Assembly: GCF_004361855.1 (NCBI RefSeq)
Contig: NZ_SNWQ01000001.1
Coordinates: 620,001-684,000 of the forward strand
Origin: Kribbella caucasensis
Lineage (GTDB): Bacteria; Actinomycetota; Actinomycetes; Propionibacteriales; Kribbellaceae
Direction of reading: 5' to 3'
DNA length: 64,000 nucleotides
Below, in pieces: positions 1 to 64,000 of the stretch. The notes under the pieces were generated by a model. That model saw only the letters and a program-made list of their open reading frames with translations. It did not search any database and was not told the origin of the DNA. Within the stretch, counting starts at the first letter, position 1. Each line of letters opens with the position of its first letter. Position numbers and translations under genes: made by a program.

Positions 1-693
1 GAGCGTCGCGACCAGCGCCTGCCAGGTGAAGATGGTGTCGCTGAGCGGGATCACTCCGCTCGCGTGACCGGCCTCCCGGATCACCTCCTGCACCGGCGCC
101 GGACTGCTGCTCGCACTCGCGACCTGGAGCGCGGCCGAACCGGACAGCCCCTGCGCCCAGACGGTACCGAGCCCGAGGAACGCCATCGCGCCGAGCGCCC
201 GGTAGTCCGCCTTCGGTACGTTGCGGGCGACCTCGCGGGCGAGGATCGCGGCGAAGATGAGGCTGAACGCCCAGTTCAGGTACGACGCGAGCATGGCGAC
301 CGCGGCCACGAACGCGACCGCCGTACGGGGTGTCTCGGGGACGCGGGCGAGTCGCATGATCAGCCGGGCGACCGGACCGCTGGTGGCGACGGCGTACCCG
401 CCGACGATGATCATCGCCATCTGCAGGGTGAAGGTGATCAGGCTCCAGAAGCCGACGCCCCACGCGTCGATCAGGCCGAAGCCCTTGGTGGCGGCCGGGT
501 CGTCCGGGCGTTTCAGCAGCGGCTCGCCGGTGACCAGGCCGAACAGCAGCACGACGAAGGTGCCGACCAGCACGAACCCGAACGCGTCGGGCAGCCACTT
601 CTCGGTGAACGCGGTGAACCGCAGCGCGGTCCTGGCCAGCGGGCCCTCACCGGCGGTGCCGTGCTTCGCGTGCTTCCCATGGCTGTCGGCCAT
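1..693 (-). CDS. atoE: Short-chain fatty acid transporter, AtoE family (3' part beyond window)
   Basis: Membrane carrier of the AtoE/TIGR00366 family, which imports short-chain fatty acids such as acetoacetate or butyrate. The reading frame stays open for 231 codons from the ATG at 693 to the window edge without a stop, so only the N-terminal half is visible. After a hydrophilic His/Lys-rich start come the family hallmark EKWLPDAFGFVLVGTF (residues about 31-46), then hydrophobic spans near 36-56, 78-103 and 122-150, and the LNWAFSLIFAAILAREVARN stretch that matches AtoE closely. A purine-rich RBS (GGAGCGGAGGG) precedes the ATG. It is divergent from the padR-ino1 pair across a 235-bp region holding two palindromes. 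The substrate is inferred from the family only. Confidence 0.85.
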   Translation of the reverse strand, partial: MADSHGKHAKHGTAGEGPLARTALRFTAFTEKWLPDAFGFVLVGTFVVLLFGLVTGEPLLKRPDDPAATKGFGLIDAWGVGFWSLITFTLQMAMIIVGGYAVATSGPVARLIMRLARVPETPRTAVAFVAAVAMLASYLNWAFSLIFAAILAREVARNVPKADYRALGAMAFLGLGTVWAQGLSGSAALQVASASSSPAPVQEVIREAGHASGVIPLSDTIFTWQALVATL

Positions 694-799
694 GACCCTC
701 CGCTCCTGGACCACGACTCGGTGTCAGCTGAATAACGCCGCACGGCGGCTGACGTAACAGGTTTCGCTGAGCCGGGCGGCGGCCATCACTGTGACCGAG

Positions 800-822
800 C
801 TGACAAAGTCGACCTTTGTCAG
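800..822. promoter_or_regulatory. Perfect 9-bp inverted repeat, probable operator
   Basis: CTGACAAAG, 5-nt spacer, CTTTGTCAG: both arms match perfectly. It lies just upstream of the putative -35 of the padR promoter and about 107 bp from the atoE start, so it could serve either gene. Its sequence differs from the ATGT/ACAT palindrome at 863-883, so a second regulator is likely. Confidence 0.6.
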
Positions 823-825
823 TAG

Positions 826-854
826 TTGTGCACAGGATTCGCCATGCTTACAGT
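826..854 (+). promoter_or_regulatory. Probable promoter of padR-ino1
   Basis: TTGTGC (826-831) and TACAGT (849-854) are separated by 17 bp, a good sigma-70-type arrangement. Transcription would begin near 861, just before the PadR-like palindrome. Inferred from sequence only. Confidence 0.5.
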
Positions 855-862
855 GGCAGCAC

Positions 863-883
863 GATGTATCGAACCGATACATC
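863..883. promoter_or_regulatory. PadR-type operator (perfect palindrome)
   Basis: GATGTATCG - AAC - CGATACATC, perfect 9-bp arms with a 3-nt spacer. It contains the ATGT...ACAT signature typical of PadR operators and lies at about +3 to +23 of the predicted padR transcript, a position suited to autorepression. Confidence 0.7.
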
Positions 884-928
884 AGGTCATGACAAACTAG
901 GCAGACCTTCCGAAAGGAGGCGAGGTCA

Positions 929-1507
929 GTGGGAAACCGCAGCGGGGTCCTTGAGCTCGCCGTACTCGGTCTGCTGCACGAAGCGCCGATGCACGGTTAC
1001 GAGCTCCGCAAGCGCGTCAACGCCCAGTTCGGCTGGGGACGCGTGCTGTCCTTCGGGTCGCTCTACCCGTGTCTGAAGGCAATGCTCCGCAACGACCTGA
1101 TCTCGGCCGACGCCGGTACGCCGGACGGCCGCAGGCAGAAGATCGTCTACACGATCACGGCTGACGGGAAGGACTACTTCGCGCACGCCATGCACGACGC
1201 GGGTCCGTCGGCGTGGGAGGACGACACGTTCGGTGTCCGGTTCTCCTTCTTCGGCCGGACCGACCCGGCCACCCGGTTGCGCATCCTCGAGGGCCGGCGG
1301 GCCCGGATGGAGGAGCGGCTGGCCAACTTCCGGGCGGCGATGAGCCGGACGGCGGAACGGGTCGACGCGTACACCCTCGAGCTGCAACGGCACGGCCTGG
1401 AGTCGGCCGAGCGCGAGGTCCGCTGGCTGAACGAGCTGATCGACGGCGAACGCCGGCAGCAACGGTCCCCTGACCAGCAACTACCGCCTGTAACACCCCC
1501 CAACTAA
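929..1507 (+). CDS. PadR family transcriptional regulator
   Basis: Winged-helix DNA-binding regulator of 192 aa. The N-terminal 80 residues show the PadR pattern: [20 protein letters not shown], then a recognition helix around [12 protein letters not shown], then the wing containing YTITADGK. The C-terminal half is helical and charged, as in the two-domain PadR class (VirF-alpha type). Start GTG 929 is fixed by an excellent RBS, AAAGGAGG at 913-920. The gene lies 10 bp upstream of ino1 and should be co-transcribed with it; the same pairing is found in mycobacteria (Rv0047c next to ino1). A perfect PadR-like palindrome overlaps the predicted transcript start, so autoregulation and control of inositol synthesis are likely. 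The effector is unknown. Confidence 0.92.
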
Positions 1508-1517
1508 GGAGTTCCAG

Positions 1518-2597
1518 ATGACTTCGATCCGCGTAGCGATCGTCGGTGTCGGCAACTGCGCCAGCTCGCTCGTCCAGGGCGTGCACTACTACCGCGATGC
1601 GAAGCCAACCGAGCGCGTCCCCGGCCTGATGCACGTCGTGTTCGGCGACTACCACGTCAGCGACGTCGAGTTCGTCGCCGCCTTCGACGTGGACGGCAAG
1701 AAGGTCGGCCTGGACCTCGCCGACGCGATCGGCGCCAGCGAGAACAACACGATCAAGATCTGCGACGTACCGCCGACCGGCATCACCGTGCAGCGCGGTC
1801 ACACCCTGGACGGGCTGGGCAAGTACTACCGCGAGACCATCACCGAGTCCGACGCCGAGCCGGCCGACGTGGTCGCCACCCTGCGCGAGGCCGCCGTCGA
1901 CGTACTGGTCTGCTACCTGCCGGTCGGCTCGGAGCAGGCGGCGAAGTTCTACGCCCAGTGCGCGATCGACGCCGGCGTCGCCTTCGTCAACGCGCTGCCG
2001 GTGTTCATCGCGGGCACCAAGGAGTGGGCGGACAAGTTCACCGCGGCCGGTGTGCCGATCGTCGGCGACGACATCAAGTCGCAGATCGGCGCGACCATCA
2101 CGCACCGGGTGCTGACCAAGCTGTTCGAGGACCGCGGCGTCACCGTCGACCGGACCTACCAGCTGAACGTCGGCGGCAACATGGACTTCAAGAACATGCT
2201 CGAGCGGGAGCGGCTGGAGTCCAAGAAGATCAGCAAGACCCAGTCGGTCACTTCGCAGATGCGCGAGGAGATCGAGGACCGGAACGTGCACATCGGCCCG
2301 TCCGACTACGTGGCCTGGCTGGACGACCGGAAGTGGGCGTTCATCCGGCTGGAGGGCCGCAACTTCGGTGACGTGCCGCTGTCGCTGGAGTACAAGCTCG
2401 AGGTCTGGGACTCGCCGAACTCGGCCGGCATCATCATCGACGCGATCCGCGCCGCGAAGATCGCCAAGGACCGCGGTATCGGCGGCCCGATCCTGTCCGC
2501 CTCGTCGTACTTCATGAAGTCGCCGCCGGAGCAGTACGCCGACGACGTCTGCCGCGACCTGGTGGAGAAGTTCATCCGCGGCGAGGTCGAGCGCTGA
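1518..2597 (+). CDS. ino1: Inositol-3-phosphate synthase
   Basis: NAD-dependent cytosolic enzyme converting glucose 6-phosphate to 1L-myo-inositol 1-phosphate, the entry step for phosphatidylinositol and mycothiol in actinobacteria. The 359-aa length is close to the actinobacterial type. The Rossmann motif [13 protein letters not shown] is at residues 9-21. The catalytic core includes [17 protein letters not shown] and [13 protein letters not shown], both signatures of the family. ATG 1518 has AAGGAG 8 nt upstream. It follows padR by 10 bp and is closed by a strong hairpin terminator 16 bp after the stop, so padR-ino1 is a self-contained operon. A mycothiol-making host fits the SigR-type trxBA promoter elsewhere in the window. 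Confidence 0.97.
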
Positions 2598-2612
2598 GAC
2601 ACAGCTGACACA

Positions 2613-2639
2613 GGGCCCCGCGCAGTGCGGGGCCCTTTC
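2613..2639 (+). terminator. Rho-independent-type terminator of padR-ino1
   Basis: GGGCCCCGC, 5-nt loop, GCGGGGCCC: a perfect 9-bp GC stem followed by TTTC, 16 bp after the ino1 stop. Confidence 0.85.
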
Positions 2640-2661
2640 AGTTTGTGTCTGTACGGGCGGC

Positions 2662-2667
2662 TAGCGT
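2662..2667 (+). promoter_or_regulatory. -10 element of a leaderless transcript
   Basis: TAGCGT followed by 6 nt and ATG 2674, with no Shine-Dalgarno. The spacing puts the transcript start at the start codon. Confidence 0.55.
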
Positions 2668-2673
2668 CTGGGC

Positions 2674-3099
2674 ATGCGGCTGCACGTGGGATGTGCGATG
2701 TGGACTCATGCGTCCTGGGACCTGGGGTCGAAGGACAAGCTGCGGTCGTACGATACGGTCACGTTGTTCGGCCGGCCGGCGACCAGCTTGGCCGAGCGGG
2801 AGGCGTGGATGAACAAGCCTCGGGTGGCTCGCCGGACCCAGGCCCTGACCGCGCGGCCGATCGTCCGGTACATCGGGCGGGACGATCCGGACCAGACCGT
2901 CGCCGGTTGGCAGGACTGGGCGGAGCTGGCGGCGTCCTGGTTGCGGGAGGGCCGGTCGCCGACCGTGTTCATCCACACGCCCGACAATGTTGGCGCGTTG
3001 TGGCTGGCGCGGCGGTTCCACGACGACGTACGGGCCCGGGTTCCGGATCTGGAGCCGCTACCCGAGCCGTTGGACGTGAGCCCGCCAACGCTGTTCTGA
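2674..3099 (+). pseudogene. DUF72 family protein with large internal deletion
   Basis: An intact 141-codon frame that carries only the two ends of a DUF72 (YecE-like, TIM-barrel) protein. Residues 1-25 (LHVGCAMWTHASW, then LGSKDKLRSY) match the start of the family. Residues about 35-130, from PATSLAEREAWMNKPRVARR through ARPIVRYIGRDD to TVFIHTPDNVGALWLARRFH, match the last third. The middle of the barrel, roughly 100 residues including the strands after the SY motif, is absent. The frame is kept across the junction. Full DUF72 proteins are about 240-260 aa, so this product cannot form a complete barrel. The promoter (TAGCGT, 6 nt, ATG) still looks functional. I read it as a decaying gene, though a short stable product cannot be excluded. 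Confidence 0.75.
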
Positions 3100-3221
3100 C
3101 GCCGCCGACGCCGTTCTGACGTTGGAATGACGGCCTTCGGGACCCGGCTTGGGCACCGGGCCCGATCGAAGACTCTCCGTGTCTCGCCCTCGGCGTCCGT
3201 TTTGCCCTAGGTTTGTTCACC

Positions 3222-3662
3222 GTGAGGTACGACGAGTTCCGCTCTGCTTACGACGGGGTGCAACAGGCGTGCCTCGAAGCACGGCTGGACGTGGACGGAC
3301 TGGCCGCCGAGGTGACCCGGCTGGCCGTGCTCCGGGACCAGGTCGAGCTCCGCTCCGAGCGCCAGCAGGCATCCGCCGATCTGGCCGCGCTGACCGATCT
3401 GCTGGAGATGGTCCGGCGAACCGCGCCGCCGCCCGCGTCCCCGGCGTACGAGCAGGCCTTCCAGGAGGCGTTCGCGCTGACCGCCGAGGCCAATGCGGAG
3501 GACGGTTCGGTGACCGAGCGGATCAACCGGGCCAAGCGCGCGATCAACCGGATCCGCAAGATCGCCGAACGCGTCGACGACCCGCGCGAGCGGTTCACCC
3601 TGCTCAAGATGACCGAGCCGCTGACAGTGCTCGCGGACGGGCTCGAGCACTCTCGGTCCTGA
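3222..3662 (+). CDS. Hypothetical helical/coiled-coil protein
   Basis: 146-aa cytosolic protein with no recognised family. It is rich in Ala, Glu, Arg and Leu and appears almost wholly helical: heptad-like runs occur at residues about 15-65 (LAAEVTRLAVLRDQVELRS) and again near 90-125 (ERINRAKRAINRIRKIAERV). No signal peptide or membrane segment is seen. Start GTG 3222 is chosen because TAGGTT (3208-3213) sits 8 nt upstream as a -10 of a leaderless transcript; a TTG at 3215-3217 is out of frame and the in-frame TTG at 3213 overlaps that -10. It stands alone between the DUF72 remnant and the small-ORF/zincin pair. Function unknown. Confidence 0.6.
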   Translation: MRYDEFRSAYDGVQQACLEARLDVDGLAAEVTRLAVLRDQVELRSERQQASADLAALTDLLEMVRRTAPPPASPAYEQAFQEAFALTAEANAEDGSVTERINRAKRAINRIRKIAERVDDPRERFTLLKMTEPLTVLADGLEHSRS

Positions 3663-3717
3663 GCTTTTCCACAGGCGGAAAACTCGTCGCTGAAACGCGG
3701 CCCGATCTCAGTACTTT

Positions 3718-3744
3718 CCCTGGCGAGACCTCAACTCGTCAGGG
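3718..3744 (+). promoter_or_regulatory. 5'-UTR hairpin masking the ribosome binding site
   Basis: CCCTGGCGAG (3718-3727), 7-nt loop, CTCGTCAGGG (3735-3744): a 10-bp stem with one G-U pair. Its 3' arm includes the first bases of the only Shine-Dalgarno (GGGAGGA, 3742-3748) of the downstream pair. No U-tract follows, so it looks like translational control rather than termination. Confidence 0.5.
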
Positions 3745-3753
3745 AGGACAGCA

Positions 3754-3915
3754 ATGGAGCACGACCAGATCCAAGGTGACCGGCTGGCCCGTACGGAGTG
3801 GCTGATCGCCCAACTCCGCGAGCGCGCCGCGACCTGTGCAGACCCCAAGGAGCAGACCAACCTCCGCCGATCGGCCGACGCGCTGATCCGCCTCGCCACG
3901 GCGCTGCGCCCATGA
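3754..3915 (+). CDS. Small 53-aa protein coupled to a putative zincin
   Basis: Short frame starting MEHDQIQGDRLARTEWL and ending TALRP. It is charged and predicted helical throughout, with one Cys (residue about 29) and no membrane segment. The start at ATG 3754 is supported by GGGAGGA 5 nt upstream. The stop overlaps the next start as ATGA, so the two products are translationally coupled. The length and the pairing with a larger enzyme resemble an inhibitor, antitoxin or chaperone in front of its partner, but no homologous family is recognised. Similar actinobacterial mini-ORFs end in a leucine-rich helix such as SADALIRLATAL. Function unknown. Confidence 0.6.
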   Translation: MEHDQIQGDRLARTEWLIAQLRERAATCADPKEQTNLRRSADALIRLATALRP

Positions 3916-4991
3916 GCACCGTCACGGATCCCATTCAGGCCGCCCTCCACCAGCACAACGCGGATCTGTTCGCTTCCGATGTCGTCGGGCATCCGCCTCA
4001 GACCCTGGTGGAGTTTCTGGCTCGGCACGCTGATGCCGCGCTCGCGGTTTCGGGTGCGGACCAGACCGCCTGGAACGGCCAGATCGTCGAGGCCGGTGAA
4101 GGCATCCTCGGCCTGGCCCACTGGGACGGCACGCTGCACCTCGACCGCGAGTGCATCCTCGAACCCCTGCGGGAGCTCTACCTGCGGGCCGGCGATCCAC
4201 AATCGGACGCGGCGCTGATCCGCTATCGCGAAGCCCTGGTCACGATCCTGCACGAACAGTCCCACTTCCTCGGCCCGGCCGGCGCCACCCAGGAGGCCTC
4301 CCGCGTGGCCTTCAAACAACCGGGCAGCCGTGCCCTGGAGGAAGGCGTCGCCGAAGCCTGGTCGCACGCCAACCTCGACGACTATCTACTCGACCTCGGC
4401 ATCGACGACCTCGCTCCCGGCATCACCGAAGTCACCGCCGACCCGTCGTACCAAGCCTTCGTGCCAGCCGTCCTGATCCTCACCGCCGACCTCGATCACC
4501 GCGCCGGTCTCCCACCCGGTACCGCCCTGCATCTCCTCAACCGCCAAACCGCCGAAGGCCAATGGCCGTTGGTCGTCGACCTCGCCTACACCTCCAGCCC
4601 TCTCCCCTCCGTGGTGCCGCCGGACCTCGAGCCGGCCATCCGCCTGAGCCTCGAATCCACCCTCCGCGAATACTTCGCCGACCTGGACACCCTCGAACCC
4701 CACCCCCGCGACTACGCGGCAGCCCGCTCACGCACCACCGCCCACCAAGCCCTGGCCCACCTGACCACCGAGATCCAATCCATCCACGACGTCTTCGCCC
4801 CCGACCCCACAATCCCCGACCGCCTCCGCCCCACCCCAGCCAGCCGGCACCAACCGTCCACCGACCCGTTCCACCACGCCTTCGCCGGGCTCGCGCCGCC
4901 CGGCCGACCGGTGCCCAGCTCGACCACCCCTTCCAAGCCCACGCGACCCTCCGCCAACGCAGCTGCCCTGCCAACCGAGCGAGGAGCTTGA
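3912..4991 (+). CDS. Putative HExxH zincin-like protein, function unknown
   Basis: 359-aa protein starting at the ATG that overlaps the preceding stop. Residues about 111-120 read TILHEQSHFL, an HExxH metal-binding motif within a helix. About 30 residues on, ALEEGVAEAWSH offers glutamates as third ligand, an arrangement typical of gluzincin-like minimal metallopeptidases. No signal peptide or transmembrane segment is present. The last 60 residues are Pro/Ser/Thr-rich and look unstructured, with local codon use dominated by CCC/ACC. It could be a protease kept in check by the small upstream protein, or an inactive fold; catalytic activity is inferred from the motif alone. The hairpin over the RBS of the pair suggests expression is restricted. 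Confidence 0.6.
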   Translation: MSTVTDPIQAALHQHNADLFASDVVGHPPQTLVEFLARHADAALAVSGADQTAWNGQIVEAGEGILGLAHWDGTLHLDRECILEPLRELYLRAGDPQSDAALIRYREALVTILHEQSHFLGPAGATQEASRVAFKQPGSRALEEGVAEAWSHANLDDYLLDLGIDDLAPGITEVTADPSYQAFVPAVLILTADLDHRAGLPPGTALHLLNRQTAEGQWPLVVDLAYTSSPLPSVVPPDLEPAIRLSLESTLREYFADLDTLEPHPRDYAAARSRTTAHQALAHLTTEIQSIHDVFAPDPTIPDRLRPTPASRHQPSTDPFHHAFAGLAPPGRPVPSSTTPSKPTRPSANAAALPTERGA

Positions 4992-5031
4992 CGCGTGAGC
5001 CGATGAGGTCAGCGCTGGGTTGGTGGTGGGG

Positions 5032-6060
5032 TTAGTTGGTGGGTTGGAGGGGGAGGGGGGTTCGGGTGGGGCGGATGAAGTCGGTGTGGAGGCCGGTGGG
5101 GGTGAGGATGTGGCCGATGCGTTTGGCGAAGCGGGGGAGCATCCAGCGGTCGGCGATCTGGGCGCTGGGGAAGGCGCGGGCGATCTTGGCCTCGATGGCG
5201 TCGAACTCGCGGAGGTTGCGGAGCCAGAGGACGACCGCGAGGTTGGCGCTGTTGATGACGGAGCAGCACATTCTCGTCTCGGGCAACACGGCCAGACCGG
5301 CGCCGACGGTTTCCAGTTGGTGGTGCGGGACGCTGAACCAGACCATCACGGACGCGTTGTAGCCGACCAGGTTGTGGGCGAAGTCGATCCGGGTCCGGGC
5401 CCAGGGCGCGTGCAGGATCTGGCCGATCGCGCGTGTGACGGTGGCGACGCTCTTGCCGATCTCGTCGGCGATCGAGGTGGCCGATCGGCGGATGTCACCG
5501 GCCAGGCCCGCGATCACCTGGTCGTGCAGCCTTGTTGGTGCGGCCGGAGCGTCGATACCGGTGGCCGGAAGGGCGTGCAGGGCGCGGACCTGGCGTGGGG
5601 TGAGGACACCGGGCCGCCAGCTCGTGCCTTCCTTGAAGAAGGTGCGGGTGTAGTGGGTCCGGGTCCCCAATACGCCGGGGACCGCGGCCAGCTCCGTCGC
5701 GACGTACGTGTCGATGTCTGTGACGGAGTTGAAGGACAGGGTCAAGATCAGTTCGCGGGAGCCTGAGGTGCATTCGATGGTGAGCACCGAGGGGTTGGGG
5801 GCGATCCGCTCGATGACGTTCTCGCGATCGCCGGCGACGCAGGACACCTCGACCAAGGCGACCACACCGGCCGGGGGCTGAACCTGTTCGGGCGGGGTCA
5901 CGGCGAAGCACGAACTCCACGCCAGACCGCTCTCGACCAGCCGGGCCCAGCGCCGCGAGAGCGTGGTCGCGTCCACGCCGAGGATCGCCTCGAGCTGCGA
6001 CCAACTGGCCCGCGGGCTGACCTGTAAAGCGTTAATCAGTGCGAAATCTACTTCGTCCAC
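5032..6060 (-). CDS. Lrp/AsnC family regulator, duplicated two-unit form
   Basis: 342-aa DNA-binding regulator, twice the usual Lrp length. Residues 1-45 form an AsnC-type HTH (DFALINALQVSPRASWSQLE, then VDATTLSRRWARL). About 65-145 form a ligand-binding RAM-like domain (VVALVEVSCVAGDRENVIER). A second HTH lies around 178-215 (DIRRSATSIADEIGKSVATV) and a second RAM-like domain near 235-320. Such double-length Lrp proteins probably act as pseudo-tetramers. The ATG at 6060 faces the peptide ABC operon 180 bp away, so this is its probable regulator, sensing an amino acid or dipeptide. No clear palindrome could be assigned in the intergenic region. Confidence 0.85.
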   Translation of the reverse strand: MDEVDFALINALQVSPRASWSQLEAILGVDATTLSRRWARLVESGLAWSSCFAVTPPEQVQPPAGVVALVEVSCVAGDRENVIERIAPNPSVLTIECTSGSRELILTLSFNSVTDIDTYVATELAAVPGVLGTRTHYTRTFFKEGTSWRPGVLTPRQVRALHALPATGIDAPAAPTRLHDQVIAGLAGDIRRSATSIADEIGKSVATVTRAIGQILHAPWARTRIDFAHNLVGYNASVMVWFSVPHHQLETVGAGLAVLPETRMCCSVINSANLAVVLWLRNLREFDAIEAKIARAFPSAQIADRWMLPRFAKRIGHILTPTGLHTDFIRPTRTPLPLQPTN

Positions 6061-6240
6061 GACTCAATATCCCCGCACTGATCACAGTCGCTGTGCAAGT
6101 TCCCCGCAATGTCATGACAGGAATTTGACCGAATGCGCGGAGCACGGACGATCCTCACTAGAGAGATCGTTTGTATACCGTTTGGCCGCCCCAGCCCTGA
6201 CCGCACCGTGAGCTCCTCGACGCCCCCATGGAGGATCGCT

Positions 6241-7254
6241 TTGTCAGTCAATGCCCCGGTAGTGCTACGGGTGGAGAACCTGAGGACCGAGTTCGGTACC
6301 GACCAGGGTCCGGTCACGTCCGTCGACGAGGTCAGTTTCAGCCTGGCCGCCGGGGAGACCCTCTGCCTGGTCGGTGAGTCCGGCTCGGGCAAGTCGGTGA
6401 CCGCGCTGTCGATCATGGGGCTGCTCGCCGACAACGGCCGGGTCGTGTCGGGCTCGGTGGTGTTCGAGGACGAGGACCTGGTGAGGTTGCCGGAGAACCG
6501 GCTGCGGGAGATCCGCGGCAACTCGATCGCGATGATCTTCCAGGAGCCGATGACATCGCTGAACCCGGTGCTGACCATCGGCGACCAACTCGCCGAGTCG
6601 ATGATCCTGCACCTCGGCCTGACCAAAGCGCAGGCCAGGCAGCGGGTGATCGAACTGCTGGACAAGGTCGGCATCCCGCGCGCCCCGGAGGTGGTCGACG
6701 ACTACCCGCATCGGTTGTCGGGTGGGATGCGGCAGCGGGCGATGATCGCGATGGCGTTGAGCTGCGAGCCGAAGCTGATCATCGCCGACGAGCCGACGAC
6801 CGCGCTGGACGTGACGATCCAGGCGCAGATCCTCAAGCTGATGCGGGACCTGAGCGCCGAGACCGGGACGGCGATGATCTTCATCACCCACGATCTCGGC
6901 GTGGTGGCCGAGATGGCCGATCGGGTCGCGGTGATGTACGCCGGTCAGGTGGTCGAGCAGGCGGACGTCTACACGCTCTTCGACGAGCCGAAGCATCCGT
7001 ACACGATCGCATTGCTGCGTTCGATCCCCCATCTGTCCACCGACGAGAGGCTCGCCTCGATCTCCGGATCGGTCCCCAGCCTGTTGTACATGCCGACCGG
7101 GTGCCGGTTCCACGAACGCTGCCCACAAGCGATGGACCGGTGCGTCGGCGAACGCCCGGAACTCCTGCCGATCGCGGGCGACCACGACGTACGGTGCTGG
7201 CTGTACGACGAGGCGGCGCAACCGCAGTCGTCCGGAGCGGCGGTGCCGGCATGA
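6241..7254 (+). CDS. Dipeptide/oligopeptide ABC transporter ATP-binding protein (DppD-like)
   Basis: First ATPase of a peptide-import ABC system, 337 aa. Walker A GESGSGKS is at about 45-52, the signature [12 protein letters not shown] near 158-170, and Walker [12 protein letters not shown] near 180-190. The C-terminus carries the Cys-rich extension typical of Opp/Dpp ATPases ([15 protein letters not shown] ... VRCW). The start is set at TTG 6241 because GGAGGA (6230-6235) sits 5 nt upstream; longer frames upstream lack an RBS and conservation. It opens a six-gene operon and overlaps the next gene as ATGA. It is divergent from the Lrp-type regulator. The ligand is probably a dipeptide or acylated amino acid, given the terminal M20 hydrolase. 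Confidence 0.93.
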
Positions 7255-8306
7255 CGATCACCAAGCCCTCCGAAGAGCAGGCCGCACCATCCACGCCGGA
7301 CGAGCAACGTGAACCGCTGCTGCGGGTCCGCAATCTCAAGCGGTACTACCCGATCCGCAAGGGTGTGATCGCCCGTACCGTCGGCCACGTTCGCGCGGTC
7401 GACGACGTCAGTTTCGACGTGTACCCGGGCGAAACCCTCGGCATCGTCGGCGAATCCGGCTGCGGCAAGTCCACCACCGGCCGCGCGATCGTCCGGCTCG
7501 AAACCCCGACCGCCGGCTCGGTGATCTTCGACGGCACCGATATCGCCGAGCTCTCCACCGCCCGGATGCGCCGGCTCCGGACCGACCTCCAGATGGTCTT
7601 CCAGGATCCGTACTCCTCCCTCAACCCGCAGATCCGGATCGGCGACCTGCTGGCCGAACCACTCATCGCCCACCACCGGCTCGACCGATCCGGCGCGCAC
7701 GCCAAGGCGGCCGAGATGCTGAAGATCGTCGGCCTGCCGGCGGCGTACCTGAACCGCTACCCACACGAGCTCTCCGGTGGCCAGCGGCAACGAGTCGGCA
7801 TCGCCCGGGCCCTGATGCTCGAGCCGAAGCTGATCGTCTGCGACGAACCCGTGTCGGCGCTCGACGTCTCGATCCAGGCACAGGTGCTCAACCTGCTCAA
7901 GGATCTACAGGGCGAGTTCGGCCTGACCTACGTCTTCATCTCGCACGGTCTGGGCGCGATCAAGTACATCAGCGACCGGATCGTGGTGATGTACCTCGGC
8001 AAGGTGATGGAGACCGCGACCACCGCGGAGATCTTCGCCCGGCCCCGGCACCCGTACACCGAGATCCTGCTCGACGCCTATCCCGAGCCCAACCCGCATC
8101 TGCGCGACCGCGAGCGGATCATCGTCGAGGGCGACGTCCCGGACCCGGCCAAGCCGCCGCCCGGTTGCGTCTTCCACACCCGTTGCCCTTACGCACAAGA
8201 GATCTGCAAGACCGACGTCCCGCCGCTGACGACCGGCGTACACCAAGTTGCGTGTCACTTCCCGCTGGCGATCGAGAAGCTCGCAACCGAGAAGGCGGTG
8301 AGCTGA
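7251..8306 (+). CDS. Dipeptide/oligopeptide ABC transporter ATP-binding protein (DppF-like)
   Basis: Second ATPase of the same importer, 351 aa. It has Walker A GESGCGKST, the Q-loop VFQDPYSSLNP, the signature LSGGQRQRVGIARAL, Walker B LIVCDEPVSALD, and the OppF-type C-terminal Cys cluster (GCVFHTRCPYAQEIC ... VACHFP). An N-terminal KRYYPI element (about residue 30) is usual in DppF. The ATG at 7251 overlaps the preceding TGA, and the stop overlaps the permease start as TGATG, so translation is coupled through all three genes. The H-loop histidine is present but the usual downstream sequence reads ISHGLGAIKY (rather than SHDL), a minor variation. Confidence 0.93.
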   Translation: MTITKPSEEQAAPSTPDEQREPLLRVRNLKRYYPIRKGVIARTVGHVRAVDDVSFDVYPGETLGIVGESGCGKSTTGRAIVRLETPTAGSVIFDGTDIAELSTARMRRLRTDLQMVFQDPYSSLNPQIRIGDLLAEPLIAHHRLDRSGAHAKAAEMLKIVGLPAAYLNRYPHELSGGQRQRVGIARALMLEPKLIVCDEPVSALDVSIQAQVLNLLKDLQGEFGLTYVFISHGLGAIKYISDRIVVMYLGKVMETATTAEIFARPRHPYTEILLDAYPEPNPHLRDRERIIVEGDVPDPAKPPPGCVFHTRCPYAQEICKTDVPPLTTGVHQVACHFPLAIEKLATEKAVS

Positions 8307-9256
8307 TGGCCTCCTATCTGATCCGGCGCCTGCTGATCGGGATCCCGGTCCTGCTCGGTGTCACGGTGATCAACTTCTTCATCATCAACCTGGCCCCGGG
8401 CAGCCCGGCCGATCTCTATCTCTCCCCCACCGCGACCCCCGAGGACGTCGCCCGGACCGAGGCCGAGCTGGGCCTGAACCAGCCGATCTTCGTCCAGTAC
8501 GTCCGCTGGCTCACCCAGCTCCTGCACGGCGATCTCGGGGTGTCGTTCCAGAACCGCGAACCGGTCGCGCAACTGATCGGCGACCGGATCGGCCCGACGC
8601 TGCTGCTGATGGGTACGTCGCTGGTCGTCGCCTACCTGATCGCCATCCCGATCGGGATCTTCGCCGCCCGGCGGAAGAACACGGCCGCCGACTACAGCGT
8701 GGTCGGCGCGTCGTTCCTCGGCATCTCGGTGCCGCACTTCTTCCTCGGCCTCGCGGTGATCTACCTCTTCGCGCTCCAGTTCGGCTGGTTCCCGACCGGC
8801 GGCATGCTCACCCTCGGCCGCGGCGGCGGATTCGTCGACCGGGTCGAACACCTGGTCCTGCCGGTGACCGTGCTGGCGACGGCGATCGCGGCGAACATGG
8901 TCCGCTACGTCCGGTCCAGCATGATCGACGCGTTCGGCCAGGACTACATCCGGACCGCGCGGGCGAAGGGGCTCGGCGGTTTCACGATCACCAACAAGCA
9001 TGCCCTGCGAAACGCCTTGATCCCGGTGGTGACGGTGATCGGGGTCGACCTGTCCGCGTTGATCGGCGGCGCGATCGTCACCGAGCAGATCTTCCAGTGG
9101 CCCGGGATCGGGTTGCTGACGATCCAGTCGATCGGTTCCCGTGACTACTCGGTGCTGATGGGCATCAACCTGATCGCCGCGATCGCGGTGTTCGCCGCGA
9201 ACCTGCTGACCGACGTCGCGTACGCCGTGGTCGATCCGCGGGTTGCTTATGCGTGA
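8306..9256 (+). CDS. Peptide ABC transporter permease (DppB-like)
   Basis: Inner-membrane permease of 316 aa with the OppB/DppB architecture: a first TM helix at residues 9-29 (IGIPVLLGVTVINFFIINL), an extracytoplasmic loop, then five further helices. The EAA loop that docks on the ATPases is around YIRTARAKGLGGFTITNKHA. The opening PGSPADLYLSPTATPED and GLNQPIFVQYVRWL segments are family hallmarks. The start ATG 8306 overlaps the preceding stop by one base; a GGCGGTGAG stretch upstream can act as RBS. It pairs with the DppC-like permease 42 bp downstream. Confidence 0.93.
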   Translation: MASYLIRRLLIGIPVLLGVTVINFFIINLAPGSPADLYLSPTATPEDVARTEAELGLNQPIFVQYVRWLTQLLHGDLGVSFQNREPVAQLIGDRIGPTLLLMGTSLVVAYLIAIPIGIFAARRKNTAADYSVVGASFLGISVPHFFLGLAVIYLFALQFGWFPTGGMLTLGRGGGFVDRVEHLVLPVTVLATAIAANMVRYVRSSMIDAFGQDYIRTARAKGLGGFTITNKHALRNALIPVVTVIGVDLSALIGGAIVTEQIFQWPGIGLLTIQSIGSRDYSVLMGINLIAAIAVFAANLLTDVAYAVVDPRVAYA

Positions 9257-9298
9257 GCCCACGACGTACCGGCAAACCAAAGACCAGGAGGAGGCTCG

Positions 9299-10204
9299 AT
9301 GACCGTCACGGTGAAGTCAGACACTCCGGTCGAGACGCCCGACAGCGTCACGGCGGCACTGGGCCGGGAACGATCCTCGGCCGGCCTGGTGGTCAAGCGA
9401 TTCCTCCGTCATCGGATGGCGGTCGCGGGCCTGGTCATCGTCGTGTTGATGGTGCTGATCGCGATATGTGCGCCGTTGCTGGCACCCCACGATCCCAACC
9501 GGATCTTCGACTCCTTCGAGGCGGCGCCGTCAGCGGATCACCTGCTCGGCACGGACGCCGTCGGCCGGGATGTGCTGAGCCGGTTGATCTACGGCTCCCG
9601 CGTGTCGATGAGCGTCGGAGTCGGCGCCGTCGCTGTGTACGTGGTGATCGGTGTCCTGCTCGGACTGCTTGCCGGGTACTACGGACGCTGGGTGGACCTG
9701 GTCATCATGCGGATCACCGACGTGTTCATGTCGTTCCCGTACTTCATGGTGATCCTGATCCTGGTCAGCGTGCTCGGTCCGAGCCTGCTCACCATCATCG
9801 CGGTGATCGGCGTACTGGCCTGGCCGATGATCGGTCGCCTGGTCCGCGGCAGCGTGCTGTCGATCAAGCAGAGCGACTACGTCCAGGCCGCGGTGACGTT
9901 GGGGTACAGCACACCGCGGATCCTGTTCCGGCACATCCTGCCGAACGCGCTGTCGCCGATCATCGTGAACGCGACGTTCGGGGTGGCGCAGGCGATCATT
10001 CTCGAATCGGGACTCAGCTTCCTCGGGATGGGGGTCCGGCCGCCGGCCGCCAGCTGGGGGAACATGCTCAGCGAGGCCCAGTCGATCACGGTGCTTTCCA
10101 GCCAGCCGTGGATCTGGATTCCCCCCGGCCTGATGATCCTGTTCGCCGTGCTGGCGATCAACTTCGTCGGCGACGGCCTCCGCGACTCGATGGCCAGCCG
10201 TTGA
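9299..10204 (+). CDS. Peptide ABC transporter permease (DppC-like)
   Basis: Second permease, 301 aa. It has the DppC N-terminal cytoplasmic tail and first TM (AVAGLVIVVLMVLIAICAPL, about residues 41-60), then the conserved HLLGTDAVGRDVLSRLIYGS loop, five more helices, and the EAA motif region (SDYVQAAVTLGYSTPRILFR). The C-terminal PPAASWGNMLSEAQ and FVGDGLRDSM are typical. An AGGAGG RBS lies just before ATG 9299. It completes the heterodimeric channel with the gene upstream. Confidence 0.93.
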   Translation: MTVTVKSDTPVETPDSVTAALGRERSSAGLVVKRFLRHRMAVAGLVIVVLMVLIAICAPLLAPHDPNRIFDSFEAAPSADHLLGTDAVGRDVLSRLIYGSRVSMSVGVGAVAVYVVIGVLLGLLAGYYGRWVDLVIMRITDVFMSFPYFMVILILVSVLGPSLLTIIAVIGVLAWPMIGRLVRGSVLSIKQSDYVQAAVTLGYSTPRILFRHILPNALSPIIVNATFGVAQAIILESGLSFLGMGVRPPAASWGNMLSEAQSITVLSSQPWIWIPPGLMILFAVLAINFVGDGLRDSMASR

Positions 10205-10268
10205 CCACACGGCCGCTCCCACCTGTAAGCCCCTTGAGACCGGCCCATCTGAGAAGGGAACCCCATCA

Positions 10269-11912
10269 ATGAGTGCTGTGACCATCGCCCCACGACGAAG
10301 GCGTCGACTGCGCACGGTCCTGATCGCACCGATGACCGCCGGCGTACTGCTCGCCGCCGCGGCCTGCTCGGGCGACGCGGGCTCCGGCGGAGCCGGCGAC
10401 ACGTTGTACATCGGCACGGTCAACCCGCCGGCCAGCTTCAACCCGATCAACCAGGCCGACATCGCCGGCCAGTGGGCGACGCGGTTCGCGATGGACACCC
10501 TGCTGGACCAGCCGGAGCCGCTGAAGTTCATCCCGAAGCTGGCCGAGTCGATCGAGACCACGGACAACAAGACCTTCACCGTCAAAATGCATACCGGCGC
10601 CAAGTGGAGCGACAGCAAACCGATTACCGCCAAGGACGTCGTCTTCACCATCAACCTGATCGCCAACAAGGACTCGCTCACCACCCTCGGCGGCAACATC
10701 TCCTCGCTCACCGGGGTCGATGCCACCGGCAAACTCCCCAAGGGCCAGACCAAGGTGCCGGGGCTGCTGGCGAAGGACGACAGCACGGTCGTGTTCGCGA
10801 CCAAGACCTCGGTGGATCCCAACTACATCAAGGAGATGCTCGGCACCAAGGTCGTGATCGTGCCCGAACACGTCCTCGGCAGCATCCCACCGGCTCAGGT
10901 GGACGACAGCAAGTACGCGCAACTCCCCGACGTCACCAGCGGGCCGTACAAGTTTACGAAGTACACCCAGAACGCCAGCATCGAGTACGCCGCGGACCCG
11001 ACCTACTACGCCGGGGCGCCGAAGATCGCCAAGGTGATCATGAAGATCATGCCGGCCGCCAACCTGGCCGGTGAGCTGCAGACCGGATCCGTGCTGATGA
11101 ACTCCGGCGGCGGGATCGGCAACATCCCGTTCCAGGACCTGAAGACCGTCCAGGGCCTGAAGGACGTGAACACCAAGGTGAATCCGACGATCGGGTTCCA
11201 GACCATCCAGTTCAACGTGAAGCGGTTCCCCGACCCGCGGATGCGGCTGGGCCTCGCGCACGCGATCAACCGGCAGCAGATCGTCGACGAACTCCTGCTC
11301 GGCAACGGCGAGGTGGTCGACGGTCCGTACACCAGCCAGAGCCCGTACCTGGACAAGGGCCTGAAGAACCTGACCTACGACCCGGCGCTGGCCAAGAAGC
11401 TGCTCACCGACGCCGGCTGGGACTTCGCCACCAAGATCAACTTCGTCGTCCCTACCGGCAACAAGATCCGGGAGCGCTCGGCCGACATCATGTTGCAGAA
11501 CTTCAAGGCGATCGGCCTGAACGTCGTCCAGACCAACTACGACTTCCCCACCACGCTGTCCAAGGCCCGCGCGAAGGACCACGACATGGTGCTGATGGGA
11601 CTCAACTTCAACATCGACCCGGACGTGTCGAACATGTACGCCTCGACCGGATCCTTCAACCTGACCGGGTACAACTCCAAGCAGAGTGACCAAATGCTCG
11701 AGGCCGGCAAGGCCGAGCCGAACACCGCCGCCCGGCACAAGATCTACAACGACCTGCAGAAGCTCTGGCAGACCGACCTACCGGTCCTCACCCTGTACTC
11801 CGACCACGCGGTCGCCTCGACCAACAAGGCGATCGCGGTCGGTGGCGCGGCACCGTTCTGGAACGGTACGGTCGCCACCGTCGGACAATGGGCGTTCGAA
11901 GGAGCGAACTGA
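10269..11912 (+). CDS. Peptide ABC transporter substrate-binding lipoprotein (SBP family 5)
   Basis: 547-aa extracytoplasmic receptor of the importer. The N-terminus is a signal peptide with an Arg-rich n-region (RRRRRLR) and a lipobox LLAAAAC, so the mature protein is anchored by a lipid-modified Cys at about residue 33. The SBP_bac_5 fold follows: IPKLAESIETTDNKTFTVKM, then WSDSKPITAKDVVFTINLI, both hallmarks. The start ATG 10269 follows AGAAGGGAAC. The gene is 64 bp after the permease and its stop overlaps the next start as TGATG. Placement of the receptor fifth, after both ATPases and permeases, differs from the usual receptor-first order. Ligand unknown. Confidence 0.93.
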   Translation: MSAVTIAPRRRRRLRTVLIAPMTAGVLLAAAACSGDAGSGGAGDTLYIGTVNPPASFNPINQADIAGQWATRFAMDTLLDQPEPLKFIPKLAESIETTDNKTFTVKMHTGAKWSDSKPITAKDVVFTINLIANKDSLTTLGGNISSLTGVDATGKLPKGQTKVPGLLAKDDSTVVFATKTSVDPNYIKEMLGTKVVIVPEHVLGSIPPAQVDDSKYAQLPDVTSGPYKFTKYTQNASIEYAADPTYYAGAPKIAKVIMKIMPAANLAGELQTGSVLMNSGGGIGNIPFQDLKTVQGLKDVNTKVNPTIGFQTIQFNVKRFPDPRMRLGLAHAINRQQIVDELLLGNGEVVDGPYTSQSPYLDKGLKNLTYDPALAKKLLTDAGWDFATKINFVVPTGNKIRERSADIMLQNFKAIGLNVVQTNYDFPTTLSKARAKDHDMVLMGLNFNIDPDVSNMYASTGSFNLTGYNSKQSDQMLEAGKAEPNTAARHKIYNDLQKLWQTDLPVLTLYSDHAVASTNKAIAVGGAAPFWNGTVATVGQWAFEGAN

Positions 11913-13090
11913 TGGGCTTCGCCGAGGAGGGCGCCGCGATCGCGCCCGACCTGATCGATCTGCGCCGGGTCCTGCACCAGATCCCCGAGGTCGGCCTGGA
12001 CCTGCCGAACACCCAGGCCACGGTGCTGGATGCGTTGTCCGGGCTGCCGCTTGAGATCACCACCGGCAAGGAGCTCAGCTCCGTCGTGGGAGTGCTGCGC
12101 GGTGAGCACCCTGGGCCGACCGTGCTGCTCCGTGGCGACATGGACGCCCTCCCGGTGGTCGAGGAGACCGAGCTGGACTACGCGTCGGCCAACGGAAACA
12201 TGCATGCCTGCGGCCACGATCTGCACACGGCCGGGCTCGTCGGCGCTGCGCGGTTGCTGACCGACCATCGCGGCGAGCTGCACGGGAATGTGATCTTCAT
12301 GTTCCAGCCCGGCGAAGAGGGTCTGGGCGGCGCCGGGGTGATGATCAAGGAGGGCCTGCTCGCGAGCACCGGCGAGATGCCGGTCGCGGCGTATGCGCTG
12401 CACGTCTGGTCCCAGGCACCCAAGGGTCAGTTCCTCACCCGGCCCGGGACGATCATGGCCGGCTCGAACCAGCTGTACATGACGGTCCGGGGCAGGGGCG
12501 GGCACGGTTCGGCCCCGTACACCACGGCCGACCCGGTGCCGGTCCTTGCGGAGCTCGTGCTCGCGTTGCAGAGCTATACGACCCGCAAGCTGGACGTCTT
12601 CGATCCGGTGGTGATCACGGTGACCCAACTGTCGGCCGGGGTCGCGATCAACGTCATCCCGGACACGGCGAAACTCGGTGCCTCGGTCCGGACACTGTCC
12701 AACGCCACCTGGGATCAGCTGGCCCGGGATCTGCCGGTGCTGGCCGAAGGCGTCGCAGCGGCGTACGGGTGCACGGTCGAGGTGGACTTCAGCAAGCAGT
12801 ACCCGGTGACGGTCAACGACTCGACGCGCACCAGTGAGACGCTCGCCGAGCTCGGCGAACTGCTGGGTTCCGATCGCGTGCTGCCGCTGGAGAATCCGCT
12901 GATGGGTTCAGAGGACTTCTCCATGGTGCTGAGCGAGGTGCCCGGCACGTTCGTGATGGTCGGCGCGCGGCCCGACGACGTGGGCGAGGACGGGCCGTCG
13001 AACCATTCGAACAAGGTCCGCTTCGATGACGCCGTACTGGCTGATCAGGCCGCGGCGCTTGCTCAGTTGGCGATGCTCAGGCTGAGCTGA
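11912..13090 (+). CDS. M20 family metallo-amidohydrolase
   Basis: 392-aa cytosolic enzyme of the M20D (IAA-amino acid hydrolase / hippurate hydrolase / AbgA-like) group, which splits acyl-amino acids or peptides using two metal ions. Visible motifs: RGDMDALPVVEE (about 78-89), MHACGHDLHTAGL (about 100-112) with Cys/His ligands, MFQPGEEGLGGAG (about 140-152) with the catalytic Glu, the lid-domain segment GRGGHGSAP, and the C-terminal GSEDFSMVL with NHSNKV. The start codon overlaps the receptor-gene stop; AAGGAG lies 9 nt upstream. As last gene of the importer operon it probably hydrolyses the imported compound in the cytoplasm. Confidence 0.92.
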   Translation: MGFAEEGAAIAPDLIDLRRVLHQIPEVGLDLPNTQATVLDALSGLPLEITTGKELSSVVGVLRGEHPGPTVLLRGDMDALPVVEETELDYASANGNMHACGHDLHTAGLVGAARLLTDHRGELHGNVIFMFQPGEEGLGGAGVMIKEGLLASTGEMPVAAYALHVWSQAPKGQFLTRPGTIMAGSNQLYMTVRGRGGHGSAPYTTADPVPVLAELVLALQSYTTRKLDVFDPVVITVTQLSAGVAINVIPDTAKLGASVRTLSNATWDQLARDLPVLAEGVAAAYGCTVEVDFSKQYPVTVNDSTRTSETLAELGELLGSDRVLPLENPLMGSEDFSMVLSEVPGTFVMVGARPDDVGEDGPSNHSNKVRFDDAVLADQAAALAQLAMLRLS

Positions 13091-13099
13091 CTGACAGAG

Positions 13100-13146
13100 C
13101 CTGCGGTGGTTGGTCGCCCCGCCAGAGGGTGACCAACCACCGCAGG
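13100..13146. terminator. Long bidirectional hairpin terminator
   Basis: Perfect 16-bp arms (CCTGCGGTGGTTGGTC, 13100-13115, against 13131-13146) with a 15-nt loop, between the convergent M20 hydrolase and protease genes. It lies 10 bp after one stop and 4 bp from the other, so it should serve both strands. Confidence 0.85.
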
Positions 13147-13149
13147 GGT

Positions 13150-14589
13150 TCAGCTCGGGTTGACGGCGAGGGTGTAGGCCCCGCGGCTCCCGTAGGTCGA
13201 ATAGCCGGTGTCCAGCGGGTTGCCGTAGCCGACGTTGTCGATGCGGAGGTAGTACGTGCCGGGCTGGAGGGTGCTGGTGACGCTTGCACCCAGACCGGTC
13301 GGGGTGGCGGCGTTGCTCTGGCCGGAGTCCGGGTTCGCGGATGTCACCACGTTGCCGGCGCTGTCGAGCAGGTCGAGCTTGATGTCGAGGTTGCCGCCAA
13401 GACTCGCGGCGTCGGCGGTTGCCGTGTAGTTACCCGCGGTCGTGACGTCGAAACGGAGTACGTCGGTGTCGGACTCGGCCGCGATGTAACCGTTGACCGG
13501 AGTACCGATGGTCAGCGGGGATGCGGCGGCCGTGGTGTCGCCGTTGTCGTCGGTGCGGAGCGCGAGGCCGTTGGCGCCGATGACGGAGTAGTCGTCCTCG
13601 GTGTTGTTCGCACCGGAGTACTCGCCCTTGCTCCACTGGCTGATCCCGCGGTAGTAGCCGACGCCCATGATCGGTGCCCAGGCGCCGTGCCCCTGGTAGT
13701 AGCCGACGGACGCGGTGCCGTCGTGGCCGAGCCCGACGTTGTGACCGGCCTCGTGGGACGCGGCTTCGGCGATGTTCTTCGCACCGGTCCCGACGCCCTT
13801 GGTGAAGACGAGGGCGGGCTGATAATAGTCGTGCTGGCTGGTCGCGTCGTACACGCCGATATAGGCGACCCCACCACAACCACAGCCCGACTGGTACCAG
13901 GTGTCCGGATCGATCAGCACGCGCGTCCCGTACTGCAGATCACTGGAACTCGTCCGGTTGATCGCGTCCTGCGGCGGTTCCTGCGTGGTCACGTCCACGT
14001 CGAACGCGGCGTAGTCCTCCGCGACCCGCGCCCACACCTCATGTACGACGTCCTGCTCCGCGGTGCCGAACACCGCCGGATCACCGTCCGTGTCGTAGGC
14101 CGTGACGTTGACCGGGTCGATCCCCTTGCTCGCGTTCCACGCGGTTCCAGTGATCGTGTGGCCGTCGAAGTCCAGGTAGATCACCCGGTTCGAACCCGGC
14201 TTGCTGTGCAACTCGAACGCAGGACCTTCAGCGGCCGCGACGGCCTTGGTCGCCTTGCGCGGCGAGGCCTTGGCAGCCTTCTGCGCAGAGGTCAGCTGTG
14301 GTTCACGGAAGAACAGCCGGCCGTCGGCGTCGAGCCAGCTGGTCTTGTCGGTGGCGAGAATGTCGAGCAGTTTCTGCTCCGCCAGGCCGTTGTGCTCGGC
14401 AACTTCTGCCAGCCGGGACTGAACCTTCGCCAGCGCTGTCCTGCCCTGCGCCGGCTGGTCCAGCAGTTGGTCGATCGGTGACTGTGTCTGTTGTGCGTCG
14501 GCCTGGGTGCCGGCGGCAACCGCCAGCGCTCCGAAGACGACGGCACCGGCGCCGACAAGCGCACCGGTGCGGCGGAATCTGCTTCCCAT
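13150..14589 (-). CDS. Secreted reprolysin-like zinc metalloprotease with C-terminal PPC domain
   Basis: 479-aa exported protease. A signal peptide (FRRTGALVGAGAVVFGALAV) is followed by a propeptide-like helical region. The catalytic domain from about 125 begins with LHSKPGSNRVIYLDFDGHT. Zinc site HEAGHNVGLGHD at 279-290 gives HExxHxxGxxHD, and the Met-turn is APIMGVGY with Met308, so this is a metzincin. CGCGG near 236-240 may form a disulfide loop. The C-terminal 120 residues are a bacterial pre-peptidase (PPC) beta-domain ending TYYLRIDNVGYGN. The gene has a closely similar upstream neighbour, a tandem duplicate about 108 bp away. Substrate unknown; probably degrades extracellular protein. 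Confidence 0.9.
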   Translation of the reverse strand: MGSRFRRTGALVGAGAVVFGALAVAAGTQADAQQTQSPIDQLLDQPAQGRTALAKVQSRLAEVAEHNGLAEQKLLDILATDKTSWLDADGRLFFREPQLTSAQKAAKASPRKATKAVAAAEGPAFELHSKPGSNRVIYLDFDGHTITGTAWNASKGIDPVNVTAYDTDGDPAVFGTAEQDVVHEVWARVAEDYAAFDVDVTTQEPPQDAINRTSSSDLQYGTRVLIDPDTWYQSGCGCGGVAYIGVYDATSQHDYYQPALVFTKGVGTGAKNIAEAASHEAGHNVGLGHDGTASVGYYQGHGAWAPIMGVGYYRGISQWSKGEYSGANNTEDDYSVIGANGLALRTDDNGDTTAAASPLTIGTPVNGYIAAESDTDVLRFDVTTAGNYTATADAASLGGNLDIKLDLLDSAGNVVTSANPDSGQSNAATPTGLGASVTSTLQPGTYYLRIDNVGYGNPLDTGYSTYGSRGAYTLAVNPS

Positions 14590-14648
14590 CCGGAATCCTC
14601 CTCAAGGATTCCCCCCAGCCTCACTGTTGGTTCCCCCGACCCGGGCCA

Positions 14649-14670
14649 CCGCCTCCTGCGGCAGAGGCGG
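14649..14670 (-). terminator. Possible hairpin between the two protease genes
   Basis: CCGCCTC, 8-nt loop, GAGGCGG within the 108-bp gap after the upstream protease stop. A moderate stem with no T-run; it may attenuate rather than stop transcription. Confidence 0.35.
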
Positions 14671-14697
14671 CGACCGAGGCAAACCTGTTGAGTTGTG

Positions 14698-16146
14698 TCA
14701 GCCGTTGGCGACCCGGACGGAGTACCCGCCGAGGCTGCCGTAGGTCGAGTAGCCGTTGTTCAGCGGGTTGCCGTAGCCGACGTTCTCGATCCGCAGGTAG
14801 TACCGGCCCGCGGCCACCTGCTTGTCGATCCGCGCGCTCACCCCGGTCGGCGTCGCCGCGTTCGCCTGGCCCGAGGCCGGGTTGGCGGTGGCGATGACGG
14901 TCCCGGCGGAGTTCAGCAACTGTAGCCGGATGTCCAGGTCGGCGCCCTTCGCGGAGGGTGCGGCGACGAAGCTGAAGGTGCCGGCGGCCACGTCGATCCG
15001 GAAGACGTCCTTGTCCGAGTCGGTGGCGTAGACGCCCTTCCTGCTGGTGCCGAGCGTGAGCGCGGTCGCCGTCGCGGTGGTGTTGCCGTGGTCATCGGCC
15101 CGCCGCGCCAAACCGTTCTCGGCGACGACGGCGTAGTCGTCCTGCTTGTTGTTGGCGTCGGCGTACTCGCCCTTGCTCCACTGGGTGATCGCCTTGTTGT
15201 AGCCGACGCCCATGATCGGCGCCCAGGCCCCGTGACCGCGGTAGTAGCCCTCGGTCGAGGTGCCGTCGTGGCTGAGCCCGACGTTGTGGCCGGCCTCGTG
15301 CGCTGCGGCCTCGGCGATGTTCTTCGCACCCGTGCCGACGCCCTTGGTGAAGACCATGGCCGGCTGGTAGAACGAGTGCTGGCTGGTCCGGTCGAAAACG
15401 CCGACGTAGGCGATACCGCCACAGCCGCAACTCGTCTGGTACCAACTGGACGGGTCGATCAGCACCCGTGTCCCGTACTGCTGGTCGGCCGCGTCCGTAC
15501 GCGTGATCGCCGATTCGGCCGGCGCCTGCGTTGTCACGTCGACGTCGAACGGCGCGTAGTCGTCGGCCACGCGGGCCCACACATCCTTGACGACGTCCTG
15601 CTCAGCCGTGCTCCAGTTGCTCGTGTTGCCGTCGGTGTCGTACGCCGGGACCTTCACGCTGGCCGGTTTGCCGTCGGAGTTCCACGCCGTACCGGTGACC
15701 GTGTGGCCGTCGAAGTCCAGGTAGATGACCCGGTTCGAGCCCTTCTTGCTGTGCAACTCGAACGCCGGGCCGACCGCTGCCGCGACGGCTGTGGTCGCCC
15801 ACTTCGGCGACGCCACGGTCTCGGCCTGCTCTGCCTTGGTGGCAACGGGTTCGCGGTAGAAGAGCTTGCCGTCCTCGTCCAGCCAACTGGTCTTGTCGGT
15901 GGCCAGGATCCGTTCCAGCTGATCTGCGGCGATCCCGTTGCGGTCGGCCAGTTCGGCGAGCCGCGGTTGAAGTTTGGCCAGTGCCGTCCGGCCTTGGACC
16001 GACTGCTCACCGAGCAACTGGTCGAGCGGGGCCACGGGCGGAGTCTGTTCGGCGCCGGCTTGGTTGCCGAGCGCGACAGCCAACGCTCCGAACAGAACGG
16101 CACCGGCGCCCACGAGCGCACCGGTTCGGCGGAACCTGCTTTGCAT
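14698..16146 (-). CDS. Secreted reprolysin-like zinc metalloprotease, tandem paralogue
   Basis: 482-aa paralogue of the following protease, similar over its whole length: the same signal peptide core (FRRTGALVGAGAV), the propeptide with DKTSWLDEDGKLFYREP, the LHSKKGSNRVIYLDFDGHT entry, the zinc site HEAGHNVGLSHDG, the Met-turn APIMGVGY and a PPC tail. Differences lie mainly in the propeptide and surface loops (for example DGKPASVKVPAYDTDG for the paralogue's SKGIDPVNVTAYDTDG). Both start regions share a GGAGGA-type RBS. The 168-bp region upstream, ending at the adh stop, should hold the promoter; a TACGCA or TACAGA -10 is possible but not convincing. Confidence 0.9.
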   Translation of the reverse strand: MQSRFRRTGALVGAGAVLFGALAVALGNQAGAEQTPPVAPLDQLLGEQSVQGRTALAKLQPRLAELADRNGIAADQLERILATDKTSWLDEDGKLFYREPVATKAEQAETVASPKWATTAVAAAVGPAFELHSKKGSNRVIYLDFDGHTVTGTAWNSDGKPASVKVPAYDTDGNTSNWSTAEQDVVKDVWARVADDYAPFDVDVTTQAPAESAITRTDAADQQYGTRVLIDPSSWYQTSCGCGGIAYVGVFDRTSQHSFYQPAMVFTKGVGTGAKNIAEAAAHEAGHNVGLSHDGTSTEGYYRGHGAWAPIMGVGYNKAITQWSKGEYADANNKQDDYAVVAENGLARRADDHGNTTATATALTLGTSRKGVYATDSDKDVFRIDVAAGTFSFVAAPSAKGADLDIRLQLLNSAGTVIATANPASGQANAATPTGVSARIDKQVAAGRYYLRIENVGYGNPLNNGYSTYGSLGGYSVRVANG

Positions 16147-16314
16147 GTTCGGGGTCCTCCTCAGGGACTCCTAGGCGACGACTGCCTGGGCGGCAGCCAT
16201 CACCTACCTCACTATTGCCTCACTTGTGGTGCGCGAGCGCACACTTTGCGTAGCCTGCCTTAAGCGTTGCCTCTCTGTACACGGTTTCGTCCGGAATTTA
16301 CGTAATACCGGGGG

Positions 16315-17421
16315 TCAGAGGACGAGAACCTGGCGGAGGGATCGGCCGGCCGCCAGTTCGTCGAAGGCCTCGTTCAGTCCGTCGAGCGGGACGGTCGAGC
16401 TGAGCAGCCGATCGACGGGGAGCCGGCCCGCGCGGTACAGGGCGATGTAGCGGGGGATGTCGCGGCTCGGGATGGCGGAGCCGAGGTACGAGCCCTTGAG
16501 GGTGCGTTCCTCGGCGACCAGGGAGACGGCCGGGATGGTCAGGGTCTGCGACGGATGCGGCAGCCCGACGGTGACAGTCGTTCCGCCGCGACGAGTGGCG
16601 GCGTACGCCTGCGCGAGCACAGCCGCATTGCCGACCGTCTCGAAGGCGTAATCCGCACCACCTGCCGTTGCGTCACGGACGGCCTCGACCAAGTCATCGT
16701 CGCGAGCGTTTATAGCAGCGGTCGCGCCGAGCGACAGGGCCAGCGTCAGCTTCTCCGGTACGACGTCGACGGCGACGATCGGATGAGCTCCGACCAGGAC
16801 GGCACCGAGTAGGGCCGACAACCCGACCCCGCCGAGGCCGAAGATGACCGCACTCTGGCCGGCCCGTACGCGCGCGGTGTTCACCACAGCCCCGACGCCG
16901 GTCATCACCGCACACCCGAACAGCGCGGCGATCTCGGGCGGCAACTCCGGGTCCACCCGTACTGCGGACCGCGCCGACACCACCGCATGATCGGCAAACC
17001 CGGACACGCCGAGATGATGGTGTACGCCGGACAGCCGCCGTGATCCCCCGAGCAACGTGCCCTGCATGTTGGAGGCGGCACCTGGTTCGCACAAGGCCGC
17101 GCGTCCTTCCGCACAAGGGCCACACGCACCGCACGCCGGTACGAACGCGAAGCCGACCGTGTCCCCCGGCGCGAAACCGGGCGCCTCGGACACGACCACC
17201 TCACCCGTCGCCTCGTGCCCGAGCAGCATCGGCATCACCCGCGGCCGCGATCCGTCGATCACCGAGAGATCCGAGTGGCACAACCCGGCCGCCCGGATCC
17301 GGACCAGCAGCTCTCCCGGTCCGGGTGGATCCAGTTCGACCTCTTCGATCCGCAGCGGCCGCGATTCGGCGTACGGGCTGGGCAGGCCCATCTCCCGCAG
17401 TACCGCTCCTCGCACGATCAT
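16315..17421 (-). CDS. Zinc-dependent alcohol dehydrogenase (MDR superfamily)
   Basis: 368-aa cytosolic NAD(P)-dependent oxidoreductase of the medium-chain zinc type, class III/aryl-alcohol-like group. Catalytic zinc ligands C48 (GLCHSD) and H69-E70 (LLGHEATG) are present. The structural-zinc lobe has C97, C100, C103 and C111 (CGACGPCAEGRAALC). The nucleotide-binding motif GLGGVG is near 195-200. The ATG overlaps the stop of the upstream thioesterase gene (ATGA), so the two are co-translated. Substrate unresolved; the thioesterase partner suggests acyl or aldehyde metabolism. Confidence 0.9.
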   Translation of the reverse strand: MIVRGAVLREMGLPSPYAESRPLRIEEVELDPPGPGELLVRIRAAGLCHSDLSVIDGSRPRVMPMLLGHEATGEVVVSEAPGFAPGDTVGFAFVPACGACGPCAEGRAALCEPGAASNMQGTLLGGSRRLSGVHHHLGVSGFADHAVVSARSAVRVDPELPPEIAALFGCAVMTGVGAVVNTARVRAGQSAVIFGLGGVGLSALLGAVLVGAHPIVAVDVVPEKLTLALSLGATAAINARDDDLVEAVRDATAGGADYAFETVGNAAVLAQAYAATRRGGTTVTVGLPHPSQTLTIPAVSLVAEERTLKGSYLGSAIPSRDIPRYIALYRAGRLPVDRLLSSTVPLDGLNEAFDELAAGRSLRQVLVL

Positions 17422-17834
17422 CCGGAGATCCCCTCCAGCGCGGTCCGCAGGTGATCCGGCAGCGGGACCGGTCGCCGTTCCTCCCGATCGACGAACACGT
17501 GCACGAACCGCCCGAGCGCGGCCGGCTCAGCCAGGCCCGCGCGGAACAGCCCAATCTCGTAGGCGACGCTCGAGTTCCCCAGCTTCGCGACCCGCAGCCC
17601 CGCGTCGACCGTGTCTGGAAACGCGAGCGACTGCTTGAACGTGCACTGCGACTCGACGCACAACCCGATCACCGGCCCACCGTGGATGTCGAGCCCACCG
17701 ACCCGGATCAGGAACTCGTTGATCACCGTGTCGAAGAAGCTGTAGTACTCGACGTTGTTCACGTGCCCGTAGACGTCGTTGTCCTTCCAACGCGTCCCGA
17801 TCGCCAGAAAGTGCGGAAAGGAGTCGCGGTCCAT
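17418..17834 (-). CDS. Acyl-CoA thioesterase, hotdog fold (4HBT/YbgC-like)
   Basis: 138-aa single-domain hotdog protein. The N-terminal catalytic segment WKDNDVYGHVNNVEYYSFFD (about 15-34) has the Asp and the HVNN loop of the 4-hydroxybenzoyl-CoA thioesterase family. The central helix and strands follow, ending in GRFVHVFVDREERRPVPLP. The frame extends far upstream without a stop, but ATG 17834 is chosen because the family begins there and the region beyond is antisense to the MFS gene. It is upstream of, and overlaps, the alcohol dehydrogenase. Physiological acyl-CoA unknown. Confidence 0.85.
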   Translation of the reverse strand: MDRDSFPHFLAIGTRWKDNDVYGHVNNVEYYSFFDTVINEFLIRVGGLDIHGGPVIGLCVESQCTFKQSLAFPDTVDAGLRVAKLGNSSVAYEIGLFRAGLAEPAALGRFVHVFVDREERRPVPLPDHLRTALEGISG

Positions 17835-17897
17835 CGGCCCACAATAGGCGGCCGCCCTGACCTCAACCGGTGAAGCGGCGCGTTCTGCTTGGGGGGC

Positions 17898-17903
17898 TAC
17901 AGT
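17898..17903 (+). promoter_or_regulatory. -10 element of a leaderless transcript
   Basis: TACAGT with exactly 6 nt to GTG 17910 and no Shine-Dalgarno. Confidence 0.6.
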
Positions 17904-17909
17904 GCAGGC

Positions 17910-19247
17910 GTGCAGTTCAACCGGGATCTGGGCAGGCTGCTGAAGCGGGGTGACTTCCGGCGGCTGTTCGCTGTTCGGCTCACCTCGCAGTTCGGCGACG
18001 GCGTGTTCCAGGTCGCGCTCGCGTCGTACGTGCTGTTCTCGCCGGAGCGGGCGCCCGACGCCGCGGCGATCGCGGGGCTGTTCGCGGTCGCGCTGCTGCC
18101 GTATTCGGTGCTCGGCCCGTTCACCGGCGTACTGCTGGACCGGTGGTCGCGCCGCCAGATCCTGTTCGCCGCGAACGTCACCCGGGCCGCCTTGGTCCTG
18201 ATCGTCGGCGCAGTCGTTGCTGTCGGCAACGCGGGGATCCCGTTCTACCTGATGGTCCTGCTCACGCTCGGGGTGAACCGCTTCCTGCTCTCCGGCCTGT
18301 CCGCGAGCCTGCCGCATGTGGTGGATACGGACGAGCTGGTGATGGCCAACGCGGTCACGCCGACCTCGGGCACAGCGCTGTTCCTCATCGGCGGCGGTGT
18401 CGGTGCCGGCGTGAAGCTGATCGTCGAGTCCGACCTGGCGGTCCTCGGGCTCACGTCCGCCATCTACCTGACCGCGGCGCTCCTGGCGTTGCGGCTGGCG
18501 CGGAACCAGCTCGGTCCCGACCTGAACGGTGACGAACCGGGCGTGCTGGAGGCGCTCGGCAGTATCGCGACCGGTCTGGTCGACGGCGGCCGGCATCTGC
18601 GGCAGCGACCGCAACCCGCCCTCGGTCTGGCCGCGATCGGCTCGCTCCGGTTCCTCTTCGGCCTGGTCACGGTCGCGATGATCCTGCTCTACCGCAACGA
18701 GTTCTACGGACCGGACCAGCTGGACCAAGCCTTCGGCGCGCTCGCCCTGGCGACCGGAGCGGTCGGCGCCGGGCTGTTCCTCGCCGCGCTGGTCACCCCG
18801 TGGGCCACCCGGGTGCTGACGCTGCGCCGCTGGATCACTGTGCTGTTCGTGGCGGCCGCGGTGGTGACGGCGATGCCGGGCGGGCTCTACACCCAGCCGG
18901 CCCTCCTGGTCGCGGGTTTCCTCACCGGGTTCTGCGCGCAGGGCGTGAAGATCAGCGTCGACACCCTCGTGCAGACCGGCGTCGACGACGTCTATCGCGG
19001 CCGGGTGTTCTCGCTCTACGACATGATCTTCAATGTCGGGCAGGTCTCGGCCGCCGCGCTCGGCGCCGTGATCCTGCCCGACAACGGGAAGTCCTACCCG
19101 GTACTGGTCTTCATCGTGTTCGGCTTCCTGGTGACCGCCTTGATCTATGCGCGGCTAAGTTCCCCGGAGCGCGGTGATCGGCTCGATGGCGGAGGCTTTC
19201 CAGGCTGGGTAGGTACCGGCGATCAGCCCGATCAGCGCGCCCAGTAG
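17910..19247 (+). CDS. MFS transporter
   Basis: 445-aa integral membrane protein of the major facilitator superfamily, Enterobactin/MFS_3-like exporters. About 12 hydrophobic spans; the loop 2-3 motif reads GVLLDRWSRRQILFAANVTR (about 69-88). GTG 17910 is preferred over the TTG at 17889 because TACAGT lies 6 nt before it and the protein then begins QFNRDLGRLLKRGDFRRLF as in relatives. The last 31 codons overlap the convergent ABC permease gene by 93 bp; the tail (SSPERGDRLDGGGFPGW) is hydrophilic and unlikely to be conserved. Substrate unknown. It is divergent from the thioesterase gene, 75 bp apart. Confidence 0.87.
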   Translation: MQFNRDLGRLLKRGDFRRLFAVRLTSQFGDGVFQVALASYVLFSPERAPDAAAIAGLFAVALLPYSVLGPFTGVLLDRWSRRQILFAANVTRAALVLIVGAVVAVGNAGIPFYLMVLLTLGVNRFLLSGLSASLPHVVDTDELVMANAVTPTSGTALFLIGGGVGAGVKLIVESDLAVLGLTSAIYLTAALLALRLARNQLGPDLNGDEPGVLEALGSIATGLVDGGRHLRQRPQPALGLAAIGSLRFLFGLVTVAMILLYRNEFYGPDQLDQAFGALALATGAVGAGLFLAALVTPWATRVLTLRRWITVLFVAAAVVTAMPGGLYTQPALLVAGFLTGFCAQGVKISVDTLVQTGVDDVYRGRVFSLYDMIFNVGQVSAAALGAVILPDNGKSYPVLVFIVFGFLVTALIYARLSSPERGDRLDGGGFPGWVGTGDQPDQRAQ

Positions 19248-20561
19248 CGGCGAGCCGATCGCGAGCCGGTTGTCGAGGATCGGGGTCCAGTCCCGGCCCC
19301 AGGAGACCCCGATGGTGAGCAGTACCCCGACCGCCGTACCGAGCAGCCCGCCGAGGAAGCCGACGATCACGCTCTCGACCAGGAACTGCACGGCCACGTG
19401 TCTTCGGGCCGCGCCGAGGGCCCGGCGCAGGCCGATCTCGGAGATGCGTTCCAGCACCGAGAGCAGCGTGACGTTGGCGATCCCGAGACCGCCCACGAGC
19501 AACGCGACCGCGCCCAGCAACAAGAACAACGCATTCAGGTCGGACTCCACCCCGCGCCGTACACCGCCCTGGACCGGCGGGGCGTCGACCTTGATCGCGC
19601 TCGGGTTGTTCGGCTCGATCGCGACCGGCGCCTGACCGGCGATCAGCTGCGCCGCGCCGACCTGAGTACGGATCTCGACCGCATCCGGGGACTCCAGGTC
19701 GAACTCCGTCTTGGCGGCGCCGTTCGGCATGATCACGCCGTCGAGCAGCTCGGCCCGGCCACTGACAGCGTCGAGGATGCCGACCACCGTGTACGCCTGG
19801 TCGCCGATGAACACGGCCGGCTGCGAGTCCACCCGGTTGATCCCGAGCTTCTCCGCCGCGTGCTTGCCGAGGACAACGACCCGGTCGCCCCGCCGGTCGT
19901 GCCCGGCGTCGAAGAACCGCCCGGTCTTCAGGCTCGCCCGGACCGCGTCGAACAGCCCGGCCGATCCCGCGAGCACCGGCAGCGCGTACCCGGTCTTCTG
20001 CCCGTCGAGGCCCTCCACGCTGCGCACCATGTCGTCGCCGATGTCGAGCGCGCTCACCGTCCCAGCGGCGTCGACCCCGTTCAGCCGGGCGAGCCGGTCC
20101 GGCGCGTCCCACGGCAACTGCGTGGCAGCCTCGCCTTCCTGACCACCTTTGTCCTCCGGCTGTACTACGACCCGGGTGGCCGCGGCCAGGTCGAACCGCT
20201 GGGTGATCTGCCCCGCGGCCGTCTGCCCGAGTCCGAGGGTCCCGACCAGCGCGGCGATCCCGAGCACGGTCCCCAAGGTGGTGAGGATCAGCCTGGTAGG
20301 CCGGGCCGCGACCCCCGCGAGCGCCTCGTCGAGCAGGTCCCGTACGGCGGGCCCGCGTCTCAGCCGTACCGCGGATCCCCGCCTCAACCCGGGACCACGG
20401 GTCAGTCGCCCGCGCCGGGACGGACGCCCGACCCGTAGTACCAGCTCCGCGAGCCCGAGCCGCAGCCGGGCGAGCAGCCGACGGCGAGCGGGTGGGGACG
20501 TGGACGGGGAAGTGGACGGCCCGCCGGCGGGATCCGGGAGGCCGGTCTGTGGGTTCACCAT
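19155..20561 (-). CDS. MacB/FtsX-type ABC transporter permease
   Basis: 468-aa permease. A long Arg-rich cytoplasmic N-terminus is followed by TM1 (about 92-112, RLILTTLGTVLGIAALVGTL). Then comes a large extracytoplasmic MacB-PCD-like domain (about 120-335), and three C-terminal helices around 340-460 (LFLLLGAVALLVGGLGIANV, ESVIVGFLGGLLGTAVGVLL, SPLLGALIGLIAGTYPAWKA). RISEIGLRRALGA is the FtsX coupling motif and GTYPAWKASAIEPITALR the usual C-terminus. It overlaps the ATPase gene upstream by 7 bp and ends inside the convergent MFS gene. Such proteins work as mechanotransmitters rather than classical importers. Confidence 0.9.
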   Translation of the reverse strand: MVNPQTGLPDPAGGPSTSPSTSPPARRRLLARLRLGLAELVLRVGRPSRRGRLTRGPGLRRGSAVRLRRGPAVRDLLDEALAGVAARPTRLILTTLGTVLGIAALVGTLGLGQTAAGQITQRFDLAAATRVVVQPEDKGGQEGEAATQLPWDAPDRLARLNGVDAAGTVSALDIGDDMVRSVEGLDGQKTGYALPVLAGSAGLFDAVRASLKTGRFFDAGHDRRGDRVVVLGKHAAEKLGINRVDSQPAVFIGDQAYTVVGILDAVSGRAELLDGVIMPNGAAKTEFDLESPDAVEIRTQVGAAQLIAGQAPVAIEPNNPSAIKVDAPPVQGGVRRGVESDLNALFLLLGAVALLVGGLGIANVTLLSVLERISEIGLRRALGAARRHVAVQFLVESVIVGFLGGLLGTAVGVLLTIGVSWGRDWTPILDNRLAIGSPLLGALIGLIAGTYPAWKASAIEPITALRGT

Positions 20562-21247
20562 TGGAGGGTCCCGTCGACGATCCGCACCTGGCGCTGGGCT
20601 CGGCGGCTGACTTGGTCGTCGTGAGTGATGACGGCCAGCGTCATGCCCTCGGCGTGCAGTTCGTCGAACACTTCGAGGATCGCCTCCGCGTTGACGGTGT
20701 CGAGGTTGCCGGTCGGCTCGTCGGCGAGGAGCAGGCTCGGCTCGGCGACCAGGGCACGGGCGATCGCGACGCGTTGGCGTTCACCGCCCGACAATGTGGT
20801 CGGCGCGAACTCCATCCGGTGTGCGAGGCCCACTCGTTCGAGTGCCACTCGCGCCCGGGCGAGGCGTTCCTTCCGCGGCACCCCGACGTACACCATCGAG
20901 AGCGCGACGTTCTCCAGCACGGTCCGGTGGTCGAGCAGGTGGAACGACTGGAAGACGAACCCGATCCGCTCACCACGCAGTACCGCACGCCGTCGCTCGC
21001 GCAGGTTCGACGTGTCGACTCCGTCGAGGCGGTAGACGCCCCCGGTCGGGTTGTCGAGCAGGCCGAGCAGATGCAGAAGAGTGGACTTGCCCGAGCCGGA
21101 CGGGCCCACGATCGACAGGTACTCGCCCTGCCCGATGACCAGGTCCACCTCTCGGATCGCCTGGACCTCGGGCGGACCGGGGAAGAACCGGCGAACGCCG
21201 ATCATCTCCACCACCGGAGCCGGCAGCGCCACTGCCGTCGCGGTCAT
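20555..21247 (-). CDS. ABC transporter ATP-binding protein (MacB/LolD type)
   Basis: 230-aa ATPase partner of the MacB-type permease. Walker A GPSGSGKST is near 49-57, Q-loop FVFQSFHLLDHRTVLENVAL near 97-116, signature LSGGERQRVAIARAL near 151-165, Walker B LLLADEPTGNLD and H-loop ITHDDQVS. This matches the LolD/MacB subfamily in length and motifs. It overlaps its neighbours on both sides by a few bases (adaptor upstream, permease downstream), so the four-gene operon is tightly coupled. It drives conformational change in the permease, probably for export or lipoprotein/antibiotic handling. Confidence 0.93.
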   Translation of the reverse strand: MTATAVALPAPVVEMIGVRRFFPGPPEVQAIREVDLVIGQGEYLSIVGPSGSGKSTLLHLLGLLDNPTGGVYRLDGVDTSNLRERRRAVLRGERIGFVFQSFHLLDHRTVLENVALSMVYVGVPRKERLARARVALERVGLAHRMEFAPTTLSGGERQRVAIARALVAEPSLLLADEPTGNLDTVNAEAILEVFDELHAEGMTLAVITHDDQVSRRAQRQVRIVDGTLQW

Positions 21248-22542
21248 CGCCCGACCACCACTTGATCGCCCTCGGCCAGCTTGGCGTCGCCGGTCGGGGT
21301 CACCTGAGCGAACCCGTCGGCGGACAGCCCGACCTTGACCGGAACCAGCTCGACCTTGCCTTCCCGCAGTACCTCGACGCGAGAAGAGCCGTCGGATCCG
21401 GCCGAAATCGCGGCGACCGGCACGGCCAGCACCTTGCCGTTCGTGCTCTGCACCGGGATGGTCACCTTGACGTTCGCCTCGCGGAGCCGCTCCAACTGGG
21501 CCGCGGTCAGCGACTTGGGTGCGACGACCACGTCGTACTGGTCCGCGTTCCGGGTGATCCGGCGGACCGTCGCCTGCACGATGGTGCCGTCGCCGAGGTC
21601 GAAGCTGGCCGGCATCCCGACCTTGAGCCGCTCCTTGGTCTGCGCGTCCACCTTCAGCGTGACGACCAGGGAGGCGCCGCTGACCGACATGACGACGCCG
21701 TTCACGGTGCCGCCGCGCTCGACCTTCACGTCGTCCACCCGGCGCGGCAGCGTCTTGACGAAGACCACCTCGGACACCGGCAGCGGCGTACCGGCCTTGA
21801 ATTCGGCCTCGGCCAGCGCGGTCTCGGCGTCGTTCAGGTTCTCCTCCGCGTCGTCGACCTGGCCTTGCTCAACGGAGAAGTCCGTCTTACCGGGCTGCTT
21901 CTTGGCCTGCTTCAGCGCCGCCTCCGCCTGGCGCAGCGCGTTCTTCGCCTGGTCGACGGTCTTCTCGGCCTGGTCGACCGCCTGGGTGAGCTGCTCTTCG
22001 GGCTCCGGCGCTTCGTATCCCGCCGCCTCGTAGAGCTCCTCGATCGCCCGCGCGGTCCCACCGTCGTACTTCGAGTCCACCGTCCCCGGGTCGAACCCGA
22101 GCCGGTCGAGCGTCTGCTCCAGTTGCAGCACGTCCGGGCCGCGGCTACCCGGGCTGAGCGTGCGGTACATCGGCAGCACCCCGGCCAGACCGATGACCGG
22201 CCGCCCGGTGATCTCCAGCAGCGCCTTGCCCTCGTGGATCGTGGACCCGACCGCCGGAACCTTGCCGGTCACCACGGCCGGAGTACGCAGCCCGCTCGTC
22301 TCCACCCGGACGTTCACCGCGCCGTCGAACGACGTGTCGCCGCGGCCCACCACCTTGCTGGACAGCGCCTTCTTCTCCACCGGCACCGTGATCTGGGAAG
22401 CGCTAGGCGCTGCCGTCTTCGCAGCCGCGTCCTCGGGCGACTGGATCCGGCTGCCGGCGGCGACGCCGACCCCGAGGGAGAGCGTCGCCACCGCCGAGAC
22501 ACCGACCAGGACCCGCCGACGCGACTTGGGCGACGCGGTCAC
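21244..22542 (-). CDS. Periplasmic-adaptor-like protein (HlyD/MacA-like) with peptidoglycan-binding domain
   Basis: 432-aa membrane-anchored extracytoplasmic adaptor. The N-terminal TM/signal (VLVGVSAVATLSLGVGVAAG, about 10-29) precedes the biotinyl-lipoyl-like beta domain (VNVRVETSGLRTPAVVTGKV). A PG_binding_1-like segment (SRGPDVLQLEQTLDRLGFDP, then DGGTARAIEELYEAAGY) lies at about 130-180. A helical hairpin/coiled coil follows (about 185-240, AVDQAEKTVDQAKNALRQAE), then the barrel and MP-proximal domains. Start GTG 22542 overlaps the lipoprotein-gene stop (GTGA). The wall-binding insert probably fixes the adaptor in the peptidoglycan of a monoderm cell. It works with the ATPase and permease downstream. 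Confidence 0.85.
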   Translation of the reverse strand: MTASPKSRRRVLVGVSAVATLSLGVGVAAGSRIQSPEDAAAKTAAPSASQITVPVEKKALSSKVVGRGDTSFDGAVNVRVETSGLRTPAVVTGKVPAVGSTIHEGKALLEITGRPVIGLAGVLPMYRTLSPGSRGPDVLQLEQTLDRLGFDPGTVDSKYDGGTARAIEELYEAAGYEAPEPEEQLTQAVDQAEKTVDQAKNALRQAEAALKQAKKQPGKTDFSVEQGQVDDAEENLNDAETALAEAEFKAGTPLPVSEVVFVKTLPRRVDDVKVERGGTVNGVVMSVSGASLVVTLKVDAQTKERLKVGMPASFDLGDGTIVQATVRRITRNADQYDVVVAPKSLTAAQLERLREANVKVTIPVQSTNGKVLAVPVAAISAGSDGSSRVEVLREGKVELVPVKVGLSADGFAQVTPTGDAKLAEGDQVVVGR

Positions 22543-23585
22543 CGCTCCGCCATCGTGTCGCGGTACTGCTCGAGCTGAGCCTTGTTCTGCTCGACGAACT
22601 CCTTCTCCAGCTCGTACTGCACCTGCTTGTACGGCGCGTCGTAGACCTTCGCCATACACGCCTGGTCCGCCTTGGCCAGCTCGATCTCGAACTTCCGCAG
22701 CTCAGCCAGCTTCTGCGAGTCGACCTTGTCGAACGACGGCGGCCCGGACACGGTGGCCTTGCCCTGGTTCGGCCCGCTGGTGGTCCCGGTCAGCTCGTCC
22801 AGCTTCTGGTGCACCTTGGTCCGCGTCTCCTCCGGCTTCTTGTAGCCTGAGTGCCCGGAGTCGGCGAGGCAGTCGGACCAGGCCGTGGTCGCGGCGACCA
22901 CCCGCTGGTCGGACTCGATCCGCTTGCGCAGCGCCTCGATGTCCTTGAACAGCGACTCGAACTTGTTGAAGTCGGCCATCCGGTCCTCGCCCTTGCCGTA
23001 CACCTCCTCGGCGGACTTGCCCCGGCAGCCGGTGTTCATCTGCTTGTTCGTGCTCTTGCCGTCTTTCGGGGCGACCACAACGTTGCCGTCGCCCATGTCC
23101 CCGTTCAGCGCCTTGTCGTACGCCTTCTTCGCGGCGGCCGAGAGAGCGTTGCGGATCTTGGTGTTCGGGTTGCTGTCGTCCTCGTCCGGTTTCGACCAGT
23201 CGATCGTGCTGATGCCGTAGCCGTACTGCGCGGCGAACTTGTCCGGCGGCAGGTTGAAGGCTTCGTTGAACTTCGACTTCGGGTCCGACTCCGGCGGCAC
23301 CGCGACGTACTCGAACCCGGCCGACTTCATACAGGCCGCGGTCGCTTCCTCGACCTTGCGCTGCTTGGCCAGCTCCTCCTCGGTCGAGCCCTGTCCGCCG
23401 CCGGCCCGGATGGCGACCCGCATTCCGCCGCCCGGACCGCTCGAGAAGCCCTCGCCCATGTACTCCGAGAGCGGGCTCTTGTCCTGGTTCTCGCTCGGTG
23501 GCGCCGCTCCCGGGTCGTTCGTGCTCCCGCATCCGGCCAACGCGAGCACCGCGACCAGAGCGACGGCTTTCGATGAGGTTTTCAT
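22539..23585 (-). CDS. Cysteine-repeat lipoprotein of the MacAB-like module
   Basis: 348-aa lipoprotein with signal peptide and lipobox LALAGC (lipid-modified Cys19). The mature part has four further cysteines (C85, C187, C239, C310), mostly in helices of the type ATAACMKSAGFEY and WSDCLADSGHSGY. No enzymatic motif is seen. The C-terminal helix (YKQVQYELEKEFVEQNKAQL) is long and charged. It is the first gene of the operon with the adaptor, ATPase and permease, and faces the response regulator. The motif around C85 recurs twice in the sensor domain of the neighbouring histidine kinase, pointing to a common fold and perhaps a common ligand. Start ATG 23585 is chosen for the signal peptide; no good RBS, so a leaderless, activator-dependent promoter is likely. 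Confidence 0.8.
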   Translation of the reverse strand: MKTSSKAVALVAVLALAGCGSTNDPGAAPPSENQDKSPLSEYMGEGFSSGPGGGMRVAIRAGGGQGSTEEELAKQRKVEEATAACMKSAGFEYVAVPPESDPKSKFNEAFNLPPDKFAAQYGYGISTIDWSKPDEDDSNPNTKIRNALSAAAKKAYDKALNGDMGDGNVVVAPKDGKSTNKQMNTGCRGKSAEEVYGKGEDRMADFNKFESLFKDIEALRKRIESDQRVVAATTAWSDCLADSGHSGYKKPEETRTKVHQKLDELTGTTSGPNQGKATVSGPPSFDKVDSQKLAELRKFEIELAKADQACMAKVYDAPYKQVQYELEKEFVEQNKAQLEQYRDTMAER

Positions 23586-23607
23586 GGTCGTGAGCCTGGC
23601 CGCGACG

Positions 23608-23629
23608 CTGTGAAGAACCTGTGAAGGAC
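23608..23629. promoter_or_regulatory. Tandem 11-bp direct repeats, probable response-regulator boxes
   Basis: CTGTGAAGAAC directly followed by CTGTGAAGGAC, 10 of 11 bases equal and spaced one helical turn apart, as OmpR-family regulators require. On the lipoprotein strand they lie 23-44 bp upstream of the ATG, where an activator would replace the -35 of a leaderless promoter. Confidence 0.65.
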
Positions 23630-23652
23630 CGATCAGCACCCGATGCTCTCAG

Positions 23653-23683
23653 CCGATCTTCATCGAAATCTCATGAAGATCGG
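23653..23683. promoter_or_regulatory. Perfect 11-bp inverted repeat upstream of the response regulator
   Basis: CCGATCTTCAT (23653-23663), 9-nt loop, ATGAAGATCGG (23673-23683). It lies just before the -10 (CACTGT, 23685-23690) of the regulator gene and overlaps its -35 region, so it may be an operator for autoregulation. Confidence 0.6.
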
Positions 23684-23684
23684 T

Positions 23685-23690
23685 CACTGT
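23685..23690 (+). promoter_or_regulatory. -10 element of leaderless response-regulator transcript
   Basis: CACTGT, 6 nt, then ATG 23697. The GAGGG next to the ATG is too close to act as an RBS. Confidence 0.5.
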
Positions 23691-23696
23691 GAGGGA

Positions 23697-24395
23697 ATGC
23701 CAGCCCGGATTCTCGTTGCCGAAGACGACCGGAAGCAGGCGGAGCTGATCCGGCGGTATCTCGAGCGAGAGGGCCATCTGACGGTCGTCGTGTACGACGG
23801 CCGGGCCGCCATCGACGAGGCCCGCCGGCGCAGCCCGGACCTGCTGGTGCTCGACGTGATGATGCCGAAGGTCGACGGCCTGGACGTCTGCCGGGTACTA
23901 CGCGCCGATGGCGACGTGCCGATCATCATGCTGACCGCGCGCTCCACCGAGGACGACCTGCTGCTCGGCCTCGATCTGGGCGCCGACGACTACCTGACCA
24001 AGCCGTACAACCCGCGCGAACTCGTCGCCCGGGTCCGGACCGTACTGCGTCGCACCCAGAGCCGGTCCGAGGGCGAGGTGTACCGGGTCGGGGAACTGGA
24101 GATCGACCCGGTCCGGCACGAGGTCCGGCTGGCCGGCCGGCTGGTCGAGGTGACGCCGGCCGAGTTCAAGATCCTCGCCTGCCTGGCCGCGTCCCCGGGC
24201 CGTGCCTTCACCCGGCAGCAGTTGCTCGAACACGCCTTCGGCTTCGACCACTACGTGTTCGACCGGACGATCGACGTCCATGTGATGAACCTGCGCAAGA
24301 AGATCGAGCCGGCGCCCACCTCCCCGGCGTACCTGAAGACCGTGTACGGCGTGGGGTACAAGCTGGCCGACAAGGTGGTGTCCGATGCGTCATAG
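23697..24395 (+). CDS. OmpR/PhoB family response regulator
   Basis: 232-aa two-component response regulator. The receiver domain (1-115) has acidic D10/D11, phosphoacceptor D53 (LLVLDVMMP), T80 and K102 (DYLTKPYNPREL). The C-terminal winged helix (about 130-228) shows VEVTPAEFKILACLAASPGR and RTIDVHVMNLRKKIEP, then TVYGVGYKL. Start ATG 23697 is set by the family N-terminus and the -10 six bases upstream. It overlaps the kinase gene by 11 bp and is divergent from the lipoprotein/exporter operon, which it very likely controls through the 11-bp repeats in the shared intergenic region. Confidence 0.95.
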   Translation: MPARILVAEDDRKQAELIRRYLEREGHLTVVVYDGRAAIDEARRRSPDLLVLDVMMPKVDGLDVCRVLRADGDVPIIMLTARSTEDDLLLGLDLGADDYLTKPYNPRELVARVRTVLRRTQSRSEGEVYRVGELEIDPVRHEVRLAGRLVEVTPAEFKILACLAASPGRAFTRQQLLEHAFGFDHYVFDRTIDVHVMNLRKKIEPAPTSPAYLKTVYGVGYKLADKVVSDAS

Positions 24396-26265
24396 CGTCC
24401 TGGTCCGGTTCCTCGGGCTGTCCCTGGCCGTCGCTCTCGGGGCGGTGATCGCGACCGCGGTGATCGCCACCTACAGCACGTCGGAGAAGCTGCAGGGCGA
24501 GATCGCCACGAATCTCTCCCAGCTCGAGGTCGACGGCGAGATCTACTCTCGGCTGACCAAGTACGCCGAAGACAACACCGGCTGGTCCGGGGTCGACCAG
24601 ATGGTCCGCGAACTGGCCGACCAGACCGGCCGGCGGATCGCGCTGACCAAGCCAGACGGCACGGTGATCGCGGACTCGGCGCGGATGCTCGGCGCCAGCC
24701 CCGAGCTCCCTTCGGTGCCAGCGGCAACCATCGACGCCGCCAGTCAAGGCAACGGGATGTTCAAGGCGGCGGCCGGTGGAGCGATGACCACCACGCGGCT
24801 GCGGACCGAGAAGGCGCTGGTCGGATCGGTGATGATCGGATCGGCCTCGGCCACGCCGTTCTGGGGACTCACCGACGAGGAGCGCCGGCAGCGCGAAGAC
24901 CTCGCGAAGCAAGCGGTCGCGTGCTATCGGGCGGCGGGCCGCCAGGTCACGGTGACCAGCACCACCGAAGGGCCTCGGCTGGTCTTCGAGGCGGTCACGA
25001 CGATGGACGGCGCCACGGTGACCGAGATCCAGAAGGCGAACGAGAAGGTCGACGACCCGTGCATGCCGCCCGGCCTCTATGCGCCGAGCGCCAAGGCCCG
25101 GACGGTGAACCAGGACGAGATCCGCCGCGCCACCGCATGCCTGCAGAAGGCCGGCGAACCGTACGAGCTCACGTCGATCCAGGCCGACGGATTGCAGTCC
25201 GTGACGCCGAAGAACCCCGAGGGCAAGGTCGTCTCACCCGCCTTCGTCGAGTGCACGTCCGCCGCCCGCACCGAGGCCCTCAAGCCGTACGTCGCTCCCG
25301 AGGCGCGCCTCTATCTCGGCTCCAGGTCGACCTTCAACGTGTTCTCCGCCGAGGGCATGCTCCGTACCGCGGCCACCGCGCTCGGCGTACTCCTGATCGC
25401 GGCGCTGGTGATGGTGTTCGCGGGTCGCCGCCTGGTTCGTCCGATCCTCGCGCTCACCGGCGCGGCGCAGCGGATGACGAACGGGGATCACGCGGCCCGG
25501 GTCCCGGTCGCCGGGCGGGACGAGGTGGCCCGGCTCGGGCACGCCTTCAACGCGATGGCCGAATCGATCCAGCGGCACGACTTCCAGCGCAAGGCGATGG
25601 TCAGCGACGTCGCCCACGAGTTGCGGACTCCACTCGCCAACATCAAGGGCTACCTGGTCGCGTCCGAGGACGGCGTGGTCCCGCTCGACCGGGAACTAGT
25701 CACCTCGCTGCTGGAGGAGACCGCGCTGCTCGAACACCTGGTCGCGGATCTCCAGGACCTCGCGCTCGCCGACGCCGGCATGCTCCGGCTGCACCCCGCG
25801 CTCCGCGACCTGAGCGAGCTCGCCACCCAAGTCGTCGCGGCGCACAGCCCCACCGCCGACGCGGCCGGGGTCACGCTGAGGGCCGAGGTCAACGGTCCCG
25901 CGCCGGCGATCGTCGACAACGCCCGAATCCGCCAGGCCCTCGGCAACCTGGTCTCGAACGCGATCCGCTTCACCCCGTCCGGCGGCCGGGTCGTCGTCGG
26001 CATCCGCCGCGTCGGCAACGGCTACAACCTCACTGTCACCGACAACGGCACCGGCATCGCCGCCGAACACCTCCCGCACCTCTTCGACCGCTTCTACCGC
26101 GTCGAACACTCCCGATCCCGAACCACCGGCGGCAGCGGCCTGGGCCTAGCCATCACCAAACACCTTGTCGAAGCCCACGACGGCACCATCACGGTCACCA
26201 GCCAGCCATCCCACGGCTCCACCTTCACCATCCACCTCCCCAGCCAGCCCTCAAGGCCGTCCTAG
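24385..26265 (+). CDS. Sensor histidine kinase with large Cys-containing extracellular domain
   Basis: 626-aa membrane kinase, partner of the response regulator. TM1 is about 8-30 and TM2 about 326-347, enclosing a sensor domain of nearly 300 residues, far larger than in most relatives. HAMP follows TM2 (RRLVRPILALTGAAQRM), then HisKA with H411 (SDVAHELRTPLANIKGY), the N box NLVSNAIRFTPSGG, G1 DNGTGI, an F box LFDRFYRVEHSRS and G2 GGSGLGLAITKHLVE. The sensor has four cysteines (C180, C226, C252, C290). The helices around C180 (AKQAVACYRAAG) and C252 (RRATACLQKAGEPY) resemble the C85 helix of the neighbouring lipoprotein. Its TAG stop is also the start of the -10 of the next gene. Confidence 0.92.
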   Translation: MRHSVLVRFLGLSLAVALGAVIATAVIATYSTSEKLQGEIATNLSQLEVDGEIYSRLTKYAEDNTGWSGVDQMVRELADQTGRRIALTKPDGTVIADSARMLGASPELPSVPAATIDAASQGNGMFKAAAGGAMTTTRLRTEKALVGSVMIGSASATPFWGLTDEERRQREDLAKQAVACYRAAGRQVTVTSTTEGPRLVFEAVTTMDGATVTEIQKANEKVDDPCMPPGLYAPSAKARTVNQDEIRRATACLQKAGEPYELTSIQADGLQSVTPKNPEGKVVSPAFVECTSAARTEALKPYVAPEARLYLGSRSTFNVFSAEGMLRTAATALGVLLIAALVMVFAGRRLVRPILALTGAAQRMTNGDHAARVPVAGRDEVARLGHAFNAMAESIQRHDFQRKAMVSDVAHELRTPLANIKGYLVASEDGVVPLDRELVTSLLEETALLEHLVADLQDLALADAGMLRLHPALRDLSELATQVVAAHSPTADAAGVTLRAEVNGPAPAIVDNARIRQALGNLVSNAIRFTPSGGRVVVGIRRVGNGYNLTVTDNGTGIAAEHLPHLFDRFYRVEHSRSRTTGGSGLGLAITKHLVEAHDGTITVTSQPSHGSTFTIHLPSQPSRPS

Positions 26266-26268
26266 ACT
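26263..26268 (+). promoter_or_regulatory. -10 element overlapping the kinase stop codon
   Basis: TAGACT; its TAG is the stop of the histidine kinase. Six nt separate it from GTG 26275, with no Shine-Dalgarno. Leaderless transcript predicted. Confidence 0.6.
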
Positions 26269-26274
26269 GCGGCT

Positions 26275-26694
26275 GTGGCGCGGAGCCGGAAAGCGCGGGT
26301 TGCCGACGTGCACGAGGTCGCGTCGGGGATGCCACATGTCACGGTCGTACAGGGTGGTGGGGAGAACCCGGTCTACCAGGTCGGCGGCAAGTCGTTCGTC
26401 TTCTTCCGGACGCCGCGAGCCGATGCCTTCGATCCGGAGACCGGCGAACGCTACGACGACGTGATCGTCTTCTGGGTACCCGCCGAAGAAGACAAGCTCG
26501 CCCTGGTCTCGGACGAGAGCAACCCGTTCTTCACCACTCCACACTTCGACGGCCACCTGTCGGTCCTGGTCCGCGCCAGCCGCCTCGGCGAACTCACCGT
26601 GCGGGAACTGACCGAGGTGATCCAGGACGCCTGGCTCTCCCGCGCTTCCAACCGCCGCGCCACCACCTGGCTCCAGGAACACCGCCTCTCCTGA
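26275..26694 (+). CDS. MmcQ/YjbR family protein
   Basis: 139-aa cytosolic protein of the MmcQ/YjbR (CyaY-like fold) family, whose biochemical role is not settled. Features: an N-terminal helix with VHEVASGMPHVTVV, the core GGKSFVFFRTPRAD, and a C-terminal segment TEVIQDAWLSRASNRRATTW typical of the family's final helices. Start GTG 26275 has TAGACT 6 nt upstream. It is monocistronic between the kinase and a Pro-rich membrane protein, with no sign of coupling to either. Confidence 0.8.
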   Translation: MARSRKARVADVHEVASGMPHVTVVQGGGENPVYQVGGKSFVFFRTPRADAFDPETGERYDDVIVFWVPAEEDKLALVSDESNPFFTTPHFDGHLSVLVRASRLGELTVRELTEVIQDAWLSRASNRRATTWLQEHRLS

Positions 26695-26746
26695 TCAGGA
26701 ATCCATCGCGGGGCAGAGTGAGCCTCGCGCTGCGACACTGAGAGCT

Positions 26747-27442
26747 GTGAGCTACCCACCGCCCGGCCCGCAGGATCCCCGGCCGCAGGATCAGAACTCC
26801 GGCTGGCAGTCTCAGCCGTACCAGCCCCAGGGCTATCAGCCGGGCAACTACCCTCCGGGTGGGCGGGCCGCGCCGCCCTATGGTCAGCCGCCCAGGAAGA
26901 ACAGAGCGGGCCTGATCATCATCCTGCTGCTCGTCGTCCTGCTCGCCGCGCTGGGAGTCGGAGGCGTGATCGCCTTCGGCCTCGTCGCAGGCGACGGCGA
27001 AGCATCCCCGGACCCCGGCCCGGCCACCTCGGGCGCGCCCCCGGCCAGTACTCCGACGCCGAAGAAGTCGATCCCGGCTCCGCAGCCGACGAGAACGGTC
27101 AAACCTCCGACGACCAAGCCGCCCGTCACCCAGCCGGCAAAGCCGGCGGCCAGCCCGGCCGAGCTCGCCAGGCGCTTCGTCGCCCAGCTCAACGCGAACA
27201 ATCCCGCTGCCGCGACCGCCCTCGGCTGTGCGGGCACGAAACAGTTCCTTCCGGCGATCATCGAGCAGTGGATCGCACCGCCCACCAAACTCGTCGTCGG
27301 TGACCCGATCGGTCAGCAGTCGGCCTTCCTCGTCCCCCTCTCGGGTACTACCAAGGGCGCAGCCGTCAGCGGCATGGTCGTCGTCCGGAAGATCGGCAAC
27401 GACCCACTCTGCGTGCAGGTCTTCCAGGTCACGCCACGCTGA
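26747..27442 (+). CDS. Pro-rich single-pass membrane protein, function unknown
   Basis: 231 aa. A Pro/Gln/Tyr-rich cytoplasmic N-terminus (YQPQGYQPGNYPPGG) is followed by one TM (about 54-78, GLIIILLLVVLLAALGVGGV). An extracellular Pro/Thr linker (KPPTTKPPVTQPAKP) leads to a small C-terminal domain (about 140-231) beginning PAELARRFVAQLNANNPAAA, which resembles NTF2-like/DUF4878-type domains found outside TM anchors in actinobacteria. GTG 26747 is the start; a GACACT -10 lies 7 nt before it. Such proteins often accompany wall maintenance, but no function can be assigned. Confidence 0.75.
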   Translation: MSYPPPGPQDPRPQDQNSGWQSQPYQPQGYQPGNYPPGGRAAPPYGQPPRKNRAGLIIILLLVVLLAALGVGGVIAFGLVAGDGEASPDPGPATSGAPPASTPTPKKSIPAPQPTRTVKPPTTKPPVTQPAKPAASPAELARRFVAQLNANNPAAATALGCAGTKQFLPAIIEQWIAPPTKLVVGDPIGQQSAFLVPLSGTTKGAAVSGMVVVRKIGNDPLCVQVFQVTPR

Positions 27443-27509
27443 TCAGGTCTCGCTCCCGCTCGATGCCAAGGGCAAGGAAGAGCGTGGCACCGCGGCCCGC
27501 GCTCCTTGT

Positions 27510-27795
27510 TCAACCGTTGGCGAGGCGGCCGAGGATGCTGATCAGCGATCGCCGCTCGGCAGCGGTCAGCTCACTGAGCAGATCGTCTTCCATCGCGCGG
27601 ATGCCGGCCTGGGCGGCGGCGTGCCGGGCCCGGCCCGTGGGCGTCAACTGGACCCGACGGTTCCGGCGATCCGCCGGGTCCGGCTCCCGGACGATCAGCC
27701 CGTCCCGCTCGAGCTCGTCGAGCAGCGCGATCAGGCGTGACTTGTCGTACCCGATCGCGGTGGCGAGAGCCAGCTGGTTGACCGCCGGCAGGCCC
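27510..27795 (-). pseudogene. MarR family regulator lacking its N-terminus
   Basis: The frame encodes a typical MarR winged helix from the second helix onward: LPAVNQLALATAIGYDKSRL, then ALLDELERDGLIVREPDPAD with the wing RRNRRVQLTPTGRA, and the dimer helices to ILGRLANG. What should be helices 1-2 (40-50 residues) is missing. Upstream the frame runs on to 27908, but that part is simply antisense of an SRPBCC gene fragment, and no credible start or RBS exists. The junction near 27790-27800 is where a neighbouring gene on the other strand also loses its 5' end. I read this as a remnant left by a deletion; a chimeric product is possible but unlikely. Confidence 0.65.
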
Positions 27796-27796
27796 T

Positions 27797-28091
27797 GCCC
27801 CGCTGGGCTCCGGGGGTCGCCCGGGCCGTCCGCGTGGACGGCGACGACTGGATCCTCGAGAACGATCAGGGGGAAACCCGCGTCACCGTGCGCACCTCGC
27901 CAGACCACGGCACCGTCGACCTGCTGACCGCCGAGAACCAGGGAGCGTTCACCCGGGTCCTGCCGAACGGCGCAGGCAGCGAGTACCAGTTCACCTTGCT
28001 GTTCCCCGCAGACGTGCCCGACGACGCGGTCGCGCAGCAGATGACCATCGTCGAAGCGGAACTGGAGGCCGTCCGCGCACTCTGCGAGTGA
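27797..28091 (+). pseudogene. SRPBCC/polyketide-cyclase-like protein lacking its N-terminus
   Basis: The frame reads WAPGVARAVRVDGDDWILEN, then GETRVTVRTSPDHGTVDLLT, then a C-terminal helix EAELEAVRALCE, the last two thirds of a START-like SRPBCC domain. The first about 50 residues (helix 1 and early strands) are absent, and in-frame sequence further upstream belongs to the antisense MarR remnant. A GTG at 27834 would give 85 aa, too short for the fold. The two truncated genes meet head to head, consistent with one deletion that removed both 5' ends and the promoter region between them. Confidence 0.65.
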
Positions 28092-28095
28092 GGTT

Positions 28096-29040
28096 TCAGG
28101 GGGCGAGAGCCCGGGCTGTTTCCAAGAGGTCAGTGCCAGTCGGAAGGGTGGCTATGATCGGGGTGTCCAGCCCGTTCTCCACGTACTGGTTGATCTGGGC
28201 GCGACAGTCGGCGGCCGTTCCGTGGACGATCAGGTCGTCGATCACCTCGACCGGCACCGCAGCCATTGCCGCGTTGCGGTCGCCTGCCGCCCAGGCATCG
28301 CGCATCGCCTTCATTGCCTCACCGCGGCCCAGCCAGTCGTGGAAGGCGGCGTAGCCGGGGACGGTCAGGTACGTGGCGATCAGGAAGCGGCCGATGTTGC
28401 GGGCCATCTCGGTGTCCTCGGTGACGCAGACGAAGATCCGGGCGGCCAGTTCCTTCTCGTCGCCGAGTTCAGCGCGGACCTGGCGGACGTCTTCGGCGGA
28501 CAGCCAGTTCGTGATCGCGCCGTCGGCCTCGCGGGCGGCGAGACGGAGCATCTGTGGGCGGAGCGCGGCGAGCATGATCGACGGCGCGATCTCTGGCGCC
28601 TTCTCCAGCCGGAACCGCCGAATGGTGAAGCTGTCGAACTCGCCGTCCACCTTCTCCCCCGCGAACGCCTGCCGGAGGAACCGCAGTACGTCGCGGGTCC
28701 GGGCCAGCGGCGGGTCGTACGCGATCCCGTTCCACCCGGTCACGATGGTCTCCGACGACGCCCCGATCCCGAGCACGAACCGGCCGGGCGCGAGGTCGGC
28801 CAACGTCGCCGCACTCATCGCGAGCGCGGCCGGCCCACGCGTGTGCACCGGTACGACGGCCGTCCCCAACCGGAGCCGGTCGTCCCACTCGGAGGCCAGC
28901 ACCAACGGCGTGAACGCGTCCGCGCCCGCCACCTCGGCCGACCAAAGATCGGTGTACCCCAGCGACGCGAGCTCCGCGACCAGGTGCCGGTGGTCCCGCA
29001 GCGGAACCCCGGTCAGCGGAACAGTCAGGCCCCAGCGCAT
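28096..29040 (-). CDS. LLM class F420-dependent oxidoreductase
   Basis: 314-aa luciferase-like TIM-barrel enzyme. It opens MRWGLTVPLTGVPLRDHRHL, with the barrel strand ELASLGYTDLWSAEVAGAD and the cofactor region LAPGRFVLGIGASSETIVTG WN. In actinobacteria this group uses reduced F420 or FMN for redox steps on lipids or xenobiotics. Start ATG 29040 overlaps the upstream SDR stop by one base, so it is the last gene of the six-gene catabolic operon. The second half (VEVIDDLIVHGTAADCRAQI) is typical. Cofactor preference is inferred from the family. Confidence 0.88.
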   Translation of the reverse strand: MRWGLTVPLTGVPLRDHRHLVAELASLGYTDLWSAEVAGADAFTPLVLASEWDDRLRLGTAVVPVHTRGPAALAMSAATLADLAPGRFVLGIGASSETIVTGWNGIAYDPPLARTRDVLRFLRQAFAGEKVDGEFDSFTIRRFRLEKAPEIAPSIMLAALRPQMLRLAAREADGAITNWLSAEDVRQVRAELGDEKELAARIFVCVTEDTEMARNIGRFLIATYLTVPGYAAFHDWLGRGEAMKAMRDAWAAGDRNAAMAAVPVEVIDDLIVHGTAADCRAQINQYVENGLDTPIIATLPTGTDLLETARALAP

Positions 29041-29795
29041 CAGATCATCCTCCTCAGCAACGGCAACGGCGCCAGCCGCATCACCCGCGCGAGCGGCGCC
29101 CACGGCCAACCGGGAACATACGCCTTCGCCTTCTCGGCCTCGATCGCCGCCACCATCGCGCGTACGCCGACCTCGGTGTCGACCACGAACGGCGTGTTCG
29201 CGACGTGCTCGTTCAGCTCGGATCGGATGTACCCGGGGAAGATCGCGCTGACCTTGATCGGCTTGCCGAGCAGTTCGAGCTGTAGCCCTTCCGCCAGCGT
29301 GCCGACAGCAGCCTTCGTGGCGGCGTACGTCGTGACCGCTTTCGGCAGTCCACGGACCGCGGCGACCGAGGAGATGAAGACCAGATGCCCGGCGTTGCGG
29401 GCCCGGAACAGCTCCATCGCGGCCTCGGCCTGGGCCAGGGCGGCGATGAAGTTCGTCTCCGCGGTCTCCAGGTTCGCGTCGAACCGGCCGGTGCCGAGCG
29501 GGGTCCCCTTGCCGATGCCCGCGTTCACGATGATCCGGTGGAGACCGCCCTCGAGCTCGGCATCGGCGGCCCGGAACACCTCGAACACCTGCTCGTGGTC
29601 GGTCACGTCGAGCCGGTACGTGACGACCGTCGTACCGGACAGCCCCTCCTGCCCGGTCAGCTCCGTCTGCAGAGCCTTCAGCCGGTCCTCGCGCCGGGCG
29701 GTCAGCACGAGATTGTGGCCCTTGGCAGCGAACTGCCGGGCCATCTCCGCGCCGAGGCCGGAACTCGCCCCGGTGATCAGGATGTTGCGTCGCAT
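29040..29795 (-). CDS. Short-chain dehydrogenase/reductase
   Basis: 251-aa classical SDR, NAD(P)-binding. TGASSGLGAEMARQFAAKG at 8-26 gives TGxxxGxG; D-V-T in LDVTDHEQVF; NAG in IIVNAGIGKG; catalytic Ser in FISSVAAVRG and YxxxK in TYAATKAAVGTL. The C-terminal PLPLLRRM is hydrophobic and may touch the membrane. The start ATG 29795 follows the histidine phosphatase gene by 8 bp, and the stop overlaps the LLM oxidoreductase. It probably oxidises or reduces a hydroxyl/keto group of the compound handled by the operon. Confidence 0.9.
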   Translation of the reverse strand: MRRNILITGASSGLGAEMARQFAAKGHNLVLTARREDRLKALQTELTGQEGLSGTTVVTYRLDVTDHEQVFEVFRAADAELEGGLHRIIVNAGIGKGTPLGTGRFDANLETAETNFIAALAQAEAAMELFRARNAGHLVFISSVAAVRGLPKAVTTYAATKAAVGTLAEGLQLELLGKPIKVSAIFPGYIRSELNEHVANTPFVVDTEVGVRAMVAAIEAEKAKAYVPGWPWAPLARVMRLAPLPLLRRMI

Positions 29796-29803
29796 CGGTC
29801 GCC

Positions 29804-30484
29804 CTATCGGTAGGTGAGCAGGTCGGTGCCGTCGAGATGCCCGTGGTCGTTGTAGCCGACCGCCGTCAGCCCGCTCCGGCCCACGGTGAACTTGGTGATC
29901 GCCGTGTTGATCGTGACGGGGTTGAGCGTGAGCCACAGCTCGTCGCCGCCGGACCACGATCGGCTGACCGCGGCCGCGATCGGACCACCCGAGGTGAACA
30001 CCACGGCGGTCTCCCCTTTGCCCAGCCGATCCGCAGTACGCCGAACCGCGGCCTCCGCGCGACCACAGAAGTCGGCGAAGGTCTCGGTGTATCCGTCGCC
30101 ACCCTGAGTCCATCGCTCCGTCGCCTCCGCGAACATCGCCTGGAAAGCGCGCCCCGGATGCCCCGTCCGGCCCAGATCCGCGAGCAACACCGCCCGATTC
30201 TGGTACGCCGGGTTGAGGGCCACGATGACCTCGTCGTGATCGAACTCGTTGAACCCTTCGTCGATGATCACGTCGTGGGTCAGCCCGGCGGCCTTCAGCG
30301 CGATCGCAGCGGTTTGCGCATGCCGCCGCATCGCCCCGGCGACCACCACGGTCGGCCTGATCCCGCGGGCGACCAGGGCTTCGCCGAGCCGGACCGACTG
30401 CCGCTCGCCGAGGTCCGAGAGCTGGTCGTAGTCGCGCTTGCCGAACGACGCCTGCGCGTGCCGGACCAGGTAGATCGTGCCCAT
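29804..30484 (-). CDS. Histidine phosphatase family protein
   Basis: 226-aa cytosolic phosphatase of the phosphoglycerate-mutase-like superfamily. The RHG motif is a variant, LVRHAQASF (residues 6-14), with R8 and the phosphoryl-acceptor H9. The second arginine is in GAMRRHAQTA. The conserved Glu is in NEFDHDEVI and the second catalytic His is replaced or shifted: the usual GH motif reads FTSGGPIAAAV. Loss of that histidine may alter activity. It sits between an APH-like kinase gene and an SDR gene in the operon, a striking kinase/phosphatase pair. Start ATG 30484. Confidence 0.85.
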   Translation of the reverse strand: MGTIYLVRHAQASFGKRDYDQLSDLGERQSVRLGEALVARGIRPTVVVAGAMRRHAQTAAIALKAAGLTHDVIIDEGFNEFDHDEVIVALNPAYQNRAVLLADLGRTGHPGRAFQAMFAEATERWTQGGDGYTETFADFCGRAEAAVRRTADRLGKGETAVVFTSGGPIAAAVSRSWSGGDELWLTLNPVTINTAITKFTVGRSGLTAVGYNDHGHLDGTDLLTYR

Positions 30485-30517
30485 CCGAAATCCCTTCGCC
30501 CGAATCCTTGGCCCGTC

Positions 30518-31606
30518 TCAGCGGCCGATGATCCGGCGGCAGCGCCGCTCGAGCAGGTTGACCGGCAGCCAGAGGTTCTTGAACCGCGGGTTCCTGGTCT
30601 GCTTGTGGTGGTAGCGGTAGTAGATCTGTTGCGCGATCACCGCGAGCCGGAACAGCCCGAACACCTCGTAGAACGCCCAGTTCGCCGGCTCGAGCCCAGA
30701 CTTCTCCGTGTAGTACCGGACCAGTTCGTCGCGGCTGACCATGCCAGGAACGTCGGACGGCTGCAGCCGGAACTGCCGGAACGCCCAGTCGTCGTCCGCC
30801 TGGACCCAGTACGCGAGAGCGCCGCCGAGATCCATCAACGGGTCGCCGATGGTCGCCAGCTCCCAGTCGAGGACGCCGACCACCTTCAGCGGGTCATCCG
30901 GCGCGAGCACGACGTTGTCCAGCCGGAAGTCGTTGTGGATCACGCAACTGCCGACATCGTCCGGGCGGTTCGCCGCCAGCCAGGCCATCACCTTCTCGTA
31001 GCTGGGCACGTTCCACGTCTTGACCTTGCGGTACCGCTCGGACCAACCGGTCACCTGCCGCTCGACGTACCCCGGACCGCGGCCGAGATCCGCGAGGCCG
31101 GCCGCCTCCGGATCGACCTGATGCAGCGCGATCAACGTGTCGATCAGGGTGAAGCACAGCTGCCGGGTCTGCTCCGGCGTGAGGTCGACGCCGAGCTCGG
31201 AGGTGCGCGGGATCGTCCCCGGGATCCGGTCCATCACGTAGAAGTCGGAGCCGAGCACACCCGCATCGGTGCAGTGGGCAACCATCGTCGGCACGTACGG
31301 GAAGACAGGGGCGAGCGCGGCCTGGATCCGGTACTCGCGGCCCATGTCGTGCGCGCTCTTCGCCTTCGTCCCGACCGGCGGGCGGCGCAGAATCAGATCG
31401 CGATCGGTGTACCGCAGCAGATAGGTCAGATTCGAAGCCCCACCGGAGAACTGCCTGACCTCAGGCATTCCCTCCGGCAACGCGGTGTGCTCCCGCAGCC
31501 AGGAATCAACCGCCGGCACGTCGAAGGCATCCTCTTCCCGGACCGCCCGCGCGCCTTCAACCACTGCCGTCGGCGCGTCACCATCGCTCGCTGCCAATGC
31601 ACTCAC
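30518..31606 (-). CDS. Phosphotransferase family protein (APH-like, ACAD-associated)
   Basis: 362-aa kinase-like protein. It has a nucleotide-loop region FSGGASNLTYLLRY (about 53-66), the Brenner motif VIHNDFRLDNVVL with catalytic Asp and Asn, and the metal-binding GVLDWELATIGDPLMDLG. This group is commonly encoded beside, or fused to, acyl-CoA dehydrogenases, as in animal ACAD10/ACAD11, where the kinase acts on hydroxylated acyl groups. Here the dehydrogenase is two genes upstream. GTG 31606 overlaps the preceding SDR stop (GTGA), showing translational coupling. Function in hydroxy-acyl phosphorylation is inference. Confidence 0.88.
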   Translation of the reverse strand: MSALAASDGDAPTAVVEGARAVREEDAFDVPAVDSWLREHTALPEGMPEVRQFSGGASNLTYLLRYTDRDLILRRPPVGTKAKSAHDMGREYRIQAALAPVFPYVPTMVAHCTDAGVLGSDFYVMDRIPGTIPRTSELGVDLTPEQTRQLCFTLIDTLIALHQVDPEAAGLADLGRGPGYVERQVTGWSERYRKVKTWNVPSYEKVMAWLAANRPDDVGSCVIHNDFRLDNVVLAPDDPLKVVGVLDWELATIGDPLMDLGGALAYWVQADDDWAFRQFRLQPSDVPGMVSRDELVRYYTEKSGLEPANWAFYEVFGLFRLAVIAQQIYYRYHHKQTRNPRFKNLWLPVNLLERRCRRIIGR

Positions 31607-32517
31607 TGCTCTCCGGCCGACGGCACCTGAGCCACCTCGCCCGTGCCCTGGTCGGTATCGCCGCCCTGCCGCTCCCGGCCCGACTGCACGTGCTGCTCCT
31701 GGGCCGGCTGGGCCTGTTGTTCTCGGGCCGATTGCACCTGCGCATCCGCCTTGTCGCGCGCCCGCTCGGCGATCTTGCGCATCTGCCGGTCGTACAGCGG
31801 CCGGGCGAACCGCTTCGTCCGCCAGGCCAGCAGCGCCGGCCGATCCGGGATGATCAGGAACTGCTTCTTCTTCACCCCCGCGATCACCCCCGCCGCGATC
31901 TCGTCGGCCGTCCGCGGTGACTTCTCGATCAACTGGCGAGCGGTCGCGCCCATCGCGGCGTCATCGCCCTGGATCGAGTCCCCCAGGTTGGTCCGGAAGA
32001 ACGACGGGCAGACCACCGACACACTCACGCCGTACGGGCTCAGCTCGTGCGACAGGGTCTCGGAGAGCGCGACGACGCCGGCCTTGACGGTGTTGTACGA
32101 ACTCATCATCGGCGGATGCACGAGCCCGGCCGCCGACGCCGTGTTCACGATCTGTCCGGACCGCTGCCGCTTGAACACTGGGGTGAACGCACGGCACCCG
32201 CGCACCACACCCATCAGGTTGATGTCGACCACGCGATCCCACTCGTCCAGCGACTCGACGTCGATCCGCCCACCGGTGGCGATACCCGCGTTGTTCACCA
32301 GGATGTCGAGGCCGCCCCAGGTCTCCTCACACCACGCGACCGCCGCCGCCCAGTCGTCCGCGCTCCGCACGTTCAGCCGCAAGTACTGCCCTCCGTCGGG
32401 TGCGGACGCGTCGGCATGCACGTCGGTGCTGAGCACTTGGTGGCCTTCAGCAACGAACTGACGGACCAGGGCCAACCCGAGTCCGCTGGCCCCGCCGGTG
32501 ACGAGAACCCTGCTCAC
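31603..32517 (-). CDS. Short-chain dehydrogenase/reductase with Gln-rich tail
   Basis: 304-aa classical SDR. TGGASGLGLALVRQF at 8-22, then NNAGIATGG, catalytic Ser in NTASAAGLVHPP and YxxxK in SSYNTVKAGVVAL; the C-terminal ERARDKADAQVQSAREQQAQ begins a 50-residue hydrophilic, low-complexity Gln/Glu/Gly tail that the family normally lacks. GTG 32517 is chosen for its GGAGGAGG RBS; the frame upstream is antisense to the dehydrogenase. It is second gene after the acyl-CoA dehydrogenase and overlaps the kinase gene. It probably handles a beta-hydroxy or related alcohol. Confidence 0.87.
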   Translation of the reverse strand: MSRVLVTGGASGLGLALVRQFVAEGHQVLSTDVHADASAPDGGQYLRLNVRSADDWAAAVAWCEETWGGLDILVNNAGIATGGRIDVESLDEWDRVVDINLMGVVRGCRAFTPVFKRQRSGQIVNTASAAGLVHPPMMSSYNTVKAGVVALSETLSHELSPYGVSVSVVCPSFFRTNLGDSIQGDDAAMGATARQLIEKSPRTADEIAAGVIAGVKKKQFLIIPDRPALLAWRTKRFARPLYDRQMRKIAERARDKADAQVQSAREQQAQPAQEQHVQSGRERQGGDTDQGTGEVAQVPSAGEQ

Positions 32518-32540
32518 TGCGCCTCCTCCCGCCCACTCCG

Positions 32541-33761
32541 CTACTGATACTTCGCCAGCTCCACCTTCGCGATGACTCCACGGTGCACCTCGTCGGGCCC
32601 GTCCGCCAGCCTCAACGCCCGCGCACTCGTCCACGCCCCGGCCAGCGGGAAGTCGTCGGACAGGCCACCGCCGCCGTGCAACTGGATCGCCATGTCGATC
32701 ACGTCCTGCGCCATCCGCGGCACCGCCACCTTGATCTGGCTCACCTCGCTCAGCGCACCCGCAAGCCCTTTGGTGTCGAGCAACCAAGCCGTTTGCAGCA
32801 CCAGCAACCGAGCCTGGTTGATCGCGATCCGCACATCGGCGATCCGCTCCCGGTTGCCGCCCAGGTTGACCAGCTGCTTACCGAACGCGGTCCGGCTGGT
32901 GCCCCGCTTCAGCGCCAACTCAAGCGACTTCTCGGCGAGTCCGATCAGCCGCATGCAGTGATGGACCCGGCCCGGACCGAGCCGGCCCTGCGCGATCCCG
33001 AAGGCACGTCCGAGGCCGACCAACACATTCGATGCCGGCACCCGGACCTCGGTGAACGACACCTCCCCGTGGCCGTACGGCTCGTCGTACCGCCCCATCG
33101 CGGGGAGCAGCCGCTCGACCTTGACGCCCGGGGTGCCCCGCGGAACCAACACCATCGTGTGGCGGGCATACCGATGAGCGTCCGGGTCGGTCAGGCCCAT
33201 GAAGATGAGCAGTTCGCAGTCGGGGTGGCCGACGCCGGTGCTCCACCACTTCCGGCCGTTGAGGACGATCTCGTCGCCGTCGGGGATCGCGGTCGCGGCC
33301 ATGTTGGTGGCATCGGACGAGGCGACGTCGGGCTCGGTCATGCAGAACGCGGACCGGATCGCGCCGTCGAGAAGTGGTTCCAGCCAGCGCTTCTTCTGCT
33401 CGGGTGTGCCGTAGCGGAGCAGGACCTCCATGTTGCCGGTGTCGGGCGCGTTGCAGTTGAACACATACGGCGCGACGAAGGACCGGCCGGTGAGCTCGGC
33501 GATCGGGGCGTAGTCCAGATTGGCGAGGCCCTCGCCGTACACCTCGTTGCCCGGCTCGGCGGGCGGCAGGAAGAGATTCCACAGGCCCTGCTTGCGGGCT
33601 TTTGCCTGCAACTCCTTGAACGCCGGCAACGGCTGCCACGGATCGTCGGCCGCGCGATGGGCAGCGTGCAGCTCACCCTCGACCGGCTCGATCTCGGTCC
33701 GGATGAACTCGTCCACCCGGTCGATCAGCTCCTGCGCCCTCGCGGACGGTTCGAATCCCAT
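32541..33761 (-). CDS. Acyl-CoA dehydrogenase (ACAD10/11-like)
   Basis: 406-aa FAD-dependent acyl-CoA dehydrogenase. The N-terminal helical domain includes LIDRVDEFIRTEIEPVEGE. The flavin/substrate segment reads FCMTEPDVASSDATNM, followed by the beta domain (LNGRKWWSTGVGHPDCELLI) and C-terminal helices GTSRTAFGKQLVNLGGNRER, MAIQLHGGGGLSDDFPLA. These fit the subgroup that accompanies APH-like kinases. ATG 33761 has GAGGAG at 6 nt. A TACGGT -10 at 33792-33797 would give a leader of about 25 nt. First gene of the six-gene operon; the divergent TetR gene is the likely regulator. Confidence 0.92.
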   Translation of the reverse strand: MGFEPSARAQELIDRVDEFIRTEIEPVEGELHAAHRAADDPWQPLPAFKELQAKARKQGLWNLFLPPAEPGNEVYGEGLANLDYAPIAELTGRSFVAPYVFNCNAPDTGNMEVLLRYGTPEQKKRWLEPLLDGAIRSAFCMTEPDVASSDATNMAATAIPDGDEIVLNGRKWWSTGVGHPDCELLIFMGLTDPDAHRYARHTMVLVPRGTPGVKVERLLPAMGRYDEPYGHGEVSFTEVRVPASNVLVGLGRAFGIAQGRLGPGRVHHCMRLIGLAEKSLELALKRGTSRTAFGKQLVNLGGNRERIADVRIAINQARLLVLQTAWLLDTKGLAGALSEVSQIKVAVPRMAQDVIDMAIQLHGGGGLSDDFPLAGAWTSARALRLADGPDEVHRGVIAKVELAKYQ

Positions 33762-33813
33762 CAGCAGCTCCTCACCCTTCGGCTGCTGTTGACCGTAGCG
33801 CACTTTCTAAGCA

Positions 33814-34581
33814 ATGCTCAATAGCGTGGATGCCGCAGATGCAGAACCAGTGGCCGCTCCAAGCACGTCCGGCGGCAAGCGGCAGCGACTGACGGCGGCC
33901 GATCGACGCAAGCAGTTGGTCGGGATCGGGCTGATGATGTTGCGGACCCAGCCGATCCACGAGCTGTCCATCGACGCCGTGGCGGCCGAGGCCGGGATCT
34001 CCCGCGGCCTGTTGTTCCACTACTTCCCGACCAAGCGCGACTTCTATGTCGCCGTGATGAGCGCGGCCGGCCGGCGCCTGCTGCGCGTGACCGAGCCGGA
34101 TCCATCCCTCGCGCCACCCGACCAGCTCCGGCAGATGCTGCTGTCCTTCGTCGCCTTCGTGACCCGGCGACGTGACTCGTACATCTCGTTCGTCCGAGGC
34201 GCGGCAGGCGGCGACGTCTACGTCGTCGAGGTGTACGCCGAGACCCGGGCCGGCCTCACCACCCGCGTGCTCACCCTCCTCGGCGAGGAGCCACACGCCG
34301 GCAACCCCGCCTCGCCCGAGCGGATGACCGCACACGCCTGGCTCGCGTACGTCGAGGACCTCGCGATCGAGTGGTCGGGACTCCCCGAGTCCGAGCGCCC
34401 CTGCTCGGCCGAGGACCTCGTCAACCAGTCGCTCGCGGCCCTGGACGCCCTGCGGAACCTCACGCCTGCTACCCGCTCGGGGCAGCCCGCCCGGTGGACC
34501 CGCGGACGACCAGTTCGGTCGCGAGTTCCACGTGCAACGCCTCCACCTCGTGCCGATCAAGCAGGCGAATCAGCAGGCTGA
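33814..34581 (+). CDS. TetR family transcriptional regulator
   Basis: 255-aa regulator. The N-terminal HTH is clear: LSIDAVAAEAGISRGLLFHY then FPTKRDFYVAVMSAAGRR (about residues 52-88). The ligand domain is helical. The last 35 residues (TRGRPVRSRVPRATPPPRAD) are Arg/Pro-rich and overlap the convergent lacI-type gene by 113 bp, so the true C-terminus may be functionally irrelevant. The start is divergent from the acyl-CoA dehydrogenase operon, 52 bp away, suggesting that it represses that operon and responds to an acyl-CoA. No obvious RBS precedes ATG 33814. Confidence 0.88.
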   Translation: MLNSVDAADAEPVAAPSTSGGKRQRLTAADRRKQLVGIGLMMLRTQPIHELSIDAVAAEAGISRGLLFHYFPTKRDFYVAVMSAAGRRLLRVTEPDPSLAPPDQLRQMLLSFVAFVTRRRDSYISFVRGAAGGDVYVVEVYAETRAGLTTRVLTLLGEEPHAGNPASPERMTAHAWLAYVEDLAIEWSGLPESERPCSAEDLVNQSLAALDALRNLTPATRSGQPARWTRGRPVRSRVPRATPPPRADQAGESAG

Positions 34582-35479
34582 CCGCCATCCGTCCCATCTC
34601 CTGCAGCGGCTGGCGAACCGTGGTCAACTGCGGCGAAGTCGACCGACTCACATCGATGTCGTCGAACCCGGTCACCGACAAGTCGTCCGGCACACTCAAC
34701 CCACGCTCAGCCGCTGCCCGCAACGCACCCACCGCCGCCTTGTCGTTGAACGCCACCAACACGGTCGGCCGATCGGGCAACGCCAGCAACTCGCCAGCCG
34801 CGAGGTAACCCTGCTCGGTGGTCGGCTCGACGTGCCGGACCAGCTCGGCCGTCGGCAGGAACCCGGCATCGGCGAGCGCAGCGGCGTGACCGCTGAGCCG
34901 GGCATCCGCGGCGAGCCACTCGCGAGGTCCGGCGATGACGCCGATCCGGCGGTGCCCGAGCTCCACCAGATGAGCCGTGACTTGGCGGGCGCCGGAGAAG
35001 TGCGCGGCGGAGACGGACGGGATGTCGCGCGGCAGCGTCGTCCGCGGATCGACCACCACGAAGGGGAATCGCCGACCGCGAAGCCGGATCAGGTCATCGC
35101 CCGGCTCGGGTGGAAGAATCAGGATCGCCCCAGCCAGGCCACTCTCCAAGGCCAAGCGCGCCAGCACGGGTTGATGCGCGGCGGCCTCGCCGGCGTTGAG
35201 GATGAGCCGCCGCCCGTGCCGGTCGAGCGTCTCCGCGATCGAGGAGACGATCAGGCCGAAGTAGTCGGTCAGCACATACGGGCAGCGCACGTACACCGCA
35301 CCGGCCACCGGCCTCGCACCGCCGCGGAGTCCTGGTGTGCCAAGACGCCCGACGGCTTGCTCGACCAGTTCGCGGGTCTGTGGTGCCACGTTGCTCGCCT
35401 GGTTGAGGACACGGGAGACGGTCGCGATGGAGACGCCCGTTTCCGCCGCGATGTCCCGGACCGTGACTCGCCTAGGCAT
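34469..35479 (-). CDS. LacI family transcriptional regulator
   Basis: 336-aa sugar-responsive repressor. HTH residues 1-25 (VTVRDIAAETGVSIATVSRV, then LNQASNVAP) are canonical, followed by the hinge and a periplasmic-binding-protein-like effector domain (GLIVSSIAETLDRHGRRLIL ... DDLSVTGFDDIDVSRSTSPQ). It faces the GH30 glycosidase gene across 126 bp and probably controls it in response to an oligosaccharide. A -35-like TTGAAC and -10-like ACAAAT with 17-bp spacing precede the start. TTTGTTACACCG overlaps the start codon and recurs (TTGTTACATCG) before the glycosidase. No strong RBS. Confidence 0.93.
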   Translation of the reverse strand: MPRRVTVRDIAAETGVSIATVSRVLNQASNVAPQTRELVEQAVGRLGTPGLRGGARPVAGAVYVRCPYVLTDYFGLIVSSIAETLDRHGRRLILNAGEAAAHQPVLARLALESGLAGAILILPPEPGDDLIRLRGRRFPFVVVDPRTTLPRDIPSVSAAHFSGARQVTAHLVELGHRRIGVIAGPREWLAADARLSGHAAALADAGFLPTAELVRHVEPTTEQGYLAAGELLALPDRPTVLVAFNDKAAVGALRAAAERGLSVPDDLSVTGFDDIDVSRSTSPQLTTVRQPLQEMGRMAVSLLIRLLDRHEVEALHVELATELVVRGSTGRAAPSG

Positions 35480-35591
35480 TTGTTACACCGATTTGTTTCA
35501 TCATCACACCTTAGTTCAAGCCTTGACACCAGACCAGACCGGTTGTTTCGTGTGCTCTGAAGTGCCGCTCGTTGTTCCACTTGTTACATCG
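35479..35591. promoter_or_regulatory. Repeated TTGTTACAYCG elements between lacI-type gene and glycosidase
   Basis: TTTGTTACACCG (35479-35490) and TTGTTACATCG (35581-35591) are near-identical direct repeats at the two ends of the divergent intergenic region, one overlapping the regulator start, the other 14 bp before the glycosidase ATG. TTGACA at 35523-35528 may be the glycosidase -35. The repeats are candidate regulator half-sites. Confidence 0.45.
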
Positions 35592-35605
35592 TGAGGAGCG
35601 CAGGT

Positions 35606-37531
35606 ATGAGAACTCAGGCGCTGGGCGCGTCGGTCGCGGTTTCCGCTCTGGTGATGACCGGGCTGCTGCCCGCCGCAGAAGCCGTCCAACCGGCCGACCG
35701 GGAGTCCGCAGTACAGGCTCGGGTCTGGGTGACGACCCCCGATCGGGCCGAGCTGTTGCACGAGCGGACGCCGGTCGCGTTCGCCAAGGGGTCGAGCCCG
35801 TTGACGACGATCACGGTCGACCCCGCTACGAAGTACCAGACGATGGACGGCTTCGGCGCCTCCATCACGGACTCGGCGGCGAACGTGCTCTACCGGTTGT
35901 CGCCGGCCGTGCGGGATCAGACGATGCGGTCGCTGTTCGATCCACGGCAGGGAATCGGCGTGAGCTTCCTCCGCCAGCCGGTCGGCTCGTCCGACTTCAC
36001 CGCCGAGGCCGAGCACTACACGTACGACGATGTGCCGGCCGGGCAGACCGATTTCGGGCTCAAGCACTTCAGCATCGCGCACGACCAGGGGCAGGTGCTT
36101 CCTCTGCTCCGCCGGGCGAAACAGCTCAACCCGGCGCTGAAGGTGCTGGCGACGCCGTGGAGCCCACCCGCCTGGATGAAGACCGGCGATTCCCTCGTCG
36201 GTGGTCGGCTCAAGGACGATCCGGCCGTGTACAACGCCTACGCGCGCTACCTAGTGAAGTTCGTGCAGGCGTACACCGCGGCCGGCGTACCGGTCGACTT
36301 CCTCACGATCCAGAACGAGCCGCAGAACCGCAAACCCAGCGGCTATCCCGGGATGGATCTGCCCGTCCGTCAGGCGGCCGCCGTGATCGAGCAACTCGGC
36401 CCGATGCTGCGAGCGGCCAGCCCGCGCACGAAGATCCTCGGTTACGACCACAACTGGACCACGCATCCCGGCGACATCGCTAGCACCCCGCCGGGCGAGG
36501 ACCCGGAGACCGACTACCCGTACAAGTTGTTGCGGACCCGTGCCGCCAAGTGGATCGCGGGGACGGCGTACCACTGCTACTCCGGCGACGCGTCGGCGCA
36601 GACCGCCTTGCGGCAGGCGTTCCCGGAGAAGGGGATCTGGTTCACCGAGTGCTCCGGATCGCACGGGCCGAACGACACGCCTCCGCAGATCTTCCGCGGC
36701 ACCCTCACCTGGCACGCGCGCAACCTGATGCTTGGGACCACCCGGAACTGGGCCAAGTCGGTGGTCAACTGGAACATCGCGCTCGACTCCGCAGGCGGCC
36801 CGCACAACGGCGGCTGCGACACGTGCACCGGGTTGGTCACCCTGCACCCGGACGGCACGGTCAGCAACGACGCGGAGTACTACACGATCGGTCACCTCTC
36901 GAAGTTCGTGAAGACGGGCGCGGTGCGGATCGGCAGTACGTCGTACGGGACGACCGGCTGGAACGGGCAACTGATGTCGGCCGCGTTCCGCAACCCCGAC
37001 GGCTCGACCGCGTTGCTGGTCCACAACGAGAACGACGACCCTCGCTCGTTCGCGGTCGCGATCGGCGGCCGGTCGTTCGAGTACACGCTGCCCGGTGGAT
37101 CGATCGCGACCTTCGTCTGGTCGAGTGACCTCCGTTCCGAGTTCACGCCCATCTCGCTGGCCAACGCCCGGGCCACCGCCTCGACCGCAGCCGACCTCGC
37201 GTCCCGCGCAATCGACGCCGATGGCTCGACGGTGTGGACGACCCAGGCAGCCCAGGTCCCGGGGCAGTACTTCCAGGTGGATCTGGGCACCGCTCGCTGG
37301 TTCCGTCGCATCGCCCTCGACAGCGGTGGCAACCAAGGGGATTACGCGGCCTCGTGGCAGCTCGCCTACAGCAACGACGGCATCACCTGGCGCCCGCTAG
37401 CCACAGGCACTTCCAACGGCCAACTCACCAACATCGACGTCACCCCGACTCGCGCCCGCTACCTCCGCATCACCTCGACCGCCACCAGCGACCACTGGTG
37501 GACCCTGGCCGACCTCCGCCTCTACAGCTGA
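35606..37531 (+). CDS. Secreted GH30-like glycosidase with C-terminal CBM32
   Basis: 641-aa exported glycoside hydrolase. Signal peptide (ALGASVAVSALVMTGLLPAA) ends near residue 27. GH30 barrel, about 55-500: TMDGFGASITDSAANVLY, SPPAWMKTGDS, acid/base Glu in TIQNEPQNR, nucleophile Glu in WFTECSGSHG, then the beta side domain. A F5/8-type C carbohydrate-binding module (CBM32) fills 515-641 (TARWFRRIALDSGGNQGDYA). Typical activities are glucosylceramidase or beta-1,6-glucanase. ATG 35606 has GAGGAG 8 nt upstream; a longer start at 35591 lacks an RBS. The stop overlaps the convergent amidase by 10 bp. Regulated presumably by the divergent LacI-type protein. Confidence 0.92.
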   Translation: MRTQALGASVAVSALVMTGLLPAAEAVQPADRESAVQARVWVTTPDRAELLHERTPVAFAKGSSPLTTITVDPATKYQTMDGFGASITDSAANVLYRLSPAVRDQTMRSLFDPRQGIGVSFLRQPVGSSDFTAEAEHYTYDDVPAGQTDFGLKHFSIAHDQGQVLPLLRRAKQLNPALKVLATPWSPPAWMKTGDSLVGGRLKDDPAVYNAYARYLVKFVQAYTAAGVPVDFLTIQNEPQNRKPSGYPGMDLPVRQAAAVIEQLGPMLRAASPRTKILGYDHNWTTHPGDIASTPPGEDPETDYPYKLLRTRAAKWIAGTAYHCYSGDASAQTALRQAFPEKGIWFTECSGSHGPNDTPPQIFRGTLTWHARNLMLGTTRNWAKSVVNWNIALDSAGGPHNGGCDTCTGLVTLHPDGTVSNDAEYYTIGHLSKFVKTGAVRIGSTSYGTTGWNGQLMSAAFRNPDGSTALLVHNENDDPRSFAVAIGGRSFEYTLPGGSIATFVWSSDLRSEFTPISLANARATASTAADLASRAIDADGSTVWTTQAAQVPGQYFQVDLGTARWFRRIALDSGGNQGDYAASWQLAYSNDGITWRPLATGTSNGQLTNIDVTPTRARYLRITSTATSDHWWTLADLRLYS

Positions 37532-38784
37532 TCCTCGATCCAAGCGGCGGTGGTCGCGGCGCGATCGTTGTCGAGGGCAATGACCTGCAGGCCTATCGGC
37601 AACCCGGTAGTGGGAAGGGGGACGGTGATGGCGGGATGGCCGGTCAGGTTGGCCAGGCGGGTGTTCGTCAGGAGCTGAGCTCGTACTGCGCGAGCGCCGG
37701 TCGGCGTGGTCACCGCATCGATCGGTGGCGCCGTGGTGAGGACGGTCGGGGTCAGCACGGCGTCGACATCGTGGAGGAGGTTCGCCATCTTCAGGGTGTA
37801 CGCGGCGGCCTTCGCGCGGGCCAGGTCGTACCGCGAGACCGGGATTTCGGCGGCCTCGCGGAGGCGTTCCTGGACGTCCGGCTGGTAGAGCTCGGTTGAG
37901 CGGCCGGCGTGGTTGGCGGCTGCTTCCGGTCCTTGGAGGTCGGCCGCTGTCCGGAAGGTGTCGGCCCAGTCGGGCAGTTGCACCAGCCTTGTGGTCGCCC
38001 CGGCCTTCTCCAGGTGCGCGATCGCGGCGGACCAGGCGGCGCCGACCTCCGCGGTGTGGTTCAGGTATTCCTCGTTCGTGACCACGCCGAGCCGCGGAGG
38101 CGTCGTACGGGGTGGTGCTGGTGTAGCGCCAGTGAGCGCTGCGAGTGCGTAGGCGGCGTCGGCGACCGTGGTGGTGAGGACGCCCACGTGGTCGAGTTCC
38201 TGGGCGAGTGGGAAGACACCGTCGGTGGGCAGCGTGGCGTAAGCGGGCTTGAAGCCGACCACTCCACACAGAGCCGCGGGGATGCGTACCGAGCCCGCCG
38301 TGTCCGTGCCGATCGCCAGGGGGACGACTCCGGCCGCGACCGCTGCGGCGGCGCCCGAACTGGACCCTCCGGTCATCCGGGTCGGGTCGTGTGGGTTGTG
38401 ACACGGGCCGACCCGGTTCGACGTACCGGTGCAGCCGTAGGCGAATTCGTGCGTGTGGCTCAGTCCGATCAAGATCGCGCCCGACGCCCGCAGTACAGAC
38501 ACAATCCCGGCATCGCGGCGACCGATCTCGTCCATCGCGTTCGAGCCGCAGCGGAACGGCCAGCCCTCGACCTCGACGATCTCCTTCACCAGGACCGGCA
38601 CGCCGGCGAGCGGACCGGACCGCGGGTGATCCTTCGCCGCCGCACGCGCACCGTCGGCGTCGAGATGGACCACGGCGTTCAGGTCGGCGGTCTCACCGGC
38701 CCGCCGCAACGCGTGCTCAACCAGCTCAACCGGATCCAGCTCACCCGCCCGGACTCCCGCGGCGATCTCCTGCAGCGACTGCAC
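37522..38784 (-). CDS. Amidase (amidase signature family)
   Basis: 420-aa cytosolic amide hydrolase. The Ser-cisSer-Lys triad is visible: Lys in [12 protein letters not shown] (about residue 73), the Gly/Ser loop [20 protein letters not shown], and nucleophile Ser in [20 protein letters not shown] (about 165). The N-terminal helix [20 protein letters not shown] is typical. GTG 38784 is chosen because TGTGAT lies 6 nt upstream as a -10 of a leaderless transcript; upstream sequence belongs to the PhoD gene on the same strand. Substrate unknown. The product is neither secreted nor part of an operon. Confidence 0.87.
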
Positions 38785-38790
38785 CCGCCC

Positions 38791-38796
38791 ATCACA
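38791..38796 (-). promoter_or_regulatory. -10 element of leaderless amidase transcript
   Basis: TGTGAT on the minus strand, 6 nt before GTG 38784. It overlaps the stop region of the PhoD-like gene. Confidence 0.45.
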
Positions 38797-40348
38797 GCAC
38801 GTCGATGGTCGAACTTCCCCTGGTTGTGCGGACCTGGTAGCTGGTGGACACCCCGGCATCGGCGTGCAACTTGTCGACGGCCCGGTACGACAGCTTGGCC
38901 TCGTCCCGGGTGACCTCCAGTACGCCGTACCCGTGCTGCCGCATGTCGGTCAGCTTCAGGTGCGGGTTGTACTGCAACCGCGTCTGCTCCTCCGCCTTCG
39001 ACCCGGCCTCACCCTTGAGGTCACCGGTGTTCGTGGACGACACCGACGGTACGACGAACTCGACGCCCGCACGCCGGGTCCCACCCGGGTTGCCGGGACT
39101 CCCCGGCGCGAACCCGGTGTCCCAGAGCTCGCCGGAGAACGTGTCGTGGTCGTCGCCGGTGACCACTACCAGGTCGGAGACCCGTTCGGCCGCGAGCGAG
39201 AGGAGTTCGGTCCGCTCGGCGCCGTAGCCGTCCCAGGTGTCCATGAAGGCGCGCTCGCCGGCGGCACCGGTGACCATGCCCATCATCATGTTCGGGTTCG
39301 CGAGCACCTTCCATTGGGCGCCGGACGACCGCAGGCCCTGTTCGAGCCAGGTCTTCTGCGCCGGGCCGAGCATGCTCCGACCAGGAGTGTCGGCCGCCTC
39401 GCAGATGATGCTGCCACCGTCGTCGCAGGGCTGGTCGTCCTTGTACTGACGGTTGTCGATGGCAAACAACTCGACAGTCCGGCCGAGCCGCAGGGACCGG
39501 TATGTGCGGGTCATGTCACCGGCGTACCGCGGTACCGGCATCCGCTCGAACCAGGTGTGCCAGGCCGCGCTCTTCTTCTCCTGGAAGAACGCCTCCGGCA
39601 GGGTCCAGTTGTCCTTGCTGTAGTTGTTGCGGAACTCGTGGTCGTCCCACAACGGCAGGAACGCGTGCTGCGCGTGCATCGCCCGCAGGTCCGCGTCCGA
39701 GCGGTAGTACGTGTACTTCGCCCGCATGGTCGGCAGGATCTGTGGACAGAGGTTCAAGTCGATACCGCGGACTCCGGGCACGGTCGCCTCGTACACGTAG
39801 TCGCCGAGGCAGACGACCAGGTCGAGGTCCTCGGCGGCCAGGTGCCGGTGGGTCGCGTAGTACCCCTCGGTGAACCCCTGGCAGGTGAAGAACCCGATTC
39901 GCACCGGCTGGTTCGAATCGGCCGGGCGCAGGGTCTGGAACCGGCCGACCGGGGACACCTTGTCCTTGCCGCGGAACTGGTAGAAGTACTCCTCCCCCGG
40001 GGCCAGACCGGTCGCCTGGAAGTGGACGCAACCGTCCCACTGCTTCTGCGCGATCACCGTCTCGACGATCGCCGGCTGGGACAGGTCGCGCTGCCGGGAC
40101 ACGACGATCGCCAGCTCGGCGTCTCCCTCGAACAACCCGCGCGGGACTCTCGTCCACAACGTCGCGCCGTCGGTCCGGGGGACGCCGGCCATGATCCCCT
40201 CGGGGAACGTGGCGCCCGTGACGAGCGTGGCCGACGAGTCCGCCGCGGTCCGTAGTACGGGCGAACCCCAGGCCTGCGCGGGTGCCGCGGTGGCGGCGCC
40301 CAACGCGGTGAGCCCGCCGATCAGAGTCCTGCGCTTGAGCTGAGCCAT
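38792..40348 (-). CDS. PhoD-like alkaline phosphatase/phosphodiesterase (Tat-exported)
   Basis: 518-aa secreted phosphatase. A Tat-type signal LKRRTLIGGLTALGAATAAP has twin arginines; an immunoglobulin-like N-terminal domain (about 45-140) precedes the catalytic domain: CLGDYVYEA with metal-binding Asp, PLWDDHEFRNNY with the DDHE motif, and VVTGDDHDTFSGELW. Start ATG 40348. Upstream is a possible -10 (CAGTAT) 8 nt before the ATG. It is divergent from the GNAT gene, with 145 bp between. PhoD enzymes release phosphate from teichoic acids and diesters, typically under PhoP control; no Pho box was identified here. Confidence 0.92.
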   Translation of the reverse strand: MAQLKRRTLIGGLTALGAATAAPAQAWGSPVLRTAADSSATLVTGATFPEGIMAGVPRTDGATLWTRVPRGLFEGDAELAIVVSRQRDLSQPAIVETVIAQKQWDGCVHFQATGLAPGEEYFYQFRGKDKVSPVGRFQTLRPADSNQPVRIGFFTCQGFTEGYYATHRHLAAEDLDLVVCLGDYVYEATVPGVRGIDLNLCPQILPTMRAKYTYYRSDADLRAMHAQHAFLPLWDDHEFRNNYSKDNWTLPEAFFQEKKSAAWHTWFERMPVPRYAGDMTRTYRSLRLGRTVELFAIDNRQYKDDQPCDDGGSIICEAADTPGRSMLGPAQKTWLEQGLRSSGAQWKVLANPNMMMGMVTGAAGERAFMDTWDGYGAERTELLSLAAERVSDLVVVTGDDHDTFSGELWDTGFAPGSPGNPGGTRRAGVEFVVPSVSSTNTGDLKGEAGSKAEEQTRLQYNPHLKLTDMRQHGYGVLEVTRDEAKLSYRAVDKLHADAGVSTSYQVRTTRGSSTIDVL

Positions 40349-40479
40349 GGCAGAAATACTGAGCGGTAATGATGAACCGCGGAAGAGCTCAGCGCGACGA
40401 ATCGGTGGCGCAGCGTCGACCTCACTGCTCTTCCGGAGCCCAGAGAGGAATGTGAAACAGGAGCGTCATGCCAAGTTGC

Positions 40480-40485
40480 TACCGT
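40480..40485 (+). promoter_or_regulatory. -10 element of leaderless GNAT transcript
   Basis: TACCGT, 8 nt before ATG 40494, no Shine-Dalgarno. Confidence 0.5.
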
Positions 40486-40493
40486 CCGACCAC

Positions 40494-40961
40494 ATGATCG
40501 AAGGGGCGGAACTCATCGAAGGAGCAGTACTACGACCGGCCGAGGGCTCTGATCCCGCCGTCCAGGCGCTCACCAATGCCCAGCAGGCCGAACTCGCCGC
40601 GATGTACGGCGAGGACCAACCGCTGGTCGGCCTGCATCCCGGTATCGCCTTCACCCTGCTCCTGATCGAGGACGCCCCGGTCGGCTGCATCGGCCTGCAA
40701 CCGGTCGCCCCCGGCGTCGGCGAGATCAAACGCCTGTACGTCGACCCCGCCTTCCGGGGCTGGGGCCTGTCCCGGCTACTCCTCACCCATCTGGAGTCCC
40801 AGGCGCGCGCCCAGGGCCTGACCACCCTCCGCCTGGAAACCGGCACCGAACAACACGCCGCCCTCGCCCTCTACACCCGCCACGGCTACACCCCCATCCC
40901 CGCCTATCCCCCCTTCGAAAACGAACCCGCCTCCCGCTGCTTCACCAAGTCCCTCGGCTAG
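40494..40961 (+). CDS. GNAT family N-acetyltransferase
   Basis: 155-aa acetyl-CoA-dependent transferase. Core: GEIKRLYVDPAFRGWGLSRL with the pyrophosphate-binding RGWGLS loop, then TTLRLETGTEQHAALALYTR and HGYTPIPAYPPFENEP, a segment characteristic of PA2115-like acetyltransferases. ATG 40494 is selected because it follows a leaderless -10 and matches the family start; 49 codons of open frame upstream overlap the divergent PhoD promoter. The acceptor substrate is unknown. The 3' codons are strikingly C-rich (CCC, GCC, ACC). Confidence 0.85.
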   Translation: MIEGAELIEGAVLRPAEGSDPAVQALTNAQQAELAAMYGEDQPLVGLHPGIAFTLLLIEDAPVGCIGLQPVAPGVGEIKRLYVDPAFRGWGLSRLLLTHLESQARAQGLTTLRLETGTEQHAALALYTRHGYTPIPAYPPFENEPASRCFTKSLG

Positions 40962-40966
40962 CAACT

Positions 40967-41013
40967 GCAGTTTGTATAAACACACTTATAAGAAATTTGC
41001 TTATACAAACTGC
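40967..41013. terminator. AT-rich long hairpin between convergent genes
   Basis: GCAGTTTGTATAA (40967-40979) and TTATACAAACTGC (41001-41013) are perfect 13-bp arms around a 21-nt loop that itself holds the palindrome CTTATAAG (40985-40992). It is 5 bp after the GNAT stop and 8 bp from the stop of the facing gene, hence a probable bidirectional terminator, although the A+T richness (about 70%) is exceptional for this genome. Confidence 0.65.
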
Positions 41014-41021
41014 TTGACCCG

Positions 41022-41636
41022 TCAGGGGAGGTTGAGGACGAGGTCGGGGCCTTCTCGGTGGAAGCCGAGGGTGTGGAGGTAGGAGGCGGACTCGCGCATC
41101 CGGCGGGGGGCTACGACCTGGTGGAAGCCGTGGTCGGTGAAGACGTCGCTGCGGCGGTAGACGAACTCGCCCGGGGTAAAGTCGCGGTACTTCGGCAGCA
41201 CGTAGTCGAGGTCGATCTGGGCCCGGCCGTCGCCGGCGTCGTGGGCGAGGACCACGCCGACGGTGCGTTCACCGCGCTGGACCAGGAAGGCGTACGGGCT
41301 GATGGCAGAGGTGAAGTCGGGGTTGAAGCTGCTGATGTCCTTGCTGTTCGTCTTCAGCACGTGCCGGAGGTAGGCGTCGGCGGGATTCACCTCGAGCACC
41401 TCGTACTCCGCTTCGTCGTGGCGGTGACGGAGCAGTCCGTAGAGATGCACCGCGTTGATCACCGCGAGGACGGCGTTCATGCCGACCATCGGCCAGACCT
41501 CGATCACCAGGTTGAAGCCGACCAGGATCACGCAGCCGATCAAGTTCAGCACCCGGAGTCGCAGGATCCGGGTCTGCAGCAACGACACGACCACCAGGGC
41601 CGACCCGCCCCAGCCGATGATGTTCCACACGTCCAC
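41022..41636 (-). CDS. YgjV-like membrane protein with C-terminal cytosolic domain
   Basis: 204 aa. The first 75 residues are a YgjV-type membrane unit with about three short helices (NIIGWGGSALVVVSLLQTRI, LRVLNLIGCVILVGFNLVIE, AVLAVINAVHLYGLLR). A soluble domain follows (FQ-like: LDYVLPKYRDFTPGEFVYR, RRMRESASYLHTLGFHREG) that recalls an N-acetyltransferase-like C-terminal half. The combination is found in several phyla but has no known role. GTG 41636 is preferred over longer frames since TACCCT (41643-41648) is 6 nt upstream. It is divergent from the aminotransferase gene with 53 bp between. Confidence 0.75.
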   Translation of the reverse strand: MDVWNIIGWGGSALVVVSLLQTRILRLRVLNLIGCVILVGFNLVIEVWPMVGMNAVLAVINAVHLYGLLRHRHDEAEYEVLEVNPADAYLRHVLKTNSKDISSFNPDFTSAISPYAFLVQRGERTVGVVLAHDAGDGRAQIDLDYVLPKYRDFTPGEFVYRRSDVFTDHGFHQVVAPRRMRESASYLHTLGFHREGPDLVLNLP

Positions 41637-41642
41637 GTCGTG

Positions 41643-41683
41643 AGGGTAGACCAGATAGTTCAGTGGACTGGTTCGGTGAGACT
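41643..41683. promoter_or_regulatory. Divergent leaderless promoter pair
   Basis: Minus strand TACCCT (41643-41648), 6 nt before GTG 41636; plus strand GAGACT (41678-41683), 6 nt before GTG 41690. Both genes lack a Shine-Dalgarno. The -35 regions must share the 29 bp between. Confidence 0.5.
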
Positions 41684-41689
41684 TGGCGC

Positions 41690-42505
41690 GTGACCGACTA
41701 CCTGGAACTGGACGGCGAACCGCTCGATCGGGTCGATCCGGGGTTGCTGCGAGCAATCAGCTCCGGGCACTTCACCTCGATGCAGGTCCGGGGTGGGCTG
41801 GTCCGGGGGTTGCCGTTCCACGTGGAACGGTTGGACCGGAGTTCGGTCGAGCTCTTCGGTCACGGGGTGCCGGCCGAGCGGTGGCGGTCGTACGTGAGGT
41901 CGGCGCTCGAACGCGCGGGCGTAGCGGACGCGTCAGTCCGGATCACCGCGTTCACCCGCGATCGGGCGAAGGTCGACCAGGGCATCGCTGTCGCGCCTGA
42001 GCTCCTGGTCACCGTCTCCGCACCGATCGCGTCGACCGGGCGACCACTCCGGTTGCTCGCGGTCGAGCACGAGCGACCAGTGCCGCACCTGAAGCACACC
42101 GGGTCCTTCTCACTCTCGTACTACGGACGCGCGGCGAAACTGGATGGGCACGATGACGCGCTGTTCTACGACCGGGCGGGCCACGTGTCCGAGGCGTCGA
42201 TCTGGAACATCTGCTTCGCCCAAGCCGGCCGGATCGTCTGGCCGGAGGCGGCCGTCCTCCCCGGGATCACGATGCAGGTCCTCCAAGCGGGACTCGCCGC
42301 CACCGGCACCCCGAGCGAAACCCGGCCCGTGCCACTCGACGAACTCGCCACCTACGACGCCGCGTACCTGACCAACTCCATCGACCCAGCGCTCCCCGTC
42401 GCCGCGATCACCACCCCAGCCGGCACCACGTCGTACCAGCCCGACCCCACGTCAACAGCACAAATCGAAAAGGCCTACAAAGCAAAGCCGGCGCAGCCGA
42501 TCTGA
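41690..42505 (+). CDS. Class IV aminotransferase (PLP fold type IV)
   Basis: 271-aa PLP enzyme of the branched-chain aminotransferase/aminodeoxychorismate lyase family. PLP-lysine lies in VPHLKHTGSFSLSYYGR (about 141-157). The conserved Glu is in GHVSEASIWNICFAQ, then VLPGITMQVLQAGL, where PGIT binds the phosphate. N-terminal SGHFTSMQVRGGLVRGLPFH is typical. GTG 41690 is favoured by the GAGACT -10 six bases before. It may be a D-amino-acid, branched-chain or ADC lyase-like enzyme; no pathway neighbours help. Confidence 0.85.
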   Translation: MTDYLELDGEPLDRVDPGLLRAISSGHFTSMQVRGGLVRGLPFHVERLDRSSVELFGHGVPAERWRSYVRSALERAGVADASVRITAFTRDRAKVDQGIAVAPELLVTVSAPIASTGRPLRLLAVEHERPVPHLKHTGSFSLSYYGRAAKLDGHDDALFYDRAGHVSEASIWNICFAQAGRIVWPEAAVLPGITMQVLQAGLAATGTPSETRPVPLDELATYDAAYLTNSIDPALPVAAITTPAGTTSYQPDPTSTAQIEKAYKAKPAQPI

Positions 42506-42583
42506 GCCGTAGGTAGACCCCGAAGGGAAGGCGAACAGTAGGCAGCGCGCGGGGCGCGCGCGGGGTGGTGGCGCGAGGTGTCT

Positions 42584-42606
42584 GCCGGCACGAGCCGCGT
42601 GCCGGC
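42584..42606. terminator. GC hairpin after the aminotransferase
   Basis: GCCGGCACG, 5-nt loop AGCCG, CGTGCCGGC: perfect 9-bp arms within the convergent gap; probable terminator without a T-run. Confidence 0.55.
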
Positions 42607-42627
42607 GCGGGGCGGTACGTGCGCGGG

Positions 42628-42683
42628 GGGTGCGGGCGCGAGGGTGCGGGCGCGGGGGTGCGGGCGCGGGGGTGCGGGCGCGA
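42628..42683. repeat. Four tandem copies of a 14-bp GC-rich repeat
   Basis: Units GGGTGCGGGCGCG(A/G) at 42628, 42642, 42656 and 42670, differing only at the last base. They lie in the intergenic gap between convergent genes. A partial degenerate copy follows. 14 bp is not a multiple of three, so this is not a coding repeat. Confidence 0.85.
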
Positions 42684-42703
42684 GGTGCGTGCGGGTGGGG
42701 CGG

Positions 42704-43471
42704 TCAGCCGTCGCCTCCACCGCCGCCGCCGGCGTCTCCTCCGCCGGGGTCGAAGCCGGCGTCGTGGCCGGTGGGGTCGTAGCCGGTGTGGGTGCCTGGG
42801 TCGCCCCAGCCGCCGGTGGCGCCGGCCTGGGATTCGAAGCCGGCCAGGGGGATGTAGCTTGCGCCGACGCCGACGGTGAAGTAGCCCTCGCCGTAGGGGG
42901 CGACCGCGGCGCCTGCCTCCCAGTAGGGGACCCGGCGGCTGCCGTACTGGACATAGCGGACCTCGGGCTCGTCCCCGGCTCTCACTCGTGCGGCGTCCTG
43001 GGCACAGGCCGGGACCGTGCGAGTACCGACCTTCGGCTGGGTCCAGACCACGTCCGTGGTCGACGGACCGTGCTGCGGGTTGAAGAAGCATGGCACCCGC
43101 CGCTCGGGTACCGGCTCGCCCGCGACCCGCGCCTGCACGCAGACGATCGCGTACCGCCCGGTGGCGAGCGCGTCGGTGACCGCGCTGATCGCTTCCGGCT
43201 TCCGGATCCCCCGCACCGCCCGCTGAGCCACCTCGTACGAGTCCAGTGCCAACTGATAGTCGACCCGCGTATCGGTATCGAGTTCGCGACCGGTCACCCG
43301 GCCGTCCAGCCGGGCCAGCTCCTCGCCGAGCAGGGTGACGTCCTCGTCGGCGAGCTTCTTGATCTGTTCGAGCTCCTCGGCGTCACCCTGCGTGGCCGCC
43401 CGCCGGTCCCACAGGTACCGGCCCGCGAGCGCCAGCCCGCCCCCACCCAAGGCCGCTAGAAACCACCACAT
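42704..43471 (-). CDS. Membrane-anchored protein with Gly-rich tail, unknown function
   Basis: 255 aa. It starts with a TM helix (MWWFLAALGGGGLALAGRYL) whose start ATG 43471 has a weak AG-rich RBS. A helical, charged cytosolic segment follows (EELEQIKKLADEDVTLLGEE). The central domain (about 85-190) has cysteines C111, C128 and C155 and resembles the DUF/TPM-associated Actinobacteria-specific domain with QIKKLADEDV..RLDGRV. The last 60 residues are Gly/Asp-rich, ending in GGGDAGGGGGGDG. It is common in Actinobacteria but uncharacterised. No close genetic partner: it is convergent with the aminotransferase. Confidence 0.7.
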   Translation of the reverse strand: MWWFLAALGGGGLALAGRYLWDRRAATQGDAEELEQIKKLADEDVTLLGEELARLDGRVTGRELDTDTRVDYQLALDSYEVAQRAVRGIRKPEAISAVTDALATGRYAIVCVQARVAGEPVPERRVPCFFNPQHGPSTTDVVWTQPKVGTRTVPACAQDAARVRAGDEPEVRYVQYGSRRVPYWEAGAAVAPYGEGYFTVGVGASYIPLAGFESQAGATGGWGDPGTHTGYDPTGHDAGFDPGGGDAGGGGGGDG

Positions 43472-43561
43472 CCCAAGAAGGTAACCCCGCCCGAAGGCGC
43501 TGGGGAGCGGTCGTCATAGACCTGTGGACAACCGTGACCTTCACCGAACAGCCCCCCAGGT

Positions 43562-45028
43562 TCAGGACCGCTCGTTCCACCACCTCAGGAGCTCCTCCCG
43601 AGCGCGTTCCTCGCCGAGCGGGCCGTGCTCCAGCCGCAGCTCCATCAGGAACTTGTACGCCTCACCGACGTCGCGTCCCGGGCCGATGCCGAGGATCTCC
43701 ATGATCTGGTTGCCGTCCAGATCCGGCCGGAGCGAATCCAGTTCCTCCTGCTCCGCGAGCCGGGCGATCCGCTCCTCGAGATCGTCGTACGCCGCGCGCA
43801 GGGCCTCGGCCTTCCGCCTGTTCCGCGTGGTGCAGTCGGCTCGGGTGAGAACGTGCAGCCGGGTCAGCAGGGGTCCCGCGTCGCGGACGTACCGGCGTAC
43901 GGCGGAGTCGGTCCACTCACCGGTTCCGTACCCGTGGAAGCGCAGATGGAGCTCGATCAGTTTGCTGACCTGCTCGATCTGCTCGTTGCTGAACCGCAGC
44001 GCCTTCATCCGCTTCCGGGCGAGTTTGGCGCCGTACACGTCGTGATGGTGGAACGTCACCTTGCCGGCGCCCTCGAACTTCCGGGTCTTCGGCTTGCCGA
44101 TGTCGTGGATCAGCGCGGCGAACCGGACCACGAAGTCGGGCAGCTCGTCGACGTCGACCAGCCGGGACTCCAGGTCGATGGCCTGCTCAAGCACGGTCAG
44201 TGAGTGCTCGTACACGTCCTTGTGCCGGTGGTGCTCGTCCACCTCCAGCCGGAGCGCGGGCAGTTCGGGCAGCACGTGGTCGGCCAGGCCGGTCGACACC
44301 AGCAGGTCCAGACCGACCCTCGGGTTGCCGGCGTCGACCAGCTTGATCAGTTCGTCCCGGACGCGCTCGGCCGACACGATCGTGATCCGCTCGGCCATCG
44401 ACGTCATCGCGGCCACCACGGCCGGGTCCGGGGTGAAGTTCAGCTGGGCCGCGAACCTTGCCGCCCGCATCATCCGCAACGGGTCGTCCGAGAACGAGTC
44501 CTCCGGCGAGCCAGGCGTCCGGATCACCTTGTTCCGCACGTCGTCGCGCCCGCCGAACGGGTCGACGAACTGGTGCGACGGCAGCAGCACCGCCATCGCG
44601 TTCATCGCGAAGTCCCGCCGGGACAGGTCGCCCTCGAGGGTGTCGCCGTACGCGACCTCCGGTTTGCGTGAGGTGGGATCGTAGGACTCCGACCGGTAGG
44701 TGGTGATCTCCAGAACCCATTCGCCCTTGCGACATCCGATGGTGCCGAAGGCTTTCCCGATGTCCCAGACGTGGTCGGCCCAGCCGGCCAGCAACCGTTC
44801 GACGACATCGGGGCGGGCCGAGGTGGCGAAGTCGAGGTCCTTGCTCCCGCGACCGAGGAGAATGTCCCGGACAGGACCTCCGACCAGCGCGATCTCGTAC
44901 CCGGCCGCGTCGAAGCGAGCACCCAGCTCGTCGACCACCGGAGCGATCATCATCAGGGACTGGACACCTTTCCGCTGGACCGCTGACAACGATCCGGAGG
45001 AGGCCGAGCGGTCGGGGATAGGAGACAC
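43562..45028 (-). CDS. pcnA: CCA-adding enzyme / tRNA nucleotidyltransferase
   Basis: 488-aa class II tRNA nucleotidyltransferase adding or repairing the 3' CCA of tRNAs. The nucleotidyltransferase head is at about 40-160 (ALVGGPVRDILLGRGSKDLD with the catalytic Asp pair in SKDLDFAT), then SRRDFAMNAMAV with RRDF, the neck, and a C-terminal HD domain (FAALIHDIGKPKT, FHHHDVYGAKLARKRMKAL) that is usual for actinobacteria. GTG 45028 is preferred because the family N-terminus (SAVQRKGVQSLMMIAPVVDE) begins after it, and TAACCT lies 8 nt upstream on the same strand as a leaderless -10. It is divergent from the DUF6049 gene, 24 bp apart. Confidence 0.93.
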   Translation of the reverse strand: MSPIPDRSASSGSLSAVQRKGVQSLMMIAPVVDELGARFDAAGYEIALVGGPVRDILLGRGSKDLDFATSARPDVVERLLAGWADHVWDIGKAFGTIGCRKGEWVLEITTYRSESYDPTSRKPEVAYGDTLEGDLSRRDFAMNAMAVLLPSHQFVDPFGGRDDVRNKVIRTPGSPEDSFSDDPLRMMRAARFAAQLNFTPDPAVVAAMTSMAERITIVSAERVRDELIKLVDAGNPRVGLDLLVSTGLADHVLPELPALRLEVDEHHRHKDVYEHSLTVLEQAIDLESRLVDVDELPDFVVRFAALIHDIGKPKTRKFEGAGKVTFHHHDVYGAKLARKRMKALRFSNEQIEQVSKLIELHLRFHGYGTGEWTDSAVRRYVRDAGPLLTRLHVLTRADCTTRNRRKAEALRAAYDDLEERIARLAEQEELDSLRPDLDGNQIMEILGIGPGRDVGEAYKFLMELRLEHGPLGEERAREELLRWWNERS

Positions 45029-45036
45029 AGGAAACT

Positions 45037-45046
45037 AGGTTACGGT
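45037..45046. promoter_or_regulatory. Overlapping divergent -10 elements
   Basis: Minus strand TAACCT (45037-45042) for pcnA and plus strand TACGGT (45041-45046) for the DUF6049 gene share two bases. Spacings to the starts are 8 and 6 nt. Both mRNAs would be leaderless. Confidence 0.6.
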
Positions 45047-45052
45047 GACGGC

Positions 45053-47422
45053 GTGTTGAGACGGCGACTGAGGCTCTCCGCAGCAGCGGGTGCGAGCCTG
45101 GTGATCGCTGCGTCGGCAACGGTTCAGCCGCTTCCGGCGGCGGTGGCCGACCCACGCGCCGAGGACCCAGTGGTCGAGGTGACCATCGACTCGTTCGCTC
45201 CGGCCACCCCGATACCGGGCCAGCAGGTCGTCATCACCGGCCGGGTCACCAACACCAGCACCACCACCTTCGACAACCCGCAGGCGATCGCGTGTATCGA
45301 GGAACATCGGCTGACCACCCGCGCCGAGCTGGCCGCGATCCCGACCGAGCTCGAGCAGCCCCTGCAGAAGCAGAACGACTGCAGCGGTCTCGACAACCCC
45401 GCCTCCACCACCTTTCAGTCCTTCAAGGCGCCGCTGCAGCCGAAGGCCTCGGTGCCGTTCCGCCTCGTGGTGCCGTGGCAGGAGTGGCACATCAGCAAGC
45501 GGGCGGGCGTCTACGTGGTCGGCGTGACCTTCCGCGGTAACCCGTCCGACGGCAACCGGATCACCGCGGGCCGGGCCCGGACCCTGATGCCGGTGATCGA
45601 TACCAAGCCGATGCCGCGCAAGGTGAACACCGCCCTGGTGATCCCGCTCCGGCACCGCCCGACGCTGCTGGCTGGTGACCGGTTCGCGAACGAGTCGCTG
45701 GCCGAGTCGATGGCGCCGAACGGCCAGCTCGGCCGACTCCTCGCGCTCGGCAGGCAACAGAAGGTCACCTGGCTGGTCGATCCGGCCATGATCGACGAGG
45801 CCAGGCGGATAGCCAACGGTTATCGGGTGGTCGGCAGCAACAACCAGACCAAGGCCGGGACCGGTCAGCAGACGGTCGCCGCCTGGCTCAAGGCCTTCGA
45901 CGCCACCCGGACCCGGAACCCGGTCGTCCTGCTCCCGTACGGCGACCCGGACGTGGCCAGCCTGATCGACGCGGGCGGCACGCTGAAGGATCTGGTCGGT
46001 CAGTCCCGGTCGGCGACGGAGCAGTTCAACCTCGGCGTACCGCTCTTCCGGTCCGGGCTCTGGCTCGAGAACGGGTCCGCCACCAGCCGCAACCTCGCCG
46101 CCGCCTCCACCGGGTACGCCGGTGCCAAGGCCGACGACCTCAACCTCGTCAGCAGTGCGTCCTGGACCCCCGAGACCCGACCCAGTCTTTCCCCGTCACC
46201 GGTGTACGACGTACTCACGCCCGAGGGCCCCGTGAAGAGTGTGCGCACTGTGATCGCGGACTCCACCCTGACCACGGGCGGACCGGACGCGGCCACGGCG
46301 AACTCCCCGATCCAGGTACGGCAGCGCTTCGCGGCGGAGACCGCGTTGCTCGCGTCGACCGGCACGGGTTCGATCACGGTGGTCGCCCTCTCGCCGCGCG
46401 GCTGGGACACCGACGGCCGGGCGACGACCGCGATCGCGCAGGACCTGTCCCTGCCCTGGATCACCCCGGTCGGCATTGATCAGGTGCTCCCCCAGTCGTC
46501 GACCAGCCCAGCGGTCACCAAGCCGCCGACCGCACTGCGCTCGACCCCCGGGCTGACCGGCACCCAGCTGGACCAGATCAAGCAGCTCAACAACGCGACC
46601 ACCACCTACGTCTCGCTGCTGAACAACCCGGAGGACGCGGACGAGAACATGCGCCGCGCGTTGCTCCGGGCGAGTTCCTACAGCTGGCGTGGCTTCCCCG
46701 ACGAGTCGCAGCGATTCACCGGCTTCGAGCTGGCCGCGGTGAACTACCAGCTCGGCCGGGTGCACCTGGTGACCAACTCGGCCGGTGGCAAGGGAGCGCG
46801 CCGCGAGATCAAGGTCAACCTGTCCGGCAGCAAGGGCACCTTCCCGCTCACCATCGCGAACGAGCTGAACGTGTCCGTCCGGGTCGGCATCGTGGTCAGC
46901 TCGGCGAACCGGCCCGACCTGCGGATCGAGCCGCTGGAGACCAGGGTGCTCGCGGCCGGCCAGAAGGCGACGTACCAGATCAACGCAAGCGCGGAGCAGA
47001 ACGGCCTGATCCGGGCCGACGCGCAGGTGATCTCGGCCCAGCAGCTCCCGGTCGGCCGGTCCCAGGAGCTCGTCATCCAGGCCGCGCAGTACGGCAGTGT
47101 CGGCTGGATCCTGGTCGGCTCGGCCGTCGCGCTGCTGTTCGGTACCTCGCTGGTCCGCATCTACCGGCGGATCCGGTCCGAGCGGAAGAACCCGACCGCG
47201 CCGGAGCCCGGATCCGATCCGTTGCACCCGGCCCCGATCGACCCACAGGACGTCGCGACAGCGGATCTGGAAGCGCAGGCGGAGGTTGATCCGGGCGGCG
47301 ACGAGCCGAACGCGTTGGAACCGGTGAAGCAACTGCGAATCACCCCGGGCCGCGCGAACGGCGTACCGGCAGACGACACGGCGGAGAGCCTGAAAGAAGG
47401 AGTCGGTACCAAGGATGGCTGA
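45053..47422 (+). CDS. DUF6049 family membrane-anchored extracellular protein
   Basis: 789-aa envelope protein. A signal peptide (RRRLRLSAAAGASLVIAASA) is followed by a large extracytoplasmic region with Ig-like beta segments (VTNTSTTTFDNPQAIACIEE) and central Rossmann-like parts (KVTWLVDPAMIDEARRIANG). Two cysteines (C81, C109) may form a disulfide. A single TM (about 680-700, VGWILVGSAVALLFGTSLVR) anchors a cytosolic, charged tail. It is the usual neighbour of murJ in actinobacteria (Rv3909 family) and overlaps murJ by 8 bp. GTG start with TACGGT at 6 nt. Likely involved in cell-wall or lipid-flip export, but no biochemical role is established. Confidence 0.9.
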   Translation: MLRRRLRLSAAAGASLVIAASATVQPLPAAVADPRAEDPVVEVTIDSFAPATPIPGQQVVITGRVTNTSTTTFDNPQAIACIEEHRLTTRAELAAIPTELEQPLQKQNDCSGLDNPASTTFQSFKAPLQPKASVPFRLVVPWQEWHISKRAGVYVVGVTFRGNPSDGNRITAGRARTLMPVIDTKPMPRKVNTALVIPLRHRPTLLAGDRFANESLAESMAPNGQLGRLLALGRQQKVTWLVDPAMIDEARRIANGYRVVGSNNQTKAGTGQQTVAAWLKAFDATRTRNPVVLLPYGDPDVASLIDAGGTLKDLVGQSRSATEQFNLGVPLFRSGLWLENGSATSRNLAAASTGYAGAKADDLNLVSSASWTPETRPSLSPSPVYDVLTPEGPVKSVRTVIADSTLTTGGPDAATANSPIQVRQRFAAETALLASTGTGSITVVALSPRGWDTDGRATTAIAQDLSLPWITPVGIDQVLPQSSTSPAVTKPPTALRSTPGLTGTQLDQIKQLNNATTTYVSLLNNPEDADENMRRALLRASSYSWRGFPDESQRFTGFELAAVNYQLGRVHLVTNSAGGKGARREIKVNLSGSKGTFPLTIANELNVSVRVGIVVSSANRPDLRIEPLETRVLAAGQKATYQINASAEQNGLIRADAQVISAQQLPVGRSQELVIQAAQYGSVGWILVGSAVALLFGTSLVRIYRRIRSERKNPTAPEPGSDPLHPAPIDPQDVATADLEAQAEVDPGGDEPNALEPVKQLRITPGRANGVPADDTAESLKEGVGTKDG

Positions 47423-49070
47423 TCGCACCCTGCGATCCGCAGCGGTGATGGCAGCCGGAACGGTGCTGTCACGCCTGCTCGGATTCGTCCGGATCGCCCT
47501 CCTCGCGGCAGCGATCGGTACCGCACTGCGCGGCGACATCTTCACCGCGGCGAACACGATCCCGAACAGCCTCTACATCCTGCTGGCCGGCGGGGTCTTC
47601 AACACCGTCCTGGTGCCTCAGCTGGTCCGGGCGATCAAGAACCACGAGGACGGCGGCCAGGATTTCACCAACCGGCTGCTCACCTTCGGTTTCGTCGTGC
47701 TGGCCGTCGTCACGGTGGCCTGCGTGCTGCTGTCGCCGCTGATCGCCGAGCTCTACCTGCCGGGTGAGTTGAACGATCCGTCCCGGGCCGCGGAGAAGGC
47801 CTCGATGGTGATGTTCGTCCGGCTGTGCCTGCCGCAGATCTTCTTCTACGGCGCGTTCGTGCTGGTCGGCCAGGTGCTGAACGCGCGGCGGCGGTTCGGC
47901 CCGATGATGTGGGCCCCGATCGCGAACAACATCGTCGCCTGCGTCTCGATCGTGATCTTCCTGCTGGTCTACCGGGTCGGCGACAACCCGCCCACCTTCA
48001 GCGGCGGCGAGGAACTGCTGCTCGGTCTCGGTCACACGGTGGGCATCGCGGTTCAGTTGCTGGTGCTACTGCCCTATCTGAGGGCCAGCGGTCACCACTA
48101 CCGGCCCAAGTTCGGCCTTCGCGGCACCGGGCTGGGGCGGACCGCCAAGCTGGGTATCTGGACGGTCCTGTTCGTCGCGGTCAACCAGGTGACGCTGGTC
48201 GTCGTCACCAAGCTGGCGATCGCCGGTAGTGCGTCCGATGCGCCAGGCTCCAAGGCAGGACTGGTCGCCTACAGCACGGCCATGCTGATCATCCTCGTCC
48301 CGCACGGCATCGTGACGGTCTCGCTCGCGACCGCTGCGCTGCCGCAGATGTCGTCGCTGGCCGCCGAGGGCGATGTGACCGAGGTGGCCCGGCTGTCGGC
48401 CCGGTCGATCCGGCAGACGCTCGCGATCGTGGTACCGGCGGCTGCCGCCATGGTGGCGTTCGCGCAGCCGATCACGACGGTCATCGCCGGCTACGGCGCC
48501 GGTAAGAACAACACCGAGTTGATGGGCTACACGCTGATCGCGCTGGCGCTCGGGCTGATCCCGTTCACCGTGCAGTACTTCCAGCTGCGCACGTTCTACG
48601 CGTTCGAGGACACCCGGACGCCGTTCTTCCTGCAGTGCGTGATCGCCGCGACCAACATCGCAGCGGCGATTGTCGGCGTCCGGGTGGTGCTGGGCGAGGA
48701 GCACCTGCGGTTCAGCGGTGTCGCACTCGGGGTGGCGTACTCGCTCGCCTACCTGGTCGCTGTGCTGATGTCGCGACGGGTGCTGGCCAGGCGGGTGCCG
48801 CGAGTGTCCGGCTCCGGCATCGGCCTGCCGCTGTTGGCGATGGTGATCGCGGCCGCGGTCGGTGCGGGGCTCGGCCGGTTGGTGCTCGTACTGCTCGAGA
48901 TGGTGACCGATTGGGAGGGGCCGCTGACGTCGGCGTTGCAACTGGCGATCGCCGCGGCGGTGATGCTGCCGATTTACGTCGGTGTGGCCCGGGTATTGCG
49001 GATCCACGAGGTGACCGACCTCGTGTCCGTGGTCACATCCAAGCTGCCGGGAGGGTCCCGCCGCTCCTGA
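47415..49070 (+). CDS. murJ: Lipid II flippase
   Basis: 551-aa integral membrane protein, the MurJ/MviN member of the MOP superfamily, which flips lipid II for peptidoglycan synthesis. Around 14 hydrophobic helices. Hallmarks: RLLGFVRIALLAAAIGTALR at the N-terminus, QIFFYGAFVLVGQVLNARRR and GYTLIALALGLIPFTVQYFQ, then RTFYAFEDTRTPFF. ATG overlaps the DUF6049 stop. Unlike M. tuberculosis Rv3910, it ends after the membrane domain; the pseudokinase is a separate downstream gene 160 bp away. Essential role inferred from the family. Confidence 0.95.
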   Translation: MADRTLRSAAVMAAGTVLSRLLGFVRIALLAAAIGTALRGDIFTAANTIPNSLYILLAGGVFNTVLVPQLVRAIKNHEDGGQDFTNRLLTFGFVVLAVVTVACVLLSPLIAELYLPGELNDPSRAAEKASMVMFVRLCLPQIFFYGAFVLVGQVLNARRRFGPMMWAPIANNIVACVSIVIFLLVYRVGDNPPTFSGGEELLLGLGHTVGIAVQLLVLLPYLRASGHHYRPKFGLRGTGLGRTAKLGIWTVLFVAVNQVTLVVVTKLAIAGSASDAPGSKAGLVAYSTAMLIILVPHGIVTVSLATAALPQMSSLAAEGDVTEVARLSARSIRQTLAIVVPAAAAMVAFAQPITTVIAGYGAGKNNTELMGYTLIALALGLIPFTVQYFQLRTFYAFEDTRTPFFLQCVIAATNIAAAIVGVRVVLGEEHLRFSGVALGVAYSLAYLVAVLMSRRVLARRVPRVSGSGIGLPLLAMVIAAAVGAGLGRLVLVLLEMVTDWEGPLTSALQLAIAAAVMLPIYVGVARVLRIHEVTDLVSVVTSKLPGGSRRS

Positions 49071-49118
49071 TCCGGCTGCTTGTGCACTCGTGCACCTCGC
49101 CTCGCCGCCCCTGGGCAC

Positions 49119-49124
49119 TAGCAT
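49119..49124 (+). promoter_or_regulatory. -10-like element upstream of the pseudokinase gene
   Basis: TAGCAT, about 100 nt before the GTG start. A GTGCAC-TC-GTGCAC palindrome (49082-49095) lies upstream. Confidence 0.35.
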
Positions 49125-49230
49125 GGGGGCTGCGATCGGGCCGCCACCCGATCGCAGCCGGGTCCCCGCCGACTGGATCCGGAGCGCCAGACGCAGGCCG
49201 ACCAGTGCATCGAGGAGGGCGAAAGACACC

Positions 49231-50877
49231 GTGTCGAACCAGACCGTGAGTCCGGGTGCCCTGCTTGCCGGCCGCTACCGGATCGCCGAGTTGCTCGCGG
49301 AGATCGACGGTGCGCGGGTCTGGCGGGCAGTGGATGAGGTGCTCAGCAGAGCGGTCGTCGTGGACGTCCTACCGGTTGGCGACCCGCGGACGAACATGCT
49401 CTTCGACGCCGCCCGCCGGGCCGCCGCCGCTGCCGACCCCCGATTCCTCCGCGTCCTCGACTGCGACCTCTTCGAGGGCGTCACGTACTGCGTCCGCGAG
49501 TGGGCCGGCGGCCGTCCGCTGGAACGCATGCTGAGCGCGGGCCCACTCACCGGTCAGCAAGCCGGCTGGCTGGCCCGCGAGGTATCCGAAGCGCTGGAGA
49601 ACCTGCACCGCACCGGGCACGCCCACGGCTCGATCAGCCCGGCCACGGTCGTGGTCACCGATGCCGGCGCTATCAAGGTCGTCGGACTCGCCACCGAAGC
49701 GGCGCTGCGATCCACTGGTCCGGGTACGCCGGAGCAGGACGTCCGCGCGCTCGGCGAGCTCCTGTACAGCTCCCTCACCGGTCGCTGGCCCAGCCCCGCG
49801 CCAGCGTGGGGTCTCCAGCCCGCGCCGGTCGAGCACGGCCGGCTGCTGAGCCCGCGGCAGGTGCGCGCCGGAGTGCCGCGTTCGCTGGACGACATCGCCG
49901 ACCGGCTGCTCGGCGATCCGCCGCGGCACCACACAGCCCCGATCACGAGCGCCGCTGGTCTGTCCGCTGCCTTGTCCGGCGTGGTCGGCAGCTCGCACGA
50001 GCCGCCGAGCCAGATGGACGAGACGGTCGCGATCGCCCGGCAGAACGGCAGCGTCGACGACGCCACCCAGGTCGTCCCACAGACTCCGCCCGCGCTCGAC
50101 CCGACCCCACCGGCGGTCGCGGTGGCGAGTAACGGTCACACCCCGCGCGCGGCGTACGGGCAGGTGACCGAGACCCGGCCGGTACGCCGGCAGCAGCCGA
50201 ACCAGAACGGGAACGGCCGGCGCCGTCCGCCGGTCGACGAGCCGAAACCGCGCGGCAGCTGGGGCGGGCGGATCCTGATCCTGCTGGCGATCCTGGCCCT
50301 GTTGTCGGTGATCGCGATGGCGCAGTTCCTGGTCAAGGGTGCGATCAACAAGGACCAGGGCTCCGGCAACAACGCCACCGAGACGCCGCAGGCCACGGCC
50401 CCGGAGACCCCGACCAGCGCGAACGTCAAGATCGTCTCCGGCAAGGACTTCGACCCGCCGCCGGACGGCAACGGCGAGGAGCACCCGGAGGACGTCCCGA
50501 ACACGTTCGACGGCAAGCCGAGCACCACCTGGACGACCATGTCCTACAAGCGCCGGGCGGACCTCGGCGGCACCAAGGACGGCGTCGGCATCATCTACGA
50601 CCTCGGTCAGATGACGTCGGTTTCCCAGGTGACGGTGACCCTGGTCGGCGACGACACCGATCTCCAGCTGATGGTGCCCAAGGCCGATGGCAACACCTCC
50701 CCGACCGCGGCGAGCGGCTGGAAGTCGGTGGCGGCGGTCGAGGGTGCCGGTGAGTCGGCCGAGCTGAGGCCGGCCGCGGCGGTCCAGAGCCGGTACGTCC
50801 TGGTCTGGCTGACCAAACTGCCCAAGGAAGGCAGCGGCTTCCGGGGCGAGATCTCGGAGGTCACGGTCCAGCGATGA
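49231..50877 (+). CDS. Membrane pseudokinase (MviN-associated type)
   Basis: 548-aa receptor-like protein. The cytosolic Ser/Thr-kinase fold (about 10-240) is clearly degenerate: GALLAGRYRIAELLAEIDGA replaces the Gly-loop, HAHGSISPATVVV replaces HRDLKPxN, and VVGLATEAA replaces DFG. A linker (RRQQPNQNGNGRRRPP), one TM (about 345-370, ILLAILALLSVIAMAQFLVK) and an extracellular galactose-binding/discoidin-like domain (TFDGKPSTTWTTMSYKRRAD) complete it. In mycobacteria the equivalent is the C-terminal part of MviN and recruits FhaA after phosphorylation. GTG 49231 has GGAGGG 11 nt upstream. It overlaps sigM by 4 bp. Confidence 0.88.
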   Translation: MSNQTVSPGALLAGRYRIAELLAEIDGARVWRAVDEVLSRAVVVDVLPVGDPRTNMLFDAARRAAAAADPRFLRVLDCDLFEGVTYCVREWAGGRPLERMLSAGPLTGQQAGWLAREVSEALENLHRTGHAHGSISPATVVVTDAGAIKVVGLATEAALRSTGPGTPEQDVRALGELLYSSLTGRWPSPAPAWGLQPAPVEHGRLLSPRQVRAGVPRSLDDIADRLLGDPPRHHTAPITSAAGLSAALSGVVGSSHEPPSQMDETVAIARQNGSVDDATQVVPQTPPALDPTPPAVAVASNGHTPRAAYGQVTETRPVRRQQPNQNGNGRRRPPVDEPKPRGSWGGRILILLAILALLSVIAMAQFLVKGAINKDQGSGNNATETPQATAPETPTSANVKIVSGKDFDPPPDGNGEEHPEDVPNTFDGKPSTTWTTMSYKRRADLGGTKDGVGIIYDLGQMTSVSQVTVTLVGDDTDLQLMVPKADGNTSPTAASGWKSVAAVEGAGESAELRPAAAVQSRYVLVWLTKLPKEGSGFRGEISEVTVQR

Positions 50878-51668
50878 CCTCCGGTATTGATTCCAGCCCC
50901 ACCCCGCCGCCCCGGTCGGGCATCACCCGGATCGGCCCGCCGCCGAGCCCGGGTGAGCAGCCGGTGGCGCACGGCTATGAGGCGATGGACGACCACGAGC
51001 TGCTCCGGCTGCACGTGGCCGGCAACCCGGACTCGTTCGGGTTCCTGGTCAAGCGGCACCGGGATCGGATGTGGGCGGTCGCGATCCGTACCCTGGGCGA
51101 ACCCGAGGAGGCTGCGGACGCGCTGCAGGAGGCGTTCATCTCCGCGTTCCGCCGGGCCGACTCGTTCCGCGGTGAGGCCAAGGTGACCACCTGGCTGCAC
51201 CGGATCGTGGTCAACGCCTGCCTGGACCGGATCCGCCGCCGCCAGGTCCGCGCGGCCGACCCGCTGCCGGAGGACGAGGACCGCGCGGCCGAGCTCGCCG
51301 GTCCCGCCGAAGACGACCCGGCCGAGGTCCGGGAACGCCGGATCGACGTCCTGAACGCGCTCAAGCAGATCAACGTCGACCAGCGCAGCGCTCTCGTCCT
51401 GGTCGACATGGAGGGCTACTCGATCGAGGAGGCGGCCGCCATCCTCGGCTGTGCCCCGGGCACGGTGAAGAGCCGTTGTGCTCGCGGCCGGGCCCGGCTG
51501 CTGCCGCTGCTGAAGCACTGGCAGACCACCCACGCCGGGCGGTCCGACGTACCGGAGCAGGCCGCGGCGGAGACCGAGGCTGAAACCACGGCGGAGACCA
51601 CAGTGGAGACCACGGCCGGGCCGGAGTCGGCCGCCAAGACGTCTGCGGAATCGGTGGGAACCGAATGA
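50874..51668 (+). CDS. sigM: ECF-type RNA polymerase sigma factor, SigM-like
   Basis: 264-aa sigma-70 family ECF factor. Region 2 (about 38-110): ELLRLHVAGNPDSFGFLVKR and DALQEAFISAFRRADSFRGE, then TWLHRIVVNACLDRIRRR; region 4 (about 150-205): VDMEGYSIEEAAAILGCAPG, TVKSRCARGRARLL. The 37-residue N-terminal extension is Pro/Ser-rich, and a C-terminal tail of 50 residues is Glu/Thr-rich (ETEAETTAETTVETTA) and unlike the conserved part. It overlaps the pseudokinase stop as ATGA and is followed by its anti-sigma gene 109 bp downstream. Responds, by family, to envelope stress. Confidence 0.93.
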   Translation: MTSGIDSSPTPPPRSGITRIGPPPSPGEQPVAHGYEAMDDHELLRLHVAGNPDSFGFLVKRHRDRMWAVAIRTLGEPEEAADALQEAFISAFRRADSFRGEAKVTTWLHRIVVNACLDRIRRRQVRAADPLPEDEDRAAELAGPAEDDPAEVRERRIDVLNALKQINVDQRSALVLVDMEGYSIEEAAAILGCAPGTVKSRCARGRARLLPLLKHWQTTHAGRSDVPEQAAAETEAETTAETTVETTAGPESAAKTSAESVGTE

Positions 51669-51777
51669 GCGGAACGCCCGTCGAAGCGAAGTCGCTCAAC
51701 TGCGACCTGCCTTCACTTGCCTACCGGAGCATTCCGATGACCCATCTGCGCACCTCCAGCGAGGGGGCGAGTTCCCG

Positions 51778-52536
51778 ATGACCGATTCCGGTCTGCCGAC
51801 CAGTGAGCATCTCGAGCACCTGGACACGGACACCATCGCCGATCTGATCGAGAACCTGCTGCCCGCGACCGAGGCCCACCGGGCTCGTGAACACGTGAAG
51901 GCCTGCCCGGACTGCCAGCAGACATATGACGCGCTGTGGCAGCTGTCCGAGGACCTCGCCGAAGAGGGCCGCAGCGACATCCCGATTCCGCCCGACGTGG
52001 CCGAGCATCTGGACGCCGTGATCGTGTCGGAGTCCGTCCTGCGCGCCTCCACGGTCGGGGTGCACTCGTTGGCCCAGCTCCGCGAGGAGCCCCACCGGCA
52101 CTTGCCGAAGCTGATGCTCGGAGCCGCCGCGGTCATCGTGGTCGCGGCCGTCGGGGTCGGCGTGGTGCTGGCGACCGCGGACCAGAGCAAGGACGGCGCC
52201 GCGGCGACCAAGACGACCCAGCCGGTGGCCGTCCCGACGCTCACGCCGGAGCAGGTCGGGCCGGAGGCGCAGCGCTGGCTGGAGAACTCCACCGACCCGG
52301 TGCTGCACGGCGCCAGCAGCGAGATCGACTGTGCCCGGGACTTCGCCTCCGGCCGGCCGAACCCGGTCGTCCGGCTGGTCCAGCCCGCCGAGGTGGGTGA
52401 CCGGCGGGCCACCATCATCGGTCTGCAGGGTGGTTCACCCCGCGACATCCAGATCTTCGTGGTCACCGGCTGTAGCTCGTCCGGCGGTGTCGCGAGCCCG
52501 TTCTACGACACCACCATCACCCTGCGCAATCGCTGA
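51778..52536 (+). CDS. Membrane anti-sigma factor with zinc-finger (HC2) domain
   Basis: 252-aa single-pass protein. The N-terminal domain (1-80) contains HLDTDTIADLIENLLPATEA followed by AREHVKACPDCQQTYDALWQ, a HxxxCxxC zinc-finger typical of anti-ECF factors. TM at about 113-134 (LMLGAAAVIVVAAVGVGVVL). The extracellular C-terminal part has two cysteines (about 182 and 229). It lies after sigM and is expected to hold SigM at the membrane until stress, as RsmA does. RBS GAGGGGGCG before ATG 51778. Confidence 0.85.
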   Translation: MTDSGLPTSEHLEHLDTDTIADLIENLLPATEAHRAREHVKACPDCQQTYDALWQLSEDLAEEGRSDIPIPPDVAEHLDAVIVSESVLRASTVGVHSLAQLREEPHRHLPKLMLGAAAVIVVAAVGVGVVLATADQSKDGAAATKTTQPVAVPTLTPEQVGPEAQRWLENSTDPVLHGASSEIDCARDFASGRPNPVVRLVQPAEVGDRRATIIGLQGGSPRDIQIFVVTGCSSSGGVASPFYDTTITLRNR

Positions 52537-52585
52537 TTCCGTTCGGTGAGCCAGTGGCCTGCGTGGCGTGCGTCATGGGTACGGT

Positions 52586-52613
52586 GGGAATGGTCGGCCT
52601 CTAGGATCCGTTG
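52586..52613 (+). promoter_or_regulatory. SigR-type (oxidative/thiol stress) promoter of trxBA
   Basis: GGGAAT (52586-52591), exactly 18 bp, then GTTG (52610-52613), matching the SigR/SigH consensus GGGAAT-N18-GTT. A housekeeping-like -10 TAGGAT at 52602-52607 lies within. About 40 nt of leader precede trxB. Confidence 0.85.
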
Positions 52614-52653
52614 AGTACGACGTCCAGTCTCGACGAGAACGAGGAACGCCTGC

Positions 52654-53634
52654 ATGAGCGACGCAGCAGTCCGCAACGTGATCATCATCGGCTCCGGCCC
52701 CGCGGGCTACACGGCTGCCGTCTACGCCGCCCGCGCTCGGCTGGAACCACTGGTGTTCGAGGGGTCCGTCACCGCTGGTGGCGCGCTGATGAACACCACC
52801 GAGGTGGAGAACTTCCCCGGTTTCTCGGACGGCATCATGGGCCCGGCCCTGATGGACGAGATGCGTTCCCAGGCCGAGCGGTTCGGCGCCGAACTGGTCG
52901 CCGACGACATCGTCGAGGTCGACCTGACCGGTGACATCAAGGTGGTCACCGACTCGGCCGGTACCCAGCATCGGGCCAAGGCCGTCGTACTCGCGATGGG
53001 CTCGGGCTACCGCAAGCTGGATCTGCCGGACGAGGACCGGCTGTCCGGCCACGGTGTTTCCTGGTGTGCGACCTGTGACGGGTTCTTCTTCCGTGAACAG
53101 GAGATCGCGGTCGTCGGCGGCGGTGACTCCGCGGTCGAGGAGGCGATCTTCCTGACCCGGTTCGCCAGCAAGGTGACGCTGATCCACCGGCGCGACGAGC
53201 TGCGTGCCTCGAAGATCATGGCCGACCGGGCGTTCGCGAACGACAAGCTCGAGTTCGCCTGGAACTCCGAGGTCGCCGAGATCCACGGCGACGACAAGCT
53301 GACCGGCGTGACCCTGCGGGACACCAGCACCGGCGAGACCCGGGAGCTGCCCGTCGGCGGCCTGTTCATCGCGATCGGCCACGACCCGCGCTCGGAGCTG
53401 GTCAAGGGTCAGGTGGACCTGGACGACGAGGGCTATGTCCTTGTCGAGGAGGGCAGCACCGCCACCAACCTGCCGGGCGTGTTCGCGTCCGGCGACCTGG
53501 TGGACCACACCTACCGGCAGGCGATCACCGCGGCCGGCACGGGCTGCGCCGCCGCCCTGGACGCCGAGCGCTTCCTGGCGCACCTGGAACACGCCGAGGC
53601 CACCGCCCTGGCGACCGAACCTGTCTCTGTCTGA
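52654..53634 (+). CDS. trxB: Thioredoxin reductase
   Basis: 326-aa FAD- and NADPH-dependent homodimer reducing thioredoxin. The FAD motif is [18 protein letters not shown] at 11-28, the redox-active pair CATC ([13 protein letters not shown], about 139-151), and the NADPH motif [15 protein letters not shown]. The C-terminal FAD contact is [20 protein letters not shown]. Length is typical. ATG 52654 has GAGGAAC nearby. The SigR-type promoter and the position next to trxA show a thiol-stress operon. It follows the sigM/anti-sigma pair but has its own promoter. Confidence 0.97.
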
Positions 53635-53674
53635 ACACTCGAAGTTCGAGAAACAACCCGTTAAGGAGTTCGCC

Positions 53675-54004
53675 GTGGGCGAGAAGATGAAGGCCGTCAC
53701 CGATGCCGAGTTCGAGCAGACCGTGCTGAAGAGCGACAAGCCGGTGCTGGTCGACTTCTGGGCGGAGTGGTGCGGCCCGTGCCGCCAGGTCTCGCCGATC
53801 CTGGAGGAGCTGAACGGTGAGCACAGCGACAAGCTCACCTTCCTGAAGATGAACGTCGACGAGAACCCGGTCACCCCGAGCAACTACCGCGTCACCGGTA
53901 TCCCTACCATCAATGTCTACGTGAACGGTGAACTGGCCAGGTCCATCGTCGGCGCGAAGCCGAAGGCAGCGCTGCTGAAGGAGCTTGCTGAGTTCACCGC
54001 CTGA
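53675..54004 (+). CDS. trxA: Thioredoxin
   Basis: 109-aa thioredoxin. The active site is WCGPC (DFWAEWCGPCRQVSP, about residues 30-34), followed by the cis-Pro motif GIPTINVYVNGE. Start GTG 53675 is fixed by AAGGAG (53663-53668). It lies 40 bp after trxB and is co-transcribed with it. Supplies reducing power for ribonucleotide reductase, Msr and others. Confidence 0.96.
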   Translation: MGEKMKAVTDAEFEQTVLKSDKPVLVDFWAEWCGPCRQVSPILEELNGEHSDKLTFLKMNVDENPVTPSNYRVTGIPTINVYVNGELARSIVGAKPKAALLKELAEFTA

Positions 54005-54066
54005 CACACTGCTTGAGAGCGTCCCGGTAGTTGGGGCGCTTGTCCGCCGCATGGCAAGGAGCATTG

Positions 54067-55215
54067 ATGACCGGCCCACTGTTGGATGGCCCGCACGGCG
54101 CCCGGATCTACCGGATCGGGGACAGCGGCGAAGCCGTCGCCGAGATCATCGGCAAACTGCAGCGGCTCGGCCTGCTGGCGCCCGGTGAGCACTACGTGTA
54201 CGACGAGGCCACCGCCCACGCCGTCCGGGGATTCCAGCAGCAACGCGGACTGATGATCGACGGGATCGTCGGCCCGCAGACCTATCGGGCGATCGACGAC
54301 GCACGTTGGCGGCTGGGCGACCGGCTGCTGACGTACGTCGTCTCGCATCCGCTCACCGGTGACGACGTGGTCGACCTGCAGTCGAAGCTGCAGGAGCTCG
54401 GGTTCGCCGTCGCCCGGGTGGACGGGATCTTCGGGGCGGACACGCAACGCGCCGTGACTGAATTCCAGCGCAACATGGGTCTGCCGGCGGACGGGACGTG
54501 CGGTCCGTCCACGTTCAAGGCTCTGCAGCGGATCCGTCCGATGGCGACCGGCGGCCGCCCGGACGCGTTGCGCGCCTCCGAGGCGGTGCGCGCCGCCGGT
54601 CCGCGGTTGTCCGGGAAGACTGTCGTGATCGATCCCGGGCATGGCGGATTCGACTACGGCTGGGAGGGATTCGGCCTGCGCGAGTCCGACGTGGCGTACG
54701 ACCTGGCCGCGCGGATCGAGGGTCGCCTCGGCGCCACCGGCGTACGGGCTTATCTGTCCCGTGGGCGGGATCAGGGGCCGGACGAGCTGGCGCGGGCCGC
54801 GTTCGCGAACGACACGGACGCCAACCTCTGCGTGTCCCTGCACACCGACGGGTCGATGAACCCCGAAGCGCAGGGTGTCGCGACCTACTTCTACGGCAAC
54901 GATCTGCACGGCGCCTCGTCCAGCGTGGGCGAGCAGTTCGCCGGCCTGGTACAGCGCGAGATCGTGGCCCGGACCGACCTGCTGAACTGCCGGACCCACG
55001 CCAAGACCTGGGACCTGCTCCGCCGGACCAAGATGCCCGCGGTCCGGCTGGAGATCGGCTACGTCACCAACCCGCACGACGCGGCCCGGCTGGCCGATCC
55101 CGCCTTCCGCGACGTGGTCGCCGAGGCGATCGTGGTCGCGATCCAGCGCGTCTACCTCCCGCCGGAGCAGGACGCCGCGACCGGCATGCTCCGGCTCGGC
55201 CAGCTGACCGTTTGA
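54067..55215 (+). CDS. cwlM: CwlM-like N-acetylmuramoyl-L-alanine amidase homologue
   Basis: 382-aa protein without a signal peptide. Two PG_binding_1 repeats at about 15-80 and 90-150 (FQQQRGLMIDGIVGPQTYRA; FGADTQRAVTEFQRNMGLPA) precede an Amidase_3 domain: VIDPGHGGFDYGWEGFGLRE, LCVSLHTDGSM, and RLEIGYVTNPHD. All four usual residues (His, Glu, His, Glu) are visible, so catalysis is possible. In mycobacteria the cytosolic CwlM regulates MurA when phosphorylated by PknB, and its position next to trxA matches. ATG 54067 has AAGGAG 6 nt upstream. The conserved gene order ends here; the following 5 kb are accessory. Confidence 0.9.
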   Translation: MTGPLLDGPHGARIYRIGDSGEAVAEIIGKLQRLGLLAPGEHYVYDEATAHAVRGFQQQRGLMIDGIVGPQTYRAIDDARWRLGDRLLTYVVSHPLTGDDVVDLQSKLQELGFAVARVDGIFGADTQRAVTEFQRNMGLPADGTCGPSTFKALQRIRPMATGGRPDALRASEAVRAAGPRLSGKTVVIDPGHGGFDYGWEGFGLRESDVAYDLAARIEGRLGATGVRAYLSRGRDQGPDELARAAFANDTDANLCVSLHTDGSMNPEAQGVATYFYGNDLHGASSSVGEQFAGLVQREIVARTDLLNCRTHAKTWDLLRRTKMPAVRLEIGYVTNPHDAARLADPAFRDVVAEAIVVAIQRVYLPPEQDAATGMLRLGQLTV

Positions 55216-55376
55216 CCTCTCCCCGTACTCCGGGGTCCGCGGCCGGCCGCTTGTCCAGGATTCTCGGCGGTTTGATCACTTTTCTGATCGAGATCCTCCG
55301 CGCGCCCTTCACCAACTGTCAGTGATCAGACAGCTACCTTAGGTGACTTGTCGATCAACCTAGGTGGTGGAAAGCG

Positions 55377-56381
55377 TTGTTCAAAGCTCTGATCGGCAGC
55401 GTCGGCCTGCTCGCTCTCGCGGCCGGACCCGGCGTTGCACCTGCGACCGCGCAAGCGCCGCCGAATGCTCTGCCTTCCAATATGGCAACCGGCGTCGAGG
55501 CGCAGGACGGGCGACTGATCGGCCTGACCGACCAGCAGTACGAGAACACCCAGGCGGCCCGGATCCGGGTGATGGACCCGGCGGTCGCGAACTGGAACAC
55601 CGCGGCCGCGCAGAAGTGGGCGTGGGCCCCGACCAGCGGGAACGGGTTCGCCGGATTGGCGAGCGCCTGGGGACTCCCGTCAGACGTGAAGCTGCGGAAA
55701 CGGGCCGGCAAGTACGTCGCGGTGGTGTCCGACACCCGCGGCCTGGCAGCCTTGATCAGCTACCCGGCCGGCAAGCGGTTGTGGGCGGTCAACGTCGGCG
55801 GATCGTCCGCGAGCCCGCACAGCGTCGAGCTGCTGCCGAACGGAAACGTGGCGGTGGCGGCGAGCGGCAGCGGCGGCTTCATCCGGGTGTACACGGCGTC
55901 CCAGGGCTCTGCTTCGGCGAAATACGTGAACTTCCCGCTGAACTTCGCTCACGGCGTCAGCTGGGACCCGGCCCGCAAGGTGCTCTGGGCCCTCGGCAAC
56001 GACCAGTTGGTGGCTTTGAAGATCACCGGGACGGCGGCCGCCCCGAAGCTCGAGAAGTCGAGGGTGATCACCCTGCCGAACGGCGGTGGGCACGACGTGG
56101 CTCCCGCGCTGGAGAACCACGACGTCTTCTGGGTCTCCACCGCGGAGACCATCTACCGGGTGAGCAAGTCCCGTGGCGCGGTCCTCGCCAGCAAAGACCT
56201 CCGGTCCGTCAAGAGCGTGAGCAGCATGGCCAACGGCCGGCTGATCCGCACCAGGCCGAAGCAGGGCTGCCGGTCGGGGTGGTGCACGGACACGGTGGAG
56301 TTCGCCGGACCGGCTGGGCTCCGGACCTTGTCCGGAGCCCAGATCTACAAGGCCCGCGTCTGGAGCTCCCGCTACGAGTGA
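55377..56381 (+). CDS. DUF6528-like secreted beta-propeller-type protein
   Basis: 334-aa exported protein. Signal peptide (LIGSVGLLALAAGPGVAPAT). The mature part is rich in Gly, Val, Trp and repeats of the type GKRLWAVNVGGSSASPHSVE and KVLWALGNDQLVALKI, suggesting propeller blades; two cysteines near the end (GCRSGWC). It belongs to an uncharacterised actinobacterial family (DUF6528-like) sometimes beside hydrolases. TTG 55377 is the only start consistent with the signal and GGTGGAAAG RBS. The gap upstream has the inverted segment CTGTCAGTGATCAGACAG. Last codons overlap the convergent MMPL gene by 10 bp. Confidence 0.75.
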   Translation: MFKALIGSVGLLALAAGPGVAPATAQAPPNALPSNMATGVEAQDGRLIGLTDQQYENTQAARIRVMDPAVANWNTAAAQKWAWAPTSGNGFAGLASAWGLPSDVKLRKRAGKYVAVVSDTRGLAALISYPAGKRLWAVNVGGSSASPHSVELLPNGNVAVAASGSGGFIRVYTASQGSASAKYVNFPLNFAHGVSWDPARKVLWALGNDQLVALKITGTAAAPKLEKSRVITLPNGGGHDVAPALENHDVFWVSTAETIYRVSKSRGAVLASKDLRSVKSVSSMANGRLIRTRPKQGCRSGWCTDTVEFAGPAGLRTLSGAQIYKARVWSSRYE

Positions 56382-58522
56382 TCCCGCTCGAGCGCGATCT
56401 TCGGGAGCACTCGCTCCAGCCTGCTCGGTAGCCACCAGGCGTGGTTGCCGAGCAGGCGTAGTACGGCCGGGACGATCACGCAGCGGATCAGCAGGGCGTC
56501 GATCAGGACCGCGGTGGCCAGACCGAGACCGAACTGGTTCAGCATCCGGTCCGGGCTGAGCAGGAAGGCACCGAAGACGACGATCATGATCGCGGCCGCG
56601 GCGGTGATCACGCTGCCGGTGTTCGCCAGCCCTTCCCGGACGGCTTCCTTCGCATCACCGGTCCGCCGCCATTCCTCGTGGATGCGGGAGATCAGGAACA
56701 CCTCGTAGTCCATCGAGAGCCCGAACACGATCGCGAAGATCATCACCGGGACGAACGCTTCGATCGGTCCCGGCTGCGCCCCGAACCAGCCCTGCTGGAA
56801 GACCAGCGTGATCACCCCGAGGGACGCGCCGATGCTGAGCAGGTTGAGGATCGCGGCCTTCAGCGGGATCAGTACGGATCGGAAGACGGCCAGCAACAAC
56901 AGGGCGGACAGACCGACCACGACGAGCACGAAGATCGGCAGCCGGTTGCTCACCGCATCCGCGAAGTCATCGGCCGCAGCGGTCGAACCGCCGACCAGGT
57001 ACGTCGCCTTGGTCTCCTGCTCGAGAGCGGGCAGCGTCGTGTCGCGCAGCCGGCGGACCAGGTCGCTGGTCGCCTCGTCCTGCGGCGCCGACTTCGGGAA
57101 CGCGATCACCGTGGCGACCTTGCCATCGGGCATCAGTTGCGGCGGAGTGACGGCGGCGATGCCCGGATCCGCTGCCAGCTTGCGGTTCAGCGCGTCGGCC
57201 GCGGCCTGGTTACCTTCGGACACGACGATCAGCGGGCCGTTGAAACCGGGCCCGAAGCCTTCGGCCAGCAGGTCGTACGCCTTGCGGGTCGTCTTGGCCG
57301 GATCGTCGGTACCGGCATCGGCGAAGCCAAGCCGCATGTCGAGCGCCGGCAGGCACAACGCCACCAGGGCGACCGGGCCGAGGATCAACGGAACCCACGG
57401 GCCCTTCTGTACCAGGGATGCCAGCTTGCGCCAGCCGTCGCCAGGGTTCCGGCGGGCCTTGGCGGCGTGCTTGCGGACGCTGCGCTCGATCCGCTTGCCG
57501 AACAAGGTCAGCAGCGCGGGCAGCAGGCTCACCGTTGCCAGCATCGTCATGAGCACGGTCAGGGTGACACCGAGAGCGACGCCTTGCAGGGCACCAAGTC
57601 CCAACGCCAGCAGGCCGAGCAGCGCGATGACCACCGTGCAACCGGCGAACATGACGGACCGGCCGGCCGTGTCGAGCGCGATCTCCGCGGCCCGTGGGCG
57701 CTCGGCTCCCTTGAGTAGTTCGCTGCGGTAGCGGGAGAAGATCAGCAACGCATAGTCGATACCGACGCCGAGACCGACCAGCATCATCACCGGGGCGGTG
57801 TAGTCGGGAACCGTGAAGAGGTGCGAGGCGAGGACCAGCAGGCCGAGCGTGCTGCCGACCGCGAACAGCGCGGTCAGCAACGGGAGAGTTGCCGCTAGCA
57901 ATGATCCGAAGAGGAAGACCAGGATCACCAGGGCGGCCAGGATCCCGGCGCCTTCGGACGCACCACCTCCACTCTCGACCGCGGACCGGACGAGGTCGCC
58001 GCCGAGTTCCACCTGTAGTCCGTCAGCGTCGATCGTCTGCGCCTTCTCGACGATCGTGCGGACGTCTTCGGCCGGCATGTCGGCCGCCACGACATCCAGG
58101 GCCACTGTCGAGTACGCCGTCTTGCCGTCGGCCGACACGGATCCCCCACTGGTGAAGGGATCCGTGACGTCGGCGACGTGCGGCTGGTCGCGGACCTCGG
58201 CGAGCATCGTGGTGATCCGGCTCTTCGTCGCCGCCTGCGCGAGACCGGCGTCGTCGTGCAGGACGATCTGGATCGACTCGGTGGAGCCCTGCGGCTGGTG
58301 CTCGCGGAAGGTGTCGATCACCCGCTGGGACTCGGTGCCCGGCAGGGAGGTGTCGTTCTTGTACGCGTTGCCCACCAGTTGCGACGCCACCGTCACGCCG
58401 ACGAGCACCAGCACCCAGAGCAGTACGGACAGGCCCGCGTGCCGCATCGCCCAGCCGGAGACGCGGTGCAACAGGCCTGGTTTCGCGGTCGTGGGCGGCC
58501 GCACGGGGGTTTCGACGGTCAT
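56372..58522 (-). CDS. MMPL family exporter
   Basis: 716-aa RND-superfamily membrane protein of the MmpL/YdfJ type. A first TM (about 32-52, LSVLLWVLVLVGVTVASQLV), a large porter loop (about 55-180), then TM2-6 (GILAALVILVFLFGSLLAAT; VGLGVGIDYALLIFSRYRSE), a second loop (about 405-520) and TM7-12 (FVPVMIFAIVFGLSMDYEVF with DYE proton-relay region). ATG 58522 has AGGAG upstream. It is divergent from a PadR-type gene whose operators lie between. Likely exports lipids or drugs, under PadR repression. Confidence 0.93.
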   Translation of the reverse strand: MTVETPVRPPTTAKPGLLHRVSGWAMRHAGLSVLLWVLVLVGVTVASQLVGNAYKNDTSLPGTESQRVIDTFREHQPQGSTESIQIVLHDDAGLAQAATKSRITTMLAEVRDQPHVADVTDPFTSGGSVSADGKTAYSTVALDVVAADMPAEDVRTIVEKAQTIDADGLQVELGGDLVRSAVESGGGASEGAGILAALVILVFLFGSLLAATLPLLTALFAVGSTLGLLVLASHLFTVPDYTAPVMMLVGLGVGIDYALLIFSRYRSELLKGAERPRAAEIALDTAGRSVMFAGCTVVIALLGLLALGLGALQGVALGVTLTVLMTMLATVSLLPALLTLFGKRIERSVRKHAAKARRNPGDGWRKLASLVQKGPWVPLILGPVALVALCLPALDMRLGFADAGTDDPAKTTRKAYDLLAEGFGPGFNGPLIVVSEGNQAAADALNRKLAADPGIAAVTPPQLMPDGKVATVIAFPKSAPQDEATSDLVRRLRDTTLPALEQETKATYLVGGSTAAADDFADAVSNRLPIFVLVVVGLSALLLLAVFRSVLIPLKAAILNLLSIGASLGVITLVFQQGWFGAQPGPIEAFVPVMIFAIVFGLSMDYEVFLISRIHEEWRRTGDAKEAVREGLANTGSVITAAAAIMIVVFGAFLLSPDRMLNQFGLGLATAVLIDALLIRCVIVPAVLRLLGNHAWWLPSRLERVLPKIALERDHS

Positions 58523-58543
58523 CTCAACTCCTGCGTCGATCGT

Positions 58544-58568
58544 CTACATGTAGCGTTTCTACATGTTG
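58544..58568. promoter_or_regulatory. Tandem PadR-type operators
   Basis: CTACATGTAG (58544-58553, perfect palindrome) and CTACATGTTG (58559-58568), 15 bp apart, both with ATGT/ACAT. A third, CTACATGAAG, overlaps the padR start codon (58604-58613). They sit between the exporter and regulator starts. Confidence 0.75.
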
Positions 58569-58594
58569 CCTCTCGACGGTAACACGCATATGAG

Positions 58595-58600
58595 TAGACT
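58595..58600 (+). promoter_or_regulatory. -10 element of leaderless padR transcript
   Basis: TAGACT, 6 nt before ATG 58607; no Shine-Dalgarno. Identical hexamer and spacing to 26263-26268. Confidence 0.65.
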
Positions 58601-58606
58601 GGCTAC

Positions 58607-58933
58607 ATGAAGGCGGACGCCCTGCGGGGACACCTCGACCCGATGATCCTGGCCGTGGTCGAGCACGAACCCCTGCACGGCTACGCGATCATGGAGGCGC
58701 TGCAGGAGCGCAGCGGAGGCGAGCTGGACCTGCCGACCGGCACGCTGTACCCCGCGTTGCGGCGGCTCGAGCGGGCCGGTTATCTCGCCAGTGAGTGGAG
58801 CACGGTCGGCGGGCGGAAACGCCGGACGTATCAGCTGACGTCGGCCGGGCAGAAGACACTCGCGGCCGGCCGCGGTGAGTGGGAGGTCTTCCGCACCGTC
58901 ATCGAGGGCGTCCTCCGCCCCCGAACGAACTGA
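58607..58933 (+). CDS. PadR family regulator of the MMPL exporter
   Basis: 108-aa single-domain PadR protein (the short s1 type). The winged helix covers most of it: LDPMILAVVEHEPLHGYAIM, then LPTGTLYPALRRLERAGYLA, with the wing GRKRRTYQLTSAGQKTLAAG. A C-terminal helix mediates dimerisation. ATG 58607 follows a TAGACT -10 at 6 nt. It faces the exporter gene with three CTACATG sites between; LmrR/LadR-type regulators control efflux in exactly this way. Convergent with the next gene. Confidence 0.93.
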   Translation: MKADALRGHLDPMILAVVEHEPLHGYAIMEALQERSGGELDLPTGTLYPALRRLERAGYLASEWSTVGGRKRRTYQLTSAGQKTLAAGRGEWEVFRTVIEGVLRPRTN

Positions 58934-58952
58934 TCAAGCCCGGACGAGCTGG

Positions 58953-59615
58953 TCAGGCCAAGCGAAGGCAGCGGTGGGCCGAGTGCATGACGAAGGCCAG
59001 CGGCAGTAGCACGAAGCCGCCCACGACCGACAGGCCGGCGAGAACGTTGCCGTGCAACTCATTGCTGAACAGCCCCATGCCCAATGCGATCACTCCGACC
59101 GCAGCACAACTCACCAAGGCGAAGATGGCCGTGGCGCGCGTGGCCCGGTCGCGGACGAGCGGATACCGCAGCCCGATTCCCGTGGCGACGACTGCCAGCA
59201 CCGCCCCGGCGATCGACAACGTACCGACCACCTCGACCGCCTGGTTGAGGAACGCGACAAACGTGTTCGCCGCCTCCGGCTGCTGGGTCCAGGCCCAGAC
59301 CCCCTGCAGCCAAACGATCGGTTGAGCAATCAGCACCAGGAAGAGCAGGACGGCGGTACGACGTCCCTGGGCGATCCCCAGTTCGGCCCGGTACCCGGGC
59401 ACCACCTCGGCCAGGTCGCCGAAATCCTCGACCGCACGCAGCTTGGCCTCGTCGACGCTCAGCCCGTCGGACTCGAACGCCTCAGTGGCGTCGACCAGGC
59501 CGTCCCGCGCCTCGGCGAGCAGATCCGCCTTGCGCCGGCGCGGCCCGACGAGCGCGCGGTTGAGCCCGCCCAGGTAGCTCTCGACCGGGTCGGACGTGCT
59601 GATCGCGCTGGACAC
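58953..59615 (-). CDS. Membrane protein with N-terminal HAAS/permease-prefix domain
   Basis: 220 aa. The first 75 residues form a helical prefix of the HAAS/permease prefix type: VESYLGGLNRALVGPRRRKA, then DLLAEARDGLVDATEAFESD with KLRAVEDFGDLAEV. Four or five TM segments follow (TAVLLFLVLIAQPIVWLQGV; LSIAGAVLAVVATGIGLRYP; GVIALGMGLFSNELHGNVLA). This type usually sits beside PadR genes in an operon; here it is convergent with one, 19 bp apart. GTG 59615 is chosen because CATACT is 7 nt upstream and the prefix domain starts there. Function unknown. Confidence 0.75.
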   Translation of the reverse strand: MSSAISTSDPVESYLGGLNRALVGPRRRKADLLAEARDGLVDATEAFESDGLSVDEAKLRAVEDFGDLAEVVPGYRAELGIAQGRRTAVLLFLVLIAQPIVWLQGVWAWTQQPEAANTFVAFLNQAVEVVGTLSIAGAVLAVVATGIGLRYPLVRDRATRATAIFALVSCAAVGVIALGMGLFSNELHGNVLAGLSVVGGFVLLPLAFVMHSAHRCLRLA

Positions 59616-59622
59616 GGCTACC

Positions 59623-59628
59623 AGTATG
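59623..59628 (-). promoter_or_regulatory. -10 element of leaderless membrane-protein transcript
   Basis: CATACT on the minus strand, 7 nt before GTG 59615. A weaker match to the local leaderless pattern than others. Confidence 0.4.
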
Positions 59629-59694
59629 GGCAAAGGACGGTGCCAATGACGTCCGGGTCTCACCTGACTGGTCCCTGGTTCAGCCCGAGGTGGT

Positions 59695-60072
59695 TCAGGC
59701 CGGTGTGCCGACCCGTTGCCGCCGGCGCCGGCGGGCGACGAAGTACCCGATGTAGCCGATGATCACCAGCGCGAAGCCGACCTTCTCGGCGGTCGGCGTC
59801 TCGCCTTCGGGCCAGATCGTGCCGTCCAGGTAGTGGTTGATGTAGCCGCCCTCGTAGACGGCCTCGCCACCCTCGCGGCGGAAGTACTTCTCCGTCCCTG
59901 TGAACGGGCAGTCGAAGTCGAGGATCACGATGGTCAGGTTCCAGACCACGATGCCCAGGTGCACCCAGATCAGCTTCGGCCACTTCCAGGCCAGGAAGCC
60001 GCCGATCACGAAGAAGAGCAGGAACGCGCCGTGCAACACCATCATCACGTCACCGAGAAAGCGGTACCCCAT
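59695..60072 (-). CDS. DUF2784 family membrane protein
   Basis: 125-aa membrane protein. The N-terminal helix (LGDVMMVLHGAFLLFFVIGG) is followed by LAWKWPKLIWVHLGIVVWNL and the characteristic loop LDFDCPFTGTEKYFRREGGE with YINHYLDGTIWPEG, then a final helix and an Arg-rich cytosolic end (RRRRRQRVGTPA). This pattern is the DUF2784 family, role unknown. ATG 60072 has GAGGAGG nearby. It follows the GNAT gene on the same strand by 60 bp and may share its transcript. Confidence 0.85.
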   Translation of the reverse strand: MGYRFLGDVMMVLHGAFLLFFVIGGFLAWKWPKLIWVHLGIVVWNLTIVILDFDCPFTGTEKYFRREGGEAVYEGGYINHYLDGTIWPEGETPTAEKVGFALVIIGYIGYFVARRRRRQRVGTPA

Positions 60073-60132
60073 CCGGCCTCGCCTCCTCTCTCCAGCCGGG
60101 CTGATCCGATCCCGGCAACGGCGCTCCGCCTG

Positions 60133-60789
60133 TCAGTGTGTCGCTTCGCGGGTCACAGCGTCCCGAACCGCGGCCGGTGCCGGCGGCGAATGCTCAGGCC
60201 GGATCGCACCCCAGACGCGCTCGACGGCAGCCTCCATCTCGCTGCGCCAGGTGATCGTGGACCGCAGATCCAGCCGCAACCGGGGATTCCGCGGATGCTC
60301 CCGTACGACGCCGAAGCCGACCGCCTGCAGGAAGTCGGTCGGGAACACGCAACTCGGACCGTCCCAGCGGGAGTCGCCGAACGCCTCGACCGCCCGGAAT
60401 CCGCGTTTGAGCACGTCCTTCGCGACCGCCTGGATGAGGATCTTGCCCAGCCCCATCCCGAGATACCGTGGCAGGATCCGGCCGGTCGCGAGCACCACAG
60501 CGTCCGGGCTCACGGGTGCGGTCGGGAACGCCTGGACGCGGGGAAGGTACGAGGCCGGCGCGTAGATCGCGTACCCCGCGGGCTCGTCGTCGACGTACAG
60601 GACGACGCCCACACTCCCCCAGTCGAGCAGCACCTGGGAGAGCCAGGCCTCCTTCTCCAGAGCAGTGTCACCCGAACGGGCGGCGTGGTTGGCGGCGACG
60701 GGTTCGAGCTCCCAGAAGACACAGGAACGGCAGGGCACCGGCAGGTCACCAAGATTGGCGAGCGTCAGCGGTTCCAGCCGTCTGGCCAT
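60133..60789 (-). CDS. GNAT-like acetyltransferase
   Basis: 218 aa. An N-terminal Cys motif CRSCVFWELEP (about residues 20-30), then GNAT elements VGVVLYVDDEPAGYAIYAPA and LGMGLGKILIQAVAKDVLKR with pyrophosphate-binding loop, then RAVEAFGDSRW and C-terminal PRNPRLRLDLRSTITW. This family sits near cwlM/aminotransferase genes in many actinobacteria. ATG 60789 has GGGAAG at 6 nt. The Cys pair could bind metal or act in redox; substrate unknown. Confidence 0.85.
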   Translation of the reverse strand: MARRLEPLTLANLGDLPVPCRSCVFWELEPVAANHAARSGDTALEKEAWLSQVLLDWGSVGVVLYVDDEPAGYAIYAPASYLPRVQAFPTAPVSPDAVVLATGRILPRYLGMGLGKILIQAVAKDVLKRGFRAVEAFGDSRWDGPSCVFPTDFLQAVGFGVVREHPRNPRLRLDLRSTITWRSEMEAAVERVWGAIRPEHSPPAPAAVRDAVTREATH

Positions 60790-60814
60790 CAGGCTTCCCT
60801 GTCAGCCGCGTCGC

Positions 60815-61003
60815 TCATCGGGCAGCCGGCGCCGGTGCTGGTGCCGGTTTCCTCGCGTCGGCGGTCCGAGCCGCCTCGGGAGCGACATACCGTTGCTGCA
60901 CCTTGGCCGCCGGTTGTCGTCTGAAGAGCTCCCCGGCGAACCCTGCGAGCACGCCCAGGAGTAGTCCGCCGAGCATCCAGCCGAACGCCTTGCCCACGCT
61001 CAT
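60815..61003 (-). CDS. Small single-pass membrane protein
   Basis: 62 aa from ATG 61003: one TM (about 8-26, GWMLGGLLLGVLAGFAGELF), then a basic stretch and Ala/Pro-rich tail (KPAPAPAPAAR). A longer frame starts at ATG 61111 (98 aa) with an Arg-rich N-terminus, but a TTATAG -10 on the minus strand (61101-61106) lies inside it, and GGCAGGA precedes ATG 61003, so the shorter form is preferred. It is 25 bp upstream of the GNAT gene on the same strand, probably in operon. Function unknown. Confidence 0.55.
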   Translation of the reverse strand: MSVGKAFGWMLGGLLLGVLAGFAGELFRRQPAAKVQQRYVAPEAARTADARKPAPAPAPAAR

Positions 61004-61205
61004 CCCGATCCTGCCTTCCGCGGTACGCCAGGCCGCACCGCGTCGTTCGCTGGCCGGCAGCCGTCTCAGCTGCCAGTCCGCGGCATGGTCGAACCTGCCC
61101 CTATAAGGCATGGTAGTGAGAGGTCACGCCGATCGGCAGCCCGGGCGCGCTCAGGCGGTTCGGCGTAACCTGGTGACTTCCCCTCGATCACCCTGGAGCC
61201 GTCCC

Positions 61206-62516
61206 GTGAGTGCTGACCTGCCCGACGTCCGGCAGACCCGTCTCGACAATTACGTCGATCGGTACGCAGCACGGACCAAGGGCATGACGGCGTCCGAGAT
61301 CCGGGCGCTCTTCTCGGTCGCCAGCCGGCCCGAGGTGGTCTCACTCGCCGGTGGGATGCCGAATATCGGCGGCCTGCCGCTGGATGTGGTCGGCAGCGCG
61401 GTCCGCGACCTGGTGATGGAGAACGGCGCCACCGCGATGCAGTACGGCTCGGGTCAGGGCGATCCGGTCCTGCGCGACCAGATCTGCGACGTGATGCGGC
61501 TGGAGGGTATCGACGCGCATCCCGACGACGTGGTCGTCACCGTCGGCAGCCAGCAGGCCGTCGACCTGGTCACCCGGGTGTTCTGCGACCCGGGCGATGT
61601 GGTGATCTGCGAGGCCCCGTCGTACGTCGGTGCGCTGGGCGTGTTCCGCGCGTACCAGTGTGAGGTCGTTCACGTCGCGATGGACAACGACGGGGTGCAG
61701 CCGGAGGCGCTGGAGCAGGCGATCGCCGCGGTCCGGGCGGCCGGCAAGAAGATCAAGTTCTTCTACACGATCCCGAACTTCCACAACCCGGCCGGGGTCT
61801 CGCTGTCGGTCGAGCGCCGCCGGCGGGTGCTGGACATCTGCCGCGCCGCCGATCTGCTGATCCTGGAGGACAACCCGTACGGGCTGCTCGGGTTCGACGG
61901 GGATCCGTACCGGGCGTTGCGCGCGGACGACAAGGAGGGCGTGATCTACCTCGGCTCGTTCTCCAAGACCTTCGCGCCGGGATTCCGGGTCGGCTGGGCG
62001 GTCGCGCCGCACGCCGTCCGGGAGAAGCTCGTGCTGGCCCAGGAGTCCGCGACGTTGTGTCCGCCCGTCTTCAGCCAGCAGACGATCTCTGCGTACCTGA
62101 GCCGGCACGACTGGCTCGGCCAGGTGAAGCAGTTCCGGGAGATGTACCGGGAGCGGCGCGACGCGATGCTCGCGGCCCTGACCGAGAAGATGCCCGCGGC
62201 AACGACCTGGACGAAGCCGGCCGGCGGGTTCTACGTCTGGCTGACCTTGCCGGAGGGCCTGGACGCGAAGGCGATGCTGCCGCGCGCGGTCACCGCGCGG
62301 GTCGCCTATGTGCCCGGAACCGCCTTCTTCGCCGACGGTTTCGGCTCGCAGTGCATGCGGTTGTCCTACTGTCACCCGACCCCGGAGCGGATCACCGAAG
62401 GTGTCGCCCGGCTGGCCGCGGTGATCAACGAGGAGCTCGAGCTCCGGCAGACGTTCGGCCCGCTGCCACCCGGCGCCGGTCGCGACTACGACGCTCCGGG
62501 ACCGGAGCTGAGCTGA
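61206..62516 (+). CDS. PLP-dependent class I aminotransferase (2-aminoadipate/AspT-like)
   Basis: 436-aa fold-type I aminotransferase. The N-terminal domain includes EVVSLAGGMPNIGGLPLDVV and ATAMQYGSGQGDPVLRDQIC. The PLP lysine lies in YLGSFSKTFAPGFRVGWAVA (about 253-272), the PLP-binding NP in TIPNFHNPAGVSLS, and the C-terminal Arg in MRLSYCHPTPE. It resembles the MocR/LysN-type and mycobacterial Rv3722c-like enzymes located near oriC. GTG 61206 has CTGGAG 8 nt upstream; TAACCT (61166-61171) is a possible -10. In this position the gene is widely conserved. Confidence 0.9.
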   Translation: MSADLPDVRQTRLDNYVDRYAARTKGMTASEIRALFSVASRPEVVSLAGGMPNIGGLPLDVVGSAVRDLVMENGATAMQYGSGQGDPVLRDQICDVMRLEGIDAHPDDVVVTVGSQQAVDLVTRVFCDPGDVVICEAPSYVGALGVFRAYQCEVVHVAMDNDGVQPEALEQAIAAVRAAGKKIKFFYTIPNFHNPAGVSLSVERRRRVLDICRAADLLILEDNPYGLLGFDGDPYRALRADDKEGVIYLGSFSKTFAPGFRVGWAVAPHAVREKLVLAQESATLCPPVFSQQTISAYLSRHDWLGQVKQFREMYRERRDAMLAALTEKMPAATTWTKPAGGFYVWLTLPEGLDAKAMLPRAVTARVAYVPGTAFFADGFGSQCMRLSYCHPTPERITEGVARLAAVINEELELRQTFGPLPPGAGRDYDAPGPELS

Positions 62517-62646
62517 TGCCCCGCGCAAAATCTGCGCAGGGGTTCTTGGGCGGCTAGTGGGTTCGCCGGAGGGTGGCGGTACGGTTCCAATGGGCCTCGG
62601 GACCGGCGCCCTGCCGGAGTCGCCCACGAGTGATCGGGAAGATTCT

Positions 62647-63594
62647 ATGAGTGATCTGGGTCGAGTGCTGGTCCTGGCCGGCGGACTGTCGCATGAGCGC
62701 GACGTCTCGCTGCGCTCGGGCCGGCGGGTTGCCGACGCCTTACGCAGCGTCGGGGTCGAGGTCGAGCAGCGAGACGTCGACGCGAGCTTGGTGGACCGTC
62801 TGCGCGACGATCCGCCGGACGCGGTGTTCCCCGTCCTGCACGGCGTGACCGGCGAGGACGGCGCTCTCCGCCAGGTCCTCGATCTGTACCGCGTGCCCTA
62901 CGTCGGCGCCGACGCGGCCGCCTGCCGGACCGCCTTCGACAAGCCGGTAGCGAGCACCATGGTCGGCGCCGCCGGCCTCTGTACGCCGGAGTCGGTGGTG
63001 CTCGGGCACGACACGTTCCGCGAACTCGGGGCGGCCGCGCTGATGGAGGCCGTGATCGGTCAGATCGGGCTGCCGCTGGTGGTCAAGCCGGCTCGGGGTG
63101 GTTCGGCGCTGGGAGCGTCGATCGTGCGCTCGGCGGACGAACTGCCGTCCGCGATGGTGAACTGCTACGCGTATGGGCCGGTTGCACTGATCGAGCGGTT
63201 CATCGACGGGACCGAGGTCGCCGTGACCGTGGTCGACACGGGTGACGGACCACGTGCGTTGCCGGCCGTGGAGATCCTGCCGGACTCGGGGTTCTACGAC
63301 TACGAGGCTCGATACACGGCGGGCGCCACCCAGTTCGTCGTACCGGCTCGGCTGGACGCAGCTGTGGCGCAGGCATGTGCGGAGGCGGCTGTCACGGCGC
63401 ATCGGGCGCTTGGGCTTCGGGACCTGTCGCGGTCGGATCTGGTGGTCGACCCTGATGGCGTGCCGTGGTTCCTCGAGGTGAACGTGGCGCCCGGGATGAC
63501 CGAGACGTCGTTGGTGCCGTTGGCCGCGGAGGCCGCCGGCGTGGAGCTGGGCGTGCTGTGTCGCGATCTGCTGGCCGCGGCCGCTGCTCGTTGA
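62647..63594 (+). CDS. ddl: D-alanine-D-alanine ligase-like ATP-grasp protein
   Basis: 315-aa ATP-grasp enzyme. N-terminal domain: VLVLAGGLSHERDVSLRSGR and VFPVLHGVTGEDGALRQVLD (Ddl motifs). ATP-grasp: LVVKPARGGSALGASIVRSA, FIDGTEVAVTVVDTGDG, and the Mg-binding FLEVNVAPGMTETSLVP. Shorter than typical Ddl (about 350 aa); it probably lacks the omega-loop region between SGFYDYEARYTAGATQFVVP and usual. ATG 62647 has GGGAAG; TACGGT at 62580-62585 may be the -10. It is a housekeeping-like neighbour near oriC and probably a second Ddl paralogue (no second copy is visible in this window). Confidence 0.85.
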   Translation: MSDLGRVLVLAGGLSHERDVSLRSGRRVADALRSVGVEVEQRDVDASLVDRLRDDPPDAVFPVLHGVTGEDGALRQVLDLYRVPYVGADAAACRTAFDKPVASTMVGAAGLCTPESVVLGHDTFRELGAAALMEAVIGQIGLPLVVKPARGGSALGASIVRSADELPSAMVNCYAYGPVALIERFIDGTEVAVTVVDTGDGPRALPAVEILPDSGFYDYEARYTAGATQFVVPARLDAAVAQACAEAAVTAHRALGLRDLSRSDLVVDPDGVPWFLEVNVAPGMTETSLVPLAAEAAGVELGVLCRDLLAAAAAR

Positions 63595-63601
63595 GGTCCT
63601 G

Positions 63602-64000
63602 ATGCCTGTCGCGCCGGCCGCCGAACCCGTGGAGACCCAGCTGGTCGCGCGACCCTTGTGGCGAACGATCCTGACGCCACGCTGGACCGGCCTGCTGGTG
63701 TTCGCGCTGGCGATTGCCTCCGTCATGTCGGTGCTCGGTGTGTGGCAGCTGGACGTGTATCGCTCGAAGACCGCCGCCGCTACGGCAGGACGGGCCGCCA
63801 TCTCGCCGGTGGCCCTGGAGTCCTTGTTCTCGATCGACTCCGGACTGCCGGCTGCTGCGGTCGCTCGTCGTGTCACTGTCACCGGCAGTTGGGCACCGGC
63901 GGCCGATCAGCTCTTCATCTCCGACCGGGCGCACAACAACCAGGACGGCTTCTGGGTCATCACTCCCCTACTGCTCGACCAGTCGTCCACCTCGGGCTCA
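63602..64000 (+). CDS. SURF1-like protein (3' part beyond window)
   Basis: 133 codons visible, no stop before the window end. An N-terminal TM (about 24-48, WTGLLVFALAIASVMSVLGV, then WQLDVYRSK), a linker, then VTVTGSWAPAADQLFISDRA and FWVITPLLLDQ, which match the SURF1 start and first extracytoplasmic strands. SURF1 proteins assist assembly of haem-copper oxidases. ATG 63602 follows the ddl stop by 7 bp. Truncated by the window edge, so the second TM cannot be seen. Confidence 0.8.
   Translation, partial: MPVAPAAEPVETQLVARPLWRTILTPRWTGLLVFALAIASVMSVLGVWQLDVYRSKTAAATAGRAAISPVALESLFSIDSGLPAAAVARRVTVTGSWAPAADQLFISDRAHNNQDGFWVITPLLLDQSSTSGS

Follow-up and report, generated by a model that had tools for sequence, protein, structure and literature searches.

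A four-cysteine lipoprotein and a long-sensor kinase of a putative MacAB-like envelope exporter module in actinobacteria may share a domain superfamily

The window, a stretch of 64,000 nucleotides of Kribbella caucasensis DNA, carries six genes in two divergent units. An exporter operon encodes a lipoprotein, a peptidoglycan-binding adaptor, an ATPase and a MacB-type permease, and the opposite strand encodes a response regulator and a sensor histidine kinase; the open reading frame list, Pfam and NCBIfam searches and hydropathy bear out these genes, their order and their divergent arrangement as a preliminary description of this DNA gave them. The permease (19155..20561, minus strand) is encoded by one gene and has 468 aa, with four hydrophobic segments (residues 91-109, 344-362, 399-417 and 433-451) and with MacB_PCD and FtsX domains that both exceed the Pfam cut-off (PF12704, E = 3.2e-20; PF02687, E = 2.2e-17). 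It has the make-up of a Gram-positive MacAB permease, four transmembrane segments with a MacB periplasmic core and an FtsX domain, and stays below the LolC/LolE equivalog level (36.4 bits against a cut-off of 362). The ATPase (20555..21247, minus strand; 230 aa; PF00005, E = 1.9e-31) is LolD/MacB/FtsE-like; its best NCBIfam match is LolD (6.8e-65), under that model's equivalog cut-off, and it classes as a MacB/LolD-type ATPase. The adaptor (21244..22542, minus strand) combines an N-terminal transmembrane segment, a peptidoglycan-binding domain (PF01471, PG_binding_1, E = 2e-6) and an HlyD/RND-mfp-like part, where TIGR01730 (RND_mfp) matches with E = 3.4e-7 but scores 29.5 bits where the cut-off is 94.9, and HlyD_3 is likewise under its cut-off. 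Its one transmembrane segment and its operon position are compatible with a MacA/HlyD-type adaptor. The listed frame runs from 21244 to 22659, and a 4-bp overlap makes a GTG at 22542 the likely start.

The lipoprotein (22539..23585, minus strand) is recognized by its LAGC lipobox and by the conservation of its cysteines. Its start is likely at 23585, within a listed frame of 22539-23639, and in the numbering of that frame the cysteines are C37, in the lipobox, and C103, C205, C257 and C328. The four mature cysteines are kept in all 32 aligned relatives and in 53 of 53 members of the wider family; L095, lost from the 32-row alignment in trimming, has an identical number of cysteines. Neither this protein nor any of the family lipoproteins examined matches a Pfam or NCBIfam model above cut-off. 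Against PDB sequences, the best match of the lipoprotein was HP1028 (E = 0.025, 29 residues), which we disregarded.

The regulator (23697..24395, plus strand; PF00072, PF00486) belongs to the OmpR/PhoB family and is MtrA/PhoB/BaeR-like, under the NCBIfam equivalog cut-offs; its frame is listed from 23643, with 23697 as the likely start. Between the divergent units lies an 11-bp direct repeat, CTGTGAAGAAC / CTGTGAAGGAC (23608..23629, plus strand), which is conserved in relatives and is likely the regulator's operator. It is visible in 19 of 19 rows of the genus, and the best site has at most three mismatches in all 11 other six-gene loci, five times on the other strand (a facing site), and in none of the eight kinase-only loci L097-L104. 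A three-mismatch repeat is present at L089, which has the kinase without the exporter, and no repeat was found at that level at L085, which has the exporter. The scan covered 230 bases per locus and missed L067 and L075 because their sites fall outside these bases; both sites are visible in the alignment. The exact repeat core occurs once in the genome, and a genome-wide search with up to two mismatches returned 20 sites, compared with 12 for the reversed pattern; we therefore claim no regulon. A second, genus-conserved element at 23653..23683 (no strand assigned), which takes the form of an inverted repeat in the window (CCGATCTTCAT / ATGAAGATCGG), is possibly a second regulator site. A sigma-70 promoter scan of 23480-23800 found none.

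The kinase (24385..26265, plus strand; 626 aa; HAMP, HisKA and HATPase_c domains) has a sensor at about residues 28-328. The extracellular sensor of nearly 300 residues proposed earlier is recovered as the roughly 300 residues between hydrophobic segments 9-27 and 329-347. Residues 157-311 (24853..25317, plus strand) form a four-cysteine, tandem-repeat part, supported by HHalign comparison of its halves and by its similarity to four-cysteine lipoproteins. Its cysteines, C180, C226, C252 and C290, are kept as a pattern in 40 of 40 aligned rows, and in a larger alignment of 55 rows they are found in 54, 55, 55 and 53, respectively. The preliminary description had given kinase and lipoprotein one helix motif, A-x-x-C-x-x-A-G, around C180 and C252 of the kinase and C85 of the lipoprotein, with further cysteines in both. 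The further cysteines are there, four near-invariant ones in each protein, and the two kinase positions are right; the lipoprotein residue is C103 in frame numbering, and the spacing in both proteins is C-x3-A-G. The kinase motif reads A-x-x-C-x-x-x-A-G and the lipoprotein helix A-T-A-A-C-x-x-x-A-G, and in relatives of both the alanine ahead of the glycine varies, as does the glycine behind C180. A weak sensor match elsewhere in the window's genome (L136, E = 0.31) sits on no plausible gene and was set aside.

Invariant extracellular cysteines also occur in the sensor of the Streptomyces kinase CutS, two there and four here; the core targets of CutRS are htrA3/htrB, and the word lipoprotein does not occur in the consulted portion of the CutRS paper (PMC12802291). 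By analogy with what is proposed for CutS, the kinase here could be a redox or folding sensor that registers whether its two disulphides are able to form, the exporter would answer secretion stress, and the likeness to the lipoprotein would reflect only the presence of disulphide-held helical domains in both. The four near-invariant cysteines fit this account, as does the report that CutS is constitutively active when both cysteines are replaced by serine (PMC12802291). We nevertheless consider it decidedly unlikely, as the tandem repeat looks like a folded domain and not like a switch pair, and as the similarity to small lipoproteins described next exceeds what retained cysteine columns produce.

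We quantified the relationship between sensor and lipoproteins by profile comparison. The link runs through a group of small four-cysteine lipoproteins, which the sensor matches over 110 columns with all four cysteines in register (HHalign 47.9%, P = 1.9e-4). The score was 30.4, and the highest among 100 shuffles with the cysteine columns retained was 16.5. When an HMM of the sensor part was searched against 7,964 open reading frames, the 14 best non-kinase matches were all four-cysteine lipoproteins; the best three had E-values of 4.7e-4, 9.0e-4 and 1.1e-3, and two of them span most of the model. An HMM of single small-lipoprotein units recovered 26 of 58 kinases at E ≤ 100 (best E = 0.11), and in BLASTP neither of two small lipoproteins matched the window's sensor. 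Small and large lipoproteins match at 77% over 23 columns, which is one helix, and unit by unit at 82-94% over 23-32 columns; the match rests on the cysteine helices. Comparison of halves finds two tandem units in all three groups: 90.7% in the sensor (P = 1.3e-6, 42 columns), 98.7% in the small lipoproteins (58 columns) and only 53.9% in the large ones (30 columns).

The window's own pair matches only weakly. Whole-domain comparison of the sensor with the window-type lipoprotein gives 7.5-13.5% with narrow, wide and trimmed alignments, over one helix of 33-44 columns, and which sensor helix is matched changes from alignment to alignment; an earlier value of 8.9% came from a poorly trimmed sensor set that had lost 21 of 40 rows. 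Unit-wise comparisons give 39.5, 9.1, 2.1 and 0.2%, the last between the first sensor unit and the second lipoprotein unit and scoring under its reversed control. As the whole-domain value never exceeds 13.5%, we do not claim direct homology from this pair alone. The earlier proposal that the kinase senses through a domain homologous to the lipoprotein is borne out in part, as a probable family-level link by way of the small lipoproteins and not for the window-type pair compared whole; by that same link, profile comparison did not make the two out to be unrelated domains. Judged from these profiles, it is supported but not proven that the four-cysteine part of the sensor and the lipoproteins form one superfamily built of two tandem units of about 60 residues, each with a helix carrying C-x4-G followed by a second cysteine; the four-cysteine pattern and the tandem repeat, seen in sensor and lipoproteins alike, are themselves shown.

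Structure models were built from alignments of two sequences per protein, that of the window and that of L033 (Kribbella sp. ALI-6-A, the same place as L069). The sensor model has a pLDDT of 56 and the lipoprotein model one of 45, both of too low quality for a comparison of fold and disulphide pairing. Foldseek returned 0 PDB matches to the sensor model at E ≤ 0.001. VIA-align likened the four-cysteine part to common ferredoxin-like folds, at Z-scores of about 4.5 to 5, and the N-terminal part over 85 residues to the WalK sensor 7dud (Z 5.2, rmsd 3.0); because these values are below the level counted as meaningful, the likenesses were left unused as evidence.

We then compared the module with known systems. 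YknXYZ of Bacillus and SpMacAB of Streptococcus likewise pair a Gram-positive MacB-type transporter with a MacA-like adaptor, and peptidoglycan binding has been reported for YknX (PMC5985334). The present set differs in the PG_binding_1 domain of its adaptor, in a four-cysteine lipoprotein encoded within the operon, and in its linkage to a two-component system whose sensor is long. The Bce-type and CprABC-CprRK peptide-resistance modules also join a two-component system to a MacB-superfamily transporter, and CprK is reported to sense through an extracellular domain (PMC8003753). Bce kinases are intramembrane kinases without an extracellular domain, the transporter doing the sensing, and their permeases have 10 transmembrane segments and one large extracellular loop, whereas this kinase has a sensor of about 300 residues and the 468-aa permease has four hydrophobic segments; no adaptor of the present kind was found for Bce or CprABC-CprRK in the consulted sections of PMC8003753. 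CseA-CseBC, AfsQ3-AfsQ1Q2 and the immunity lipoprotein NisI are likewise cases of a lipoprotein tied to a two-component system or an ABC exporter, but the sections consulted describe no domain shared by kinase and lipoprotein (PMC9739842, PMC8003753). A small-scale search of titles and abstracts returned no description of the module, which leaves the earlier designation as undescribed uncontradicted.

All 18 neighbourhoods fetched from the genus of the window have the six genes together, as do G037 and 10 of the 20 loci of other families that were chosen by their kinase, so that the set recurs across actinobacteria beyond the genus. Among 31 loci with a long kinase and an exporter, the window included, the large lipoprotein is present at 30, while L085 has a small four-cysteine lipoprotein instead; the lipoprotein is thus not absent from most homologous loci. 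Strong lipoprotein matches (E < 1e-100) were found in at least 19 of 393 other sampled genomes of the class, with at most the best 5-11 candidates scored per genome in the lipoprotein and sensor searches, and in all 19 the contig also carries a sensor match at a distance of 1.0-1.2 kb. The parts are also found separately, "not detected" meaning no match in HMMER scans at the thresholds used. No four-cysteine lipoprotein was detected near the kinase at 21 of 59 loci, and four loci (L137, L138, L139 and L149) have lipoprotein and exporter with no kinase or regulator detected; therefore, the sensor does not need the lipoprotein. Loci L188-L193 were fetched by lipoprotein match and are no measure of how often kinases have one. 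At 16 of 20 loci, family lipoproteins have no adaptor and permease nearby, which together with the kinases lacking a lipoprotein shows that the parts also act apart.

This separation bears on two further explanations. The lipoprotein could be a regulatory partner, as proposed for CseA with CseC (PMC9739842): contact between related domains would keep the kinase off until ligand or exporter draws the lipoprotein away, and the exporter would be an output rather than the sensor's partner. The lipoprotein gene does face the regulator gene across a common control region, and at L100, L102 and L104, all fetched by kinase, a small four-cysteine lipoprotein adjoins the kinase genes, and no exporter was detected there. 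Set against the 21 kinases and the four lipoprotein-exporter loci just described, these points leave a regulatory partner unlikely. Alternatively, the lipoprotein may be the pump's cargo, lifted off the membrane by a MacB/LolCDE-like transporter and passed by the adaptor to the wall, with the kinase monitoring the traffic. The LolD match of the ATPase, the linkage of lipoprotein to exporter and the two lipoprotein genes in each of L091, L092 and L096 would suit such a role, but the MacA-like adaptor and the single permease, with its four segments and MacB_PCD domain, are unlike the LolC/LolE pair, and the family lipoproteins of the 16 of 20 loci noted above have no adaptor and permease nearby. 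We regard this as highly improbable.

In our preferred reading, this is an actinobacterial, two-component-controlled set around a MacAB-like envelope exporter to which a four-cysteine lipoprotein is dedicated; export itself is predicted from sequence, the exporter would serve envelope defence, and the kinase would contain a domain of its own that is related to that of the lipoprotein. We rate this reading at just under even odds. Disulphides would pair the first cysteine with the second and the third with the fourth, inside each unit, and the four-cysteine domain would bind a ligand where membrane and wall meet, for instance an antimicrobial peptide or a product of wall damage. The kinase would detect this ligand through its own copy of the domain, and the phosphorylated regulator would bind the 11-bp repeats and raise both divergent units. 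The tethered lipoprotein may gather the same ligand and hand it over to the adaptor, anchored in the wall, and to the MacB-type pump; the pump would drive the ligand clear of the membrane. Actinobacteria both produce and encounter numerous envelope-active antibiotics, and we know of few actinobacterial envelope sensors with a known ligand. A module with a domain common to kinase and exporter lipoprotein would show at which point the signal is detected, give reporter screens a target and hint at the function of a cysteine-bearing lipoprotein family.

The small lipoproteins extend this picture. Their 20 loci (L238-L257), 20 of the 21 next-ranking hits and picked independently of neighbourhood, all have the same kind of exporter, and 17 have both regulator and kinase; L250, at a contig end, has the kinase only, and L246 and L257 have neither. 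Most of these kinases are short and cysteine-free, and in such modules detection might fall to the separate lipoprotein. More tentatively, the loci could represent a widespread, unnamed actinobacterial defence system of two-component system, lipoprotein, adaptor and pump, in which the lipoprotein is the usual receptor for a short cysteine-free kinase, the window's branch took the receptor domain into its kinase, and the paralogous domains read the same ligand. If so, a natural domain fusion would reveal which proteins of a common module talk to each other. Three rows have the first two cysteines only; two are true single-unit lipoproteins, both at L236, and the one from L237 has two units.

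The six-gene module occupies 19155-26265 of the window, the coordinates that the preliminary description had correctly assigned to it. A minus-strand operon, whose genes overlap at their ends, encodes a lipoprotein, an adaptor, an ATPase and a permease, and is divergent from genes for a response regulator and a histidine kinase. According to Pfam and NCBIfam, the permease carries MacB_PCD and FtsX, the ATPase is LolD/MacB-like, and the adaptor contains PG_binding_1 together with an RND_mfp-like match below cut-off; the regulator and kinase were also assigned to families, and the lipoprotein had no family above cut-off in either database. By hydropathy, the permease has four hydrophobic segments; the kinase has two, which enclose about 300 residues. 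An MFS transporter gene (17889-19247) converges on the permease gene, and the two are neighbours in each of the 18 genus loci fetched. A secreted protein (14698-16146) contains HEAGHNVGLSH, which we take to be a zinc-metalloprotease-like motif.

When 39 genomes were searched with the lipoprotein, strong matches were found in all 25 genomes of the same genus (the window's own included) and in genome G037, while two further genomes matched weakly and 11 gave no match. All six genes, with their divergent arrangement unchanged, occur in every one of the neighbourhoods fetched from 18 of the 24 other genus members, and G037 has them too, spread over two contig ends. Twenty loci from other families, chosen by sensor match, comprise ten with all six genes, one (L085) with the exporter and without the large, window-type lipoprotein, and nine where the regulator and kinase alone were detected. 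Within a 394-genome class sample, the sensor is present in 59 genomes and the lipoprotein profile matches 62; 19 genomes besides the window's own match strongly (E<1e-100), each with a sensor hit 1.0-1.2 kb from the lipoprotein.

The 111-bp gap between the divergent units (23586-23696) contains an 11-bp direct repeat, CTGTGAAGAAC/CTGTGAAGGAC, and a second element closer to the regulator gene. Direct repeats of 11 bp are of the type bound by OmpR-family regulators. The repeat is visible in 19/19 genus rows with at most two changes. All 11 other six-gene loci have a best site with at most three mismatches (on the other strand in five), which base shuffles equalled in 0 or 1 of 200 trials per locus. 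The scan, which left out L194-L207, found no repeat at up to three mismatches in L085 or in the eight kinase-only loci scanned (L097-L104); kinase-only locus L089 has a three-mismatch site. The 9.46 Mb genome has a single exact copy of the core, and the regulator may therefore well be dedicated to this module alone.

Four cysteines are kept in the mature lipoprotein (32/32 aligned rows, 53/53 wider relatives) and four in the sensor (40/40 rows, and nearly all of 55 in a larger set). A motif shared by the two proteins, A-x-x-C-x-x-A-G, had been proposed with the wrong spacing. Whole-domain comparison of the sensor with the large lipoprotein aligned one common helix only, at HHalign probabilities of 13.5%, 7.5% and 10.0% in three alignments. 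The 7.5% alignment scored 28.0, reversed controls 18.0 and 17.3, and 60 column shuffles at most 19.3; since the controls score lower, we read this as a local likeness, short of proof.

A separate family of small four-cysteine lipoproteins, seen beside kinase relatives in L100 and L104, may link the two. The enlarged family comprises 41 sequences, of which 38 have the full set of four cysteines. It aligned with the sensor over 110 columns with the four cysteines all in register (47.9%, P 1.9e-4), whereas its first 10 sequences by themselves gave 18.0%. The score was 30.4, compared with at most 16.5 in 100 shuffles keeping the Cys columns. Small and large lipoproteins matched at 77.2% (P 2e-5) over 23 columns and, in a second match, at 40.8% over 58; the small-family profile recovered 25/54 large lipoproteins at E<1e-4. 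A kinase-only profile ranked four-cysteine lipoproteins 1-14 among the non-kinases of 7,964 locus ORFs (best E 4.7e-4), many of which are not genes and make an easier background. Half-against-half comparisons within families gave 98.7% (small), 90.7% (sensor) and 53.9% (large). Unit by unit, small and large lipoproteins matched at 82-94% over 23-32 columns, small lipoproteins and sensor at 17-39%, and sensor and large lipoproteins at 39.5, 9.1, 2.1 and 0.2%, the last pair falling below its reversed control. A single-unit profile found large lipoproteins well (best E 1.8e-8) and kinases hardly (best E 0.11). Because two single-unit lipoproteins in L236 keep the first two cysteines only, their arrangement suggests that cysteines pair within units. 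A CutS-like disulphide switch, the reading of these cysteines as a redox device, seems to us quite unlikely.

Of the 21 small-lipoprotein matches ranking next, 20 were examined for their neighbourhoods, and all 20 include the adaptor, ATPase and permease; 17 have a regulator and kinase, one has a kinase at a contig end, and two have neither. The kinases' outer part is short and cysteine-free in 16 of the 17 listed (three with one hydrophobic segment found) and has two cysteines in L240. The window's genome itself holds one second, smaller module of this kind (G000:C19, L249 4275-9757), with a short cysteine-free kinase, regulator, four-cysteine lipoprotein, peptidoglycan-binding adaptor, ATPase and permease. 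In L137, L138, L139 and L149 a large lipoprotein stands beside an exporter, and no two-component system was detected; adaptor and permease were not detected near the large lipoprotein in 16 of 20 loci fetched. That the lipoprotein is simply cargo of the pump is improbable in our judgement.

The 59 long-sensor loci examined (the window, 18 from the genus, G037, 20 sensor-chosen others and 19 further) include 30 with a large lipoprotein and exporter and five with a small lipoprotein and exporter genes (L085, L188, L191, L192, L193; no adaptor detected in L191 and L192), L188-L193 having been fetched for their lipoprotein. Three have a small lipoprotein without exporter (L100, L102, L104), and 21 have neither, among them L189, with a small-lipoprotein exporter set about 5 kb away. 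A CseA-like brake, by which the lipoprotein would restrain the kinase, we consider unlikely. From the small- and large-lipoprotein neighbourhoods described above, the core of the module looks like lipoprotein plus exporter, to which at least two kinds of kinase have been added; part of the long-sensor kinase looks like the lipoprotein.

We tentatively favor, at slightly under even chances, a ligand model as the best explanation as a whole: the kinase would carry a built-in receptor for a ligand, the lipoprotein would be a tethered receptor serving the pump, and one control region would govern both divergent units. The small number of columns in the small-to-large match lowers our confidence slightly. 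Gene content, repeat conservation and cysteine architecture are observed, and the model's further steps are what we infer. Earlier papers already describe two-component control of MacB-type pumps (PMC8003753), adaptors in Gram-positives (PMC5985334), helper lipoproteins (PMC9739842, PMC8003753) and cysteine sensors (PMC12802291). What may be new is the combination of these known parts, together with the family of four-cysteine lipoproteins and the resemblance of the sensor to that family: a small literature search aimed at them brought up none of the three.

Several loci show other arrangements. In the kinase-only loci L097 (9573-10376) and L103 (8834-9700), the regulator and kinase genes adjoin a gene for a lipoprotein that has an L,D-transpeptidase (YkuD) domain, which hints at a cell-wall signal. 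L140-L148 and L150-L156 encode large four-cysteine lipoproteins, and neither an adaptor nor a permease nor a kinase was detected in the 13-15 kb of these loci. In L246 (4911-7021), large and small four-cysteine lipoprotein genes lie close together and adjoin an exporter, and a two-component system was not detected there. L091, L092, L096 and L138 each have two four-cysteine lipoprotein genes instead of one.
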